DNA of 64,000 bases from Paracyclopina nana (lineage: Eukaryota; Arthropoda; Copepoda; Cyclopoida; Cyclopettidae), in the NCBI GenBank assembly GCA_019096065.1, contig JAGUCH010000002.1, positions 17,062,501 to 17,126,500 of the forward strand, given 5' to 3'. The position numbers and the translations under genes are program-made. A model generated the notes under the pieces. It had not been told where the DNA came from. It ran no database searches and was given only the letters and a program-made list of their open reading frames with translations. Below are positions 1 through 64,000 of this stretch, one piece after another (the first letter of the stretch is position 1; each line of letters begins with the position of its first letter).

Positions 1-476
1 GTTCAGCTCTTTCGAGCCAAGTTCAGTTGGTTTTAGCCGAGTTGAGATAGCTGCGATGCTGGTAAGCCGATACATTTGATGTCAATGGCTGAAGAGCTAA
101 CTTAGCTTATCTCAATCAAGCGAGCTGAAGTTGCGAACCTGCTAGCACTTTTTGTAGCTGAGTTCTGTTCAACGACCTCGCTTAACTTAGCAAGTATGGT
201 GGCTGTTATGCTGACGTGCCAACGCATTTGATGTCAGCGACTGATGAGTTAACTTAGCTTTTCTCAACTGAGTTAGCTTCAGTTGCGATGAATGTAAGAA
301 CACTTTTTGTGGCCAAGTTCAGTTCAGCGACCTAACTTGACTTAGCAAGTGAGCTAGTACTACATAAAAATAAGCAAAGCTAGGATCTGCCTTCATGAAT
401 ACCTGAGATCGGAACTGAAATGAGCGTAACTGTTTTCCTAACTTAACTTGGCTAATCAGTCCATATGGGAACGCCC
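1..476. mobile_element. MITE family A copy, cut by the window edge
   Basis: The right terminus reads GGGAACGCCC followed by TA, as in the full copies at 33381-33773, 35324-35717 and 37916-38309, which are each about 394 bp. The left end lies outside the window. This copy is longer than the others because an internal stretch of roughly 157 bp is present twice (compare about 50-110 with about 205-265). The TA flank and GGGCG-type ends suggest a Tc1/mariner-like non-autonomous element. No transposase is present. Confidence 0.65.
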
Positions 477-1475
477 TACAGAAAGAGAAGTGCTACTTCT
501 TGCAATGTCACTGCACGTAAGCAAGCACCAAGTGCTACGCTTGATTTTGAATACATTTGGGTTAGCTGTTCTTACAAAACAGCCAGCAGGCTTTAATAAC
601 TCTGAAGCGAAAACGCCATCTGGCGCCTCTGTTTTTCAACTTTTAATTCCTTTTAGTAGTCGAAATATTTATAGAGCATAAAAGATGGCCCTTGCAGAAT
701 CGAGCCGCCTTTCTAAAAGGCCTATTTTGGCCAAGTGGACGCATTGCTTAGTAATGAGCGATCAAAAGTCGGCCTAGGCCCAAATGTACGCAGCAGAGTT
801 CAAAATTCCATTCTAGTCTCTTTTGGAGTGTGCAGCAGATCTGCTAACGCACCCCCTTAAGCCTCACCAAGTAGCACTTCTCTTGCTTTATTAGTCTCTA
901 TCTATGATGGCACGTGCTATTTTCAAATTGAGCGGAGCGAGTCAAGCTGCGAAGCGTTTATTAGGTTCACTCTTTACGTATATGGAACATGTGGTTTCAT
1001 GCTAGATTAATCTGCTACTCTGATAGTTTCCCTGCATTCTACATTGGTTTGATGCACTTTATTCTGACAAAAAGTGGAATGCCAACTGGACTTGAACTTG
1101 GACCACTCACTTGAGAGTAGTTAATTTCACTTCCGATGTTTTGGCATTGTTACAAGTGGCAAAGTCGATTTGAACATTTTTGCCCAGATTTGGCTGAACA
1201 GGGTAAAACTAATCACTTTCAAGCAATTTCAGTCATTTCAGTCATTTTTAAAATACTGACAAGAAATTTAAAAAAGTACTTGTAATTATTTTCATTAAAA
1301 ATTGCTTAAAATTGGATTCACATGAAATACACTATTTGACATTAAAATAAAAACACTGTATGCTTCATTTACATTAATGTTTGAGCTTGCTCCTCCGCTC
1401 GAATGATCCGAGTCGGTGAAGCACCGCTCCCTCAAATTGGACTCCTAATTAACACGCATCTTTTACTGCTTGCAG
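477..1475. other. Non-coding stretch, probably intron of the zinc-finger gene
   Basis: It lies between the MITE and the splice acceptor at 1471-1475. The open frames here are short and do not resemble proteins. I see no further zinc-finger exon and no other recognisable feature. Confidence 0.4.
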
Positions 1476-1690
1476 GTGAGAAGCCTCACAAATGCGCCGT
1501 GTGCGGAAAGGCGTTCAGCCAAAGCTCGAACCTGATCACACACATGAGGAAACACAGTGGATACAAGCCGTTCGCATGTCTCATCTGCGAAAAGCGGTTT
1601 CAGCGCAAAGTCGATCTTCGCAGACATCGCGACTCGCAGCACGACGCTAAGCCGACGGCGGCGCAATCACAATTGATAGATACTTTGTAA
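1476..1690 (+). CDS. Last coding exon of a senseless/GFI1-type C2H2 zinc-finger factor (5' part outside window)
   Basis: The exon starts after a pyrimidine-rich acceptor (ctgcttgcag) with two bases completing a split Gly codon, and ends at TAA (1688-1690). It encodes a GEKPHKC linker and two C2H2 fingers, CAVCGKAF...H...H and CLICEKRF...H...H. The strings [13 protein letters not shown] and [11 protein letters not shown] are diagnostic of the last two fingers of Drosophila senseless and vertebrate GFI1/GFI1B. These are DNA-binding transcriptional regulators of sensory-neuron and blood-cell fate. A short tail ([14 protein letters not shown]) follows the last finger. The frame open upstream from 1403 is intronic. 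The remaining fingers and the N-terminus must lie to the left of the window. I am confident of the family, less so of one-to-one orthology. Confidence 0.88.
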
Positions 1691-1795
1691 CCACGATATT
1701 TAACTATTCTCACTCTCTTTCTCGTCAAAATTATCCATTGTGCTTAAAGTTCTCGATATTACACACTCGATTCAAGTCTGACTCCTACTCCTCAA

Positions 1796-2165
1796 TAGGC
1801 CAGCGGAGGGACAAACTTTGTCGCTAGATGGCGCTTTTCGAGCAAGTACTTTTGGAAAAACTGTCCGCCGTGAAACTTGTCATGTGATTACGATATGAAA
1901 TTTGATTGGCTGATCAATGGAGCCTGGCTGGAAAAATTCGGTTTCAACAATGAAAAACGTGAATGTTTGCATGAGACACATATTGTTTCACGGCTTGAAA
2001 CTGTGCTATTCCGTATGTAGATTATGTCGTATTAATCAATTTTTAAGCACCAGTGCTCCCAAAGCCCAACAATTTCCAATTTTTGATCATCTATGTAGCG
2101 CTGCCATGTCAAATGTACTTGCTCAAGTTGCAGGGCTAGATGGCGCTGCAAATCTAGCGCATTTA
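1796..2165 (+). mobile_element. MITE family X copy (+)
   Basis: It starts with the family head (AGGCCAGCGGAGGGACAAAC, then CGCTAGATGGCGC) and ends near the second GGCTAGATGGCGC box followed by AATCTAGCG. It carries the internal landmarks CACGTGA-like, TTTGATTGGCT and AAACAATTnCCAATTTTTGATC. Related copies lie at 24887, 39689, 40641(-), 52793, 62305 and 62674(-), with fragments at 7551, 8470, 14745(-) and 53200. The long open frame across this copy is not a gene. Confidence 0.7.
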
Positions 2166-4711
2166 AAAATTGCAGTTGCTCCAAATGAATCCCCAATTTG
2201 GTTTTTGTCGAAAACATGTAAGGAATTCATCATAAGATTAAGTTACCCTGTTTTTGTTCAGTTTTTGCTTACAAAAAACAATTCTTCTCTCAAACAGAAA
2301 TTAACTCTTATAATCAAATATTGGAGCCACAAACTAGAAACACCAAAGGAGAGTTCTCTCTTTAAAAGTTAGGGGCAATCTTGGAATTCATGGTGCCCCT
2401 TTTTCACCCAATGCTCTGTTAGTTTTGATACCTATTTGCCCCCAAAATGAGTGTGACTATTTGTTGACAAAACGATCATGAATTCTTGCTCTACTCAATT
2501 TTTCCCATGTTTTATCACGAGCGGGCAGTGTAATGTTATGATAAGGATGTCTATAAACCGCGAGGCTAAGCCAAATTGACATATGATTATTATTATTATT
2601 ATTTTTTTTGAGCCGTATACAAATAATTTGATACCTTTTTTTTAAAATAATTTTTGGTATTTGAAATGTTTCCGAATTGTCTTGACAATTCAATGTGCAA
2701 AAAATGGACTAAATTCATCAACCGAGGTTTTGTTCGGCAGTGGCCAGATAACCAGCGCACAGAAATCCCGAAATCACACAATGCACACAACAGCCTTCTA
2801 GCGCCAACAGTTTTCAATTTTTCGGGGCCCCCTCTAAAAATGAGATGTTTAACTTTTTTATTTTATAAGCAAAATTAAGATAAGCATCAACTTTGTTTCA
2901 ATTGACTATCAGCAATGCTGCATCTCGATTCCTGTTTACCAAGCCATTTTATTATTAATTTAAGTGGGGACGTCAATGAAGCTTGTTATGCCTAAAAAAA
3001 TAAACCGTGGTAGCACTAGAAGTTTTTATTTTATGTCATCGGAAGAAATAGGCCAGGATTTTAATTTTGCAACAAAATCAACCCTAAGATCAAAAAGTTG
3101 CTATTTTTCATTTTTGAGGGCCTTAATTAAACTCGCCTCCCAGAACACATCTAACTGAATTCATGCTAAATCAATTTAGTAGACTGTATTGACTCAATGT
3201 TTCATTATGCAACAAACATGCCCACACCCCTCCCCGGCAATTGGAAAAGTCCGGGAAATGGAAATATTTCAAAGAGTTAAACTCCGTTCTGTTAAAATCC
3301 GTTCTGTTTAAATCCGTTCAGTTAAAATCCGTTCTGTTAAAATCCGTTGTGTTCAAATCCGTTCCACAAAAATCAGCTCCGTGAAAATCCTCTCTGATGT
3401 CTAAGCCAAAAATTGAAAAGTATTTAAAAATTTAAAAAAATATTTCTTAAGACTTTTTTCCTTCGGTGCTAAAATGCCATCCTGCTAACTTACCAAAATA
3501 TTTGGTCTTTTAGTATTTCTCTACAATATTTTGACAAAATACCAGACAAAAATAGATGAACAGGCTTTTTCATTAATACTTTGAATGGCATTGATAAGCT
3601 TTTGATTGGTTTTTATGCATCTACATATTTGGCCATTTCCTCCACATTCTGGTACAAAAACTTTAGTTTTATGACTCTGAATTATTTGTTATGCGTTATT
3701 TGTAAGAAGATTAAATCATGGACTGTTGCAAAGTACAAAAGTAGAGAAAATCATACAAGTAAATATGACCAAGACTAGGATCAAGATAAATTTGTTTTGG
3801 GATCCCTTGGACCTGTAAAGTCAAATTACAGCCATCAAACAAATTTTCATTCAATGAATTTTCAAAAAAACAACATTTAATTTTATCCCTCCAATTTCAT
3901 GGCCATGGAGTAATTAATATTCCAGAAAATGCTTACAAATAACTATGACATAACAGAGCTGAGTCAGATCAGAAAACTGAATTACAACACGAAGAAAACG
4001 TATTACATAATTTAAAAATGTTCCGGAGGAGGCAACCCAAATTAAGTGTCACTTTCCAAGCTGGACTTTTCTGTCACGTGGGGAGGTGTGTGCTGCAAAT
4101 TCGAGGCCAACTCAATAACACTCCTCATCAAATTGTCTAATCAGCTTGTGCAAATGCTATCAAGTATATGTCATCGACATTCCTCCTTATCAGCCTCAAT
4201 TAATCACGTGCGTTCAGTAATCGTTTGGATAGCGCACAATCATCTTCTTCTTCATTCTTCGCTTCGTGATTCAAATTTCAGCCTTCCAAGAAAAGTGAGA
4301 CGAAGGAGAACACAGTGAGCTGTCGGACCGTTGACAAGCGACTCCTCCCAAATAACGTACAAAAATTTGAAGAGGGCGCGCTACGCAAAAAGGAACAGCC
4401 TTGTATAGGCCTATATGTGAAGAGCTAACGCGCCTGCCCAAAAAGGAAGCCAGAGCGAACGTTACCCAAAAAGGATTAACACTGTTTCATATCACCGAGT
4501 TTTCGGGTAACGCGCACCCGTTTGCAACAGGTGCGGCTGCTCACCCAACTTACTTAATGCGGGCGCTCGTCGGCGAGCGGCGGGAATAAAAACGTAAATT
4601 CTTTTCTCGTCAAATTGTTGGGGGTCATAATAACAAAGTTGGGCACGGATTATTATTCCCAATGAGTCATCGCAGTGCGTGTGCCATCATCATATGACTG
4701 ACTAATAAGCC
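2166..4711. other. Intergenic region between the zinc-finger gene and spectrin
   Basis: About 2640-3095 belongs to an old interspersed repeat also seen at 13900-14300 and 50740-51115 (shared landmarks TTTCAATTGACT and GGGGGTCATTGAAG). About 3284-3395 is a degenerate minisatellite with a 16-17 bp unit around AAATCCGTTCTGTT. About 3950-4010 matches a 60-bp motif repeated at 8130 and 13830. The stretch 4020-4711 next to the spectrin start is more GC-rich and presumably holds its promoter and 5'UTR. I could not place a TATA box or transcription start. Confidence 0.5.
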
Positions 4712-7700
4712 ATGAGCAGCCGATATTCGCATCTCCTCCACGAGGAGGAGACGCATGACTTTGAAAAAGGCCGGATTCGGGCGCTCCAGGATGAGCGGCT
4801 GTCGATCCAAAAGAAGACCTTCACCAAGTGGGTCAACTCGTTCCTGTCGAAAGGCCGCACCGAGGTAAGAGCTAGGCTTGGGTTATGGCATGTTGACACT
4901 TTTGCCGTTTCCAGATCAACGATTTGTTCACCGACTTGGCCGACGGCAAGAACCTCATGCGGCTCCTGGAGATCATCTCGGGCGAGAGGCTGGGCAAGCC
5001 CAACTCGGGCAAGATGAGGGTGCACAAGATTGAGAACGTCAACAAGTGCCTGGCCTTCCTCCACACCAAGGTACTATTTATTCGAGAGTTTGCTCCTGAG
5101 CTAATGTTTCTTCCAAATCATGTCAGGTGCGACTCGAGTCCATCGGAGCCGAGGACATCGTGGACGGCAACCCGAGGCTCATCCTCGGCCTCATCTGGAC
5201 GATCATCCTGCGTTTTCAGGTTTACTTCCGATGCACAGTACTCTAAGCATCTGGTTTCCATCATCATCATCATTTTCAGATTCAAGAGATCGAGATCAAT
5301 GTGGACGAGCAGGAGGAGCACGGGGAGAAAAAGTCGGCCAAGGAAGCCCTGCTCATGTGGTGTCAACGCAATACGCGCGGCTACCGAGATGTGCACATCA
5401 GGGTAACTCGTTTGACCACTCGTCGTTCTTCGCCTATCTTCACAATTGACATTGCAGGACTTCACCGCATCCTGGCGCGACGGGATGGCCTTCAACGCAA
5501 TGTTGCACAATCAGAATCCCGACTGCATGGACTACTCCAAGTTGGCGTCGAGCAATCACCTGGAGAATCTGCAGCACGCCTTCGACGTGGCCGAGCTCAA
5601 GTTCGGCATCCCCAAGCTCCTGGACGCGGAGGACGTGGACGTGGCTCGGCCCGACGAAAAGTCCATCCTGACCTACATCGCGAGCTACTATCACACCTTC
5701 TCCAAGCTGAACGAGGGCCAGCGCGGCGGCAAGAAAATCACCTTCATCATCTCGAAGATTAAGGTGATCGAGGACAAACAGAGGGATTACGAGATAGCCT
5801 CCAAGGCCCTGCTCGCCTGGATCTCGGCCAAGACGGAGCTGATGCGCAACCGGAGCTATGCGAATTCCCTCGAGGGCATCCAGAAGGACTATCGCGCCTT
5901 CAAGACCTACTCGACGCGCGAGAAGCCGCCCAAGTGCCAGGAGAAGGTGGACATCGAGGCCAGCTTCTTCGAGATCGAGATGAAGCTCAAGGACCTTCGG
6001 CAGCCGCCCTACGTGCCGCCCGAGGGCCACCGGCTGGCCGACATTGAGCAGGCCTGGAAGGGCCTGGAGAAGGAGGAGCACTTGCAGGAGACTGCCCTGC
6101 GCTCCGAGATGATGCGGCTCGAGAAGCTGGAGCAGATGGCCGCCAAGTTCAACCAGAAGGTGGGGCTGCGCAGGAGCTACCTCGAGGAGATGATCCAGGT
6201 GCTGTCGGACCCGCGCTACGGCGCCAACCTCTTCAACGTCGAGGCCAGCCTCAAGAAGCACGAGGCCATCTCGGCAGACATCCTCTCCAGGCACGACCGC
6301 TTCAAGGAGATCCAAAAGCTGATGGCCCACCTCGACAAGGAGAACTACCACGCGAAGGCGGCGGCCTTGGCGGCCGGTCAAGGCCTGCTGGGCCAGTGGG
6401 CCCAGCTCCTCGGCCTTTTGGAGCAGCACCAGGCGAAGCTCGAGCTGGACAACCGCATGCTCGCGCACCTGCGCGACCTCGAGACGCTCCACGCCTCCGT
6501 CACCGCGCTCCGCGCCAAGTTCGCCTCGGAGGAGTTCCAGAAGGCCGCCAACATTGACGAGTCCATGCAGAAGCTCAACCTGCTCGAGTCGGAGGTGAAC
6601 GCGATCGCGGACGCGATCCGCAAGCTCAAGTCGCACGGCAAGCAGTTCGCGGCCGTGGGCAACGACCTCGAAAAGGACGTGGTGGCCAAGCTGGAGGCCC
6701 TCGACCAGGACTACTCGCACCTCGTGCAAATGTCCAAGGGGACGCGGCAAACGTTCGAGGACATCCAGTGCGTCCACCAGATCCGGAACGACCTGGACGA
6801 CGTGCACGCCTGGCTGTCGGAGAAGAACACGGTGATCCTCAACCCGGCCGTGGTGAAGGACCTGAACGCCCTCAGCCTCCAGGTGGAGAAGCAGAAGACC
6901 TTCCAGCACGAGTTCAAGAAGTGGTTCAAGAGGTACGAGAGCACACAGCAGTCCATGAAGAAGTTCGGCCTAGGCGCCGACGAGGCCTTCACCGCCAAGG
7001 TGGGCGTGATTGACAAGCTGTGGCAGGAGTTGGGAGCGCTCCTCAAGGACAAGGAGGCCCGCCTCGCCGCCCTCTTCTCCGCCCTCAACCTCAACTCCGA
7101 CCTCAACGATGCAGAGTCCTGGCTCAAGGATCTCAACTCACTGGTCACCGCGGCTGACATCGGCAGTGATGAAGTCACCTGCCAAGCACTCTCCAACCGG
7201 CACAAGGAGGTGGGCCAACAAATCAAGATCTTTGACCAGGAGCTCGCCAAGTTGGCCAACGCGCACGAGAAGCTTGTCAGAGAAGTGCCAACGTCGCCAA
7301 TGACGACGACCGCCATCAAGAGGAAAATCGTGGAGACGAAGCGAGTGCCGCAGGTCAAGGCGATCTACTCCTACAGTGGGCACGGCATCGATGTTGTCAA
7401 GGGCGAGCTCATGTTCCTCTTGGCCAAGAGCAACAAGGACTGGTGGAACGTTCGCACCGCAGGCGGCAACGACGGATTTGTTCCCGCCAACTATGTCAAG
7501 GTACTTGTCATCTATACACCTTTGTGTGACTACAGAGCCCAACTCGAGATTTTCTGGGGGCAAACTTTTTCGCTAGATGGCGCTTTATGAGCAAATGTTT
7601 TGGAAAAAACTGCCGAGTGCAGAGCATGTCACGTGATTATCATATGAAATTTGATTGGCTCATCAGCGGAGCCCGGCTAAAGTAGTTATTTATTTAGATT

Positions 7701-10700
7701 TGGGACACGTAAAGTTGGGTCATTAAATAGCTGAGCGAGGATTTTAAAATGGGAAAACTCGAGTACAGCTTTACTAGCCCGAGCCTGCGAGGGCTGTAAT
7801 TGTACGAGGTTTTGATCTGAGGTTCAAACCCCAATCGTTCCTTAACTTTTTTTTATTTCTTTATCTGGCTAAAATTATGGTAAAGTCCTGTACATAGCAC
7901 GCAATTTTCATGATGCCTCCATAGCTCAGAGGTTAGAGTATTGGAATGCTTATCCTATTGTCTGATGTTCGAATTTAGGATGATCCTCTCTTTTTTCCAA
8001 CTTCTCTGGAATTTGGATAAGTTCCATAGAATATGAGGGACATTGAATTACTTAAAATCCCTCAAATTTGATTCTAGGGCCGTTAAGTATTTAATATCCC
8101 CCAAATTGCTTAGAAAGAAATGTGATATTAAAGAGCTGAGTCGGATCGGTAAACTGAATTATAACACGAGGAAATCGTATTTCAGTATATAAAATAGTTA
8201 TTTATTTCGATTTGGAGCACACAATGTCGCTTAAACAGCTGAGCGTGGATTTTATAATAGAAAAACACAAGTGCTACTTTATAAGCACGAGCGAAGTGAG
8301 TGCGTTAAAAAAATGAGTGTGTTTTTTTTCATTTTAAAATCTGAGGTCAGCTATTTACAATGTATAGGTCTATATGAAGAGCTGAGTCAGATCGGTAAAC
8401 TGAATTATAACAAGAGGAAATCGTACTACAATATATAAAAATTACGAGTTAGCTATGACAAACTTGAAAAAAAATGCTTCAGATGCAAATAGTTTCTACC
8501 CAGAAAGGATGCCATTTTCTTATCTGTAGATTATATCATATAAGCAAAGTTTTTGGCGCAAGTGCTCCAAACGCCAAACAATTGCCAATTTGCCAATTTT
8601 CAATTGTCTATGTAGAGCAGGCATGTCAAATGTACTTGCCCTATTTAATCACATTGACTTGAAGCAGGTCCTTTACAACACCCAAAAAATATACATTTTC
8701 TGAAAGCTTATGCTCTAAGCGTTCATTTGGTAGTAATTTAAAACTCCTGGCCTATGGCTTCCCATAACATAATAGTTATTTAATTCGAGCTGGGGCACGG
8801 ATTTTAAAATGGAAAAACACTAGTACAATTACAGCCCTCGCAGACTCGGGCTAGTAAAGCTGTACTCGAGTTTTCCCATTTTAAAATCCTTGCTTAGCTA
8901 TTTAATGACCCAATTTTACGTGCCCCAGCTCAAAATATACAATTCTATATTCTGTAATACAATTTTTGAGTGTTTTAATGAGGTTACCGGGCTGCCCCGT
9001 GCCCTAGAAAATACTGCTCGGTTTTTAGTTGCTATGTGAATATCACTGGCTCTCATGAGGAAGCATCCAGTGGTTTGGGAGCAATAAAATAGACTTAAAA
9101 ATTCATTTTTTCAGAGGTGCACCTCTGGCACAATGGTTAGAGCGCTCGGCTCTTGATTCAATAGTCTGGGGTTCAAACACCTGTCATTCCTTAACTTTTT
9201 TTATTTCTTTATCTGGCTTAACAGCTCCTGACTGTAAGCCACAAGCAATCCTGATACAAGGTTTCGGATTCGAAAATCAGTTTTTTGGCCCAAACCCCTT
9301 GCAATAGTGTGAAAAGTTGGAAAATTAAGTTTCATGACCACTGGACCACTCTAGGGTGGTCAAGTGGTGCGGTAAGCAAAATGCTGTTTAGATTAAGGCA
9401 AAAATGAATGGGGGCCTAGCTGGAGGTGTGGGTATGGCCAGAAATCAACTATACCCTAATTATCTAGGCCCTGGGGGTGTCTCTAGGTGTCAGGGAAAAA
9501 AATTTGAAAAACGTAAACAAACTAGTTGAAAAATGGCCAAAATTCACTTTTTCGGACCCTACTTTGAGGGCATTTTCCTCCCATGTCAGTGGATGGATTT
9601 TTGATTTTTCAACTCTGGATGAAAGTCAAAGATTGGAACTGTCATTACAAAAAAGAAAATTCATTATATGTCTGCAGATGGAGCTCCTGGAGCGATTCAA
9701 AAATACACATTTTTTACAAAAATGACTTTACAGTAAAACATATAAAACTGACAAGCGGAAGTGAAGTCAAATACAAACATTTTTTTATCATCACAAACAT
9801 GTCAGTGCACACCCAGAGGCTTCTCCCAAACAAAAAAATTCAGGATATATAGGCCCTGCCCCTGGCCAGGAGCCTGGGCGGTCCCATTTATTCTCTGCTG
9901 TAACAGCTACATAGGCCAACAGGGAGCCCCTGGCTCCCATGTCAGTGGATGAAAGTGCCCATTTTCAGCCTCCTGAGGTCTGTGCTGACCTGGAGGCTTG
10001 GTCCAAGCAAAAAAATTCAGGGTACATTGGCCCTGGCCTGGAGCCAGGGCGGTACCGGTTATACTCTACTGCAGCAGCTTCATAGGCCAACAGGTAGCCC
10101 CTGGCTCCCATGTCAGTGGATGAAAGTGTCCTTTTTTGGCCTCCTGAGGTCTGTGCTGACCTGGAGGCTTGGTCCAAGCAAAAAAATTCAGGGTACATTG
10201 GCCCTGGCCAGGAGCCAGGGCGGTACTGGTTATGCTCTGCTGCAGCAGCTACATAGGCCAACAGGGAGCCCCTGGCTCCCATGTCAGTGGATGAAAGTGC
10301 CCTTTTTCAGCCTCCTGAGGTCTGTGCTGACCTGGAGGCTTGGTCCAAGCAAAAAAATTCAGGGTACATTGGCCCTGGCCAGGAGCCAGGGCGGTACCGG
10401 TTATGCTCTACTGCAGCAGCTTCATAGGCCAACAGGTAGCCCCTGGCTCCCATGTCAGTGGATGAAAGTGTCCTTTTTTGGCCTCCTGAGGTCTGTGCTG
10501 ACCTGGAGGCTTGGTCCAAGCAAAAAAATTCAGGGTACATTGGCCCTGGCCAGGAGCCAGGGCGGTACCGGTTATACTCTGCTGCAGCAGCTACATAGGC
10601 CAACAGGTAGCCCCTGGCTCCCATGTCAGTGGATGAAAGTGTCCTTTTTCAGCCTCCTGAGGTCTGTGCTGGCCTGGAGGCTTGGTCCAAATAAAAAAAT

Positions 10701-13700
10701 TCAGGGTACATTGGCCCTGGCCTGGAGCCTGGGCGGTACCGGTTATACACTCTGCTGCAGCAGCTACATAGGCCAACAGGGAGCCCCTGGCTCCCATGTC
10801 AGTGGATGAAAGTGCCCTTTTTCAGCCTCCTGAGGTCTGTGCTGACCTGGAGGCTTGGTCCAAGCAAAAAAATTCAGGGTACATTGGTCTGGGCAGTTTC
10901 AGCTATACATTTTGTTAATTTTTCATTCTTATGAGTTTTTTCAGACTCTCAGATCAATAGCCTGTTTATCAAATTTATTTTCAAGGATTCATTAGACCTT
11001 TTGATCACAAATGGGACTCCATTTCTACCCACAATTCATCGGTGTTCAGATCTTCTTTGCTTTTGGACCTCAGGAGGATGAAAAAGGACACTTTCATCCA
11101 CTGACATGGGAGCCAGGGGCTCCCTATTGGCCTATGTAGCTGCTGCAGCAGAGTGTATAACCAGTACCGCCCTGGCTCCGGGCCAACGCCAATGTACCCT
11201 GAATTTTGTTGCTTGGACCAAGCCTCCAGGTCAGCACAGACCTCAGGAGGCCAAAAAAGGACACTTTCATCCACTGACATGGGAGCCAGGGGCTACCTGT
11301 TGGCCAATGAAGCTGCTGCAGTAGAGTATAACCGGTACCGCCCTGGCTCCTGGCCAGGGCCAATGTACCCTGAATTTTTTTGCTTGGACCAAGCCTCCAG
11401 GTCAGCACAGACCTCAGGAGGCTGAAAAAGGGCACTTTCATCCACTGACATGGGAGCCAGGGGCTCCCTGTTGGCCTATGTAGCTGCTGCAGCAGAGCAT
11501 AACCAGTACCGCCCTGGCTCCTGGCCAGGGCCAATGTACCCTGAATTTTTTTGCTTGGACCAAGCCTCCAGGTCAGCACAGACCTCAGGAGGCCAAAAAA
11601 GGACACTTTCATCCACTGACATGGGAGCCAGGGGCTACCTGTTGGCCTATGAAGCTGATGCAGTAGAGTATAACCGGTACCGCCCTGGCTCCAGGCCAGG
11701 GCCAATGTACCCTGAATTTTTTTGCTTGGACCAAGCCTCCAGGTCAGCACAGACCTCAGGAGGCTGAAAAAGGGCACTTTCATCCACTGACATGGGAGCC
11801 AGGGGCTCCCTGTTGGCCTATGTAGCTGCTGCAGCAGAGCATAACCAGTACCGCCCTGGCTCCTGGCCAGGGCCAATGTACCCTGAATTTTTTTGCTTGG
11901 ACCAAGCCTCCAGGTCAGCACAGACCTCAGGAGGCCAAAAAAGGACACTTTCATCCACTGACATGGGAGCCAGGGGCTACCTGTTGGCCTATGAAGCTGC
12001 TGCAGTAGAGCATAACCGGTACCGCCCTGGCTCCGGGCCAACGCCAATGTACCCTGAATTTTTTTGATTGGCCCAAGCCTCAAGGTCAGCACAGACCTCA
12101 GGAGGCCAAAAAAGGACACTTTCATCCACTGACATGGGAGCCAAGGGCTCCCTGTTGGCCTATGTAGCTGTTACAGCAGAGAATAAATGGGACCGCGCAG
12201 GCTCCTGGCCAGGGGCAGGGCCTATACAGTCTGTCCCGTAGATTTCTGTACACTTTGAAATCAAAAGTTTGTGTTACAAATTCGGGAATTATTAGACACA
12301 ATGGATATCATTGGAAAGCTTGAATCTTTTGCCATCTTTTTTTGCTTCAATGGATAAAAGAAATTAAAAGTAAAAAAATGAGAAAACTTAATTTTCCTGA
12401 GGTACCCTTAATTTTTCTCCCAAAAAAGCAAATTAGCCAAAATCGGCTATTATCGACCAAATTTTCACTTAAGCTAATCCTGGCTATTTTTTTGACATTT
12501 TTTCATGAAAAAAAATCTTGCAGCACTGCGCTCATCAGAAAGGTGGATGATTGGAAAGGATATTTTTCAGTAAAAAAAGACAATAAGGCCACTGCCTACT
12601 AAAAAAGTTTCAAAATTAGTGTTTTAAACATCACATCTTTGGGATTTTTTGTTTATGAAGATCAAATGTTTAACCAATTTCATGAGAAATTGAATAAATA
12701 ATTTTTTTGTGAAAGTGACTTTTCATAAAAAAAAATCAGTGAAAATGGGAGTGAATTTGGAGTAACTATCAATTTTGTGGTCTAAATCAAAATTTGAATT
12801 AATACTTTTTAAAAATCTCAAAACTAAAAAAGATGGCTTAAGTTTCAAGCTTTCCAACAGTATCCATTGTGTCGAGTATTTCCAGAAGTTTTAACAAAAA
12901 CTTTTGATTTCAAAGTGTACAGAAATCTACAGGACAGACTGTATATCCTGAATTTTTTTGTTTGGGAGAAGCCTCTGGGTGTGCACTGACATGTTTGTGA
13001 TGATAAAAAAATGTTTGTATTTGACTTCACTTCCGCTTGTCAGTTTTATATGTTTTACTGTAAAGTCATTTTTGTAAAAAATGTGTATTTTTGAATCGCT
13101 CCAGGAGCTCCATCTGCAGACATATAATGAATTTTCTTTTTTGTAATGACAGTTCCAATCTTTGACTTTCATCCAGAGTTGAAAAATCAAAAATCCATCC
13201 ACTGACATGGGAGGAAAATGCCCTCAAAGTAGGGTCCGAAAAAGTGAATTTTGGCCATTTTTCAACTAGTTTGTTTACGTTTTTCAAATTTTTTTCCCTG
13301 ACACCTAGAGACACCCCCAGGGCCTAGATAATTAGGGTATAGTTGATTTCTGGCCATACCCACACCTCCAGCTAGGCCCCCATTCATTTTTGCCTTAATC
13401 TAAACAGCATTTTGCTTACCGCACCACTTGACCACCCTAGAGTGGTCCAGTGGTCATGAAACTTAATTTTCCAACTTTTCACACTATTGCAAGGGGTTTG
13501 GGCCAAAAAACTGATTTTCGAATCCGAAACCTTGTATCAGGATTGCTTGTGGCTTACAGTCAGGAGCTGTTAAATCATGGTGAAGTCCTATACATAGCAT
13601 GCAATTTTCATGGTGTTTCCATAGCTCAGTGATTAGAGTATTGGAATGCTGATCCAACTGTCTGAGGTTCGAATCTAGGATGATCCTCTCTTTTTTCTAA

Positions 13701-16700
13701 CTTCTTTGGAATTTGGATTAGTTCCATGGAATATGAGGGGCATTGAATTACTTAAAATCCCTCAAATTTGATTCCAGGGCCATTAAGTTTAATATCCCCA
13801 AAATTGCTTAGAAAGAACTGTGATATAAAAGAGCTGAGTTGGATCGGTAAACTGAATTATAACACGAGGATATCGTATTACAGTATATAAAATTTCAAAA
13901 ACGTCTAGCACCTACAGTTTATAATTTTTTTAAAATCATTAAATAGCAATGACCCCCTCTGAAAAAAGAATATCCAACTTTGTTTATTTCATAAGCAAGT
14001 CTGTAAAATGCACTCAAATTGAGATATTTGCTGCCAAACTTATTATGCAAAATTAATCAAGTTGGCAGTAATCAACTTTTAGGATAGCAATATCTCCGTT
14101 TCTGTTCATCCTAGCCATTTTACTATGAAATAACTTAGGTTTTATTTTTGAATTTTAGTGGGGGTCATTGAAGATAACTATCCCCGAAAAATGGGCCGTT
14201 TTTGCGCAAAACGTTTTTAAAACTTTTATGCTATTTGAAGTGATGTACCAGGATTTTTATTTTATCACCAAATGAACCTTTGGGACAAAAGCTTTCAGAA
14301 AATACTATATATAATTATTGGGTGTTGTAAGTAGTTTGGGTTAGGTCCTTTGCCAAGTCAATGTGAAATATATAAGAAAGGATATTTTAAGCAATTTAGA
14401 ATCATCAGAATGGCAAAAATGAAATTGTCACATCATGACTGCTAGTGGAAAGTGAAAATTACTGTTAAAAAGGCTTTTCTCTTTAAGCTTTTTTCCCAAC
14501 ATTCAAATTGCTCATAAATATGTTTCGTCTGGCTAGGAACTATCAAAAATTTGATACCGCTTCTAATTTTAAAATTCTAGTTTTCTTAGCTCATTGACAA
14601 GCTTATCAATTGGCACTCTTAATTTTTTTTGTCTTTACTTGGCATAAATATTGGTTCCACATGTAATATATAGAGGTTTTGTGATTCAATCATATTAACT
14701 GGGAATGATTAAAAACCAAAGTTGTACATTAGCTAGATTCATTGCACCATCTAGCCTGACAATTTGTGCAAGTACATTTGACATGGATACGCTCCATTGG
14801 CAGTCAAAAATTGACATTTGTTCGGCTTTTGGAGTACTTGCGCCAAAAACTTTGCTCATATGACATAATCTTTAGGTAAGAAAATGGCATCCTTTTAGGC
14901 CATGAAACCATATGCATCTGATGCAATTTTTTTAAAGTTTTGCATTGTTGACACCAAATTCGTGTCTGGTTCCGCCAATCAGCCATTGACAAGTTCCGCA
15001 CTTTGCACAGTTGCTCACTTGTGTTTTTCCATTATAAAATCCTCCCTCAGCTGTTTAAACAACATTGCGTGACCCAAATCGAAATAAATAACTATTTCAG
15101 TCCGGCTCCGCTGATGAGCCAATCAAATTTCATATCGTAATCACGTGACATGCTCTGCACTTGGCAGTTTATTCCAAAACATTTGCTCACAAAGCGCCAT
15201 CTAGCGAAAAAGTTTGTCTCCCCGCACTGGCTTAAAATGTATTTTATTTGTTGCAGGAGGTTGAGGCGCGAGTGGTTCAAGTTGAGACAAACAAAGAGAT
15301 TGAGCATTTCAAGACGGGCACTGAAGACTTGTCCCCCTCAGCATTGGGTAAACGGCTGGCTGCCCTAGTCGAGCTGTACTGCGAGATTGCCCGGATGTCA
15401 GCTGAGAAAGGCGTCGCCTTTGAGAGTGCCATGAAATTCTTCGCCTTCAAGGCTCAGTGTGACCGAGTCAAGTATTGGCTGAGCGAACGTCAGCGAGACC
15501 TGCTCTCAATCAAGAGCAGTAAGGAAAGTCTCCGCGTGGATGAGATATGCAAAAGCATCAGCAGCTATGAGGGGAACATTGGGAGCCTGCGGAAAGCTGC
15601 CAGCCTCTTGGCACAAGAGGTGCCATCCCGGAGGAACCAAACCCTGCAAGCTCTGCAAGAGGTGGAGAAGCTGTGGGCCAACCTGGACAACATTCGCCAG
15701 ACGTCCGAAAGGAAAATCATCAACTCGGTCCAGTTGGAAAAGTTCAAGAAAACTTGCACCGACACCATCGAGTGGATCGAGGAGAAGCTCCTCTATGTCG
15801 AGTCCCTCGATACCATGTTCACCATCAACGCCTTGGACAACATGACTCGTCGGCATAAAGCACTCAAGCGAGAAATGGTGCCCATCAAAGAGAGGGTGGA
15901 TGAAGTGAGGGTGGCGTACACCAATGTGGCTCGGTCGTTCAGCGAGGAAGCGCCCTCAGTCGCTCCCAATGTGGAGAAAATGATTGGCTTGTACAACGAG
16001 TTGTCGCAAAAGCTGGAAGGCAAGGAGCAAGAACTGCTCATGCTGAGCTACCAAAAGAACTTTGCTAAGTTGTCCAAGGAGTACATCGAATGGGCCAATG
16101 ACCAGATGAGGCAACTGGAGCAGAACCCCGTGCAGGAAATCGCCTTTGTCGATGCCTCCAAAGTTCTCGTTGAGGAAATCGATGCAGAGGTGACACGGAA
16201 GAATGACGACTTTAACGAGATTGTCAACATTGGCGAGTCCCTGGAGAGGAGTGCCGAGGGGAACAAAGAGCTTGGAAAAGTGGTCGAAGTGACGAACCAG
16301 CTAAAAGACCTGATTGCCACCCATAAGGTGTGCATAAGTAGGATTGGCCAGTACAAGGTGTTCTCGCAGGAGGCTCGCACCATCGAAACACACATTTCGT
16401 CCTGCAATCGCCTCCTGCCCTCCTTTGAGAGCCACTTGAGCGAGGAAGAGTTGGACGACATGATCAAGCGGCAATTCCTGTTGGCTGCCATGATTGAGAG
16501 CTACGAAGAGAGGGTGAAGCAGTTCCTCGAGTCTGCGAAGAGCTTGAATCCGGAGGAGCATATCAAGTACGAGGAGTGCATGCACAAGCGGGACGAAATT
16601 GAAAAGAACTGGCAGGTGCTGAACGACAACTTTGCCAAGTGCCAGGCCAAGACGCAAGACAACAAGGTGTTCCTGGACCTCGCCACCACCATTGACGAGA

Positions 16701-19700
16701 TGCAGCAGTTCATCGATGAGAAGCAGAAGGTGGTTCAAGACCTGTCATACAGGGACCCCTCCCATCTGCGCACCAAATTGAAAAAGCACGAGGCCATTGA
16801 TGGAGAGGTGAAGGCACATGGCAGCGAAATGAAGCTGATCAAAATGAGGGTGGACAAAGTGAGGGAAGAGGAGCATCCAGAGAAAGGGATCATCATCAAC
16901 AAGTATGAGGACTTGGTCCGATCTTGGGACGCCCTCATGGAGAACATCAACTACAAGTATGGCTTCATCAAGGAGTCTTTGATTGATGTGGATGTCACCA
17001 ATGGGATCGAGGACATAGTGTCCAAGATCAACGCTCTCTCGACAGAGCTGAAAGCCTCACCTGAAATCCAGGATGTGAAGCATTGCAACCAGCAGATAGC
17101 AAAGCACAAGGCCAACTTTGCTGCCTTCAAGCAGCTTGAGCACAAGTTCAAGGCCTTGGAGTCCGATGCAGCTGATGTGGGCGCAGACCACCGCAACAAG
17201 GAATCCATGCTTAATGCACTGGGTGAGTGCCAGGAAAGCCTCCAGGGACTTAAGCCCCTGTTTGACCGACATATGGAGGGGTTGCAGCAGTCCTTAAAAT
17301 TCCAAGAAATGATGTCAGAGCTGAATTCAGAGCTTCATTGGATCAAGGAGAAGAACAAGTTGATCTTGAGTGGGGAGGTAGGGACGGGGTTGATGCAGGT
17401 GCGCTCTCAAACCAAGCGCCATCGCAGCCTTGAGGAAGAGATCTCCAACCACCTACCAGTGGTCTATGAGCTGATTGAAAGAGCCTCCAACTATGGGGAT
17501 GAGTCGAAGAAGCAAGTAGTGGACGATGCCTGCTCGGTTCTGGCTGAGGCTGCAGAGGAGCTTCAGATTAAGCTGGCCGAAAGGGCCAATGAGCTTGAGA
17601 CGTCTGTCAAGATCTTCACCCTTGTGGAGGAGATCAATGAAATTGAGCACTGGATTGAGCTCAAACGGCCCCTGCTCGAGGCGCCCATCAATGGGAAGGA
17701 TGAGGACACAATTTTGATCTACCTGACCAAGCAGAAAGCCATAGAGTTGGAGCTGGACTCCTACTATGGAATCATCAATGAGGTGAAAAACAATGCAGCC
17801 ACATTGTGCCAGAGCAAGCATCCTTTGACCGCTCAGCTCAAGCACAAGGACCAGTCATTGTCGCAAGAAATTGCTGCTTTGCAGAAAATGACAAGGGCAC
17901 GGAGGAATGCGTTGATGGCTCAACTTCAGTATCACGAGTTCCTTCGTGAGTGCAACGAACTGCGCAAGTGGATTCGCGAAAAGACCTCACTGGCCTCCTC
18001 GCAGGATTTGGGCCAAGACTATGAGCATCTGGAAATGCTCCTTGGCAAATATGACACCCTGCGCAAGGAGGTAGCTGGCAGCAAAGAAAAGCTGGACAAC
18101 TGCATCAATTTGTCGCAAAGGCTGAAAGGTGGCGATGAGGCTGTGCTGAAGGAAGTTTCCGAGAACAAGGACAAGTGTGTGGCCGAGTGGGAGGAGCTTG
18201 TCAAGTTGGTCAAGCTGAGGGGGCAAAAGCTGGAGGCCGCGGGAGAGATTCACAAGTTCAACAGGGACATTGCCGAGGCCTTGCTGCGTATCCAGGAAAA
18301 GGCGTCGGCTCTTGGCAACGAGCAAGTCAGGGACATCAAGTCGATTGAAAAGCAGCTCCGGCTCCATGACATTTTTGACAATGACCTCCTTGCACTGAAG
18401 GGCCAACTGCAAGTCCTCGAGAGTGACTCGGACAAACTGCAAAACAAATACCCGGGACCAAATGCTGAGCACATTGCTGAGCAACTAGAAATTGTCCAAT
18501 CCAACTGGGAAGGCTTGCAGGACAAGGCCAAGCTGCATAGGCAGATGCTGGTGGCAAATCTGAAATTCCAGACTTTTCTGCTCAAGTGTCAAGACTTGCT
18601 CACGTGGTGTTCCCACCTCAAAATCATGCTGCTGTCCGAGGAGAAAGTGAGCTCGGTGGCAGAGGCGCAAATGCTCAAGTCTGAGCACGAGAACCTCAAG
18701 GGCGAGATTGAGGCTAAAGAGAGCAGTTTTGTAGAGCTGGTTGAAAGTGGCAAATCCATGCTGTCCAAAAGCTACCCCTTTGCCGAGGAGGTGGAGGCAA
18801 AGCAAGGGCAAGTCCTGGAGGAGCGGGAGAACCTCCACATGGCTTGGCAGCAGAAGAAGGTGTACCTTGATCAGTTGCTCGATTTGCACTTCTTCCTGCG
18901 TGACACAAAGCAAATCATGGCTTTCTACAGTGGCCAAGAAAGAGTGGCCACCAAGACAATCAATGTTGACGACATCGAAACCATCGACAAAGAGCTGAAG
19001 TTTTTCGAGACGAATGCAGTGAAAGTGAAGAATTTTGAGGATCGCACCAAAGTCCTTCACAGCCATGGCAAAAAGTTGGTGGGGCAAAACCATTTCGACT
19101 CCAACTTTATCAAGAGGAGTGTGGCGGAAATTTTGCAATTCCAAGAAAAGGTCAACGACGACACAAAAGGAAGAGAAATTTATTTGAGACACATCAAGAC
19201 CAGTCTTGAGTTTCAGCGTGATGTGATCGAGGTGGAGAACTGGATGACTGACAAAATGGACAAGTTCTCCAAGGCCTCGAAAGAGTATGAGCAGGGCTCG
19301 CTGAGTGAAAAGATCAAGTTTCTCCAGAAGTACACAGTGTTTGAGAATGAAGTGTCCAAGCATCAGGTGATTGTGGATGGCATTATTGCCAAGGGTGAAC
19401 TCCTCGTCAACTCCAACTACAAAGTGGAGGAGACCAAGTCGACCATACAATCTCTGCTCAAGCTGTGGAAAGAGCTGAAATCTCTGTCCGAGCAGATTCG
19501 CAAGGAGCTGCAGGATGCTTTGGACTTGTTCAACTTTGAAACGGAAATCGACGAAATCGAGTCGATTGTCCGCGAAAAGGAGTACATGTCTAATGTGTCT
19601 GACATTGGCAAAGATTTGGAGCACTGCAAGGATCTGCTGCACAAGCTGAGCGAGACAGATGCTGAGATGAACATCCACGAGAAAATCAAGAAGGCCCAAG

Positions 19701-22700
19701 ATCTGGCGCTCAAAGTGAGAGACAGCAAGATGAACGCTGATGCCGCCAAGGCCAATGAAAAGCTGGACCGAGTCATGCTCAAGTGGAACTCCATCCAGGG
19801 CTTCATTGAGACGTATAAGAAAACGCTGACAAAGGCTCTTGGTGCGCACCAACTGAACAGTGACATGATGGACATGATTACAATGATTGGTGAGAAGAAA
19901 ACGGTGCTCACGTTCGATGCCAAAGCTTTGGGTGGAGCGGCAGCTGACACGCTGCTCCAGAAATGCATCACCATCCAGGACTTTATCAAGACTCTTGAGC
20001 CCAAAATCAAGGAGTATGGCCATCAGAGCCGCCAATTGAGTGCAGAAAGTCATCCCCTCAGCAGCAAAGTGTGTGCAACTCATGAGGCCTTGAGCTCTGA
20101 CTGGCAAGCTTGCATGGACTTTAGTGAAAGCCAACTGGATTTCGTCACCAGGCACGAGGAGCATTTGAAAGCCATGAAAATCATCGAGGACCAGAAGAAC
20201 AGTCTACAAAGCACATGTGACAGCATGAATGCTCAAAAGTTACCCAACACCGATGCTGAAATCGATGCTGCCATCACCAAGCATGAGGATCTGAAAGCGT
20301 CTCTCCAGATTCAGCTGGACATCCTCAAATCCTCGTACAGCAAGCTGCAAGAGAGGAAACCTGAGAAGAGAGAGCTCATTGTCTTGTACGAGAGTCAGAA
20401 AGAGGAGCTCGACAAGGTTAGCGCTCTTGCATTCGAATGTGAGTCCAAGTGGCAAGAGGTGAGCAACAGACTGCATCAGTTGAAAGCCTACCTCAACTTC
20501 CACCTGAAGCTGAGTGAAATCACCGCCTGGATGGACAATGCCGAGACTCTGCTCAAGGTCGATGCCCTTGAGGCCACTCCGGCCGATATTGAGGCTCTCA
20601 TCCGGAAACAGGTCACATTTGAAAGGGCTCTACAGCAGCAGCAAAAGGCCTTTGCCGGTACTAAAGTAGAAGGGGAGGCTCTTGTTGCCGCTGACAACTT
20701 CAAAAAGGATGTCATCACAAGCAACCTCATCGATGCTGAGCAGGGCCTTCAGAGCCTTCAGGCCAAAAACATTGCTCTTGTTGCCGAGCTGAAGGGTGTG
20801 CACCGGTGCAAAATCACCTTACGAAAAGTCAACCAGATGCGAGGTTGGATGAAGGAGAAGCTCCATGTGGCCTTGGACGAGTCTTACCTTGAGCTCACCA
20901 ATGTGCTCTCCAAGCTGCAAAGGCATGCTGTTCTCGAGTCGGAAATTGCTGCCAATGCTGAAAGGCTTGTGGACATTGAAAAGGAGTCCAAGGATTGCAA
21001 CGATGGGTCCATTCCAAAGGTGATCAAAAAGGAGGTGTTCCAGCAAGTGGAAGAGTTGGGCACTGAGTGGTCGCACCTCAAGGAGACCGTCAAGTTGAAG
21101 CGCATGCGGCTTGAACAGGCCAACAAGGCGGTGGAATTTGTCAACAATGTGGATGAAATCATCCATTGGCTGAAAGAGGGCGAGGAAGTGCTGCGCAATG
21201 ACGACCTGGGCAAAGATGTGGAGAGCGTCAACGCCCTTCTCAAGAAGCATGCCAACATTGAGGGTGAATTGTGCCAAAAGGAGGGCAAGCTGGAGGAGCT
21301 GAAGAAGCAGGCTGCCAAGTTTGAAAAGGACAACCACTTTGCGCATGGCGTCATGACCCAGAAGGTCCAAGATGCCTTTGAGGAGCTGGAACTGCTACAG
21401 TCTCAGTCGGAGGTGTTCAAGGAGAACCTCGATGAATCCCTGGTGTACCATGCCTACGTCAAGGATGCTCAGGAGTCGCTCTTATGGATCAAGGAGAAGA
21501 TTGCGCTTGTCTCTGTGTCGGACTTTGGCAAAAGTCTCATGGAGGTGCAGTCAATGACGAAGCGGCACCAACTGCTTGAGGCTGATGTCACCAACCACAA
21601 CAGCATTGTCAAGTCGCTCATTGAAAAGGGCGAGCAGCTGGTCAAGTCGAACCACCAGCAGAGTCACGAAATCCAAGGCCTCGTCCAGGATCTGGCCCTG
21701 ACGCGAAACCAGCTGCGAGACGCGTCCTCCCTGCGCAAATTGCGCCTGAATGATGCCATGCAGTCCCAGCAGTTCTTCATCCAATGCCACGAAATCAACT
21801 CATGGATCATGGAGAAGGATCTGATGGTGTCGCAAAAGATCCACATCGATAACGACTTCATCCAGTCCTTGCTCAAGCGCATAGAGGCTCTTGAAGTTGA
21901 GCTGGCAACGCATGCCGAGCAAGTTGAAGAGCTCAAAGCGGACGCGGATTCGTTTGTCAAACGAGGCCATTTTGAGAGCACGGAAATCGTTGCGCAAATG
22001 GAGGCCATTGCCGCGGCCTTTGACAGCCTCCTCTCCAAGGTGAAGAGTCAAAAGGAGGTGTTGCTCGTGAAGCAACGAGTCTACCAGTTCTTGCGAGACT
22101 GCGAAGAGATGGAGGACTGGATCAACGGTCAGTTGTCAGTGGCAGCCTCGGAGGACTATGGCAAGGACTTGGATGACGTTGAGCGGCTCATCCACAATTT
22201 CGACCTCTTCCTGGCCAACTTGTCCACTCACGAGGACAAGCTGACCAACTTCAACGCCTTTGCTGATAACCTGATTGGAGACGTCCTTGACCAGGATATT
22301 GAGACCCGGACCAAAGAGGTCCGATCTCTCTGGGATGACCTCATGGAGCTCGCGATGGCAAGGAAAGAGGCATTGGTGGGTGCCAAGAAGGTCCACTCGT
22401 TTGACAAGAAAATCGATGACACTCTTGACTGGATTTTGGAGAAGGAAGCCCTCCTGTCGAGTGATGTCAACTGCCAAGACACCGAGACGATCCAGGAGCT
22501 CAAGCAAAAGCAGCTGGGAATCAGACAAGATGCAAAAGCCATAAATGAACAGGTAAAAGAAATCATTCTGAAATTAAGATATTTTATTATTGTGAACAGT
22601 GCAATTGCAGTCAATTGACATTCTACTAGAATTGTGAATTTAATGATTTTATCCTAAATCACATGATTTACTGCAAAATCTCCTATTTTTATTCAAAATT

Positions 22701-25700
22701 ATATTTTTAAGTAAAATCAGGTCCAAAGTGTAACAATTTTATCCAAAATCAAATGATCTTATCCAAAACCACTTATTTATTCCACAATCACATTATTTTA
22801 TACAAAAGAAATTGATTTTTGCAAGAATTTATTAGTTTTATTTGAAATCCCATAAGTTTACCGAAAATCACATAATTTGGTCCGAAATCTCAATATTTTA
22901 TCCGAAACTAAATAATTTTATCCCAAAATCTGATTAATGCCACTTTTAACATTCTTGATATTTTTCTCATAGAATTCTTCTTAGCTTATCACTTTAGGCA
23001 TAAAATTAAACAATGCCTCTTTAATTTATCTCATGGGAAATTACGTTTTTCGCACTTTTCTTGAAAACTCTGCAGTATTTTTTTAAATGGCCATTAACAA
23101 CCCCAATTGTAAATTGCTCTAGCTATTTTTGTTCCCCTTTTGTTATGGGCAGATTCTCCCTAGAACTCAATATCCACTATCCACTCGAAAAGCAATATTT
23201 TGTGTTCATTTCCTGTGCAAGCAAATGAAACATAGTGAATATAGCAGAGCATTGTGATTATATTGAGAATGACCGCGATCTAACATGAACGGAAAATGAG
23301 TTTGCTACTACCCTAATTTTAAAGTCGATCTAATTATAGAGCTCATCAGGATCTATTGATGTAAACTGTCAATTTATAGAAACAGAAGATCAAGGATCTT
23401 TTCTATATTTAGGATAATTGTGATCTAAGCATGGACAAAAATAATTGCCAATGTATGGATCCCAAAGATAAGGGATCTTTACTATGTTTATGATCTATGG
23501 GATCTAATCATTGACAAAATTGTACAAACTGTCAATTAATGGATCACATTGATCTAGAATGTTTAAAATCTATAGTATCATTGTTTTCTAAGTAATGACC
23601 AATGTATTGATCTCAAAAAGCATTGTTCATATCTAGATCCCAAAGATCCAGGATCTTTTCCATTTTTATGTTTTTTGTGATCTAAGTACACATAGAACCC
23701 ATTAATCCATGATCTATACTTTCATTAGGATCATTGTGATATTAGCATCGTAGATATATGTATCCCAAAGTTCCAGGATCTTTACCATGACTATGATCTT
23801 TCTAATCTAGGTACACATAGATCCCAAAGATCCATGATCTTAACTATGATTAGGATCATTGTGATTTTTAAGCATTGTTGATAAATGGATCCCAAAGATC
23901 CAGGATCTTTACCATGTCTATGATCTTTGTGATCTAGGTACACACATAGATCCCAAAGATCCTTGATCTCTTCCATCTTTAGGATCTATATTTATAAAGA
24001 AATCATTACAGGTGATGGCCATAAACAAAGACGCAGATTCCTTGGTGGCCGCCTATCCGGACGCTGTGGATCACATCGTTGCCAAGCGAAGAGAGCTCTT
24101 GCGAGCCGTGGAGAAGCTGGACAACTTGGTGAAGCAGAGGGATGAACAGCTGGAGCAAAATGAACAACTGCTCGACTACTACACCACGTTCCGCGAGCTG
24201 ATGGGCTGGTCGAGTGACTTTTTGCTCCGAATGTCCAATCCGGAGCTGAGCAAAGACCTTCAAGAGGCTCTCACCATCCACTCACGTCACGGCCTGCTCT
24301 CCGAGGAGCTCAAGGAGCGCAGCAGTGAGATTGGCACCTTTGAGGCCATTGGCAAGGAGCTCATCGACAATGGGCATTACATGAGCGAAGACATCCGGGA
24401 GAAGATCTCCCAGTTGATCCACAAAAGGAAGAACCTCCAGGACTTCTGGACGCTGAGGAACAGCTTGTACGAGCAGCACATGGACTACCTCAAATGGCAC
24501 AAGGAGGTGAATGACATCGACGCCTGGCTCAACGAGAAGGAGCCCGAGGTGACCTCCAATGACTATGGCAGCAGCTTGAACGAGCTCGACAGACTCATCA
24601 TCAAGCAGCTCGAGATCGAAGAAGCTCTTGTCAGCAAGGAGGAGAAGGTGAATGAGGTGAAACGCGTCACCCTCATTGAGACTGAGTTCAAGGCTCTCAA
24701 GGCGAAAGAGGAGGAAGCTCGTCGCGAGGAAGAGCTTCGCCTGGAAACCGAAAGGGTGGAGGCTCTCAAGAAGAAGGAAATGGCGAGGAAGACCAGAGAG
24801 CGAAAGCGCGAAGATGAGCGAAGGCGGACGCAGGAAATCGTTCTGCCACCAAATCACGCCTTCAACAAAGAGTATGTCGATTTTGATATAAGCCAGTGGA
24901 GGGACAAACTTTTTCGACAGATGGCGTTTTTTGAGCAAGTATTTTTGGCAAAACTGCATGGCGCGAAACTCATCATGCGATTACGAGCAGCAATTCTTTC
25001 TCCGGATTGGCGGAGCAAGGCTTGGAAAATTTGGATTCAACGATGAAAAACTTGAAAGTTTGCGTTAGACGCATATCGTCTCATGGCTTGGATGGGTGCA
25101 GTTTCATCTGCGGATAATGTATTATTAGTGAAGTGTTTGGGGCAAGTGCTGCAAAGGCCAAACGATAGCCAATTTTCGATCTTCTTTGTAGCGAAGCCAT
25201 GACAAATGTACTTGGTCAAATTGCCTTGACAGATGGCGCTGTGAATCTAGCGACAACATGCCTTCGAAAGGAATTACCTTGGTCAATGTTGTTTTTATGT
25301 TAAGGATTCCTTTTACTAAAAGCACAAATCATCTATGCAGTTGCGACCCTTTTGCCCCTGGCTGTTTGCCTCTGTCCATTTAGCCCCTATACTAGTGTTA
25401 AATGGATTATCTTTGGATCTCTTTAATTATGAATATGCAAAAAATAGTATTTATTAATTAGTTCTTTTTACTTGACTTCAGCTCAACTTCACGTCCTTTT
25501 TTGCAGACCTTCCAAGGTAGACAGTGAGGCTGCCATTCCACGCTTCAACACTCGGAGAAGCCTTCGCCAAGGCACCAGTCACAAGTGGAAGATGGACAGC
25601 AGCCTTGTCTCCATGCAAGGCTACTTGGAGCGGAAGCAGCAGAGCAACACTGGTGGCAAACGCTCCACGATCCGATCCTGGAAGAGCTACTACACCGTTC

Positions 25701-26203
25701 TCAGCGGTCAGCTTTTGTGCTTCTTCAAAGACCACAGCGATTTCAGGGACTCGAAGACCGCGGCCGCTGCTCCCATCCTGATCCACAATGCGACCTGCGA
25801 AAAGGCTCAGGACTACACAAAGAAGAAGCATGTCATCCGGCTGGTGACCACAGATGGCTCTGAGTTTCTGTTCCAAGCCACCAGCAGGGAGAGTGAAGAG
25901 GAGTGGCTGGACAAGCTCATTGTCACGTCCAGGCTGGAGCCAAGTGAGTCGGTCAAGCACGCCTCTTCGACGCTCTCCAGACCAATCATGGCCCCGCCAG
26001 AACCTCCACATGATGTGCCCAACAATGCTTCCAATTTCGCTGAGCCTCTGTACGCCAATGTTGGCCATGAGGAGAACCACCAGAATAATGACCACGAACA
26101 TGATACTTCCATCTCTTCCTCGGAGGTGGACTCGAAGGAAAACAAGAGGCCTGGAAGACTCAGCAAGCTTCTAGGGCTCAAGCAAAAGATATCAACTTCC
26201 TAA
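4712..26203 (+). CDS. kst: Beta-heavy spectrin (karst type), complete, 8 coding exons
   Basis: Exons: 4712-4864, 4915-5070, 5127-5219, 5280-5402, 5458-7500, 15257-22552, 24012-24871, 25507-26203. The first six junctions are phase 0 and the last is phase 2. They join to about 3806 codons. Residues about 30-260 form two calponin-homology domains (actin binding; [12 protein letters not shown], then [11 protein letters not shown] and [11 protein letters not shown]). Spectrin repeats follow, with an SH3 domain at about 805-856 ([20 protein letters not shown] ... [11 protein letters not shown]) that ends exactly at an exon border. Roughly 25 more repeats occupy a single 2432-codon exon. A PH domain lies in the last exon ([11 protein letters not shown] ... 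[12 protein letters not shown]). CH-CH plus an early SH3 plus C-terminal PH is the signature of beta-heavy spectrin, an apical membrane-skeleton cross-linker. Introns 1-4 are 50-60 bp, but intron 5 is 7756 bp of nested transposons. GC falls noticeably between exons 5 and 6. The start ATG is the first in frame with the conserved N-terminus. Confidence 0.93.
7916..8110 (+). repeat. tRNA-like SINE-type repeat, copy 1
   Basis: A box-like TAGCTCAGAGG at 7922-7932 and B box-like GTTCGAATT at 7967-7975 are spaced as in a tRNA-derived pol III promoter, followed by a T-run (CTCTTTTTTCC). A closer match to the consensus lies at 13613-13810. The acceptor stem cannot pair, so this is not a tRNA gene. The downstream body (CTCAAATTTGATTC..., AATATCCCC) is shared by both copies. 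Confidence 0.5.
8790..8931. repeat. Short palindromic repeat with 13-bp perfect inverted ends
   Basis: It begins GAGCTGGGGCACG and ends CGTGCCCCAGCTC. The interior is also partly palindromic (GGATTTTAAAATGG against CCATTTTAAAATCC). It is the reverse-orientation relative of the repeats at 7688-7800, 8210-8345, 15010-15095(-), 26945-27075 and 27655-27765, which share AGCCCGAGCCTGCGAGG-like and TTAAATAGCTGAG motifs. Confidence 0.5.
9941..10895 (+). repeat. 171-bp satellite array, left arm
   Basis: The landmark TCCTGAGGTC occurs at 9971, 10142, 10313, 10484, 10655 and 10828, giving spacings of 171, 171, 171, 171 and 173 bp. Two monomer types alternate (TTTCAGCCTCC and TTTTGGCCTCC), so the underlying unit is a 342-bp dimer. 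A diverged monomer precedes the array at about 9790-9940. Because 171 is divisible by 3, long open frames run through the array on both strands. They are a by-product of the period and not genes. Confidence 0.92.
11055..12200 (-). repeat. 171-bp satellite array, right arm (inverted)
   Basis: The reverse-complement landmark GACCTCAGGAGG recurs about every 171 bp, roughly seven times, with the same alternation of two monomer types as in the left arm. The left array has about six full monomers, so the arms are not perfectly matched in copy number. A diverged terminal monomer continues to the nested MITE at 12227. Confidence 0.9.
12227..12941. mobile_element. MITE family C (TA-flanked) nested in the right arm of the TTAA element
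   Basis: The ends are inverted repeats of over 100 bp (CAGTCTGTCC...TTTCTGTACACTTTGAAATC) bounded by TA. The left arm of the host element provides the empty site: about 9842-9855 reads GGATATATAGGCCC, while here the same sequence is split with one extra TA. The element is 715 bp, non-coding, and a Tc1/mariner-type derivative by its TA target. An older relative lies at 27111-27654. Confidence 0.85.
13613..13810 (+). repeat. tRNA-like SINE-type repeat, copy 2
   Basis: A box-like TAGCTCAGTGATTAGAGT at 13622 and a good B box GGTTCGAATCT at 13666-13676. TTGGA and TCCAA bracket a 7-nt loop ATGCTGA, which would place GCT at the anticodon position. The acceptor ends do not pair and there is no CCA context, so it is a tRNA-derived repeat and not a tRNA gene. 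The repeat as a whole was interrupted by the TTAA element, whose other flank is at 9110-9217. Confidence 0.55.
14745..15005 (-). mobile_element. MITE family X fragment (-)
   Basis: It carries the tail landmarks in reverse: CACCATCTAGCC, GTACATTTGACATGG, and the AAAACTTTGCTCATATGACATAATC block. It is continuous with the X head at about 15100-15233. With the 8470-8650 fragment on the other side, it extends the inverted organisation of the spectrin intron. Confidence 0.55.
22600..24000 (+). repeat. Degenerate tandem repeats filling spectrin intron 6
   Basis: About 22600-22930 repeats a 15-17 bp unit around TTTATCCAAAATCA. About 23340-23990 repeats a unit of roughly 60-66 bp built from GATCCCAAAGATCCAGGATC, CTATGATC and GTGATCTAGGTACACATAG, so GATC recurs very densely. 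The intron runs from the GTAAAA donor at 22553 to an acceptor ending at 24011. Confidence 0.7.
24887..25254 (+). mobile_element. MITE family X copy (+) in spectrin intron 7
   Basis: It begins TATAAGCCAGTGGAGGGAC, only 15 bp after the splice donor at 24872 (GTATGT), and runs to the TGACAGATGGCGCTGTGAATC tail. The head reads AGATGGCG and the tail GATGGCGC, so both family boxes are present. An open frame continues from the spectrin exon into this element but is not coding. Confidence 0.7.
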
Positions 26204-26279
26204 GACCACTTCAATACCTTTTCATTCTCAAGGAGCATTTTTACAACTTAAACCCTATCTATTTACACGAATAAGAAGA

Positions 26280-26722
26280 TTTTTGTCATCCGGCTGGTGA
26301 CCACAGATGGCTCTGAGTTTCTGTTCCAAGCCACCAGCAGGGAGAGTGAAGAGGAGTGGCTGGACAAGCTCATTGTCACATCCAGGCTGGAGCCAAGTGA
26401 GTCGATCAAGCACTCCTCTACGACACTCTCCAGACCAATCATGGCCCTGCCAGAACCTCTACATGATGTGCCCAACAATGCTTCCAATTTCGCTGAGCCT
26501 CTGTAAGCTAATGTTGGCCAAGAGGAGAACCACCAGAAAAATGACCACGAATATGATGCCTCCATCTCTTCCACGGAGGTGGACTCGAAGGAAAACACGA
26601 GGCCTGGAAGACTCAGCAAGCTTCTAGTGCTCAAGCAGAAGTTATCGACTCCCTAAGAACACTCTATGGCCTTAGAATGCTTAAGCAACTTTTTTACTAC
26701 TTAAAACCTATCTATTTTCACC
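26280..26722 (+). pseudogene. Decayed tandem copy of the spectrin 3' end (PH-domain exon end plus 3'UTR)
   Basis: The sequence from 26285 repeats 25832-26270 at a constant offset of 453 bp. It covers the second half of the PH domain, the C-terminal tail, the stop codon region and the 3'UTR (AAACCTATCTATTT). It begins immediately where the first copy's 3'UTR ends. Differences are scattered, and a TAC codon of the original is TAA here (26503-26505), so the frame is broken. There is no splice acceptor, start or promoter of its own. It may be transcribed as 3'UTR read-through. Confidence 0.9.
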
Positions 26723-28036
26723 ACGTATGTTTATATATATATATGGAAAAAATACTATAATATATGTATGCTATCCAAAGTATCTCATCCTGGGCATGAA
26801 GTAAGCGGTGGAGTAGCCAAGGCAAGTTTCATCCTTGGAGACATCGATGCCAAGTCTTCGGAAATGCAAAATCCGGATGAGTTGCAAGACTCCAAGCGAA
26901 GCCTTCTCGCATCGAGAGCTGCAAAAGATGATTTATTTTCATTTCATATCTATTTTTTATGGACCTAGGGAACGTAAAATAGGGCCTTTCCATTAGGGAG
27001 GAGTTTAAAACGGAAAAACACGAGTGAAGCTTATCGAGTCCGAGCCTGCGAGGTCGGTTATTCTGTTTGATATTATTTGCTAGCTTTTTCTGGTGTTCGC
27101 AATAATTCTACAGTCTGCTTCAGAGAATTCTGTGCATTTGAATTCAAAAGTTGGTGTGATCAAATTAAAATGATGTTTTTAATTGGTATTGTTGGAAAGC
27201 TAATTGGCTGCCTTTTTTATGATGACATTTTTGAAAAGTAATTGTCAGCATTTGGATGAAGAGATACTCAAAAAGTAACCTCTGATCCTGTTAATCAGTG
27301 CTGATATATTCATATTTCATAGAAAACGTACAGAATCTATTCTCCATTAAATTGAGTGGGTGTTTAATGTTCATTTTTAACATGAAAAATTCTTTAAAGT
27401 AATTTTTAAGCCTGAAAAAATAGGTTTTTAATCATTTTTCCCATACACGCTCATCAATTTTGTAAAATTGTTCACTTTTACTGAGAAATTTGAGTTTATC
27501 TCAGAGAAGCTAATAAATTTCATATATACTTTAACATTGAAGCACAAAAAAGATGTCAAAAGATTCAAGCTTTCTCAAACAATGACAATTGCACTTGGTT
27601 TTTTCCCCACAAACTTTAGATTATAAGGTTCATAGATATCTCTGAAACAAACTGTAGCTGAGTGAAATGGAAAAGCCCTAACAAAGCTTTGTTGGTCCGA
27701 GCCCGCGAGGGGATAATCTCATGTTTGTGGCCCTTAAATAGCTGAGAGAGCATTTCTATCGTTTTTCAGTAGATTTAATGCTTAATTTCCACTTATTGTT
27801 CTGAAAGACTTATGACATAAAAGATAGTTTACCTGGTTATGGGTTGAGATGTAATGTGCGTGGGTAAGGAGCACAACAGCATGAATATCATTGCTATTTT
27901 GAACATCTTTCCGCTTTCCCTCTCTGCGAAAGAATGGCAAAAAGTGAGGGCAACCAGTATATAGTAATACTAACGCTCATGCATAATTATTTGGCACCAA
28001 AATCAAGAGCATTCATGATCTTCCCCCCCTCAAAAT
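26723..28036. other. Intergenic repeats between spectrin and the elongase
   Basis: It contains AT microsatellite sequence (26730-26765) and two copies of the GAGCCTGCGAGG repeat (26945-27075 and 27655-27765) around a family C MITE (27111-27654). The rest is AT-rich with no coding signal. Confidence 0.6.
27111..27654. mobile_element. MITE family C, older copy (TA-flanked)
   Basis: It starts CAGTCTGC and ends ACAAACTG, with TA on both sides (27109-27110 and 27655-27656). The inner TTTGAATTCAAAAGTTGGTGT and the ATTGTTGGAAAGCT block match the family C ends at 12227 and 12941 with many substitutions. It is much more diverged than the nested copy and therefore probably older. Confidence 0.65.
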
Positions 28037-28440
28037 GGGTCAAAAAATGAATGGAATTTATGTATAGCCTACAACTATTTCGTCTTTATGCCTAAGATTT
28101 GTGTGATGTCATCAACAAGAAAATGCATCCGTTATTGTTCCAAATGAAGTCTTCTTCATTGGCACTTTTTCAGCTTGGCTTTGGAGCTACAATACTCTCA
28201 GTAGAAGTAGGATGAGGAAGGACACCATGAACAAATTGGCAGCAATTTGCATCCGCAGCAGGAAGTCACAGCCAATCCGGAGCCCATTGATGCCCATGAT
28301 GAGAGCAAAGACATCTGGATCAACGTCAAGTACTTTTGCCACCACAGCTACTTCCGCACGGTTGGTCCGCTGGCGGCCAATATGTAGTAGGCGTACATGA
28401 GGACATGAACGAAGCAGTTGAACATGGCACCGAGGATGAG
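28037..28440 (-). pseudogene. Decayed tandem copy of the elongase 3' end
   Basis: It matches the end of the elongase last exon plus 3'UTR (about 28462-28885) at an offset of about 425 bp. Shared sequence includes TCTTCATTGGCACTTTTTCA and the TGCCCATGATGAGAGCAAAG block. It has several deletions and a frame break, so only fragments such as FALIMGINGLRIGCDF remain readable. The copy lies downstream of the gene in its own orientation, next to the first copy's 3' end. Confidence 0.88.
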
Positions 28441-28579
28441 CATTCATGAATTGCTTACAATGGGCCAAAAATGAATGGATTTTATGTACAGCCTACAACT
28501 ATTTCGTCTTTATGCCTAAGATTTGTGTGATATCATCAACAAGAAAATGCAACCATTATTGTTCCAAATGAAGTCTTCT

Positions 28580-29524
28580 TCATTGGCACTTTTTCAGCTT
28601 GGCTTTGGAGCTGCAGTACTCTCGGTAGAAGTATGACGAGAAGAGAACAAGGAAGGACACCATGTACAAATTGGCAGCAATTTGCATCCACAGCGGGAAG
28701 TCACAGCCAATCCGGAGCCCATTGATGCCCATGATGAGAGCAAAGACAAACTGGGCCATCTGGATCAACGTCAAGTACTTTTTCCACCACAGCCACTTCC
28801 GCACGGTTGGTCCACAGGCGGCCAAGAAGTAGTAGGAGTACATGAGGACATGAACGAAGCAGTTGAACATGGCACCGAGGAAGGAGGAGCCTCCGGCCAC
28901 GTACTTGACACCGATCCACCAGAGGCAAAACATGGTGCTGTGATGGTAGATGTGGAGAAACGTGAGCTGATTGCTCTTTTTGCGCAAAATGAAGAAGACA
29001 GTGTCGAGCATTTCCAGCAGCTTGGATGCATAGTACCACCTAAAAAGGATCATCAATCATGATAATCATCAATTAGTGCAATTGAGTAAGTACCATAGAG
29101 CAGAAGCCACTCTGAGGGCAAGAGGATGGTCCGAGTAGTCCACAGGCTGGCATTGCCAGCTAAAGTCCAGCTGCCTGGAGGTCAAGAAGAGCTCCATGCC
29201 AATGTAGACATTGAGGCCGGCCACGAATGCGTTGTAGGCGAGGATGAGCGGCCTCAGCTCAAGCGGCTTGCGGTTCTCCATGAATGGCGGGCCTTTGGTC
29301 ACCAGACCAAGGTAGCCTAAGGTGATGAGCAAGGTGGGCCAGGGCGAGGTCATGAGGGGCCAGTCGGCCACTCGGGGGTCCGCCAGCCCCATCAGGTACT
29401 GGTAGACCTCCACGGCAGCCGAGACCCCTTTTCCGAGGTCCCGATACGAATCCGAGGCCGCGGTGGAGCAGACATTGTAGGTGTGTGACAGCGTGGAAAA
29501 GCTCTCGAAAATCGCTTCAGTCAT
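28580..29524 (-). CDS. ELOVL-type very-long-chain fatty-acid elongase
   Basis: Two exons on the minus strand: 29094-29524 (143 codons plus two bases) and 28580-29039. They join through a split Trp codon to give 296 aa. The intron of 54 bp has GT-AG borders. The enzyme condenses malonyl-CoA with long acyl-CoA in the ER membrane, the first step of the elongation cycle. Family motifs are all present: KLLEMLDTVFFILRKK, the histidine box HIYHH (about residues 173-177), and TLIQMAQF. Several hydrophobic segments fit the usual seven-helix topology. The last four residues are KKCQ, a KKxx-type ER retrieval signal. The gene is head to head with Rab GDI, with 543 bp between start codons. Its 3' end has been duplicated downstream (28037-28440). 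The exact ELOVL subfamily is not assigned; an ELOVL1/4/7-like insect-type enzyme is most likely. Confidence 0.93.
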
Positions 29525-30067
29525 GGCTTCAAATGGTGCTACAGCTGCGATGGCATCATCATGCTTTCGTTTTGGTTAGAAAGTCACCCCTAACCGGTTA
29601 ACATTACGCTATGGAAGTAATGGGACCATTTGCGCATGCGCGCAAGTCGTATTGATCCGTGGAGAACGCCCTCCGCCTTATCGTAAACATGATTCTTTTA
29701 TTCAGCCTGTTCTCTTTTGGATAACGGCCCGCAGCGAAAAGTAAACGTTGCCAGAGGCGAAGTTTGAAAAGTTCGTCAAATCGCCGGGGCGACGGCGTTT
29801 TCGCGGAAAAAGCGCGCTTTGTTTTGGTCCTGCGTGAGTAACGATGTCGGCATCGTCAGATTAAGCCGCGTTGGCCACCGAGATCCTCTTCAACAGCTTG
29901 GCGAGCGAAAAATCTGGATTCCTCATCCTCCGCCCTTGAAGACTTTCGTGTCGCTTTTGCTTCTTTTTCGTGCTGCTCCTCCAGAAGTAGTCATTGAAGT
30001 CTGTGTAAGTTGATTTCGCCGTTATAAACGACAGCTGCCACGAAAGTCGTTTTGCAGAAGTTTCAAG
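29525..30067. promoter_or_regulatory. Shared upstream region of the divergent elongase and Rab GDI genes
   Basis: The start codons face away from each other across 543 bp, and GC rises towards the GDI side, consistent with a bidirectional promoter. A TGCGCATGCGCGCA sequence at 29631-29644 matches the NRF1 consensus (YGCGCAYGCGCR). A likely 5'UTR mini-intron of GDI lies at 30005-30057 (donor GTAAGT, acceptor TTTTGCAG, 53 bp). Transcription starts are not visible. Confidence 0.5.
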
Positions 30068-31402
30068 ATGGATGAAGAGTACGACTGCATCGTCCTCGGC
30101 ACCGGGCTCACCGAGTGCGTCCTCTCCGGCATGCTGTCCGTGTCGGGGAAGCGGGTGCTGCACATGGACCGCAACAAGTACTACGGCGGCGAGTCTGCCT
30201 CGCTCACGCCCCTCGACGAGCTGTTCAAGAAGTTCGGCGTGCCGCCGCCGGCCGACGACGCGTACGGCCGCGGGCGCGACTGGAACGTCGACCTGATCCC
30301 CAAGTTCATCATGGCGAACGGGCAGCTGGTGAAGCTGCTCATCCACACCGGTGTCACCCGCTATCTCGAGTTCAAGAGCGTCGAGGGCAGCTACGTGATG
30401 GGCAAGAACGGGCGCGTGTCCAAGGTTCCGGCGGACGAGCGCGAGGCGCTGTCCTCCGACCTCATGGGGCTGTTCGAGAAGCGCCGCTTCAAGAACTTCC
30501 TCATCTACGTGCAGGACTTCGAGGAGAGCGACCCCAAGACCTGGAAGGACATGGACCCGGCCACGATGACCATGCAGGACCTGTACACCAAGTACGGCCT
30601 CGACCCCAACACCTGCGACTTTGTCGGCCACGCCCTCGCCCTGCACCGCGACGACGACTACCTGCGCCAGCCCTTCAAGGACTCCATCAAGCGGATCAAG
30701 CTCTACAGCGACTCGCTCGCCCGCTACGGCAAGTCGCCCTACTTGTACCCGCTCTACGGCCTCGGCGAGCTGCCCCAGGGATTCGCCAGGCTCAGCGCCA
30801 TCTACGGCGGCACCTACATGCTCGACAAGCAGATCGACGAGATCGTCTTCGACGACGCGGGCAAGGTGTGCGGCGTCCGCTCCGGCGGCGAGACGGCCAG
30901 GTGCAAGCAGGTCTTCTGTGATCCCTCCTATTGCCCCCAGCACGTGCGCAAGAACGGACAGGTGGTGCGCTGCATCTGCCTCATGGACCACCCCCTGCCC
31001 AACACCAAGGACGCCCTCTCCTCCCAGATCATCATCCCGCAGAAGCAGGTGGGCCGCAACTCCGACATCTACGTCACCATGGTCAGCTACACGCACCAGG
31101 TGGCCTCCAAGGGATGGTTCATCGCCATGGTCTCCACCACCGTCGAGACGGCCAACCCCGAGGCGGAGATCCAGCCCGGCCTCGCCCTCCTCGGCCCCAT
31201 CAAGCAGAAGTTTATCCAGATCAGCGACAACTTTGAGCCTCTCAACGACGGCGTGGCCAACAACTTGTTCGTGTCCAAGTCGTACGACGCCACCTCTCAC
31301 TTCGAGACCACTTGCTTGGATGTCCTCGACATTTTCAAGCGGAGCACCGGCGAGGACTTTGACTTCTCCAAGGTCAAGCACACCCTTGAGGATCAGGAGT
31401 AA
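30068..31402 (+). CDS. Gdi: Rab GDP-dissociation inhibitor
   Basis: An uninterrupted frame of 444 codons, matching the length of animal GDI alpha/beta. It begins [20 protein letters not shown], the FAD-fold-like N-terminus conserved in GDI and REP proteins. It continues with the Rab-binding signature [32 protein letters not shown] and [20 protein letters not shown]. The product extracts GDP-bound prenylated Rabs from membranes and keeps them soluble, and would act on Rab14 encoded 21 kb away. The coding sequence has no introns and strong G/C at third positions, whereas many animal GDI genes have several introns. A 53-bp 5'UTR intron looks likely. A decayed copy of the 3' end follows at 32148. 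Confidence 0.97.
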
Positions 31403-31665
31403 CAACATTCCAACCACTTTTTTTTCTGAAGCAACCATCAACAGAAAAAGACGAATTGGCTCCTTGGAACGACATCATTTCCACACACACACTTGAAGAG
31501 GAGGAGGATCTTCAATGATTTGAACGTATCCCCCCCTCAAATGAAATTGAATGCACTTTTGTTTTCTTAATAATACTGTAATAATCAGTTTTCGCTTTGC
31601 TTTTATAATAGTCTATCGTTCATCGGATGCGTAAGCATACACTTATCAAGGTTTATGTTCTGCTA

Positions 31666-31671
31666 AATAAA
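31666..31671 (+). terminator. Rab GDI polyadenylation signal
   Basis: An AATAAA lies 264 bp after the stop codon, just before the A-rich tract and the element at 31694. The corresponding place in the duplicated copy has lost it. Confidence 0.6.
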
Positions 31672-31693
31672 TCTATCCAAAAAAATAAATGTG

Positions 31694-32147
31694 CACAGTG
31701 GTTCAAAATCCCTTCTAGACGCGCACGGGGAAAAAACTCGCGAAATCGTCGGAGTCAATTTTCATAGGGCTCTAAGCTAAAAATTGACTTTCAGAGCTCA
31801 CAATGCCGCACATTTCCGCAGCCAATTTTGATGAATAATCATTGAATGGGGTCTGATTTTCATCATAACCATAATAGCTAAATGTCATTCGATGTCAAAC
31901 AAAAGTTATAGAATCCTGAAAGTGGGCAAAATTGGCTGTTCTACTGTTTTCCCTCATGGAAACTATTTCTAACATTTTCATTGTAAAGATGAATTTCAAC
32001 CTTTTTCTGTCATTTTTCACTAATTTGAGCTATTTTCGTGGCTAAGAAGTTCTCCCAAAAAGAATCTGATAATCAGTGTCAAAATGAGAATTTGGCGATT
32101 TGGCGGAATTTTACTTGAGCGTGAAAACGGCTTTTTGAACCACTGTG
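31694..32147. mobile_element. 454-bp non-autonomous element with CACAGTG ends and 5-bp target duplication (Transib-like)
   Basis: The left end is CACAGTGGTTCAAAA and the right end is its reverse complement, TTTTTGAACCACTGTG (15 bases pair). The element is bounded by perfect 5-bp repeats ATGTG (31689-31693 and 32148-32152). A CAC(A/T)(A/G)TG-type terminal heptamer with a 5-bp duplication is characteristic of Transib transposons and RAG recombination signals. I see no convincing nonamer at 12 or 23 bp. There is no coding capacity. A decayed relative lies at about 46545-46925. The element sits exactly at the joint between the GDI gene and its duplicated 3' end. Confidence 0.72.
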
Positions 32148-32545
32148 ATGTGTTTATCCAGATCAATGACAACTTTGAGCCATTCTAAAATGGCCAACAA
32201 CTTGATCGTGTCCAAGTTGTAAGACGCCACCTCTCACTTCGAAACCACTTGCTTGGATGTCCTAGACATTTTCAAGCGGACCACTGGGTAGGACTTTGAC
32301 TTTTCATAGGTCAAGCACACCCTTGAGGATCAGGAGTAACGACATTCCAACCACTTCAAAAGCAGAATAAGTTGATCGAGGACACCTCCATTTGTGTAGA
32401 GACCTTCTATATGCACTTTCGTTTTCTTAACAATCCTGTACTAATCAGTTTTCGCTTTGCTTTTAGTAACAGGCAATCGTTCGTCAGATGAGCAAACTTA
32501 CACTTATCAAGGTTTATGTTCAGCAAAAAAATCTATGAGAAAATA
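32148..32545 (+). pseudogene. Decayed tandem copy of the Rab GDI 3' end plus 3'UTR
   Basis: It matches 31211-31680: TTTATCCAGATCA..., ACGCCACCTCTCACTTCGA, the stop codon region CTTGAGGATCAGGAGTAAC, and 3'UTR blocks CAGTTTTCGCTTTGC and CTTATCAAGGTTTATGTTC. There is a deletion after GAGCC, and in-frame stops appear (AAGTTGTAA, GGGTAG). Without the intervening 454-bp element and its TSD, the duplication offset would be about 483 bp, making it a direct tandem. Confidence 0.9.
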
Positions 32546-33181
32546 ATGGAATTTACATGCGGTGTGATCAAGCTTTGCTGCGGTTAATGTGAAACGTGGA
32601 TTTCTCTTTTCATACTTCATGTCACGATGCCTCATGGATCCACTTAATGACTTTGGCCTTGATTGCACTTAAATGGTCTATTCTGAAAATGCATCAAACC
32701 TAAAAAAGTTTATTTGATCAGACTTCAAATGTTGCAAGAAAATCAAAGCCATGAAAGTTTTGTTAATAAGAACAATTTTTGCCATTTGGGTCATTAGCAT
32801 CCATGCTTATGAATATTTTAAAAAAAAACTAAATAATACCCTTATACAAACAAACTGAATTATTATTTTAGGAAAAAAGTCTGTTTAATCAACACTCACA
32901 TTTTCAAGTTGGTTAATGCGTAGAAAAGCAGATGTCTGCAGCTTTTTAAAAGAGCCAAGTAATACTGGATTATTCAGGGTTTTCAGGGCTGTCATATGCA
33001 GGTTGGAATTTACATTTACATGATTTGTTACTGGCAGCCTACAAAGCATAAAATATTTTGTGCTGAAAACTGCCTGTCAAAATTGCTAAAAAATCATTCT
33101 AGTATTCACACTTGTTTAAAGTTTTGCTCGGCTTTTGCCACTTCTTTTGAAGCACACTTCACATTCAGAGGCCAACCTGAA
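32546..33181. other. AT-rich region upstream of the protease
   Basis: I see no repeat family, coding signal or clear core promoter. It presumably contains the protease promoter. Confidence 0.4.
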
Positions 33182-35930
33182 ATGTGGAAGGAAATCCTTG
33201 CCTTGACTGTTGCAGTAAGCTTAACTTGTCAATTCTCCTTATTACAAAAAATTCCAAGTCCTTCTATTTCAGCTCGTTGCTTCCGGAGAATCAAGCGTTC
33301 TACCAATTGAGGATAACATTGAATCAAGAGCAGCTAATAATATTCCTATTCAATGCGGAGTATGTCGATCAATTACTCAAGGGCCATCCCATATTCGAAT
33401 GTTTAGTCAAGTTACCTTGCTAAAGCAGTAGTAACCTTACTAGATTTGTTAAGTTCAGCTCATTCAAGCCAAGTTCAGTTGGTTTTAGCCAAGTAAAGTT
33501 GGCTGCGATGCTGACACAACGACACATTTGATGTCAATGACTCATGAGCTAACTTAGCTTTTCTTAATCGAGCAAGCTTAGGTTGCTAAACTGCGAGCAC
33601 TTTTTGTAGCAAAGTTCAGTCCGGCAACCTTACTTAACTTATCAAGCAAGCTAGTGCTGCATAAAATTAAGCAAAGTTTGGATCTACCAACATGAATTTC
33701 TGAGAGCGGAACTGAATCAAGCTCAACTTTTTTCCTCGCCTAACTTGACTAACAGTTCAATGTGGGAACACCCTAAATGATTTTACAAGTTGCTCAAAAT
33801 AATCCAGAATCATTTCAGCGTACATATTCTGGAAATCCAACAGCTAACATCCCCTTCAGATTTGATTACAAGGGGCCAAAGCCATCCCGGAGGAAGATGT
33901 AATTACTTACTTACTTAATTAAGTCATTTTTCTAATTTTTTCTTACAGATGCCAAATCCAAATCAATGTGCCTTCAGACAAAATGATTGGTTACAATTTC
34001 AAGAAATTCAAGCTGTCAAACAAGTAAAAACCTCTGAAGCATCTTCAAAATTAGTTCATTTCATAGATGTGATTTCAGTGCTGCTAATGGCAAGTTCGAA
34101 ATCCGGAGAGATGACAAGTTGATTTTGAGAGGCCAAAAGACTTCACTGAACAAAGATCAGGCAATATTCGAGCGCCTGGATCAAGCCACTGTGCTCACCT
34201 TGAAATTGGATCATAGGAGGAGATTCAAGAAGAATTTTGGAGTTGTTCTCGAATTGTGGTTTGCAACTCCTCCCAATCCTTCATCTGGATCTTCTTGCGG
34301 AGTGCCTCCATTTGGCTCCATTGTAGGAGGAACTCCAGCTTCAGTGGGAGAAATCCCATACCAAGCTGGCATCAAATACATTGGTGCCAATCAAGTGTTT
34401 TGTGGTGCCACTTTGGTAGATGACTTCCATGTTCTGACGGCTGCCCATTGCATTGTCCCAAGCAATTTTCAAGTTGTCATGGGCAGCTTGAACGCTGGCA
34501 ATGCCAAAGTTTACAACGTGGCCGAGGTGTCGGTTCATGCTGGTTACAACGCTGATACAAGTAACGTATCCTGTTCCTTTTAATATAAGGTGGATCGCAT
34601 AACAATTTGGCAGCTAAGCGAAGCAAAGCTATGTCACTTTGTTGGCTCATATCTCAGTAATGTCTGCATCGATAAGTACCAAAGTTGGTGGGATTAATTG
34701 AAGTTGCCTAATAATTACTGATGTCAAATTTGGTGCACAATTTGGCCACATTTAAAAGATTACTTTTAAGCAAAGCAAATTAAGCCGAGTAAAGTAAACG
34801 AAAATTGGGTGCCACTTAGCAGACTTAGATTCACAGCAATAAATTTAACATCAACAATTATTAGGCAACTTCAATAAATCCAACCAACTTTGGTACTTAT
34901 CGATGCAGACATCGAAGAGAAATGAGCCAATAAAGTTACATAGCTTTGCTCTGCCAAGCTACAAAATTGTTGTGGGATCCACATAAAATTATTTAATTCC
35001 TCACATAGCTGACAATGACATTGCTTTGATTCGACTCAAAAAGCCGGTGACTTTTACCAACAATTTGTACCCTGCTTGCTTGACCCAAACTGAGCCCTCG
35101 GCTGGCACCAATGTCATCGTATCCGGATGGGGAGTCACTGCTTCGCAAGGATCCCAACCATCTTCTCTGCTCAAAGTGGATGTTACCATTATTGACAGAG
35201 TCACTTGTGAGAATGTCTACAACCCAGGAGAGATTACTTCGAATATGATTTGTGCTGGAGTTCCAGAAGGAGGCAAAGACTCTTGCCAAGGAGATAGTGG
35301 AGGTAAAGGGCATTTTTCATGAAGGGTGTTCCCATATTAAATCGATAGTCAAGTTAAGCTAGGAAAAAAGTTGAGCTTCGTACAGCTCCGTTCTCAGATA
35401 TTCATATAGGAAGATCCTAACATCGCTTAACTTTATGTAGCACTTGCTTGCTTGTTGAGTTAAGTAAAGCTGCTGAACTGAACTCTGCTTGCGATAAGTG
35501 TTTGCTGATTAGTGACTGAAGCTTTCTCGATTGAGAAAAGCTAAGATAGCTCATCAGCTGCTGATATCAAAAGCATAGTCGAGTCTACATAGTAGCTACC
35601 TTAACTTGGCTAAAACCAACTGAACTTGGCTCGACTGAGCTAAACTTAGCAAATCAAGAAAGGTTACTACTGTTTGAGCAAGGCAACTTGACTGAACATT
35701 CGAATTCGGGCTCTCCTTATGAAACTTTCTTACTAGGGCCACTTGTGGAGCGAAAAGCAGATGGCACTTTTGTTCAAGTGGGGGTAGTCTCTTGGGGGTA
35801 TGGTTGTGCTCTGCCCGGAGTCCCTGGAGTGTACACCAACCTTGCACGGTACTTTAACTGGATCAAAAGCAAAGGCTGCACCAGATGCCAAGCTCCAATG
35901 GCAACAGCCCAATCTGTGGTTGAACCATGA
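33182..35930 (+). CDS. Secreted CUB-domain trypsin-like serine protease, complete, 7 exons
   Basis: Exons: 33182-33214, 33273-33359, 33819-33898, 33949-34023, 34067-34560, 35009-35302, 35737-35930. Phases agree and give 418 aa. The N-terminus [16 protein letters not shown] is a signal peptide. A CUB-like domain follows (about residues 39-165, with [18 protein letters not shown] and [14 protein letters not shown]), then CGVPPFG and the activation site before IVGG (177-180). Catalytic residues are His219 (LTAAHC), Asp260 (DNDIAL) and Ser353 (GDSGGP). Asp347 six residues before the serine predicts cleavage after Lys/Arg. CUB-trypsin proteins of this layout are known from arthropods. Introns 1, 3 and 4 are 58, 50 and 43 bp, while introns 2, 5 and 6 each contain a single MITE. 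The stop codon is 38 bp from the stop of convergent GTF3C3. Natural substrate unknown. Confidence 0.9.
33381..33773 (+). mobile_element. MITE family A in protease intron 2
   Basis: It runs from GGGCCATCCC to GGGAACACCCT, 393 bp, with the same internal sequence (TTGGTTTTAGCCAAG, CATTTGATGTCAATGACT) as the copies at 1-476 and 37916-38309. It starts about 21 bp after the donor and leaves an intron remainder of about 66 bp. Confidence 0.8.
34590..34982. mobile_element. Palindromic MITE in protease intron 5
   Basis: Ends GTGGATCGCATAACAATTT and AAATTGTTGTGGGATCCAC are inverted copies. The inverted match extends about 150 bp inward (GATGCAGACAT, TACCAAAGTTGG, AATTATTAGGCAACTTCAAT). The 393-bp element starts 29 bp after the donor and ends 26 bp before the exon. 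The target duplication is unclear. Confidence 0.8.
35324..35717 (-). mobile_element. MITE family A (reverse) in protease intron 6
   Basis: It begins GGGTGTTCCCATATT and ends near TTCGGGCTCTCC. The interior is the reverse complement of the other family A copies. Of the 434-bp intron only about 40 bp is not element. The donor lies 21 bp before it and the exon encoding GGPLVER starts 19 bp after it. Confidence 0.75.
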
Positions 35931-35947
35931 GCCTGATGTTTTGTGCT

Positions 35948-35953
35948 AATAAA
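35948..35953 (+). terminator. Protease polyadenylation signal
   Basis: An AATAAA lies 18 bp after the protease stop codon. Cleavage 10-30 bp downstream would fall at or inside the GTF3C3 terminal coding exon on the other strand, so the two transcripts overlap tail to tail. Confidence 0.6.
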
Positions 35954-35968
35954 TTCCATCTTTGCCAA

Positions 35969-38900
35969 TTATATTTCTATGTGCTTGTGAATTATCATCC
36001 TGGCCAGGTCATGAGAGCCAGAGTTTTGGTAGATGAGGCTGAGGTTAAATGCAGCCTCTCTGCTCAGGTTGAACCGCTCATTTCCCATGGGAGGCTCAGA
36101 GTTGAGCACACACTTGTAGTAGTGCATGGCAGCATGCAAAATCCCCAGCTGGTGCATAGCTCGGCCGAGATTGTAGTAGGTCTCTTGGCACTTGCCCCTG
36201 AGACTGACGTAGCTATGGAAAAAGGCACAAGCCTGAAAAAAAATTAATATATAATATCCATAAGTCCACTTAACCCAACCCGAATTTCTGAGCCGTCAAA
36301 CGCCAAAATAACTCTCAGTGAGACTTTTACGTTTCATCGACAGAGAGTTTATTTTGTTAGTTAACGTTAACTGCCTTGCCACCAAAGTAAAATCTTCAAC
36401 ACCAATTAGCAGTTTCGCCTTCGATTTTTTTTTACAAAGGTGGTGAGCCAGTAAATGTTACAATAACGACATAAACTCAACATGGGTAAAACAAAGTAGT
36501 GCTTACGCGTCACAATTACTCTAAGAAAACTTGGGAAAATTCTGAGCCCACATACGTCAAACTAACCCTCAGTGACACTTGTTCGTTTTATCGACATATA
36601 GTTTACGTCATTACTGATTTTTTCGCATAGGTGGTAAGGCAGTTAATGTTGCATAGCGACATAAACTCAACATGGGTAAAACGAAGGAGTGCCAACACAT
36701 TACAATAACTTTCAGAAAACTTGGGAAAATTCTGAGCCCACATACGTCAAACTAACCCTCAGTGACACTTGTTCGTTTTATCGGCATATAGTTTACGTGA
36801 TTCATGATTTTTTCGCATAGGTGGTAAGGCAGTTAATGTTGCATAGCGACATAAACTCAACATGGGTAAAACGAAGGAGTGCCAACACGTTACAATAACT
36901 TTCAGAAAACTTGGGAAAAATTCTGGCTGTGTCAAGAGGATCCACAACTCACTTGAATGACGAGGCTGTGCTTTTTGGCAGAGAACTTTTGGCAGGCCAT
37001 GTGAGTGAATGTTATGCCCAACATCAAAGGCAGCAGGGCATTGCTCCGGTCAGACTTGAAAACGTTCATGTACTCCCCAAGGGAGTATTTGTAGGTGCCG
37101 GACAGCAGGGTGTTGTGCCCGTTCAAAATGCCCATGGGAACGTTGTCCGGATGCCTCGTGGTCAGCCTCATGAGGAACTTGTTGTGCCTCGTGTCCTCCG
37201 TGTGCGAGGTGATGATGACGTTGAACAAGTTCCACAGCTTGACATTGCTCGCGTCCTTCACCACCAGCTCGCGAGCAAAGTTGAACGCAAAGTAGGCATC
37301 TCGGTTGAAATAGGCCGAAAAAAGGCACAAGCACTCGCATTCCTGGAAACGAAAAGCACAAATTAGGTGATTATTTGAGCGGAGCATTGGTCATTCCGGA
37401 GCTCAAAAATCACACTGTGGATTGGACTAAAGAAATACTCTGGAAAAGCAGCATTTAGTGCACGATGGGGTAAACTGGAGCGGAAACGTTCAAAAGGAGC
37501 ACAAAGTGCACCGTGTGGGTAGTTGGACGAAAAAAGTTCAGGTGTGAAAGCAGGAAAAAGTTCACCCTTACAATCATGCAAAGTGCACAGTGGGGCAAAG
37601 TGGACGAAAAAGTGCACCTTTTTAAGAAGCAAAAAGTGCACTGCGGGGCTAACTGAACAATTTAAATTAGCACTAAAGAGTTGAAAAGAGCCTGATTAGA
37701 AATAGCCCAGAAAAAACGTGCATCATAGGGTAATCACATGATTGAGCAACAAAATGTGCACAGTAGGGTAAAGTGGGCAAAAAAAGCACATCTAGAAGTC
37801 ATGCTACACAGAGGGACATAATATGGAATAATCCACCATTTCTTGGCATCAAATTACATAGGTCTGAAAGAGTGACCTCAGCCCCTGTGACATTTCTCTC
37901 AACTTATATGAAGTAGGGCGATCCCAAATTCAGATTTCTAGTCAGGTCACCTTGCTCAAACAGTAGTAACCTTTCTTGATTTGCTAAGTTTAGCTCAGTC
38001 GAGCCAAGTTCAGTTGGTTTTAGCCAAGTTCAGGTAGCTGCTATGCTGACTCGACAATCCATTTGATATCAGCGGCTGATGAGCCAACTTTGCTTTTCTC
38101 AATCAAGCAAGCTTCAGTCGCTAATCAGCAAACACTTTTCGTAAGCAGAGTTCCGTTTGGTAACTTTACTTAACTTGGCAAGCACGATAGTGCTACATAA
38201 AATTAAGCAAAGTTCGGATCTTCCAACATAAATTTCTGAGCACGGAACTGAGCTAAGCTCAACTTTTTTCCTGGCCTAACTTGACTAACATGTCAATATG
38301 GGTACGCCCTACTTTTTTGCCTCAATTCCTTGTGAAGAAACGAATGGGTATAGCTCCTCCGCTCAAATAACTGGAATGCAGGCATAGCCTGAATAGGAAT
38401 GAGTACCTTGATGATGTCCGGGTGCTTGTTGAAAACATGAGAGCCCAGAGCGGAGAAGGTGAGCCTTTGCAACTCAGCGAACCGCTTTTTGGCAAGTAGC
38501 ACATCACAGGCCTTCCGCATGAGGTCAAACTCATCTCTGGCCGTGACCTTGGTGTCAGAATCAAAAGTGGGCATGTCATCCATGGCCTCCACATTGGATA
38601 TGTGCTTGTTCAGGGCCCGTACTTCATTCAGGTCCTTGTTTTTCTTCGACAACCGTTTGGAGTTGGCCACTGCCAACACCTCTTCGCGACTGTGAAGCTC
38701 CACGAAATGTCTGGAGAACAAGAGTTTGGTCTTCTTCAAGAACTCCTCCTCTTGGCCTTCGCTCAGCAGGAGCTGGCACCTCTCATACAGCAAAGTTGGG
38801 TTGAGCAGTTCAGCTTCCTCATCCTGAGTCAGGGTAAACAGAGCTTCATCGGTTCTCCCCAATTGCCTCAAGATGATGGATAAGGACTTGCGAGCCTCAT

Positions 38901-41900
38901 AGTGATGTGGTGCCATTTCAACCACTCTGGAGTAAGCTCTCTCGGCCTCGTCCAGCTTGCCAGTTTCAAAGAGACATTCGGCAAACCTGAGCCACACGGC
39001 AGCCTTGCCATACTCCTCGTCCACCACCAATTTCTCCAGGAAGTCCAGAGCTTGGCCAAAGCAGCCTTGGCCCATGAAGGCCTCGGCAATGTCGAGCATG
39101 AGGTCGCCATATTCCGAGGTCTGGCAGGCCAGCATTGGGAACGAGAGAGGCTGCACCAAATGGGCAGCCTTCAAGTTGAGCAGCACCACAATCAGCTTGG
39201 CCTTGATGTCCAGAGGGGTGTCCGGAGGCAGGGTCACCTTGGTGAAAGCCTTGAGCTGATCCTCGGCCTCCATTTGGGCCACTTGGCCAGCTGCCAAGTG
39301 GGACTCGAATTTGGCATGGGCCCGTTGGCACAAAACCTCCAGGGCTTCCTTGAAGTCACTCAGAGTGATGAGGAGCTCGAGCAGGAGGTTGACGTGCTCA
39401 GGCTGGACAAACTCTTCGCTTTTGGCCATGGCAGCCTCGATGGTGGTCTTGGCAGACTCGACATCGCCCCTCTCGTGGAGGAGACGAGCAACCTCTTGCG
39501 AAGCCTCAAGACACTCCCGACCCTGATGCGGTTTCAAGCACAGGAGCAATCGTCTGTAACCGGCCAAGGCTTTCTTCTTTTCGCCAATCTCCTCCAGAAG
39601 ATTGCACCGAGTCACGTGGAACTTGATGTTGGAGGAGTCGGCATCGATGGCTTTTTTGTAGCAGGACGCAGCCTGAAAAGGACATTTGTATAAGCCAGTG
39701 GAGCGACAAAAATTTTCGCTAGATGGCGCTTTTCGAGCTAGTACTTTTGGAAAAACTGCCACGCGCCAAACTTGTCACGTGACTACGATATGAAATTTGA
39801 TTGGCTGAATTGTGCGGCCAGGCTGGAAAAATATGGAAAAGATTGCGTGAGACGCTTTTTAGTTTATGGCTTGAAAGGGCGCCATAATGTTTGTAGACTA
39901 TGTCACATCAAGGAAGTTTTTGGCATAAGTGCGTCAAAAGGCAAACAATTGCCAATTTTTGATCATTAATGTAGCACAGCCATGTCAAATGTACTTGCTC
40001 AAGTTGCCGGGATAGATGGCGCTGTGAATATAGCGACTGCACGCCTTAGCCTTATTGAATTTTTAGCGCTTTCTACAAAGAGCCAAAAATCACCAAATTA
40101 TCACCTTGGTCCAAGAATTGGCCTCTAGCTCAGCCCGGGAGCATTTCCAAGTCCATGTTGCATAATAACTTAATCATCCCACTATAAGCCTTGCATTTGA
40201 GAGTAAGAAAATATGGAGGGAGCTCATTTCCAGCTTTTCAGAAAATTCCTCCGCTGATCTTAGGCCCCTGAGTGCAACACCTTTTCCTATTGCTTTTTAA
40301 GAAAAACTGAAGATGATGTAGCTTAAAACCAAATTATGAAATGTCATTTGAAGACATTTGCAAAATGTTCGAGATTTCAGGGAACTTTCTTTTCGCCAGA
40401 AACATAGTTCCAATGGATATTGAGTTCTTTGGTGAATATGCCATTGCATATAAGGTGATTTTTTTCACCAAAATTGCTGTTGAGAAAAATACTAATGAGT
40501 ATATTATCATCATTTTTGAAAATACTGCATAGGTTTCAAGAAAAAGTTAAAAAACGTGATTTCTCATAGCTACACCGCTGCGTTGATACTCTCTATATTT
40601 TCACAATAGGGGGCGCTATTTACCCTCGACGACAGGGACTATAAGCCAAAGGCGTAAAGTTGCTAGACTCGCAGCGCCATCTAGCCAGGAAACTTGAGCA
40701 AGTAAATTTGACATGGCTGCACTACATTGGCGATCACAAATGGGCTATTTTTTGGCTTTTGGTGCCCTAATTCTTAAAACTTAATTAATATGACATAGTC
40801 TACAGATGAAATGGCGCCCTTTCAAGCCATATGCAACTCACACAAACTTCCAAGCTTTTCATTGCTGAAACCGATTTTTTCTAGCCTGGCTCCGCTGATG
40901 AGCCAATCAAATTGCTGCTCCTGATCACGTGACAAGTTTCGCGCGCGGCAGTTTTTCCAAATATACTTGCCCAAAAAGCGCCATCTAGCGAAAAAGTTTG
41001 TCCCTCCAATGGCTTATAGGGTACGATGGCTTCTGTTATGCGGTGCAGGCAGCGCGCCCTAGCGTGAAAAGCTGTGTAGCATGTTCACTACAGAGACAGC
41101 TACATAGAAATCACTTATTAGCCAAAAAATCGGCCTTCCTTCTGATTTGTCAAAAAATCGAAAAATAATATTGGCTCCTTTTTACCTTTCATGCAACTTT
41201 TAGTCAAAAATAGCAAAAAAGTCTCGCCTTGGTGAGGATTTTGGCTAAAAAACGTCAAAAACAGCAAAAAAGCCTTGCTCAAAAGCGCCATCTTACGATA
41301 CTATGAAAGGATTGATTACCTGTTTGGGATCACCCAGTTCCAAAGACATGTTGGCCAACCTCTCCCATTCTTCAGCGTCTGGTGGCGCCAAGTGAGCCCC
41401 GATCAAGGCGAACTGCACAGACTTTTCAAACTCGCCAGTCTCTTCGTAGAGAGTGGAGAGAGTCTGGAATGGCTCGGGTGCTCCGGGGTCCTGTCGGATC
41501 ACCTCCATGCACATTTTGATGGCATTCTCCACGTCTCCGCGGGCAAACCTCAAATTGGCCTCGCCCATGAGTCCTTGCAAGGCCGGGTTCAGTCTCTTCC
41601 GTTTGCCCCTCAAGACACCTAATCTGGGCAGCTTTCTCCCCAGCTGCTGCTTGGTCGTGGCTCTCAGGTCTTCAGTGAAGTCTTCCATGGACTTTTTTTT
41701 GCTTCGAGCCTCTTTCTTTGAAGGCATCAGCCATTCCTCATCGGAGCTGTCGGCAAAGGTGTCATCTCTTCTGACTTCCTCATCTTCTTCTTCGTCTTCT
41801 TCTTCTTCATCAGTCTCCAGCTGGTGAATGTAGTCCTTGAAAGTGATTTGACCAGCCATGTATTTCTCGGTCCACTCCTTCTGCAGCTTCTCCGAGCTGT

Positions 41901-42189
41901 CATGCTCGGAGGACAATTGCTTCTGATAGGATTTGCCAATGACTTCATCCGAAGTGGCTGCATGCTCCAGAGTGTCTTCAACGTCGTACTGATCCATGTC
42001 ATCATCAGAGTCCTCCATGAAGAAAGTCATCCCACTTCCACTCGGCTTGGCCTGGGTTGAGCTTTTTCGCTCTTTGCTCAAGCTGGCAGGCTCTGGAGTG
42101 GCCTGATCATCATGATCATCAGTCAAGCCACCAATTTCTTCGACTCCGGGCAAATCCAAGATGGAGGATGCCTCATCGTCGACGTCCAT
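35969..42189 (-). CDS. GTF3C3: General transcription factor 3C subunit 3 (TFIIIC TPR subunit), complete, 4 exons
   Basis: Exons on the minus strand: 41320-42189, 38407-39672, 36953-37342, 35969-36232, all phase 0. They join to 929 aa (human about 886). TFIIIC recognises A and B boxes of tRNA genes and recruits TFIIIB. This TPR subunit is the assembly scaffold. The N-terminal third is acidic with a Glu/Asp run (about residues 126-140). It is followed by tetratricopeptide repeats (ALQGLMGEANLRFARGDVEN, AVWLRFAECLFETGKLDEAE). The C-terminus is highly characteristic: NGHNTLLSGTYKYSLGEYM, YVSLRGKCQETYYNLGRAM, REAAFNLSLIYQNSGSHDLA. The start codon directly follows a TTTTCAG sequence, 42 nt after the MNS1 stop codon. 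The 3' end converges on the protease. All three introns contain repeats: one MITE-like element, a minisatellite plus MITE A, and two inverted MITE X copies. Confidence 0.93.
36274..36931 (-). mobile_element. Tandem-repeat-bearing element (CCCRACCAGAA ends) in GTF3C3 intron 3
   Basis: Ends resemble CCCAACCCGAA and TTCTGGCTGTG. Inside, a unit of about 190 bp is repeated (TTGGGAAAATTCTGAGCCCA at 36531 and 36721, plus a diverged first copy). The same unit, in the other orientation, forms the element at 56050-56609 (CCATGTTGAGTTTATGTCG). Removing it leaves an intron of about 62 bp. Confidence 0.6.
37440..37800. repeat. Minisatellite in GTF3C3 intron 2
   Basis: Degenerate copies of a unit of about 60 bp around AAGTGCACAGTGGGGCAAAGTGGACGAAAA, several with AGTGCAC. 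Confidence 0.6.
37916..38309 (+). mobile_element. MITE family A in GTF3C3 intron 2 (best-preserved copy)
   Basis: A 394-bp element from GGGCGATCCC to GGGTACGCCC, flanked by TA on both sides (37914-37915 and 38310-38311). It defines the family ends and the TA target. Confidence 0.85.
39689..40052 (+). mobile_element. MITE family X (+) in GTF3C3 intron 1
   Basis: It starts TATAAGCCAGTGGAGCGAC and ends at CGCCTTAGCCTTATTG. Both boxes, GCTAGATGGCGC and GATAGATGGCGC, are present. It starts 17 bp from the GTF3C3 exon at 39672. Confidence 0.75.
40641..41018 (-). mobile_element. MITE family X (-) in GTF3C3 intron 1
   Basis: It runs from ATAAGCCAAAGGCGTAAAG to CCTCCAATGGCTTATA and is the best-preserved family member. 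It shows that the family has short terminal repeats TATAAGCC/GGCTTATA and probably a TA target. It faces the copy at 39689. Confidence 0.8.
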
Positions 42190-42231
42190 CTGAAAATGTC
42201 AAGATCAATAGTTACTTCTCTGGCTTTCTGA
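42190..42231 (-). other. 42-nt MNS1-GTF3C3 intercistronic gap with acceptor-like site
   Basis: On the minus strand the gap ends TTGACATTTTCAG directly before the GTF3C3 ATG. There is no AATAAA and no room for a conventional promoter. This is compatible with an operon-like transcript resolved by trans-splicing, or with an alternative 5' exon located inside or upstream of MNS1. Confidence 0.5.
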
Positions 42232-43479
42232 CTAGTCTCCTAAGCGGTCTATGTCGGGTCGGTTTTGGTACAAAAACTTGATATCCCGCTTGCCCAGATT
42301 CTCCAGATCTTCCTCGGTGAGGACACTGGTGGGCAGGAAGCCCATCAATTTGTGGGCATGCTCGTGCAGGATTTTCTGACGCTCCTCCTCGATCAAGGCA
42401 TCGCGGGCTCGCTCAGCTTCGCGCTGCTCAAGCCAGAATAGCTTTTCTTCGGACTTTTCAATGTCGCGAATTCGCTGCCTTTCAGCCAACAGCTTTTCGG
42501 CATCTCTGCGAAGCTCCAGAACTTTCATTCTCCGCTTCTGGTCGCTCATCTGCTCCAGCTTGGCGGCCTGTTCAGCCTCGGCGGTGATCTTGGCCTTCCA
42601 CATCTCGTCCTCCATTTTCTCCTTGGCTCTTAATGCATCACGGTAGGCCATTGCTACCTCATTGGCATGCCTGAAAGTCAGCCTTTTTCGTATCTCCTTC
42701 TCTAGCTCTTGCTGCTCCATCATTTTCTCGACTTCTCGCTGCCTGCCTTCGTTCAGCTCGTGGACCAGCTCCTCGATATGCCGGCTGTGCACACGCTGAG
42801 CCTCGAGATCTTCACCCAACTGGTGGACAGCTTCGCTCTTGAGGACTCTCCTCTCCTTGAGGATTTTCTCGTGTGCAGCCGTCCAGGCATCTTTCTTGGC
42901 GATAAATGCGCGGATTTGCTCGTTCTCCCGTGCCACCCTCTCCTGCTCACGTGCGACAAAAACCTTTTGGCTGTCAATGAACTCCTGGATTTCCTCCTGA
43001 GTGACTTGCTTCTTCACCATGGCTTCGATGACTTTTTGCCGCTCCTCAGCTTTGACCTGAGCGATGACCGCATCGATGACTTGCTTCTCCTGCAAAAACT
43101 CCGAGTAGGCCTGATTCAGCTTCGACTGCTTCTCCTCCAGCTGGCCATCGAGCCTCATTCTGAATTTGATCCTCTCCAGGATCTCACGCTTCTCCGCTTC
43201 TTCTTCTTCGCGCAAGGCTTGCTGGCGCAGCGCCTCGGAGTGTTGCGCTTCGAGCACTTTTTCTTGCTTCCTCTGGAGCGCCAGCGTCTCCTTTTGGCGC
43301 TTCTGCAGGGCCAACTCTTTGTTGATGTAAGCTTGCCTCAGCTTCGCTTCCAGCTCACGAATTTCCACGCTGGATTCACGGAGCTGCTGACGCCGCTTGA
43401 ACTCGGCCGTTTCTCGGTCAGAGCTGAAATTCCCATTGTTTGGATCACAGGGATGACGAGGCATCGGTTTTCGATGCAT
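42232..43479 (-). CDS. MNS1: MNS1-like coiled-coil protein of cilia and flagella
   Basis: A single open exon of 415 codons with ATG at 43477-43479. Nearly all of it is charged alpha-helical coiled coil (RELEAKLRQAYINKELALQK, IIDs replaced by VIDAVIAQVK) of the trichohyalin-plectin-homology type. The C-terminal signature matches MNS1: EERQKILHEHAHKLMGFLP, then LENLGKRDIKFLYQNRPDI. MNS1 is a microtubule-inner protein of axonemal doublets, needed for sperm flagella and motile cilia. The product is shorter at the N-terminus than human MNS1 (495 aa). An additional upstream exon cannot be excluded, although none is evident. It lies on the same strand as GTF3C3 and only 42 nt upstream of it. Confidence 0.85.
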   Translation of the reverse strand: MHRKPMPRHPCDPNNGNFSSDRETAEFKRRQQLRESSVEIRELEAKLRQAYINKELALQKRQKETLALQRKQEKVLEAQHSEALRQQALREEEEAEKREILERIKFRMRLDGQLEEKQSKLNQAYSEFLQEKQVIDAVIAQVKAEERQKVIEAMVKKQVTQEEIQEFIDSQKVFVAREQERVARENEQIRAFIAKKDAWTAAHEKILKERRVLKSEAVHQLGEDLEAQRVHSRHIEELVHELNEGRQREVEKMMEQQELEKEIRKRLTFRHANEVAMAYRDALRAKEKMEDEMWKAKITAEAEQAAKLEQMSDQKRRMKVLELRRDAEKLLAERQRIRDIEKSEEKLFWLEQREAERARDALIEEERQKILHEHAHKLMGFLPTSVLTEEDLENLGKRDIKFLYQNRPDIDRLGD

Positions 43480-44140
43480 TTTGCTTTGGCTGGACGAGCT
43501 TCAATTCACTCAGATTGATCAATAAGTCTTGACAGTTGGGGCCATGCTGGCTCCAATTGGAAAGCCGAAGAAGAAGCACTTAACGTCTTTGCAGCAAATC
43601 GCATACCTTTTCAATTTTGGATTCACCGCGTCAATTTGACGAGAAAAAAATAATAGATATGTCTGCTTTGTTTTGAATTTGCCGAGTTTCCCGAGAATTT
43701 CAAAAGTCAAAAAGCTGCGCCGCAGAGTTGCCAGATATTTTTGAGTTAATTGTCATTTTTGAAAAAAAGCCAAATTCTGACGAGGAAAAATGCGCAACAT
43801 GCTGCTGAATAAATAAGATTGTAGCAATGATGTCGAGTTCCTTTGATAGAAAATCTTGTTTTTGAAAACTCAAGGAAGAGAATTCGCAAATTACTCAAAT
43901 TACTCATGATTCACCTTTTTTCGTCGAGAAAGAATGCACCAGATGTGCACGTACACGTTGTGGACAGCTGGGTGCGGGTGAAAAAATGAGCATCTATAAA
44001 AGTAAAGCAGAGACAGTAAGCATAGTTCACCGAAATGTGATTGGGATTGTGGGAGCCAAAGTTGCCAAAAAGGCAGTTTCCTCCAGGAGATAAACATTTT
44101 AATCATTTTCAATTATTTACAGAATATATTGTAACTGTCA
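43480..44140. other. Upstream region of MNS1
   Basis: Mostly AT-rich with no recognised repeat. The first 250 bp should contain the MNS1 promoter. No clear motif seen. Confidence 0.4.
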
Positions 44141-46290
44141 ATAAGAAAAATGTTCAGCCAAAAGTGGAAAAAAGAAAGTAGTTAGAAAAAATTGATCAGA
44201 GAAAATGGTCAGAAAAGTGTTCAAAGAGAGGGATACAATAAAGTAGGCAGAGAAAAGTGGTCTTGGAAAAGTGGTCAATGGTAAGTGTTCAGAATAAGTG
44301 ATGTGGGAAAGATGTCAGAGAAAAAGTGGTATAAAAAAGTGACCTGGAGAGTAGTAAGAAAAAATTAAAAAAAGGTGGTCTGAATAGTGGTCAGAAAATG
44401 TTGCAAGATGAACTGGTATGAACAGTAATAAAAATAAATAAATAATAAGAACTAGGTAAAGGCGTCCATAAATGGACAGCGGAGGGCGGGCCTACGGAAA
44501 TATTTGAAAGTATAGCCCTTTATTTTAATAAAAAAAATGGAAAGCATGCTTCATATCACAAAGCTTTTTCATTCAGCAACCTTCACTTTTAAATGGAGCT
44601 GAGTCACATGTGTAGTTAATAGTTCAACTTTATTATATGACAGAGCGGCAATCATCCAACGCACATTGCTGAGCAGATTGCAAAGGTTGAAAATGGTCGA
44701 AGTCATAGGTGGTGCAATTTTAAGGAAATCTGTCACTCCACTTCACCAAGTAAATAAGTTTGACCTTGGCAAATTTTGGCGGGCTCAGCTTGCCAAGATT
44801 GCCACTCTCTCTGATGTACAGTTGAACTAGTAGTTGCACTCAGGTTCAAATATGCTAATATTAAGAAGACCTGTGTCCTATGCATGGATCAACTGAGACA
44901 AACTCAGACCAGGACCAACTGTTTGCTAGAGCCAGGACCAACTATCGGGCAGCTGTGCTTGGATCAACTAAGACATACTGTACTTGGAATACTCCAACGG
45001 ATTGCCCTTGGATAGACATAACTCATAGTCCCTGGATTAACTTTGAAGACAAACTGTCCTTGGATCAATGAAATGGATAGTCCTTGGATCGACTACTCTG
45101 ACTTAGCAGGACTTGGGTCAAGTATTTCAAACTGTGACTGGATAGCCTGACAAATCTGATTGTCCCTGCACCAAAAACGGATCAAACTTGGATTGAAAGC
45201 TAGAAAAGCATGCGGCTCCAAAACTGTACTCAAGAAGCTGGAATAGGACCTACCAGAACATACTGTGCTAGAAACTAATGTGACGGTAATGGAATAGAGT
45301 CTACTCCATGACAGAGCTAGAATAGGAACTACTGTGACGATACCGGAATAGAATCTACTCCATAACAGAGCAGGAATAGGATCTACTGTGACAGTACAGG
45401 AATAGAAACTACTGTGACAGACCAGGAACAGCATCTTTACCAGACTTGGGATTTAAACAATTGCTAATGCATGCCATAATAGAATTTAGGCTGACCTAAT
45501 ACTCTGAATTTGTTGAAACCAAAGCTGAAATGCAATTTACTTTACAACCTAGCTGATACTTCAGGACTTGGCCAAAACATTCAAGATTTGGACTTCAGGA
45601 CTTGGCCACTACATTCAAGATTTGGACTTTAGGACTTGGCTGAACCTTAAGGACTTGCCTCTCACTTCAAGACTTGCTTTTAACTTCAGGATTTACCTTA
45701 ACTTCAGAACTTGGCCAATACTTCAGGACTTGTCTCAAGCTTCAAGACTTAGCCAATACTTAGGACTTAGTTGAAACTTCAGGACTTACCAAAATTTCAG
45801 GACTTGGCCAATACTTCAGGATTTGGCCAAAACTTAAGGGCTTGCCTATAACTCCAAGACTTGCCTATAAGTTCAAGACTTGTGTTTTACTTATTAGACT
45901 ATGACTTTTTATGCCAAAGTTCTTCCTGACTGAAAAACATGGCCAAGACTTCTAGGACTTGTTGCATACTTCAATATATCTTATTTGTCATGACCTTAAT
46001 CACTTAGCTGATTTATCTACCTGATGTATTACTAACTTTGCTGGCCTAGTTTTTGTTCTAGTGGATTCTATTCCTTTTCTGTCTTTGTAGTAGATGTAAG
46101 TACAGGTCTGTAGATGCTATTCCTGTTATGTTACACAGTAGATCCAATTCCAGTTCTGTCACAGTAGTTTCTATTCCTGGTACGTTGTGGCAGTAGATTC
46201 AATTCCGGGTCCAGTGTAGATGCTAGTCCAGGTGCATCACAGTAGTTTCTAGTCCAGGTCCATAGTAGATCCTAGGATAGGAGCCCCTAC
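44140..46290. repeat. Cluster of degenerate minisatellites, partly inverted
   Basis: About 44140-44420: 13-16 bp units around GTCAGAAAAGTGGT. About 44880-45130: units around CTTGGATCAACT. About 45240-45435: units of about 30 bp around GGAATAGAATCTACTGTGACAG. About 45550-45960: 18-22 bp units around ACTTCAGGACTTGGCCAA. About 46050-46280: the reverse complement of the 45240 unit (CTGTCACAGTAG, TAGATTCAATTCC). The outer arrays therefore mirror each other around the ACTTCAGGACTTGG array. Open frames here are low-complexity artefacts. Confidence 0.7.
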
Positions 46291-46544
46291 ACACAGCGGG
46301 CTGCTCAGAAGAAGTAAAGAAACTGGCCGAATTGGCTGTTGCACAATTGCATTTTTGTCGCTGCACCCTGTACATTGTTAGAATGCAGCAACAAACTGTC
46401 CCTGTATTGACAAAAACATTCTGTCCTTGGATAGACTGGCAGAACAGACTATCCTTGGATAGACTGGCAAAAGAGACTACCATGGCTAGAGAAAGTGCTC
46501 AGCAACTGAATTTTGACTCTTGCAGCAAAAGTATAGCTACATTT

Positions 46545-46925
46545 GAGACAGTATTTCAAAATCTTTTTCTTATAGCCCTAAGCTAAAAACAGTCTATCAT
46601 ATCTCCTCATTCCATAAATTTCCAGGCCCAATTTCAATTGATTATCCTGAAATGGTGTCTTGGTTATTTTTTTGTCACAATATCTTGATTGCCTCAAAAT
46701 GGCCAAACTGTTCTTCTTTTTCTCCAAAAATGGACTATATCCAAGAAAAATTTATTTTTAAGGCAAAATTTCATCTTATTTGTCAATATCTACTACTTTG
46801 GGCACTTTTGATAGCCAAGAAGTCATTCAAAAATAAGATGCTGAAAATTGGTCTTGAAATGAGAATTTGGCCAATTGGTGGAATTTCTAGAGATTGCAGA
46901 AATGGCTTTTTATGTGAGTTGGTAT
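46545..46925. mobile_element. Degenerate relative of the CACAGTG-ended element
   Basis: The left end ACAGTATTTCAAAATC, the inner CCTAAGCTAAAAAC, and the right part AAATGAGAATTTGGCnAATTGG...AATGGCTTTTT correspond in order to the element at 31694-32147. Both terminal heptamers are mutated and no target duplication is visible. It is flanked by TTGGATAGACTGG-type minisatellite. Confidence 0.55.
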
Positions 46926-47799
46926 TTCTTGTCGAACCCAATATATGTCTGTCCTGGTCTATCTACGGCCTGTGTGTTCTGATTGTCGATCCAATGATGA
47001 TCCATGGATTATCTGTAAAAGTAATTGATCCAAGAACGATTTATTTTGTCCATGAGAGGCCAATTTGTCGTAGTCTATCCATGGACGATCCATTGTGAAT
47101 CCAAGGGAAGGAGTCCCAACTGTTCTAATAGATTTTAGTCAGTTCTTGGACCTGGCTGCCCAAAATTTACCTATGTCTTGGTAAATCTAAGTCAGCAATG
47201 GATTACTTGGATAACCATTATCCAAGTCATCCATTGCTCCTCAATTCAGCTATGGTTTCCAAAGTCAGAAATGGTGACTCAAGTCACTCCTTAAGTGGCT
47301 GCACCAGGTGAAGCTTAATAAGGCTTGGCTACCCAAGTCATTCCTAAGTAGTTTGTGTTTAACCAAGTCAGCCCAAGCTAGTTAAGTCACAAGTCAGTTA
47401 GGTTACACAAATGAGCCCCAACTTAGTATGTTAGAATAATAGAATAGTAGTTGGTCCCTGTCATGCTATGTTCTGGGTCAGTCATACCAGTAGGCCATGT
47501 TCCTGAAATGTTTTGTTGGTCATGATCTGGGTCCTTCTTTTGGAAGTCAGACTGAAGGCCTGCCCTTGACATTTTGCTGAAATTGCACAAGAGGCTGTAG
47601 GCCTCTGTGCTGAATGTGGTAGTGTTTCTTTTTCCAAAGAGGGGATTTGAAACTTATCCCAAAAACTCAAAACTGCAATATACATCCTACTTGGATCAAC
47701 TACTTGTACAGTCCTTGGATCAACAAGAGGGATACTACTTGGATCGATTGTTAGAACACACATTCCTTGGATAGACAGGACAGAGATGCATTGGGAAGG

Positions 47800-49220
47800 G
47801 AGAGGGGGCAGGCCTTTTGCCCACTCTCAATAATATGCTTCAATAACTTTGTTGATAGCAGTTTGAGTTATGAGGGCCCAGCCTCCCAAAAATAATTAGA
47901 GTGGGCGGGTTTTTGATCCGCTCCAACTAATATTTCCTGCCTATTGCTCTTCTTAAAATTTTGTATTTTCAAAAAGCACTTAATATCAAACTAGAAACAT
48001 CACATATACAAAGGAATCATGGTGCCTGATTGGTTTTTGTACAGCTTCTTGTTTCAAACAGGGGAGCAACACAAGTCACAGTGAAATGTGGAGGGCAGGC
48101 CTTTTGCCCACTCCCAATAATGTGCTTCAATCAATTTGTTGATAGTATTGCAGTTTGAGTTATGAGAGCCCTCCCTCCCAAAAATAATGAGAATGGGCGG
48201 GCCTTTGGCCCGCTCTCACTTACACTGCCCGAATATTGCTCTTCTTAAAATGTCCTTGTTGCAAAAAGCATATAATATCAGAGAAGAAGCATACAAAGGA
48301 ATCATGGTGGGTCATTGGTTTTTGTTGTTTCCATTTTCAAACAGGGGAGCAATATATGTCACAGTGAAATGTGGAGGGCGGGTCTTCTTCTGCCCGCTCC
48401 CACAAATATTGCCCGAATATTACTGAATAATTTGTTTGGTGTAGGGGCAATCCAAAACATTTGTTCAACTTTTGCTATGAATGATACTGCAAAGAGTTGG
48501 AAAAATTGTGTGATGTTCTGATGGCTCAGTGACAGAGTGTTAGATTGCAATGCAGTCCAATCCAGGTTCAAATCCCGGTATAGGCAAACATTTTTTGTCT
48601 TTTTCTGAATAACAGTTTACTTCCTGGTCGATATCCTGGTGCAGTTTCCTGGCTAAAAACTGGGGAGTGACATAGGTCACAGGGAAATGTGGAGGGCGGG
48701 CCTACGGCCCGCCCTAATAAAAAATTGAGTAGGGGCGGGCCTTTTGCCCGCTCCCAATAATATGCATCAATCAAATTGTATATAGCATTGCTGTTTGTGT
48801 TTAATGGGATGAAGGTTTAAATCCCATCTTTGGAAAAACAGTAACTGCCATATTCTGCCCAGAGGCCTACGGCCACTGGGCAGAATGCGGCCAACATACA
48901 AAATTTGCTTGGGGTACAGGCAATCCTAAAAATTTGCTCAACTTCAACTTTTTCATTGATAATGCTGATCAGAGAAGTAAATTTTATGTGATGCTTTGGT
49001 GGCTCAGTGACAGAGTGTCTGATTGCAATGCAGTCAGACCCAGGTTCAAATCCCACAACAGGCAGTTATTTTTCTGGTTTTTTCTGGATTGCAATTTACT
49101 TCCTGGTCGATATCCTGGTTTGGTTTCCTGGTGCAGTTTCCTGGCTAAAAACTGGGGAGTGACATAGGTCACAGCGAAATGTGGAGGGCGGGCCTTCGGC
49201 CCGCCCTCCAATAAAAATTT
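47800..49220. repeat. Tandem GC-hairpin repeat block with two tRNA-like units
   Basis: A unit of about 280-310 bp recurs (GAAATGTGGAGGGC at about 48088, 48366, 48682 and 49177). Each unit contains the GC-rich inverted motif GGGCGGGCC...GGCCCGCCC in an AT-rich setting, along with AGCATATAATATCA- and CTTCTTAAAAT-type segments. The best hairpin, at 49183-49209, has a 12-bp perfect stem and a TTC loop. Within the block, 48515-48600 and 48985-49070 resemble tRNA-derived SINE heads (TGGCTCAGTGACAGAGTG, then CAGGTTCAAATCCC). I see no protein-coding signal. Confidence 0.65.
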
Positions 49221-49651
49221 TTATTGAAAAGTGGACAGTCAAAGGCGTCAGCGATACGGTGTGTACTGTTGGCTACTTTTGTGTTTACGCATGCTATTCT
49301 TTCCAAGCATCCTACTTGCTCTCAACTACTCCCTAGAATTCCATGGTAGAGAAGAGGAGGCTCACGCGCTCCGCCCTCAATTACTAATGATATCATCTTT
49401 TTCGACCAGGGCGTGGAAATATGCAAAACTTGATGTCTAAATTGGTTTAATTTCAATGCTAGTTGTTAGTATAATTAGTTAAATAATGCATGGCTAGATA
49501 GTATGCAGAAAATGAAGGTGACAAGAAAAAGCCGTCCTCGCAGCAGCATGACAAGATCACTCCAGTTTGTGCACTCTGATTCCATTGTCATCACAGTCCT
49601 TCTGAATGGCAACCAAATTGAAAAAGAGTCCTACGCAAGGTCAGTCCTAGG

Positions 49652-51845
49652 TCAGAGATGCGTTGACGTCGCGGAGCCACACGGGGCAAAGCTTTGAACG
49701 GGTGGCCTTTCAGTCGGCCTTGGTGCCAACGGTGGAGGTGGGCCTCTGGGCGTTTTGCTTTGCCTCGGCTTTGGAACAGGTGTCCTTGACAAGGTGGGCG
49801 TGGTGCGATCCCCCTCATCACTGGACCTGCCCCAGCTTTTGGGCTTCTCCAGGGTGACTTCCTTGAAGAAGTCGATGGCTCCGGATCCAAAGCCTCTGAA
49901 GAAGTAATCCACTTGCTCGATCAGAGTCTCTACTATGTCGTTGACAACATTCGTCTCTGACAAGTCATGCTGCTCACTCTCGACCTGGCTCCAGAGGAGA
50001 TTAGGTGCCATCACGATGCTCAAGTTGGCTGATGTCATCTTATTCACAGCGGAATGACTAGCGACGAGTTGCAGAAACTTGAGTACGTAATGCAGATTAT
50101 GCCTGGAGTTTTGTGGCAGCCCCGAGAGGATCCGGTCCATGTTGTCCCTTTTCCTCTCCTCGTTGCAGCCTTGACACTCGGAGATCCATCGGTCGTACTC
50201 CTGACCCAGGAGGGGAACGGGCAGCTCGCGTAGGTAGAGTTTCAAGGCGCCGGAGAACACGTGAGGATCGGTGATTTCCCTGATGGCTGCATCGTTGGCC
50301 TCTCCGGTGTCGAAGAGTGCGGCGAGCCTCTTGATTTTAAGCGTGGAGCTCGCGACCCGAAAGAGCCCTTCCTCCTTGACAGCGTCCATCTGGATCAGCC
50401 TACACACCGAGGTCCGGATTGGAAGAGCTATGCAGACTCCGTGGCCTTGCTTCCGCAGGTGGTCATCAAGGGCACAGCCGAAAATGGGGGAAGCCACGGT
50501 GGGTGCATTGAGTAGTGCTTGGAAATGCTCGATTCGCTCATCAATCTGGCGGGCAGTGTGCGCATGGAAGTCCTTCTTCAATTGCAGATACTTGAGGAGA
50601 GTGGAGCCAACGTCGGACTCCTTGGCCAGAAATTGCAGCATGTGCAGCTCCACCGAATCACGTGCGAAATTGAGCTGTGGAGTTGAAAAGTATTGGCTAT
50701 TTCATTAAGCTTATGTGCATATGGGTTGGCTGGTTTCGATTTAAAAAATCCTTAGGAATGTTCAAAAACTTGAAGTGACAACATTTTACAATTTATAGCA
50801 ATGGCAAGGTGTAACTTTTTTCATTTCATCAGCTAGCCTCTAAAATGCACTCAAATTGAGATAATTGGCATCAAGCATGTTTTATGCGAAGCATCACCTT
50901 GGTTTCAATTGACTTTCAGCAATGCAGCATCTGCATTCCTGTTCATCCTGGCGATTTTATTATGAAGTAACAAAATTTAGATAATCTAATTTGAATGGGG
51001 GTCATTGAAGCTTATTATGCCTGAAAAATCAACCGTTTTAGCTCTGCAAGTTTTTTAAAATTTCATGTAAAGTGAAGACATAAGCCAGGATTTTGATTTT
51101 ACCACCACATCAACCATGCACGCTTTTTGTCGAAGTATAAACTGAATGATTTTCAAGTACCTTTGTTTCAATGTCAGCCAACTCCGAGGCCAGCCGATCT
51201 TCCCGCAGGTCCGATTCCACTGTGCCCCCATGGGCTGAGCTGGAGCCCTCCTTGTTCCGGTAGCTGACCAGCCTGCTTTTGGCTGCGTCGTAGTCAAGCA
51301 AAAGAGAGGTCAGCGTTTTCTTCTCTTTGGCCAACAATGGGACGTGCTCATCCACGATCCCGGTGAGCGTTTGTAGCACCAGTTTCTCCACGCCAATCTC
51401 GTACTGAACGTGAGAGGCTGCGAGGTCATTCAGCAAGTGGCCTCCGTCCACGAGGAAGGTGCTGAGGCCGCCAGGCTCTTCGTTGGGCCCGTGTTTAGCG
51501 TAGGCCCGTCCATTTTCTTGAAAGGTCATGCCCAGAGCGAACTCGGGAGTCTTCCTGATCCGTTTCTCCACCGCCGCCCCATCGTTGCCCAACTTGGCCG
51601 AGGACGAAGAGGACGCTCCGGCCTCCGAGGACAGCTTCTTGGTCACAGACTGACACAGCTGGAAACACGACGAAAAGTGAATCGGTCGAGGCCAGAAAAG
51701 CGGTTGTTCAATGTAGACTTGCCTGTTTCAAGCTGGAGATCCTGGCCTCGATTTTGGCAACGTCCTCGCTGAGGGCCTCTGACTTTTCGGCCCTGTTGAG
51801 GTTCTGGTCGATCCTCACCTTGAGTTTTTCGATCGACTTGATCAT
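49652..51845 (-). CDS. BAR-RhoGAP protein (RICH/ARHGAP17-44, RhoGAP92B family), 3 exons
   Basis: Exons on the minus strand: 51723-51845, 51161-51658, 49652-50674, all phase 0, 547 aa. Residues 1 to about 260 form the N-BAR domain that senses or bends membranes (MIKSIEKLKVRIDQNLNRAE, FALGMTFQENGRAYAKHGP). Residues about 270-460 form a RhoGAP domain (PIFGCALDDHL). The catalytic arginine finger is Arg313 in EEGLFRVASS, and the later block KMTSANLSIVMAPNLLW is also present. It should stimulate GTP hydrolysis on Rac/Cdc42 at membranes. A short proline-rich tail (TPRGPPPPLAPRPTERPP) could bind SH3 domains. The first intron (64 bp) uses a GC donor (CAG|GCAAGT) with a normal AG acceptor. The second intron (486 bp) contains an old interspersed repeat. 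Orthology within the family is not decided. Confidence 0.92.
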
Positions 51846-52432
51846 GGTTGGAGCCGAGCGACTCGCGAAGAGACGCAAGGCCGCTCTGGATTTGCAGTGG
51901 AGGCAGCCAAAAGCAACGTGAAAATAAGCACTAAGCGAAGTAGAGCAGAAAGCTCAGCTGCAATGTCACAACCATGACGTAGCGCACTACTGCAAAAGAG
52001 AACTTGAGCACTTGAGTGCATCTCTTTTGAGTTGGCGCGCACCACTTCACTTTCGCGACCTTCCGCATAAATAAAAATTACCACTTTGTTTTGTTTTTGA
52101 CGGTTTGACGGAAAATGCTGTATTGAGTTCTTTTTCAATTATAGACTTACATAATGATATTGTGACACTATTTTTCATCGGATGATCGCTCTTTGGACGA
52201 ATTACTAATGTATGCTTATTTATTGTTGGTTTTTTGTGGTGGAGGGGAGTTCTCTTTCTAGGGTATATCTTCAAAAATGCGGCACATCAAAAGGATGACT
52301 GAAAGAGCTGATCTCATAATAATGGAAAATCAATTTGGGAATCACCAAGTCGTCGTCACTCTAACTACTCGCTTTTCTCTCTTCAATCACATCACGACAC
52401 GTTATAGACACCGAGGCCTGGATTTTGATTAG
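51846..52432. other. Region between BAR-RhoGAP start and Rab14 stop
   Basis: It holds the RhoGAP promoter/5'UTR and the Rab14 3'UTR. No recognised element. TTTATT at about 52216 would be an AATAAA on the minus strand and may serve Rab14. Confidence 0.4.
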
Positions 52433-54620
<2,188 letters not shown>

Positions 54621-57600
54621 ATGGAGGCCAACAAGCCAAAGGCCACCATTGTGGGCGAGGTTGTCAAGCACACCTCGGCCAGGAGCAAGGCCACGTGTGA
54701 GATCTCGGCGGAGGGCTTCAACCGCGAAGACATTGACGTGAACATCCTCTCTCCGTCCAAGGTGCCGGTCTCGTACAGCCTGTCAGAGACAGGGGATGGG
54801 CTCTTCTTCGTCGAATTCGTGCCCCAGGAGGTCGGCACGTACATCATGGAGGTGTACGCGGCCGGCCTCAAGATTCCGGAGTCACCGGTGTTCTACAAAG
54901 TCTACGACTCCTCGCTCATTCGCGTCACCGAGACGGGCAATGGAGTCGTGGGCCAGCCCTGCCAATTCAGGGTGGACGCGTCGCAGGCTGGCGAAGGCCA
55001 GCTCGAGATCTCCATCAACGATGGAGAGGTGCCAAATCATGTCCAAGTGCTGGGTGGAGGCCGCTGCCTCGTCCATTTCACACCCGAGGTGGCCAAGCCT
55101 CACACAATCGACATCAAGTTCAACGGAGGTAATCAATGCTAAAATACAAGGATAGCCCCAAAAAGGCCTCATTTGGGGGGTAGTTCACATGGATTTCCCT
55201 TCAAGGGTTTCTTAAATGACCAGGAAAAGAGATACATTGTTTTCCAGCTGTAAAGTTTGGTGCTCCATATCTCCTTTCATGGACGTTTTAGCAATTTGCT
55301 TATGAAGCAAAAAAAGCTGGGTTTTTCAATTTGAGAGGGGGTCATAAAAGCACATGATGTCAATAAAATTGAGTGTGCCTGAGCTAGAGGCCTTTCAACA
55401 TTTTGAGGATTTTAAAGAGACCCCCGATTTGAACTCTTATTGGGACTCAAGTTTTCAAAAAACACGCAAACATTAGTTTATAAAGTCAATCTTTATAGCA
55501 TACATTAGTTTATTATAAAGTTAATCTTTATAGCCAATAAGGCTAGTGTGGATACCAGATACGAATTTTCCTGCTGTTTACACTTTTTGGCATTTTTGAA
55601 GGTGAAACGGCGAAAATACTTCTAGGCTCGTAAATAATGATAATAAAAAAGATCGCAACTCCATCTAGCGGACGAGAGCCACATAATGTGGTATAGTATA
55701 TGGCATTTTTTGCTAAGCATTGATTTGATTTTGCAGAACCCATCACTGGATGCCCATTTGTGTGCCGAATCGCAGACACAAGCAAAGTGTCCGTGGCTCT
55801 GCACCATTTGGAGCTTTTCCCTGTCAACGAGAAAGCCACCTTTCAAATCCACGTGGACACTGCAGACAATGCTGAGCTGGCAGTGTCTGTGGCAGGACCA
55901 CGGTCAGATCTACCAGTTCTTGTCACTGGCAACATCAAAAGTGGCTTCCTCGCAGAATTCCTGCCCGAAGAAGTGGGTCCATATGTCATTTCAGTGGAGT
56001 ACAACAACATTCCAGTCGGAGGAACGCCCTTCACAGGTACATTTTAATACCCGACCAGAAATTTGCCCAAGTTTTCGTATTTGAATCTTGTTAGCACTCC
56101 TTCGTTTTACCCATGTTGAGTTTATGTCGTAACACAACACTAATTGCCTCACCACCTAGTATATGTAAAAAATCAAAGATGAATTTTTTTATTTAACTTA
56201 GGCGTCAAGGCAGTCAATGCTACAAAACAATGGGAATCGAAATTTTCAGTTTTTAGTAATGTAATTGCTATGTGTCAATTAGCACTCTTTTGTTTTACCC
56301 ATGTTGAGTGTATGTAGTAACATAACACTAAGTGCCTTACCACCAAGTATATGTAAAAAATCAAAGGTGAAACTGCAAAGTGGTTTTTTTTATTTAACTT
56401 AGGCGTCAAGGCAGTCAATGCTACAAAATGATGGGAACCGAAATTTTCAGTTTTTAGTAATGTAATTGCTATGTGTCAATTAGCACTCTTTTTTTTTACC
56501 CATGTTGAGTTTATGTTGTAACATAACACTAAGTGCCTTACCACCTATATGTAAAAAAAATTGAAAGTGAAACTGCAAAGTGGTGCTTTCGATTTAACTT
56601 CTGGTCGGGAATTATAATGAATGACTATGTTAATTGAATGCAGGCAAAGCATATGACGCATCAAAGGTGCTCGTGTCCTCAATTCCGTGGGGCACCATAG
56701 GAAAGGCCGTGGACTTCACCGTGGACGCCAGCAAGGCCGGAGAGGGCAATTTGGAAATCACCATCTCAGCACGTGGCCGCAACATTCCCACCCAAGTGCA
56801 TCCTCAGGGATCAGCCAAATTTGTGGTGAGCTTTGTGCCCCTCGAGGGCATCGATCACATCATCAACATCACATTCAACAAGGAACTCGTACCAGGCGCT
56901 CCGTTCACAGCCAAAATTCACACGGGTAATTACCATTTTATACCCCACCAGAAAATCCATTTTAAACCCTTTTGGAAAGTAGGACGTTTATGTCACTGTT
57001 CATCTTAGCTACTTTTTCCTAACTTTCTTGTTGGACCTTACTGAAAAGTTGTCGCAACTCCATGAATTTCTATGCACTGTCATAGCTATGAAGAACTAGT
57101 TTAACACATAGCTGCGCAATAGCTGCTTCTAGGGTTGGCTAGATGAATTCACGAAGCCGTACCTAGATTGCTCGAGTTGCAGTCTATATGTAGAATGTTT
57201 CAGGCTACCCTAACTGGCGGGCTTTACTTGCTCACAACTCATCCTTATTAAACCAAGATGCTTATTAAACCTCATTGAGAAATTTAGTCCTTAAGTTAGT
57301 ACGAGGTAAACCATTGTGATTCTGGTAGACAAACTTGCAACTGATGGCAAAGCGACACTCATTTAACCAGCCCTAGCTAGCCTGCGCTTAATTTGTTTGA
57401 CTCGCTTACAACTTATTCTTACGCTTGCAATTGGTTTCGCGCATTGAATTCCATTATATTTTTTCGTCATAGAACAATGGCAATTTGAATTAAGACAGCT
57501 TAGGTTACCACTGATTTTGTCGGGGTAGATGAACTGGTAGACAAACTTGCAACTGATGGCAAAGCGACACTGATTTAACCAGCCCTAGCTAGCCAGCTCT

Positions 57601-60600
57601 TAACTTGTTTTACTTGCTTACCTAATTCTTACGCTTACAATAGGTTTTGCACATTGACTTCCTCCATTATTTATCGTCATAGAACAATGGCAATTTGTAT
57701 AAAGACAGCTGAGGTTACCACTGATTTTGTCGTGGTAGATGAACTGGTAGACAAACTTGCAACTGATGGCAAAGCGACACTGATTTAACCAGCCCTAGCT
57801 AGCCTGCGCTTTACTTGTTTGACTCACTTACACCTGAATCTGATACGCTTGCAATTGGTTTCGCACACTGACTTCCACCATATTTTGTTGTCATAGAACA
57901 ATGGCAATTTGAATTAAGACAGCTTAGGTTAAGACTGATTTTGTCGTGGTAGATGAACAGGGCATTTGTTGGTGATTTTTACCACCAAGTTTCAATTGGG
58001 CTCAGAATACTTTTCTGGTTGGGAGATTGATTTCTCTAGTGCAATATGGTGAAACTAATATGCCTTATCATCAATCAGATCCTAACCACATCATCGTATC
58101 TGGACACGCACTTGCCGCAACCGCAGTCGGCAAAATGTCCTTCTTCACCTTATCGAATGTCATTGGGTCATTAGAGGACATCGAAATTGCCATCGACGCG
58201 CCCACAGGTGACTCGGTGCAAGCGGCAGTGACTGAAATCTCCAAGGGCACCTTCAAGGTGGAGTTTTGCCCCAAGGTGGCAGGCGAGCACCAAATTTACG
58301 TCTCCTTTGGGAACGAGCCTGTCCCTGGCTCTCCATTCCCATGCAAGGTGTACAATGTTGCGGCCATCCAGGTGCGCGAGTGCAAGAAAGGAATTGTGGG
58401 CAAACCGGTGACCTTCCTCGTGGAAACCTCACAAGCTGGCCCAGGAAACCTGGAAGTGACAGGTAAGCCATTTATACACATTAGTACTATAACAATAATA
58501 TTGATGCAGGGCGACCCTAGCGGCCTTTTTGCGCAACAGCTGGGACATTCGGCTGACACTGCTCGGGAAAAATTCACAACAGTAATATAACAATAACAAA
58601 CGCAAGTAGCACGCCTAGCGGACGGAAAGTTGAAACATTTGGGATTAGGGAGTAGTCGATTCAAAATTCAGTGCTACAAGATCCCTTGATGTGAGCGTGC
58701 AGTGAATTTTGGATTGTTTACATCGTCTAACAAGAAAAGGACCGATCTTAGGGCAATTTTTGTGTGCATTAGCTATTTTTTTAGTTTCGTGTTGGCTACA
58801 AGTTTTCTAAACTGTTAGAAATCATTAAGATCAATGGAGCAAGTTTTTTTGCACTCCAATTGAGAAGTCTGGAGATTATTTTGATTCTTCTTTTTATATT
58901 TCAGCCTCAAAAAAGTAGTACGGTTGTGTAAACCGTGAACCCTGAAATCCCAAGTATTTCTTCAGTAATGTCACTTGATGGCGTATCATTGTTATGATAC
59001 TTTTGTCTATAACTGAGTTCTTGCGATTTGAGTAATAGTTCGACATAAAGACCCAAGCAAAGATGTGCCGTCAAACTTTATAAATAATTACTTCTTGATA
59101 CAATGATTAAGTGGTTTTCAAACACAACCATAAGCTGATGCTATGATTAAGCAGGAAAAAAAAAACATTTATGAGAATTACTCACACTAAAATTAATGAC
59201 TGGACTCAACAAAATGAAACTTGAACTCCCAAGTGTTTCTTCAAAATTGTCGGTAGATGGTGTGTTTTTGATACTATGCAGCTGTGTTCAGCTTACCTGA
59301 TAATATATTTTCAGCTACATATTCAATGGTAGGGCTAATTCAGATTTAGAAATGTGCTTTACATGGCCACGAAAAAGATCATTGATTTTTAACTGGATTT
59401 GAAAAAGACATTTGAGTTTCACTTGGAGCTAGGTTTTTTTTCTAACTTCTATCAGAAAAATACATATCATGTCAGTTTTGTGATTGCAGTGAATAATGGG
59501 CAAGTGCCCACAATTGACAGGTATTTGACACTATGTCATGTAACATGAACTGCCTTACCACCTATGTGAAAAATTGTGCAAATTGGTTTTTAAGATTTAC
59601 GCACTGTAAACCGAATTTCCTCGTGAGTAATTCACTTTGCGGGTTGACTCAGCTTTTTTGCGCTCCCGATCCGCTATGAAGTAAATGATAACCCTAGGGA
59701 TATTTTTTACTAAGTAAATGAAAACCCTAGGGATATTTTTTGCTTAGCTAATGGTAAATGAAAACCCTAGGGATGCGTTTTACTTAGTAAAAAATACCCC
59801 TGGGGATGCTTTTTACTTAATAAAAAATACCCCTTGGGATGCTTTTTACTTACTAAAAAATACCCCTGGGGATACTTTTTACTTACTAAAAAATACCCCT
59901 GGGGATGCTTTTTACTAAGAAAAAAATACCCCTGGTTATGCTTTTTACTAAGTTAGAAATGCCCCTAGGGTTTCCATTTGCCATTTGCTTAGTAAAAATA
60001 TCCTTAGGGTTACCATTTACTTCATAACAGTTTGAATTAGGGCTATTAGTGGGCACATGATTCTCAACTTACATAAAATGTCATTTTTGCCCCATTGCAG
60101 TGAACAATGGGCAAGTGCCCACAAGTGCTCAGGCCCAGGGCAATCACACCTATGCCATCTCGTTTGTGCCCAAGGAGGCCAAGGCCCACGTGGTGGAGCT
60201 CAAGTTCAACGGGGAGAACGTTCCGGGCAGCCCGTTCAAGTGCGCCGTCGTGGACGCCGCCAGGGTCAACCTGACCGGGGACGGCCTGGAGAAGGTGCCC
60301 GTGGGCCGGCAGGCCAACTTCCACATCGAGGGGCAGACGGAGATGGGCGATCCGGAGGTGAAGGTGCTTTCCCCTGGGCGCAAGTTGGTGCCCAGCTCCA
60401 TCCACTTCGTGAGCGAAGGCCACTACGGGGTGGACTACCTGCCCAGCGAGGTCGGCGACCACCAGATCGAGGTCAAGATCTCGGACCTGCACGTGCAGGG
60501 CTCGCCCTTCGTGGTGAAAGCCTACGACGCCACCAAAGTCTCCGTGACCAACTTCACGTCCGGAGTGATCCAGAAGCCGGTCTACTTCAGCATTGACGCC

Positions 60601-62221
60601 TCGCAGGCCGGAGCCGGCAACCTCGAGATCATCGTCTCGGTCAACGGCAAGAATGTGCCCAATTACGTGCAGTCCGAGGGCAACGCCAAGTTCAGGGTCA
60701 ACTTCCGCCCCACCGAGCCCCAGCCTCACCTCATCAGTGTCAAGTTCAACAATGAGCCCGTGCCCAACTCGCCCTTCGAGTGCGCGGTCAGCCGGAGCAG
60801 CGGTGTGGAGAGTGCGGCGGCCTCGGAGGCCGCTGTCGCAGCCTCCGCGGCCTCCGTCACCGGCGACGGCATCAAGATGTGCGCTGTCAACGCCTTGGCA
60901 GCTTTTGCGGTCCACGCTTCAAGTCCGGAGGAGATGAAGCAGTACAGTGTGAGTGTCACCGCGCCATCCGGACACCCATTGGAGATCACTGTGGACAAGG
61001 GTCCGGACGCGCTGGTGGCCGAGTACCAGCCCTCCGAGGTCGGGCCGCACGTGGTCAAGATCACGGACAAGGCGCGGGGCAACCAGCACGTGGCCGGATC
61101 TCCGTACACCTGCAATGTCTATGATGCGCGCAAGGTGTCCGTGTCCGGCCTGGTGGCCAAGCAGCCCGTGGGCAGGCCTCTGACCTTCACCGTGGATGCC
61201 AGCCAAGCTGGAGAAGGTAGCTTCAAAATCTGTGATTTGAAAGGGCCTAATTATTGGGGATTTTTAATATAGTGATTGAAGGTTATTAATGTTAATAATC
61301 ATTTGTAATCATCATATTATTTTAGAAAGCTTCAGAAGAAGGATACTTTACTTTTTTATAACATGGATTGATCATTAATTTTACTCTTTTCAATTCAAAA
61401 GCTGCAATATCTACATATGTTATTATTCTGGTGTCTATTAACTCTATTTGCATTGGTATCATTTCAATAACATAGGTGTAGGGCGATCCTAGCGGCCATT
61501 TACGGCAACATCTGGGATTATCATCTGACACTGCTATAGAGAAAAATAACCTGAGTAACCATGTTTTTTTTAAATCTATAGTGTAATAAAACTATCAAAA
61601 GAATACATGCAAACATAGAAAATATGCTATAACCAAAGAATATGTAATATCAAGATTTTAGAGTCCTGATACTAAGCATAAGTTAAATAAAAGCAGCCAT
61701 CTATAATAATTTTAAAAATTGACTTGGCTAAATGAAACTTGATTTTGAGCGCAACTCCCCAGTGTTTCTTCAAAATTACCAGTAGATGGCGCTCCTTTGT
61801 TATGATCCTGACCTAAAACCTACATAACAATTTCAGGAACTTTGGAGCTCGTGGTCACGACTGCCAAAGCCTCAGTTCGGGCAGAAGTTCAGGCTCGAAG
61901 CAGGGGCCTTTACGATGTCACTTTTGTGCCCTCTGAGCCCACCCCCCATTTTGTGAACATCACCTTCAACGAGCAAGACATCAAGCACAGCCCATTCGAA
62001 ATCAACGTCGTGGACAGAGAGGAACGACACGAGAAGAGGAACGAAAGGTTTGCCGACCTCGTCCTCAGGGGAGACGGCCTCGTCAAGGCCTCGGTTGGTC
62101 GGGATGCAATGTTCACCGTGAACGCCAAACATCTCGTGGAGAAGATTGGAATCCGGGTGTACGACCCGTCCGGTCGGGTCGTTCCTCATCGTGAATCTGA
62201 GGTCCAGTCGGGCATCACAAG
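54621..62221 (+). CDS. Filamin-type Ig-repeat protein without an N-terminal actin-binding domain (3' end outside window)
   Basis: Exons: 54621-55128, 55737-56036, 56644-56925, 58079-58462, 60101-61216, 61837-62221 and onward. Internal borders are phase 1; the last visible donor is phase 2. The visible 991 codons encode ten filamin Ig repeats and the start of an eleventh. Each has the pattern VGxPxxFxVDASQAGEGxLEI ... FNxExVPGSPFxCxV (broken here with x). Filamins cross-link actin and scaffold receptors. Canonical forms start with two CH domains, which are missing: the ATG precedes repeat 1 directly, and Rab14 lies upstream on the other strand. Drosophila filamin has a short form lacking the CH region, and jitterbug is another arthropod filamin-repeat protein; either could be the closest relative. 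Repeat 9 is preceded by an Ala-rich insert (AAASEAAVAASAAS) and repeat 11 by a charged linker (REERHEKRNERF). The choice of start is the least certain point. Confidence 0.85.
56050..56609 (+). mobile_element. Tandem-repeat-bearing element (CCCGACCAG ends) in filamin intron 3
   Basis: Ends CCCGACCAGAA and TTCTGGTCGGG form an 11-bp perfect inverted repeat. Three internal units of about 190-200 bp (TAGCACTC at 56092, 56280 and 56481) are the reverse complement of those in GTF3C3 intron 3. It starts 13 bp after the donor. The intron without it would be about 47 bp. Confidence 0.78.
56943..58023 (+). mobile_element. Tandem-repeat-bearing element (CCCCACCAG ends) in filamin intron 4
   Basis: Ends CCCCACCAGAAAA and TTTTCTGGTTGGG are inverted and clearly related to the element at 56050. 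Inside are three copies of a unit of about 211 bp (GGTAGACAAACTTGCAACTG at about 57324, 57535 and 57745). The interior differs from the 56050 element. The intron remainder is about 72 bp. Confidence 0.75.
58463..59674. other. Filamin intron 5, left part
   Basis: 58505-58580 (GGGCGACCCTAGCGGCC...GACACTGCT) recurs at 61480-61540 in intron 6. 58935-59000 and 59228-59290 share a motif (CCCAAGTnTTTCTTCA...TnGATGGnG) also present at 61755-61810. The remainder is AT-rich and unassigned. Confidence 0.45.
59675..60026. repeat. Palindromic tandem repeat in filamin intron 5
   Basis: Outer ends TATGAAGTAAATGATAACC and GGTTACCATTTACTTCATA are inverted. Between them a unit of about 36 bp repeats (ACTAAAAAATACCCCTGGGG, then ATGCTTTTT). 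Units near the left end read AACCCTAGGGAT and those near the right end the complement, so the block can fold on itself along its length. Confidence 0.7.
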
Positions 62222-62304
62222 GTAATGTCTAGTATGAAAAGGAAAAAACCCAAATAATTAGTAATTTTGTCTATATAGTACGTGCATGTAAACGTATTCT
62301 ACTA

Positions 62305-62673
62305 TAAGGCAGAGCAGGGACAAAGTTTTTTGCCAGATGGCGCTTTTCCAGCAAGTACTTTTGGAAAAACTGCCACTTGCATAGCTTGTCACGTGACTAT
62401 GAGCGGCAATTTGATTGGCTGATCACCGGAGCCAGACGCGAAAAATATGGCTGCAACAATGAAAAGCTTGGAAATTTGCATGAGACGCAAATCATTTTAG
62501 TGCTTGAAAGGGTGCCATTTTGTTGACAGGTTATGTCATGTTAGTGAAGTTTTCGGCACAAGTGCTCCACAAGCCAAACAATTGCCAATTTACTATAGTC
62601 AATGCAGCATAGCCATGTCAAATGTACTTGCTCAAGTTGACAGGCTAGATGGCGCTGCGAATCTAGCGACTGT
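62305..62673 (+). mobile_element. MITE family X (+), left half of an inverted pair
   Basis: It runs from TATAAGGCAGAGCAGGGAC to GCGAATCTAGCGACTGT, with AGATGGCG near the head and CTAGATGGCGCTGC near the tail. It lies downstream of the last visible filamin donor at 62222. Confidence 0.75.
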
Positions 62674-63028
62674 AATAAGCCAAATGCGTAAAGTCGCTAG
62701 ATTCGCAGCGCCATCTAGCCCGGCAACTTTGCCCAGTACATTTGACATGGCTACACTGCATAGGCGACCACTAATGGGCTATTTTTGGGCTTTTGGTGAA
62801 CAATTCTAAAAACTTTATTAATATGACATAATCTATGGATAAAATGGCACCCTTTCAAGCCATAAAACCATATGCAACTCACGCAAATTTCCAAGCTTTT
62901 CATTCCTGCAACTAATTTTTTCTAACCTGGCTCCAGTGATCAGCCAATCAAATTGCCACTCATGATCACGTGACAAGTTTCCAAAAAGCGCCATCTAGCG
63001 AAAAAGTTTGTCCGTCCAATGGCTTATA
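62674..63028 (-). mobile_element. MITE family X (-), right half of an inverted pair
   Basis: It starts AATAAGCCAAATGCGTAAAG, directly after the 62305 copy, and ends GTCCAATGGCTTATA. Tail to tail with its neighbour, it makes a palindrome of about 720 bp. Confidence 0.75.
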
Positions 63029-63419
63029 GTTTTCTTGAAGTTTAAACCTATGGCTGTTGAAAACATTAGGCCGATTTCTAATTATCAAAGCAAGCTAGCA
63101 AGCAAGCTAAGCTAAGCTAAGCTAAGCTAGGTTCATAGGACATTTGAGGGTAACATCTCAGCAGATATTGAGGTCATTGGACCAAATTAGGTAGGATTCA
63201 TCAACCTACAGCTGCATTACAAATTTGGGCAAGTTCCGAGGTCATTTTGTTAGAATAAGAGATAGGTATCTATTATGAATGCTACCAAATTTGGTGCCAA
63301 TCGACTCAGTAGTTGCTGAGCTATAAGCCTCCAAATGTACCTTGCTTATTTAAGCTTGTGTATAAGAAATATTCCAACTAAGAATTTTTGTCTTCCCGTT
63401 CAAAACGTTTGTTAGGTAG
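63029..63419. other. Non-coding, probably filamin intron
   Basis: A short GCTAAGCTAAGCTAAGCTA microrepeat at about 63100-63125. Otherwise nothing recognised, and no further filamin exon. Confidence 0.4.
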
Positions 63420-63944
63420 GGGACCATATAAAATGCCCAAACTCGCCCAAACTCACCAAAACTTTTTAATCTTAAAAATTTCAATGTAGGTAGATCCAGT
63501 GGCATTAGCAGAGCAAAAATATACCATTTTTAATGTCCAAATCCAATTGGAGGTACCTTAAAAAGTCATTTAAAGAATAATAGAATACTTAATAATAGTC
63601 TGTCCACCCAAAAGTCCTTTTATAGCAGCAATTTCAATGTTTAAGTTAATAATTAACCCACTTCCCATAGGATTTGGAATCTGAAACTTTTTATATGTGC
63701 TCTCCTCATCATAAGGGAGCTTTTGGCATTAGAATTTTGAAGATCTAAAGGTTTGGGCGAGTTTGGGCGCACAGACTATTATAAAGTATTCTTTTATTCT
63801 TTAAATGACTTCTTAAGGTACTTCCAATTGGATTTGGACATCGAAAATGGTATATTTTTGCTCTGTTAATGCCACTGGATCTACCTGCATTGAAATTTTT
63901 AAGATTAAAAAGTTTGGGCGAGTTGGGGCATTTTATAGGGTCCC
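63420..63944. mobile_element. Long-TIR MITE with 8-9 bp target duplication
   Basis: The inverted ends extend about 170 bp (GGGACCATATAAAATGCCC against GGGCATTTTATAGGGTCCC, later AATTGGATTTGGACATCGAA-type match). Flanks GTTAGGTAG (63411-63419) and GTTAGGCAG (63945-63953) differ by one base. A duplication of 8 or 9 bp suggests a hAT or Mutator-type element. No coding capacity. Confidence 0.7.
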
Positions 63945-64000
63945 GTTAGGCAGTGATAAGTTTTGGATACTTACGCGACTATCTTCATAAAATATTTATG

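What the first reader, a model, noticed from the sequence alone, without database searches (positions are those of the whole stretch)
9222..13569. A TTAA-flanked 4.35-kb palindrome whose arms carry a 171-bp alternating satellite
The element has precise ends (CAGCTCCTGACTGTAAGCC and its complement), a TTAA on each side, nearly identical 628-bp outer arms, and opposed arrays of a 171-bp monomer arranged as 342-bp dimers (six against about seven monomers). A related unoccupied repeat at 7850-7890 matches the joined flanks. This links a DNA-transposon-like unit with satellite DNA: it could seed or disperse satellite arrays, or recruit them. Foldback-type elements with tandem repeats inside long inverted repeats are known in flies, but a TTAA-target member with a 171-bp dimeric satellite is not one I recognise.
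Basis: partly seen in the sequence, partly recalled or inferred. Interest (0 to 1): 0.78.

Follow-up and report, generated by a model that had tools for sequence, protein, structure and literature searches.

The report
Jumping gene carrying viral fusion gene
The palindrome is a short offspring of an arthropod DNA transposon whose long forms carry, beside a transposase-like gene, a fusion-protein gene of the kind found in RNA viruses, so a cut-and-paste jumping gene seems to have taken up a virus's entry tool.

Summary
The window element (9222-13569) has 628-bp inverted arms, opposed 171-bp arrays and TTAA on both sides. The held genome (92 Mb, 10 contigs, arthropod) has 25 paired copies, and 53 of 53 exact ends abut TTAA. 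A diverged empty repeat lacks the element plus exactly 4 bp.

The parent could not be seen from one window. One 13.4-kb copy holds two divergent genes between its arrays: a transposase-like gene and a spliced gene matching Pfam PF24664, the Monjiviricetes viral fusion glycoprotein. A second family (two copies, own 180-bp arrays) and one relic carry the same divergent pair. Between families the protein pieces are 43-59% identical, with the codon pattern of purifying selection.

The window's 178-bp centre is the 3' end of that glycoprotein gene; 13 of 24 short copies keep it. So the palindrome is an internal-deletion derivative of a glycoprotein-bearing TTAA foldback transposon. In both families the monomer contains a copy of the same arm site, so the arrays look like amplified transposase-binding sites (inferred). 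The transposase superfamily and any role of the glycoprotein in transfer are unproven.

The parts
9218..9221 (.). TTAA, left target-site duplicate
   Evidence: empty-site alignment with exactly 4 extra bases
9222..9849 (+). left outer arm (628 bp), beginning CAGCTCCTGACTGTAAGCC
   Evidence: 98-100% identical in the 40 arms that were scored, of 126 candidates
9578..9595 (+). arm site CTCCCATGTCAGTGGATG, also present in the 171-bp monomer; candidate transposase-binding site
   Evidence: 18 of 18 bases, 0 of 150 resampled arms reach this; in the monomer it lies in the most conserved stretch; overlaps a box conserved between family A and B arms
9857..10884 (+). left tandem array, six 171-bp monomers
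10889..11066 (-). centre: deletion remnant of the glycoprotein gene 3' end
   Evidence: 95.5% identical to L015:2512-2688 of the 13.4-kb copy; same centre in 13 of 24 short copies
11005..11061 (-). last 18 codons and stop of the glycoprotein gene
   Evidence: translation; tblastn (window 11070-11008, 90% over 21 residues)
11066..12217 (-). right tandem array, about 6.7 monomers
12227..12941 (.). nested 715-bp insert with inverted ends CAGTCTGTCC and TA on both sides (Tc1/mariner-type MITE by target and shape, recalled)
   Evidence: the left-arm counterpart shows the uninterrupted sequence; a 95% copy, also TA-flanked, in L039
12942..13569 (-). right outer arm (628 bp)
   Evidence: 100% identical to the left arm over the 600 bp compared
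13570..13573 (.). TTAA, right target-site duplicate
7846..7920 (+). related unoccupied repeat matching the joined flanks
   Evidence: also, 89.6% over 384 columns

Best explanation
The palindrome is a non-autonomous, internally deleted copy of a TTAA-target DNA transposon. The full-length form (13.4 kb in family A, about 12.9 kb in family B) is: outer arm, tandem array, transposase-like gene (leftward), glycoprotein gene (rightward), array, outer arm. Shown: paired inverted ends, a 4-bp TTAA duplication, many insertion sites, near-identical arms (recent movement), the divergent gene pair in two families and one relic, and the glycoprotein remnant in the centre of short copies. Inferred: the encoded DDE-type enzyme cuts at the CAG/CTG ends; it also binds the arm site about 360-380 bp from the end; that site was amplified, separately in each family, into 171- or 180-bp arrays that give many binding sites; short copies are moved in trans. 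Also inferred: the viral-type fusion glycoprotein, kept under selection together with the transposase, helps the element pass between cells or hosts, as captured env genes do in retroelements.
For: 25 pairs plus 3 single ends; 53 of 53 with TTAA; control 0. Empty-site alignment with exactly 4 extra bases. 13.4-kb copy C2:9462623-9476004 with ORFs between the arrays. Glycoprotein pieces against PF24664: family A 1.2e-12 and 2.9e-6; family B 1.4e-15, 8.4e-6, 8.9e-5. The glycoprotein query matched at 5 places in the genome: 3 have the transposase match beside it, divergent, the 4th keeps a transposase piece in the same arrangement (L043), the 5th is a gypsy-type element without one (L044). All 3 places with the transposase match have the glycoprotein. 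Arms 100% identical within the 13.4-kb copy (600 bp) and at the four family B ends plus a fifth arm (643 bp). A/B protein pieces 43-59% identical; third codon positions differ 57-63%, second 28-32%. At the two glycoprotein exon ends I read by eye, the splice points fall at the same place in A and B. Each monomer copies its own arm's site, at 357-374 in A (18 of 18 bases) and 362-379 from the end in B (17 of 18); 0 and 1 of 150 resampled arms do as well. In A the block ranks 7th of 154 windows for conservation over 192 distinct monomers, 0.993 against 0.956 overall.
Against: The transposase-like pieces have only sub-cut-off Pfam matches (E 0.085-0.17), no PHROGs match (3 pieces tried) and nothing convincing in the PDB, so the enzyme class rests on position, co-conservation and motifs that I recognise from memory. 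Only one family A and two family B long copies were found in the held contigs. In the family A long copy the transposase reading frame is split relative to family B near L014:5767-5900 (an intron or a break). B2 carries many small indels. One of four family B ends reads ATAA, not TTAA. In 23 diverged monomers the shared block is only 32nd of 154 in conservation (0.908 against 0.870). Three glycoprotein pieces fall under Pfam's cut-off of 27 bits when taken alone (26, 24.5 and 21.1). No expression, protein or transfer data. A genome-wide count of PF24664 genes did not complete.
Confidence: 0.8

Rival explanations
1. The glycoprotein is an unrelated endogenous viral element or nested retroelement that happened to land in one foldback copy.
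For: Glycoproteins of this class are commonly endogenised in arthropods and taken up by LTR retrotransposons (PMC10084718 passages; PMC7642597 listing). In horseshoe crabs, DNA-transposon domains flank several chuvirus-glycoprotein insertions and were read there as a route of integration (PMC12282059 passages). This genome also has a gypsy-type element with a PF24664 gene (L044).
Against: Same order and divergent orientation in families A and B and relic C, with 43-59% protein identity between A and B; gene remnant in 13 of 24 short copies; no LTR-like direct repeats of 60 bp or more in the interiors, only tandem or neighbouring ones, and no reverse transcriptase, integrase, N or L hit among the A and B ORFs scanned.
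Confidence: 0.07
2. The arrays are passive by-products of slippage or unequal exchange in long inverted repeats, with no role in transposition.
For: Array numbers vary from 1 to about 15.5 per side between copies, and one copy (L016) has four alternating blocks; such change needs no selection. Diverged monomers show only modest conservation of the shared block (rank 32 of 154).
Against: Two families with unrelated monomers of similar length (171, 180) each copy the same arm position; the shared block is among the most conserved parts of the A monomer.
Confidence: 0.35
3. The long element is an endogenous DNA virus or Polinton/Maverick-like element rather than a transposon with one viral gene.
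For: It has inverted ends and a fusion glycoprotein; fusogen-bearing Mavericks are known (recalled).
Against: Only two genes are recognisable in the interior; no Pfam hit to polymerase B, capsid, protease or rve integrase among the A and B ORFs scanned; 4-bp TTAA target.
Confidence: 0.05
4. The palindrome is an assembly artefact.
For: Palindromes are easily misassembled, and repeats in this assembly look unpolished (126 indels against 65 substitutions between two family B copies over 9.5 kb).
Against: 25 pairs with different flanks, different array lengths and TTAA at every exact end.
Confidence: 0.02

Closest known systems
Tetris, a Drosophila virilis foldback element (PMC4079207, passages read)
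   Same: Outer arm domain followed by an array of ~220-bp tandem repeats inside long inverted repeats; variable repeat number; the repeat shares a 37-bp stretch with the outer arm.
   Different: Target duplication 8-10 bp against 4-bp TTAA; no transposase-bearing copy known there; no viral gene mentioned in the passages seen; there long satellite arrays formed, here none was seen.
Galileo (foldback-like element of the P superfamily; seen only as cited in PMC4079207)
   Same: Tandem repeats within inverted repeats that hold extra transposase-binding sites, the model I use here.
   Different: P-superfamily transposase with THAP domain; no viral gene that I know of (recalled).
Chuvirus glycoprotein captured by a Pao retrotransposon, 'Anakin' (PMC7642597 in listing; PMC10084718 passages read)
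   Same: A mobile element carrying a chuvirus-type glycoprotein in an arthropod genome.
   Different: There an LTR retrotransposon; here a TTAA DNA transposon with a transposase-like gene, arrays and introns in the glycoprotein gene. PMC10084718 also mentions an unclassified element with complete boundaries in Bemisia tabaci, which could be of the present kind; not checked.
Chuvirus-glycoprotein insertions beside DNA-transposon domains in horseshoe crabs (PMC12282059, passages read)
   Same: Glycoprotein of this class next to DDE_Tnp or Transposase_1 domains in an arthropod.
   Different: Described there as flanking domains that may have mediated integration, not as one mobile unit with ends, target duplication and a repeated gene pair. 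Whether some are the present kind was not checked.
Teratorn (piggyBac-herpesvirus fusion; PMC6431247 passages, PMC5822658 in listing)
   Same: A DNA transposon joined to viral genes including an envelope glycoprotein.
   Different: 41-182 kb with a herpesvirus gene set; here ~13 kb with one glycoprotein of the RNA-virus type.
Kolobok superfamily (PMC9587614, abstract and three sections read)
   Same: TTAA duplication; several lineages carry an extra accessory gene.
   Different: Kolobok ends are 5'-RR...YY-3'; here CAG...CTG. None of the accessory genes listed in those sections is a glycoprotein.

Membership tests
Foldback-type DNA transposon (structural class) | Long inverted repeats containing tandem repeats, with a target-site duplication | tested here: met
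Kolobok | TTAA 4-bp duplication | tested here: met
   53 of 53 ends; 4 extra bases
Kolobok | Ends 5'-RR...YY-3' (PMC9587614) | tested here: not met
   ends CAG...CTG in A and B
piggyBac | Recognisable piggyBac-type transposase domain in Pfam | tested here: not met
   no piggyBac match for the transposase-like pieces of A or B; only unrelated sub-cut-off matches at E 0.085-0.17
Mutator-like foldbacks (Tetris) | 8-10 bp target duplication | tested here: not met
   4-bp TTAA
Sola3 | TTAA duplication and Sola3-type DDE transposase (both recalled) | not testable with these tools
   no Sola3 match among Pfam hits; paper searches and the passages gave no description of its ends
DDE-type transposase | Three catalytic acidic residues in an RNase H fold | tested here: inconclusive
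Monjiviricetes fusion glycoprotein (PF24664) | Match to the Pfam model over its curated cut-off | tested here: met
   last-exon pieces 47.1 bits (A) and 56.8 bits (B) against cut-off 27; further pieces at 26, 24.5 and 21.1 bits, under it alone but colinear with the model; one piece of B had no match
Monjiviricetes fusion glycoprotein (PF24664) | Membrane anchor after the ectodomain | tested here: met
   two hydrophobic stretches near the C-terminal end in A and B
Polinton/Maverick | Polymerase B, rve integrase and capsid genes | tested here: not met
   none among the interior ORFs scanned, (other frames and shorter ORFs not scanned)

The most novel reading that the evidence does not exclude
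This is an 'enveloped' cut-and-paste transposon: a DNA element that has kept an RNA-virus-type fusion glycoprotein over the time in which its proteins diverged to about half identity, and that uses it to move between cells or hosts. The short palindromes, with arrays of transposase-binding sites, are its satellites and drift with it. That would be the DNA-transposon counterpart of how retrotransposons become retroviruses.
Probability: 0.3. Interest if true: 0.93.

Novelty: new variant of a known kind. Interest (0 to 1): 0.83.

Why it matters
How cut-and-paste transposons cross species is a long-open question; most carry nothing that could carry them out of a cell (recalled). A small TTAA transposon with its own conserved viral-type fusion protein gives a direct, testable candidate. 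It also gives a case in which a 171-bp 'satellite' holds a multiplied piece of transposon arm, arisen separately in two sister families at the same arm position, and in which the parent of a foldback element is actually present.

Tried and rejected
Free satellite seeding: none of the 150 listed monomer rows lay outside an element or element relic, but 364 matches were counted and the rest are not shown. Relatives in viral contigs: none for either protein. Solved structures: nothing useful (best 0.099 to a Sin3a domain). Kolobok, piggyBac and Mutator membership: see the table. LTR-type direct repeats around the glycoprotein: none found; only tandem or neighbouring repeats. Gene conversion between arms: the two arms of a copy are closer to each other than to any other copy in only 7 of 25 copies (12 of 25 with ties), so not informative. 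Paper searches for a DNA transposon with an RNA-virus glycoprotein: listings only, 15 of 682, 15 of 27 (42), 0 (65), 4 of 4 (67), 3 of 3 (72), 0 (80); no title or abstract start described one, and the horseshoe crab paper in them is the nearest. The library lacks most subscription journals, preprints and Repbase Reports.

A genome-wide count of PF24664 genes was asked for seven times and never answered, so I cannot say how many such genes lack a transposase partner. In one search the real arm alignment and its shuffles used slightly different program flags; one search repeats both with the same flags and gives the same result.
Full report
What is in the window. The element at 9222-13569 is as described: 628-bp outer arms, opposed arrays of a 171-bp monomer (6.0 and 6.7 copies) and TTAA on both sides. 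Joined flanks aligned to the related repeat at 7791-7920 show exactly four extra bases; the related repeat itself reads TAAA. The right arm is interrupted by a 715-bp insert at 12227-12941 with TA on both sides and ends CAGTCTGTCC; the left arm shows the uninterrupted sequence, and a 95% copy with TA on both sides lies in L039.

Copies. The window lies in a 92-Mb, 10-contig genome. The 19-bp end occurs 26 times forward and 27 reverse, 0 for the backwards control: 25 convergent pairs and 3 single ends. All 53 are preceded by TTAA (0-mismatch rows). Of the 25 pairs, 24 (window included) are 2.4-5.5 kb and one is 13.4 kb. Allowing 3 mismatches over TTAA plus the end raises the count to 35 and 37; that pattern contains the TTAA, so it says nothing about the target. 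The arms differ little: 98-100% in the 40 scored of 126 candidates. An older group is 95.6-97.8% (L010, L011, L012, and the 13.4-kb copy L014/L015), and one right arm, L033, is 95.0%. Repeat numbers per side run from 1 to about 15.5; L016 has four alternating blocks. A genome search with one monomer gave 364 matches; by eye, the 150 listed rows fall in these elements or in a damaged one at C1:911-912 kb. The host is an arthropod, by 80 matches to the cuticle domain PF00379 (0 of 14 control genomes, whose nature I do not know; that the domain marks arthropods is recalled). Window genes include a giant spectrin and filamin-like repeats (names recalled).

The parent. The 13.4-kb copy (C2:9462623-9476004; L014 and L015) has open frames between its arrays. 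Leftward is a multi-exon gene with only sub-cut-off Pfam matches (E 0.085 and 0.17) and no PHROGs match for the three pieces tried. Rightward is a gene whose pieces match PF24664, Monjiviricetes fusion glycoprotein: model positions 80-169 at 2.9e-6 (26 bits, cut-off 27) and 347-635 at 1.2e-12 (47.1 bits); the next best family for the second piece is Orai-1 at 0.015, under its cut-off. Searching the genome with one long piece of each finds the transposase at three places and the glycoprotein at five. At C2:9.47M, C1:7.40M and C2:16.93M the two lie together, divergent, with 4-6 kb between the matches. The fourth glycoprotein place (L043) keeps a transposase piece in the same arrangement. The fifth (L044) is a gypsy-type element without one.

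Family B. The last two of the three paired places are copies of a sister family. Its ends are CAGCCAGTATTG; the 643-bp arms are 100% identical at all four ends and at a fifth arm at C2:73513 that I could not fetch; one further place, C1:6346-6347 kb, holds pieces at 87-92%. Three of the four ends read TTAA, one ATAA. Its arrays have a 180-bp monomer. Its glycoprotein pieces match PF24664 at 1.4e-15, 8.4e-6 and 8.9e-5; a fourth piece had no match. The two copies differ by 126 indels and 65 substitutions over 9.5 kb, as expected of an unpolished repeat; I therefore draw nothing from the stops in B2. The relic L043 keeps glycoprotein pieces on + (3622-4880) and a transposase piece on - (2527-2691).

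Co-descent. Between A and B the transposase pieces are 48.8% and 51.8% identical, the glycoprotein pieces 58.7%, 47.1% and 42.6%. Third codon positions differ in 57-63%, second in 28-32%. At the two glycoprotein exon ends that I read by eye (end of piece 1, start of piece 4) the splice points coincide. Arms A and B align at 51.6%, against a mean of 42.4% and a maximum of 47.8% in 60 shuffles with the same program flags (42.6% and 47.6% in 20 shuffles). DWAMK, SDNAG and TPxEF hold candidate catalytic acids; the DDE reading is mine and rests on recall. In A the transposase frame is split near L014:5767-5900 where B runs on.

The window copy as a derivative. Its 178-bp centre (10889-11066) is 95.5% identical to L015:2512-2688 and reads, on the minus strand, the last 18 codons and stop of the glycoprotein gene (11005-11061) plus its 3' tail. 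13 of the 24 short copies keep this same centre; two of the 13 (L026, L028) differ by one residue in these codons. In the other 11 the arrays meet directly or nearly so. The simplest reading is one founding deletion between array and glycoprotein gene, followed by amplification of the short form.

Role of the arrays. The A monomer contains an exact 18-bp copy of arm site 357-374. The B monomer, unrelated in sequence, contains 17 of 18 bases of the site at 362-379 of its own arm (numbers it 365-382 because it starts three bases earlier). Of 150 resampled arms, 0 (A) and 1 (B) match as well. The two sites overlap at the box TGGATGG, conserved between A and B arms. Over 192 distinct A monomers (from 316 stretches of 160 nt or more; 69 shorter hits were dropped) the block has conservation 0.993 against 0.956 overall, rank 7 of 154 windows. 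In 23 diverged monomers it is 32nd of 154 (0.908 against 0.870), which is weaker. This is best explained by arrays of transposase-binding sites, as proposed for Galileo and Tetris (PMC4079207, passages read). It is inference.

How it works, with steps marked. Cutting at TTAA and 4-bp duplication: shown by pattern. Enzyme: inferred from position and co-conservation. Short copies moved in trans: inferred from shared ends, arms and remnant. Glycoprotein as entry or spread factor: inferred only from its kind and its conservation. No transcript or protein evidence was available.

Known or new. Arthropod retrotransposons with glycoproteins of this class are in print (PMC10084718 passages; PMC7642597 listing), as are transposon-herpesvirus fusions (PMC6431247 passages) and foldbacks with satellite-like repeats (PMC4079207 passages). 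DNA-transposon domains beside chuvirus-glycoprotein insertions are reported in horseshoe crabs, read there as a possible route of integration (PMC12282059 passages); some could be the present kind, which I could not check. Searches listed no paper whose title or abstract start describes a small DNA transposon with an RNA-virus-type glycoprotein; I saw listings only and the library is partial. I file it as a new variant of a known kind, with a categorically new reading left open.

Noticed in passing
L044 (C2:12429001-12438500), 4086-9130 minus strand: A gypsy-type integrase ORF (rve 1.1e-16) followed by two ORFs matching PF24664 (4.7e-44 and 1.2e-23): an LTR-type element with the same class of glycoprotein in the same genome.
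   Followed up: partly
L045 9533-9988 (C1:916.5 kb), minus strand: Another glycoprotein-like stretch, 28% identical to the family B piece, E 4.5e-9.
   Followed up: no
L043 (C1:15493001-15502500) 2527-4880: Decayed third family keeping the same divergent transposase/glycoprotein arrangement.
   Followed up: partly
window 12227-12941 and L039 4410-5140: A TA-flanked 715-bp MITE-like element with ~120-bp inverted ends, nested in the right arm.
   Followed up: partly
L038 4813-5406, L041 4698-5254 and L014 7535-7858: Tandem repeats (166-169 bp units in B; a 75% identical pair in A) lie between the two divergent genes, perhaps a shared promoter region.
   Followed up: no
L045 6266-8498: A 472-bp tandem array, 4.7 copies, 99% matches, close to a damaged family A element.
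   Followed up: no
window 25831-26721: A 453-bp tandem duplication (91% matches) reaching into a spectrin-like PH-domain frame (name recalled).
   Followed up: no
window 36427-36925, 56184-56600 and 57322-57958: Other dispersed 190-210-bp tandem repeats with 2-3 copies each.
   Followed up: no
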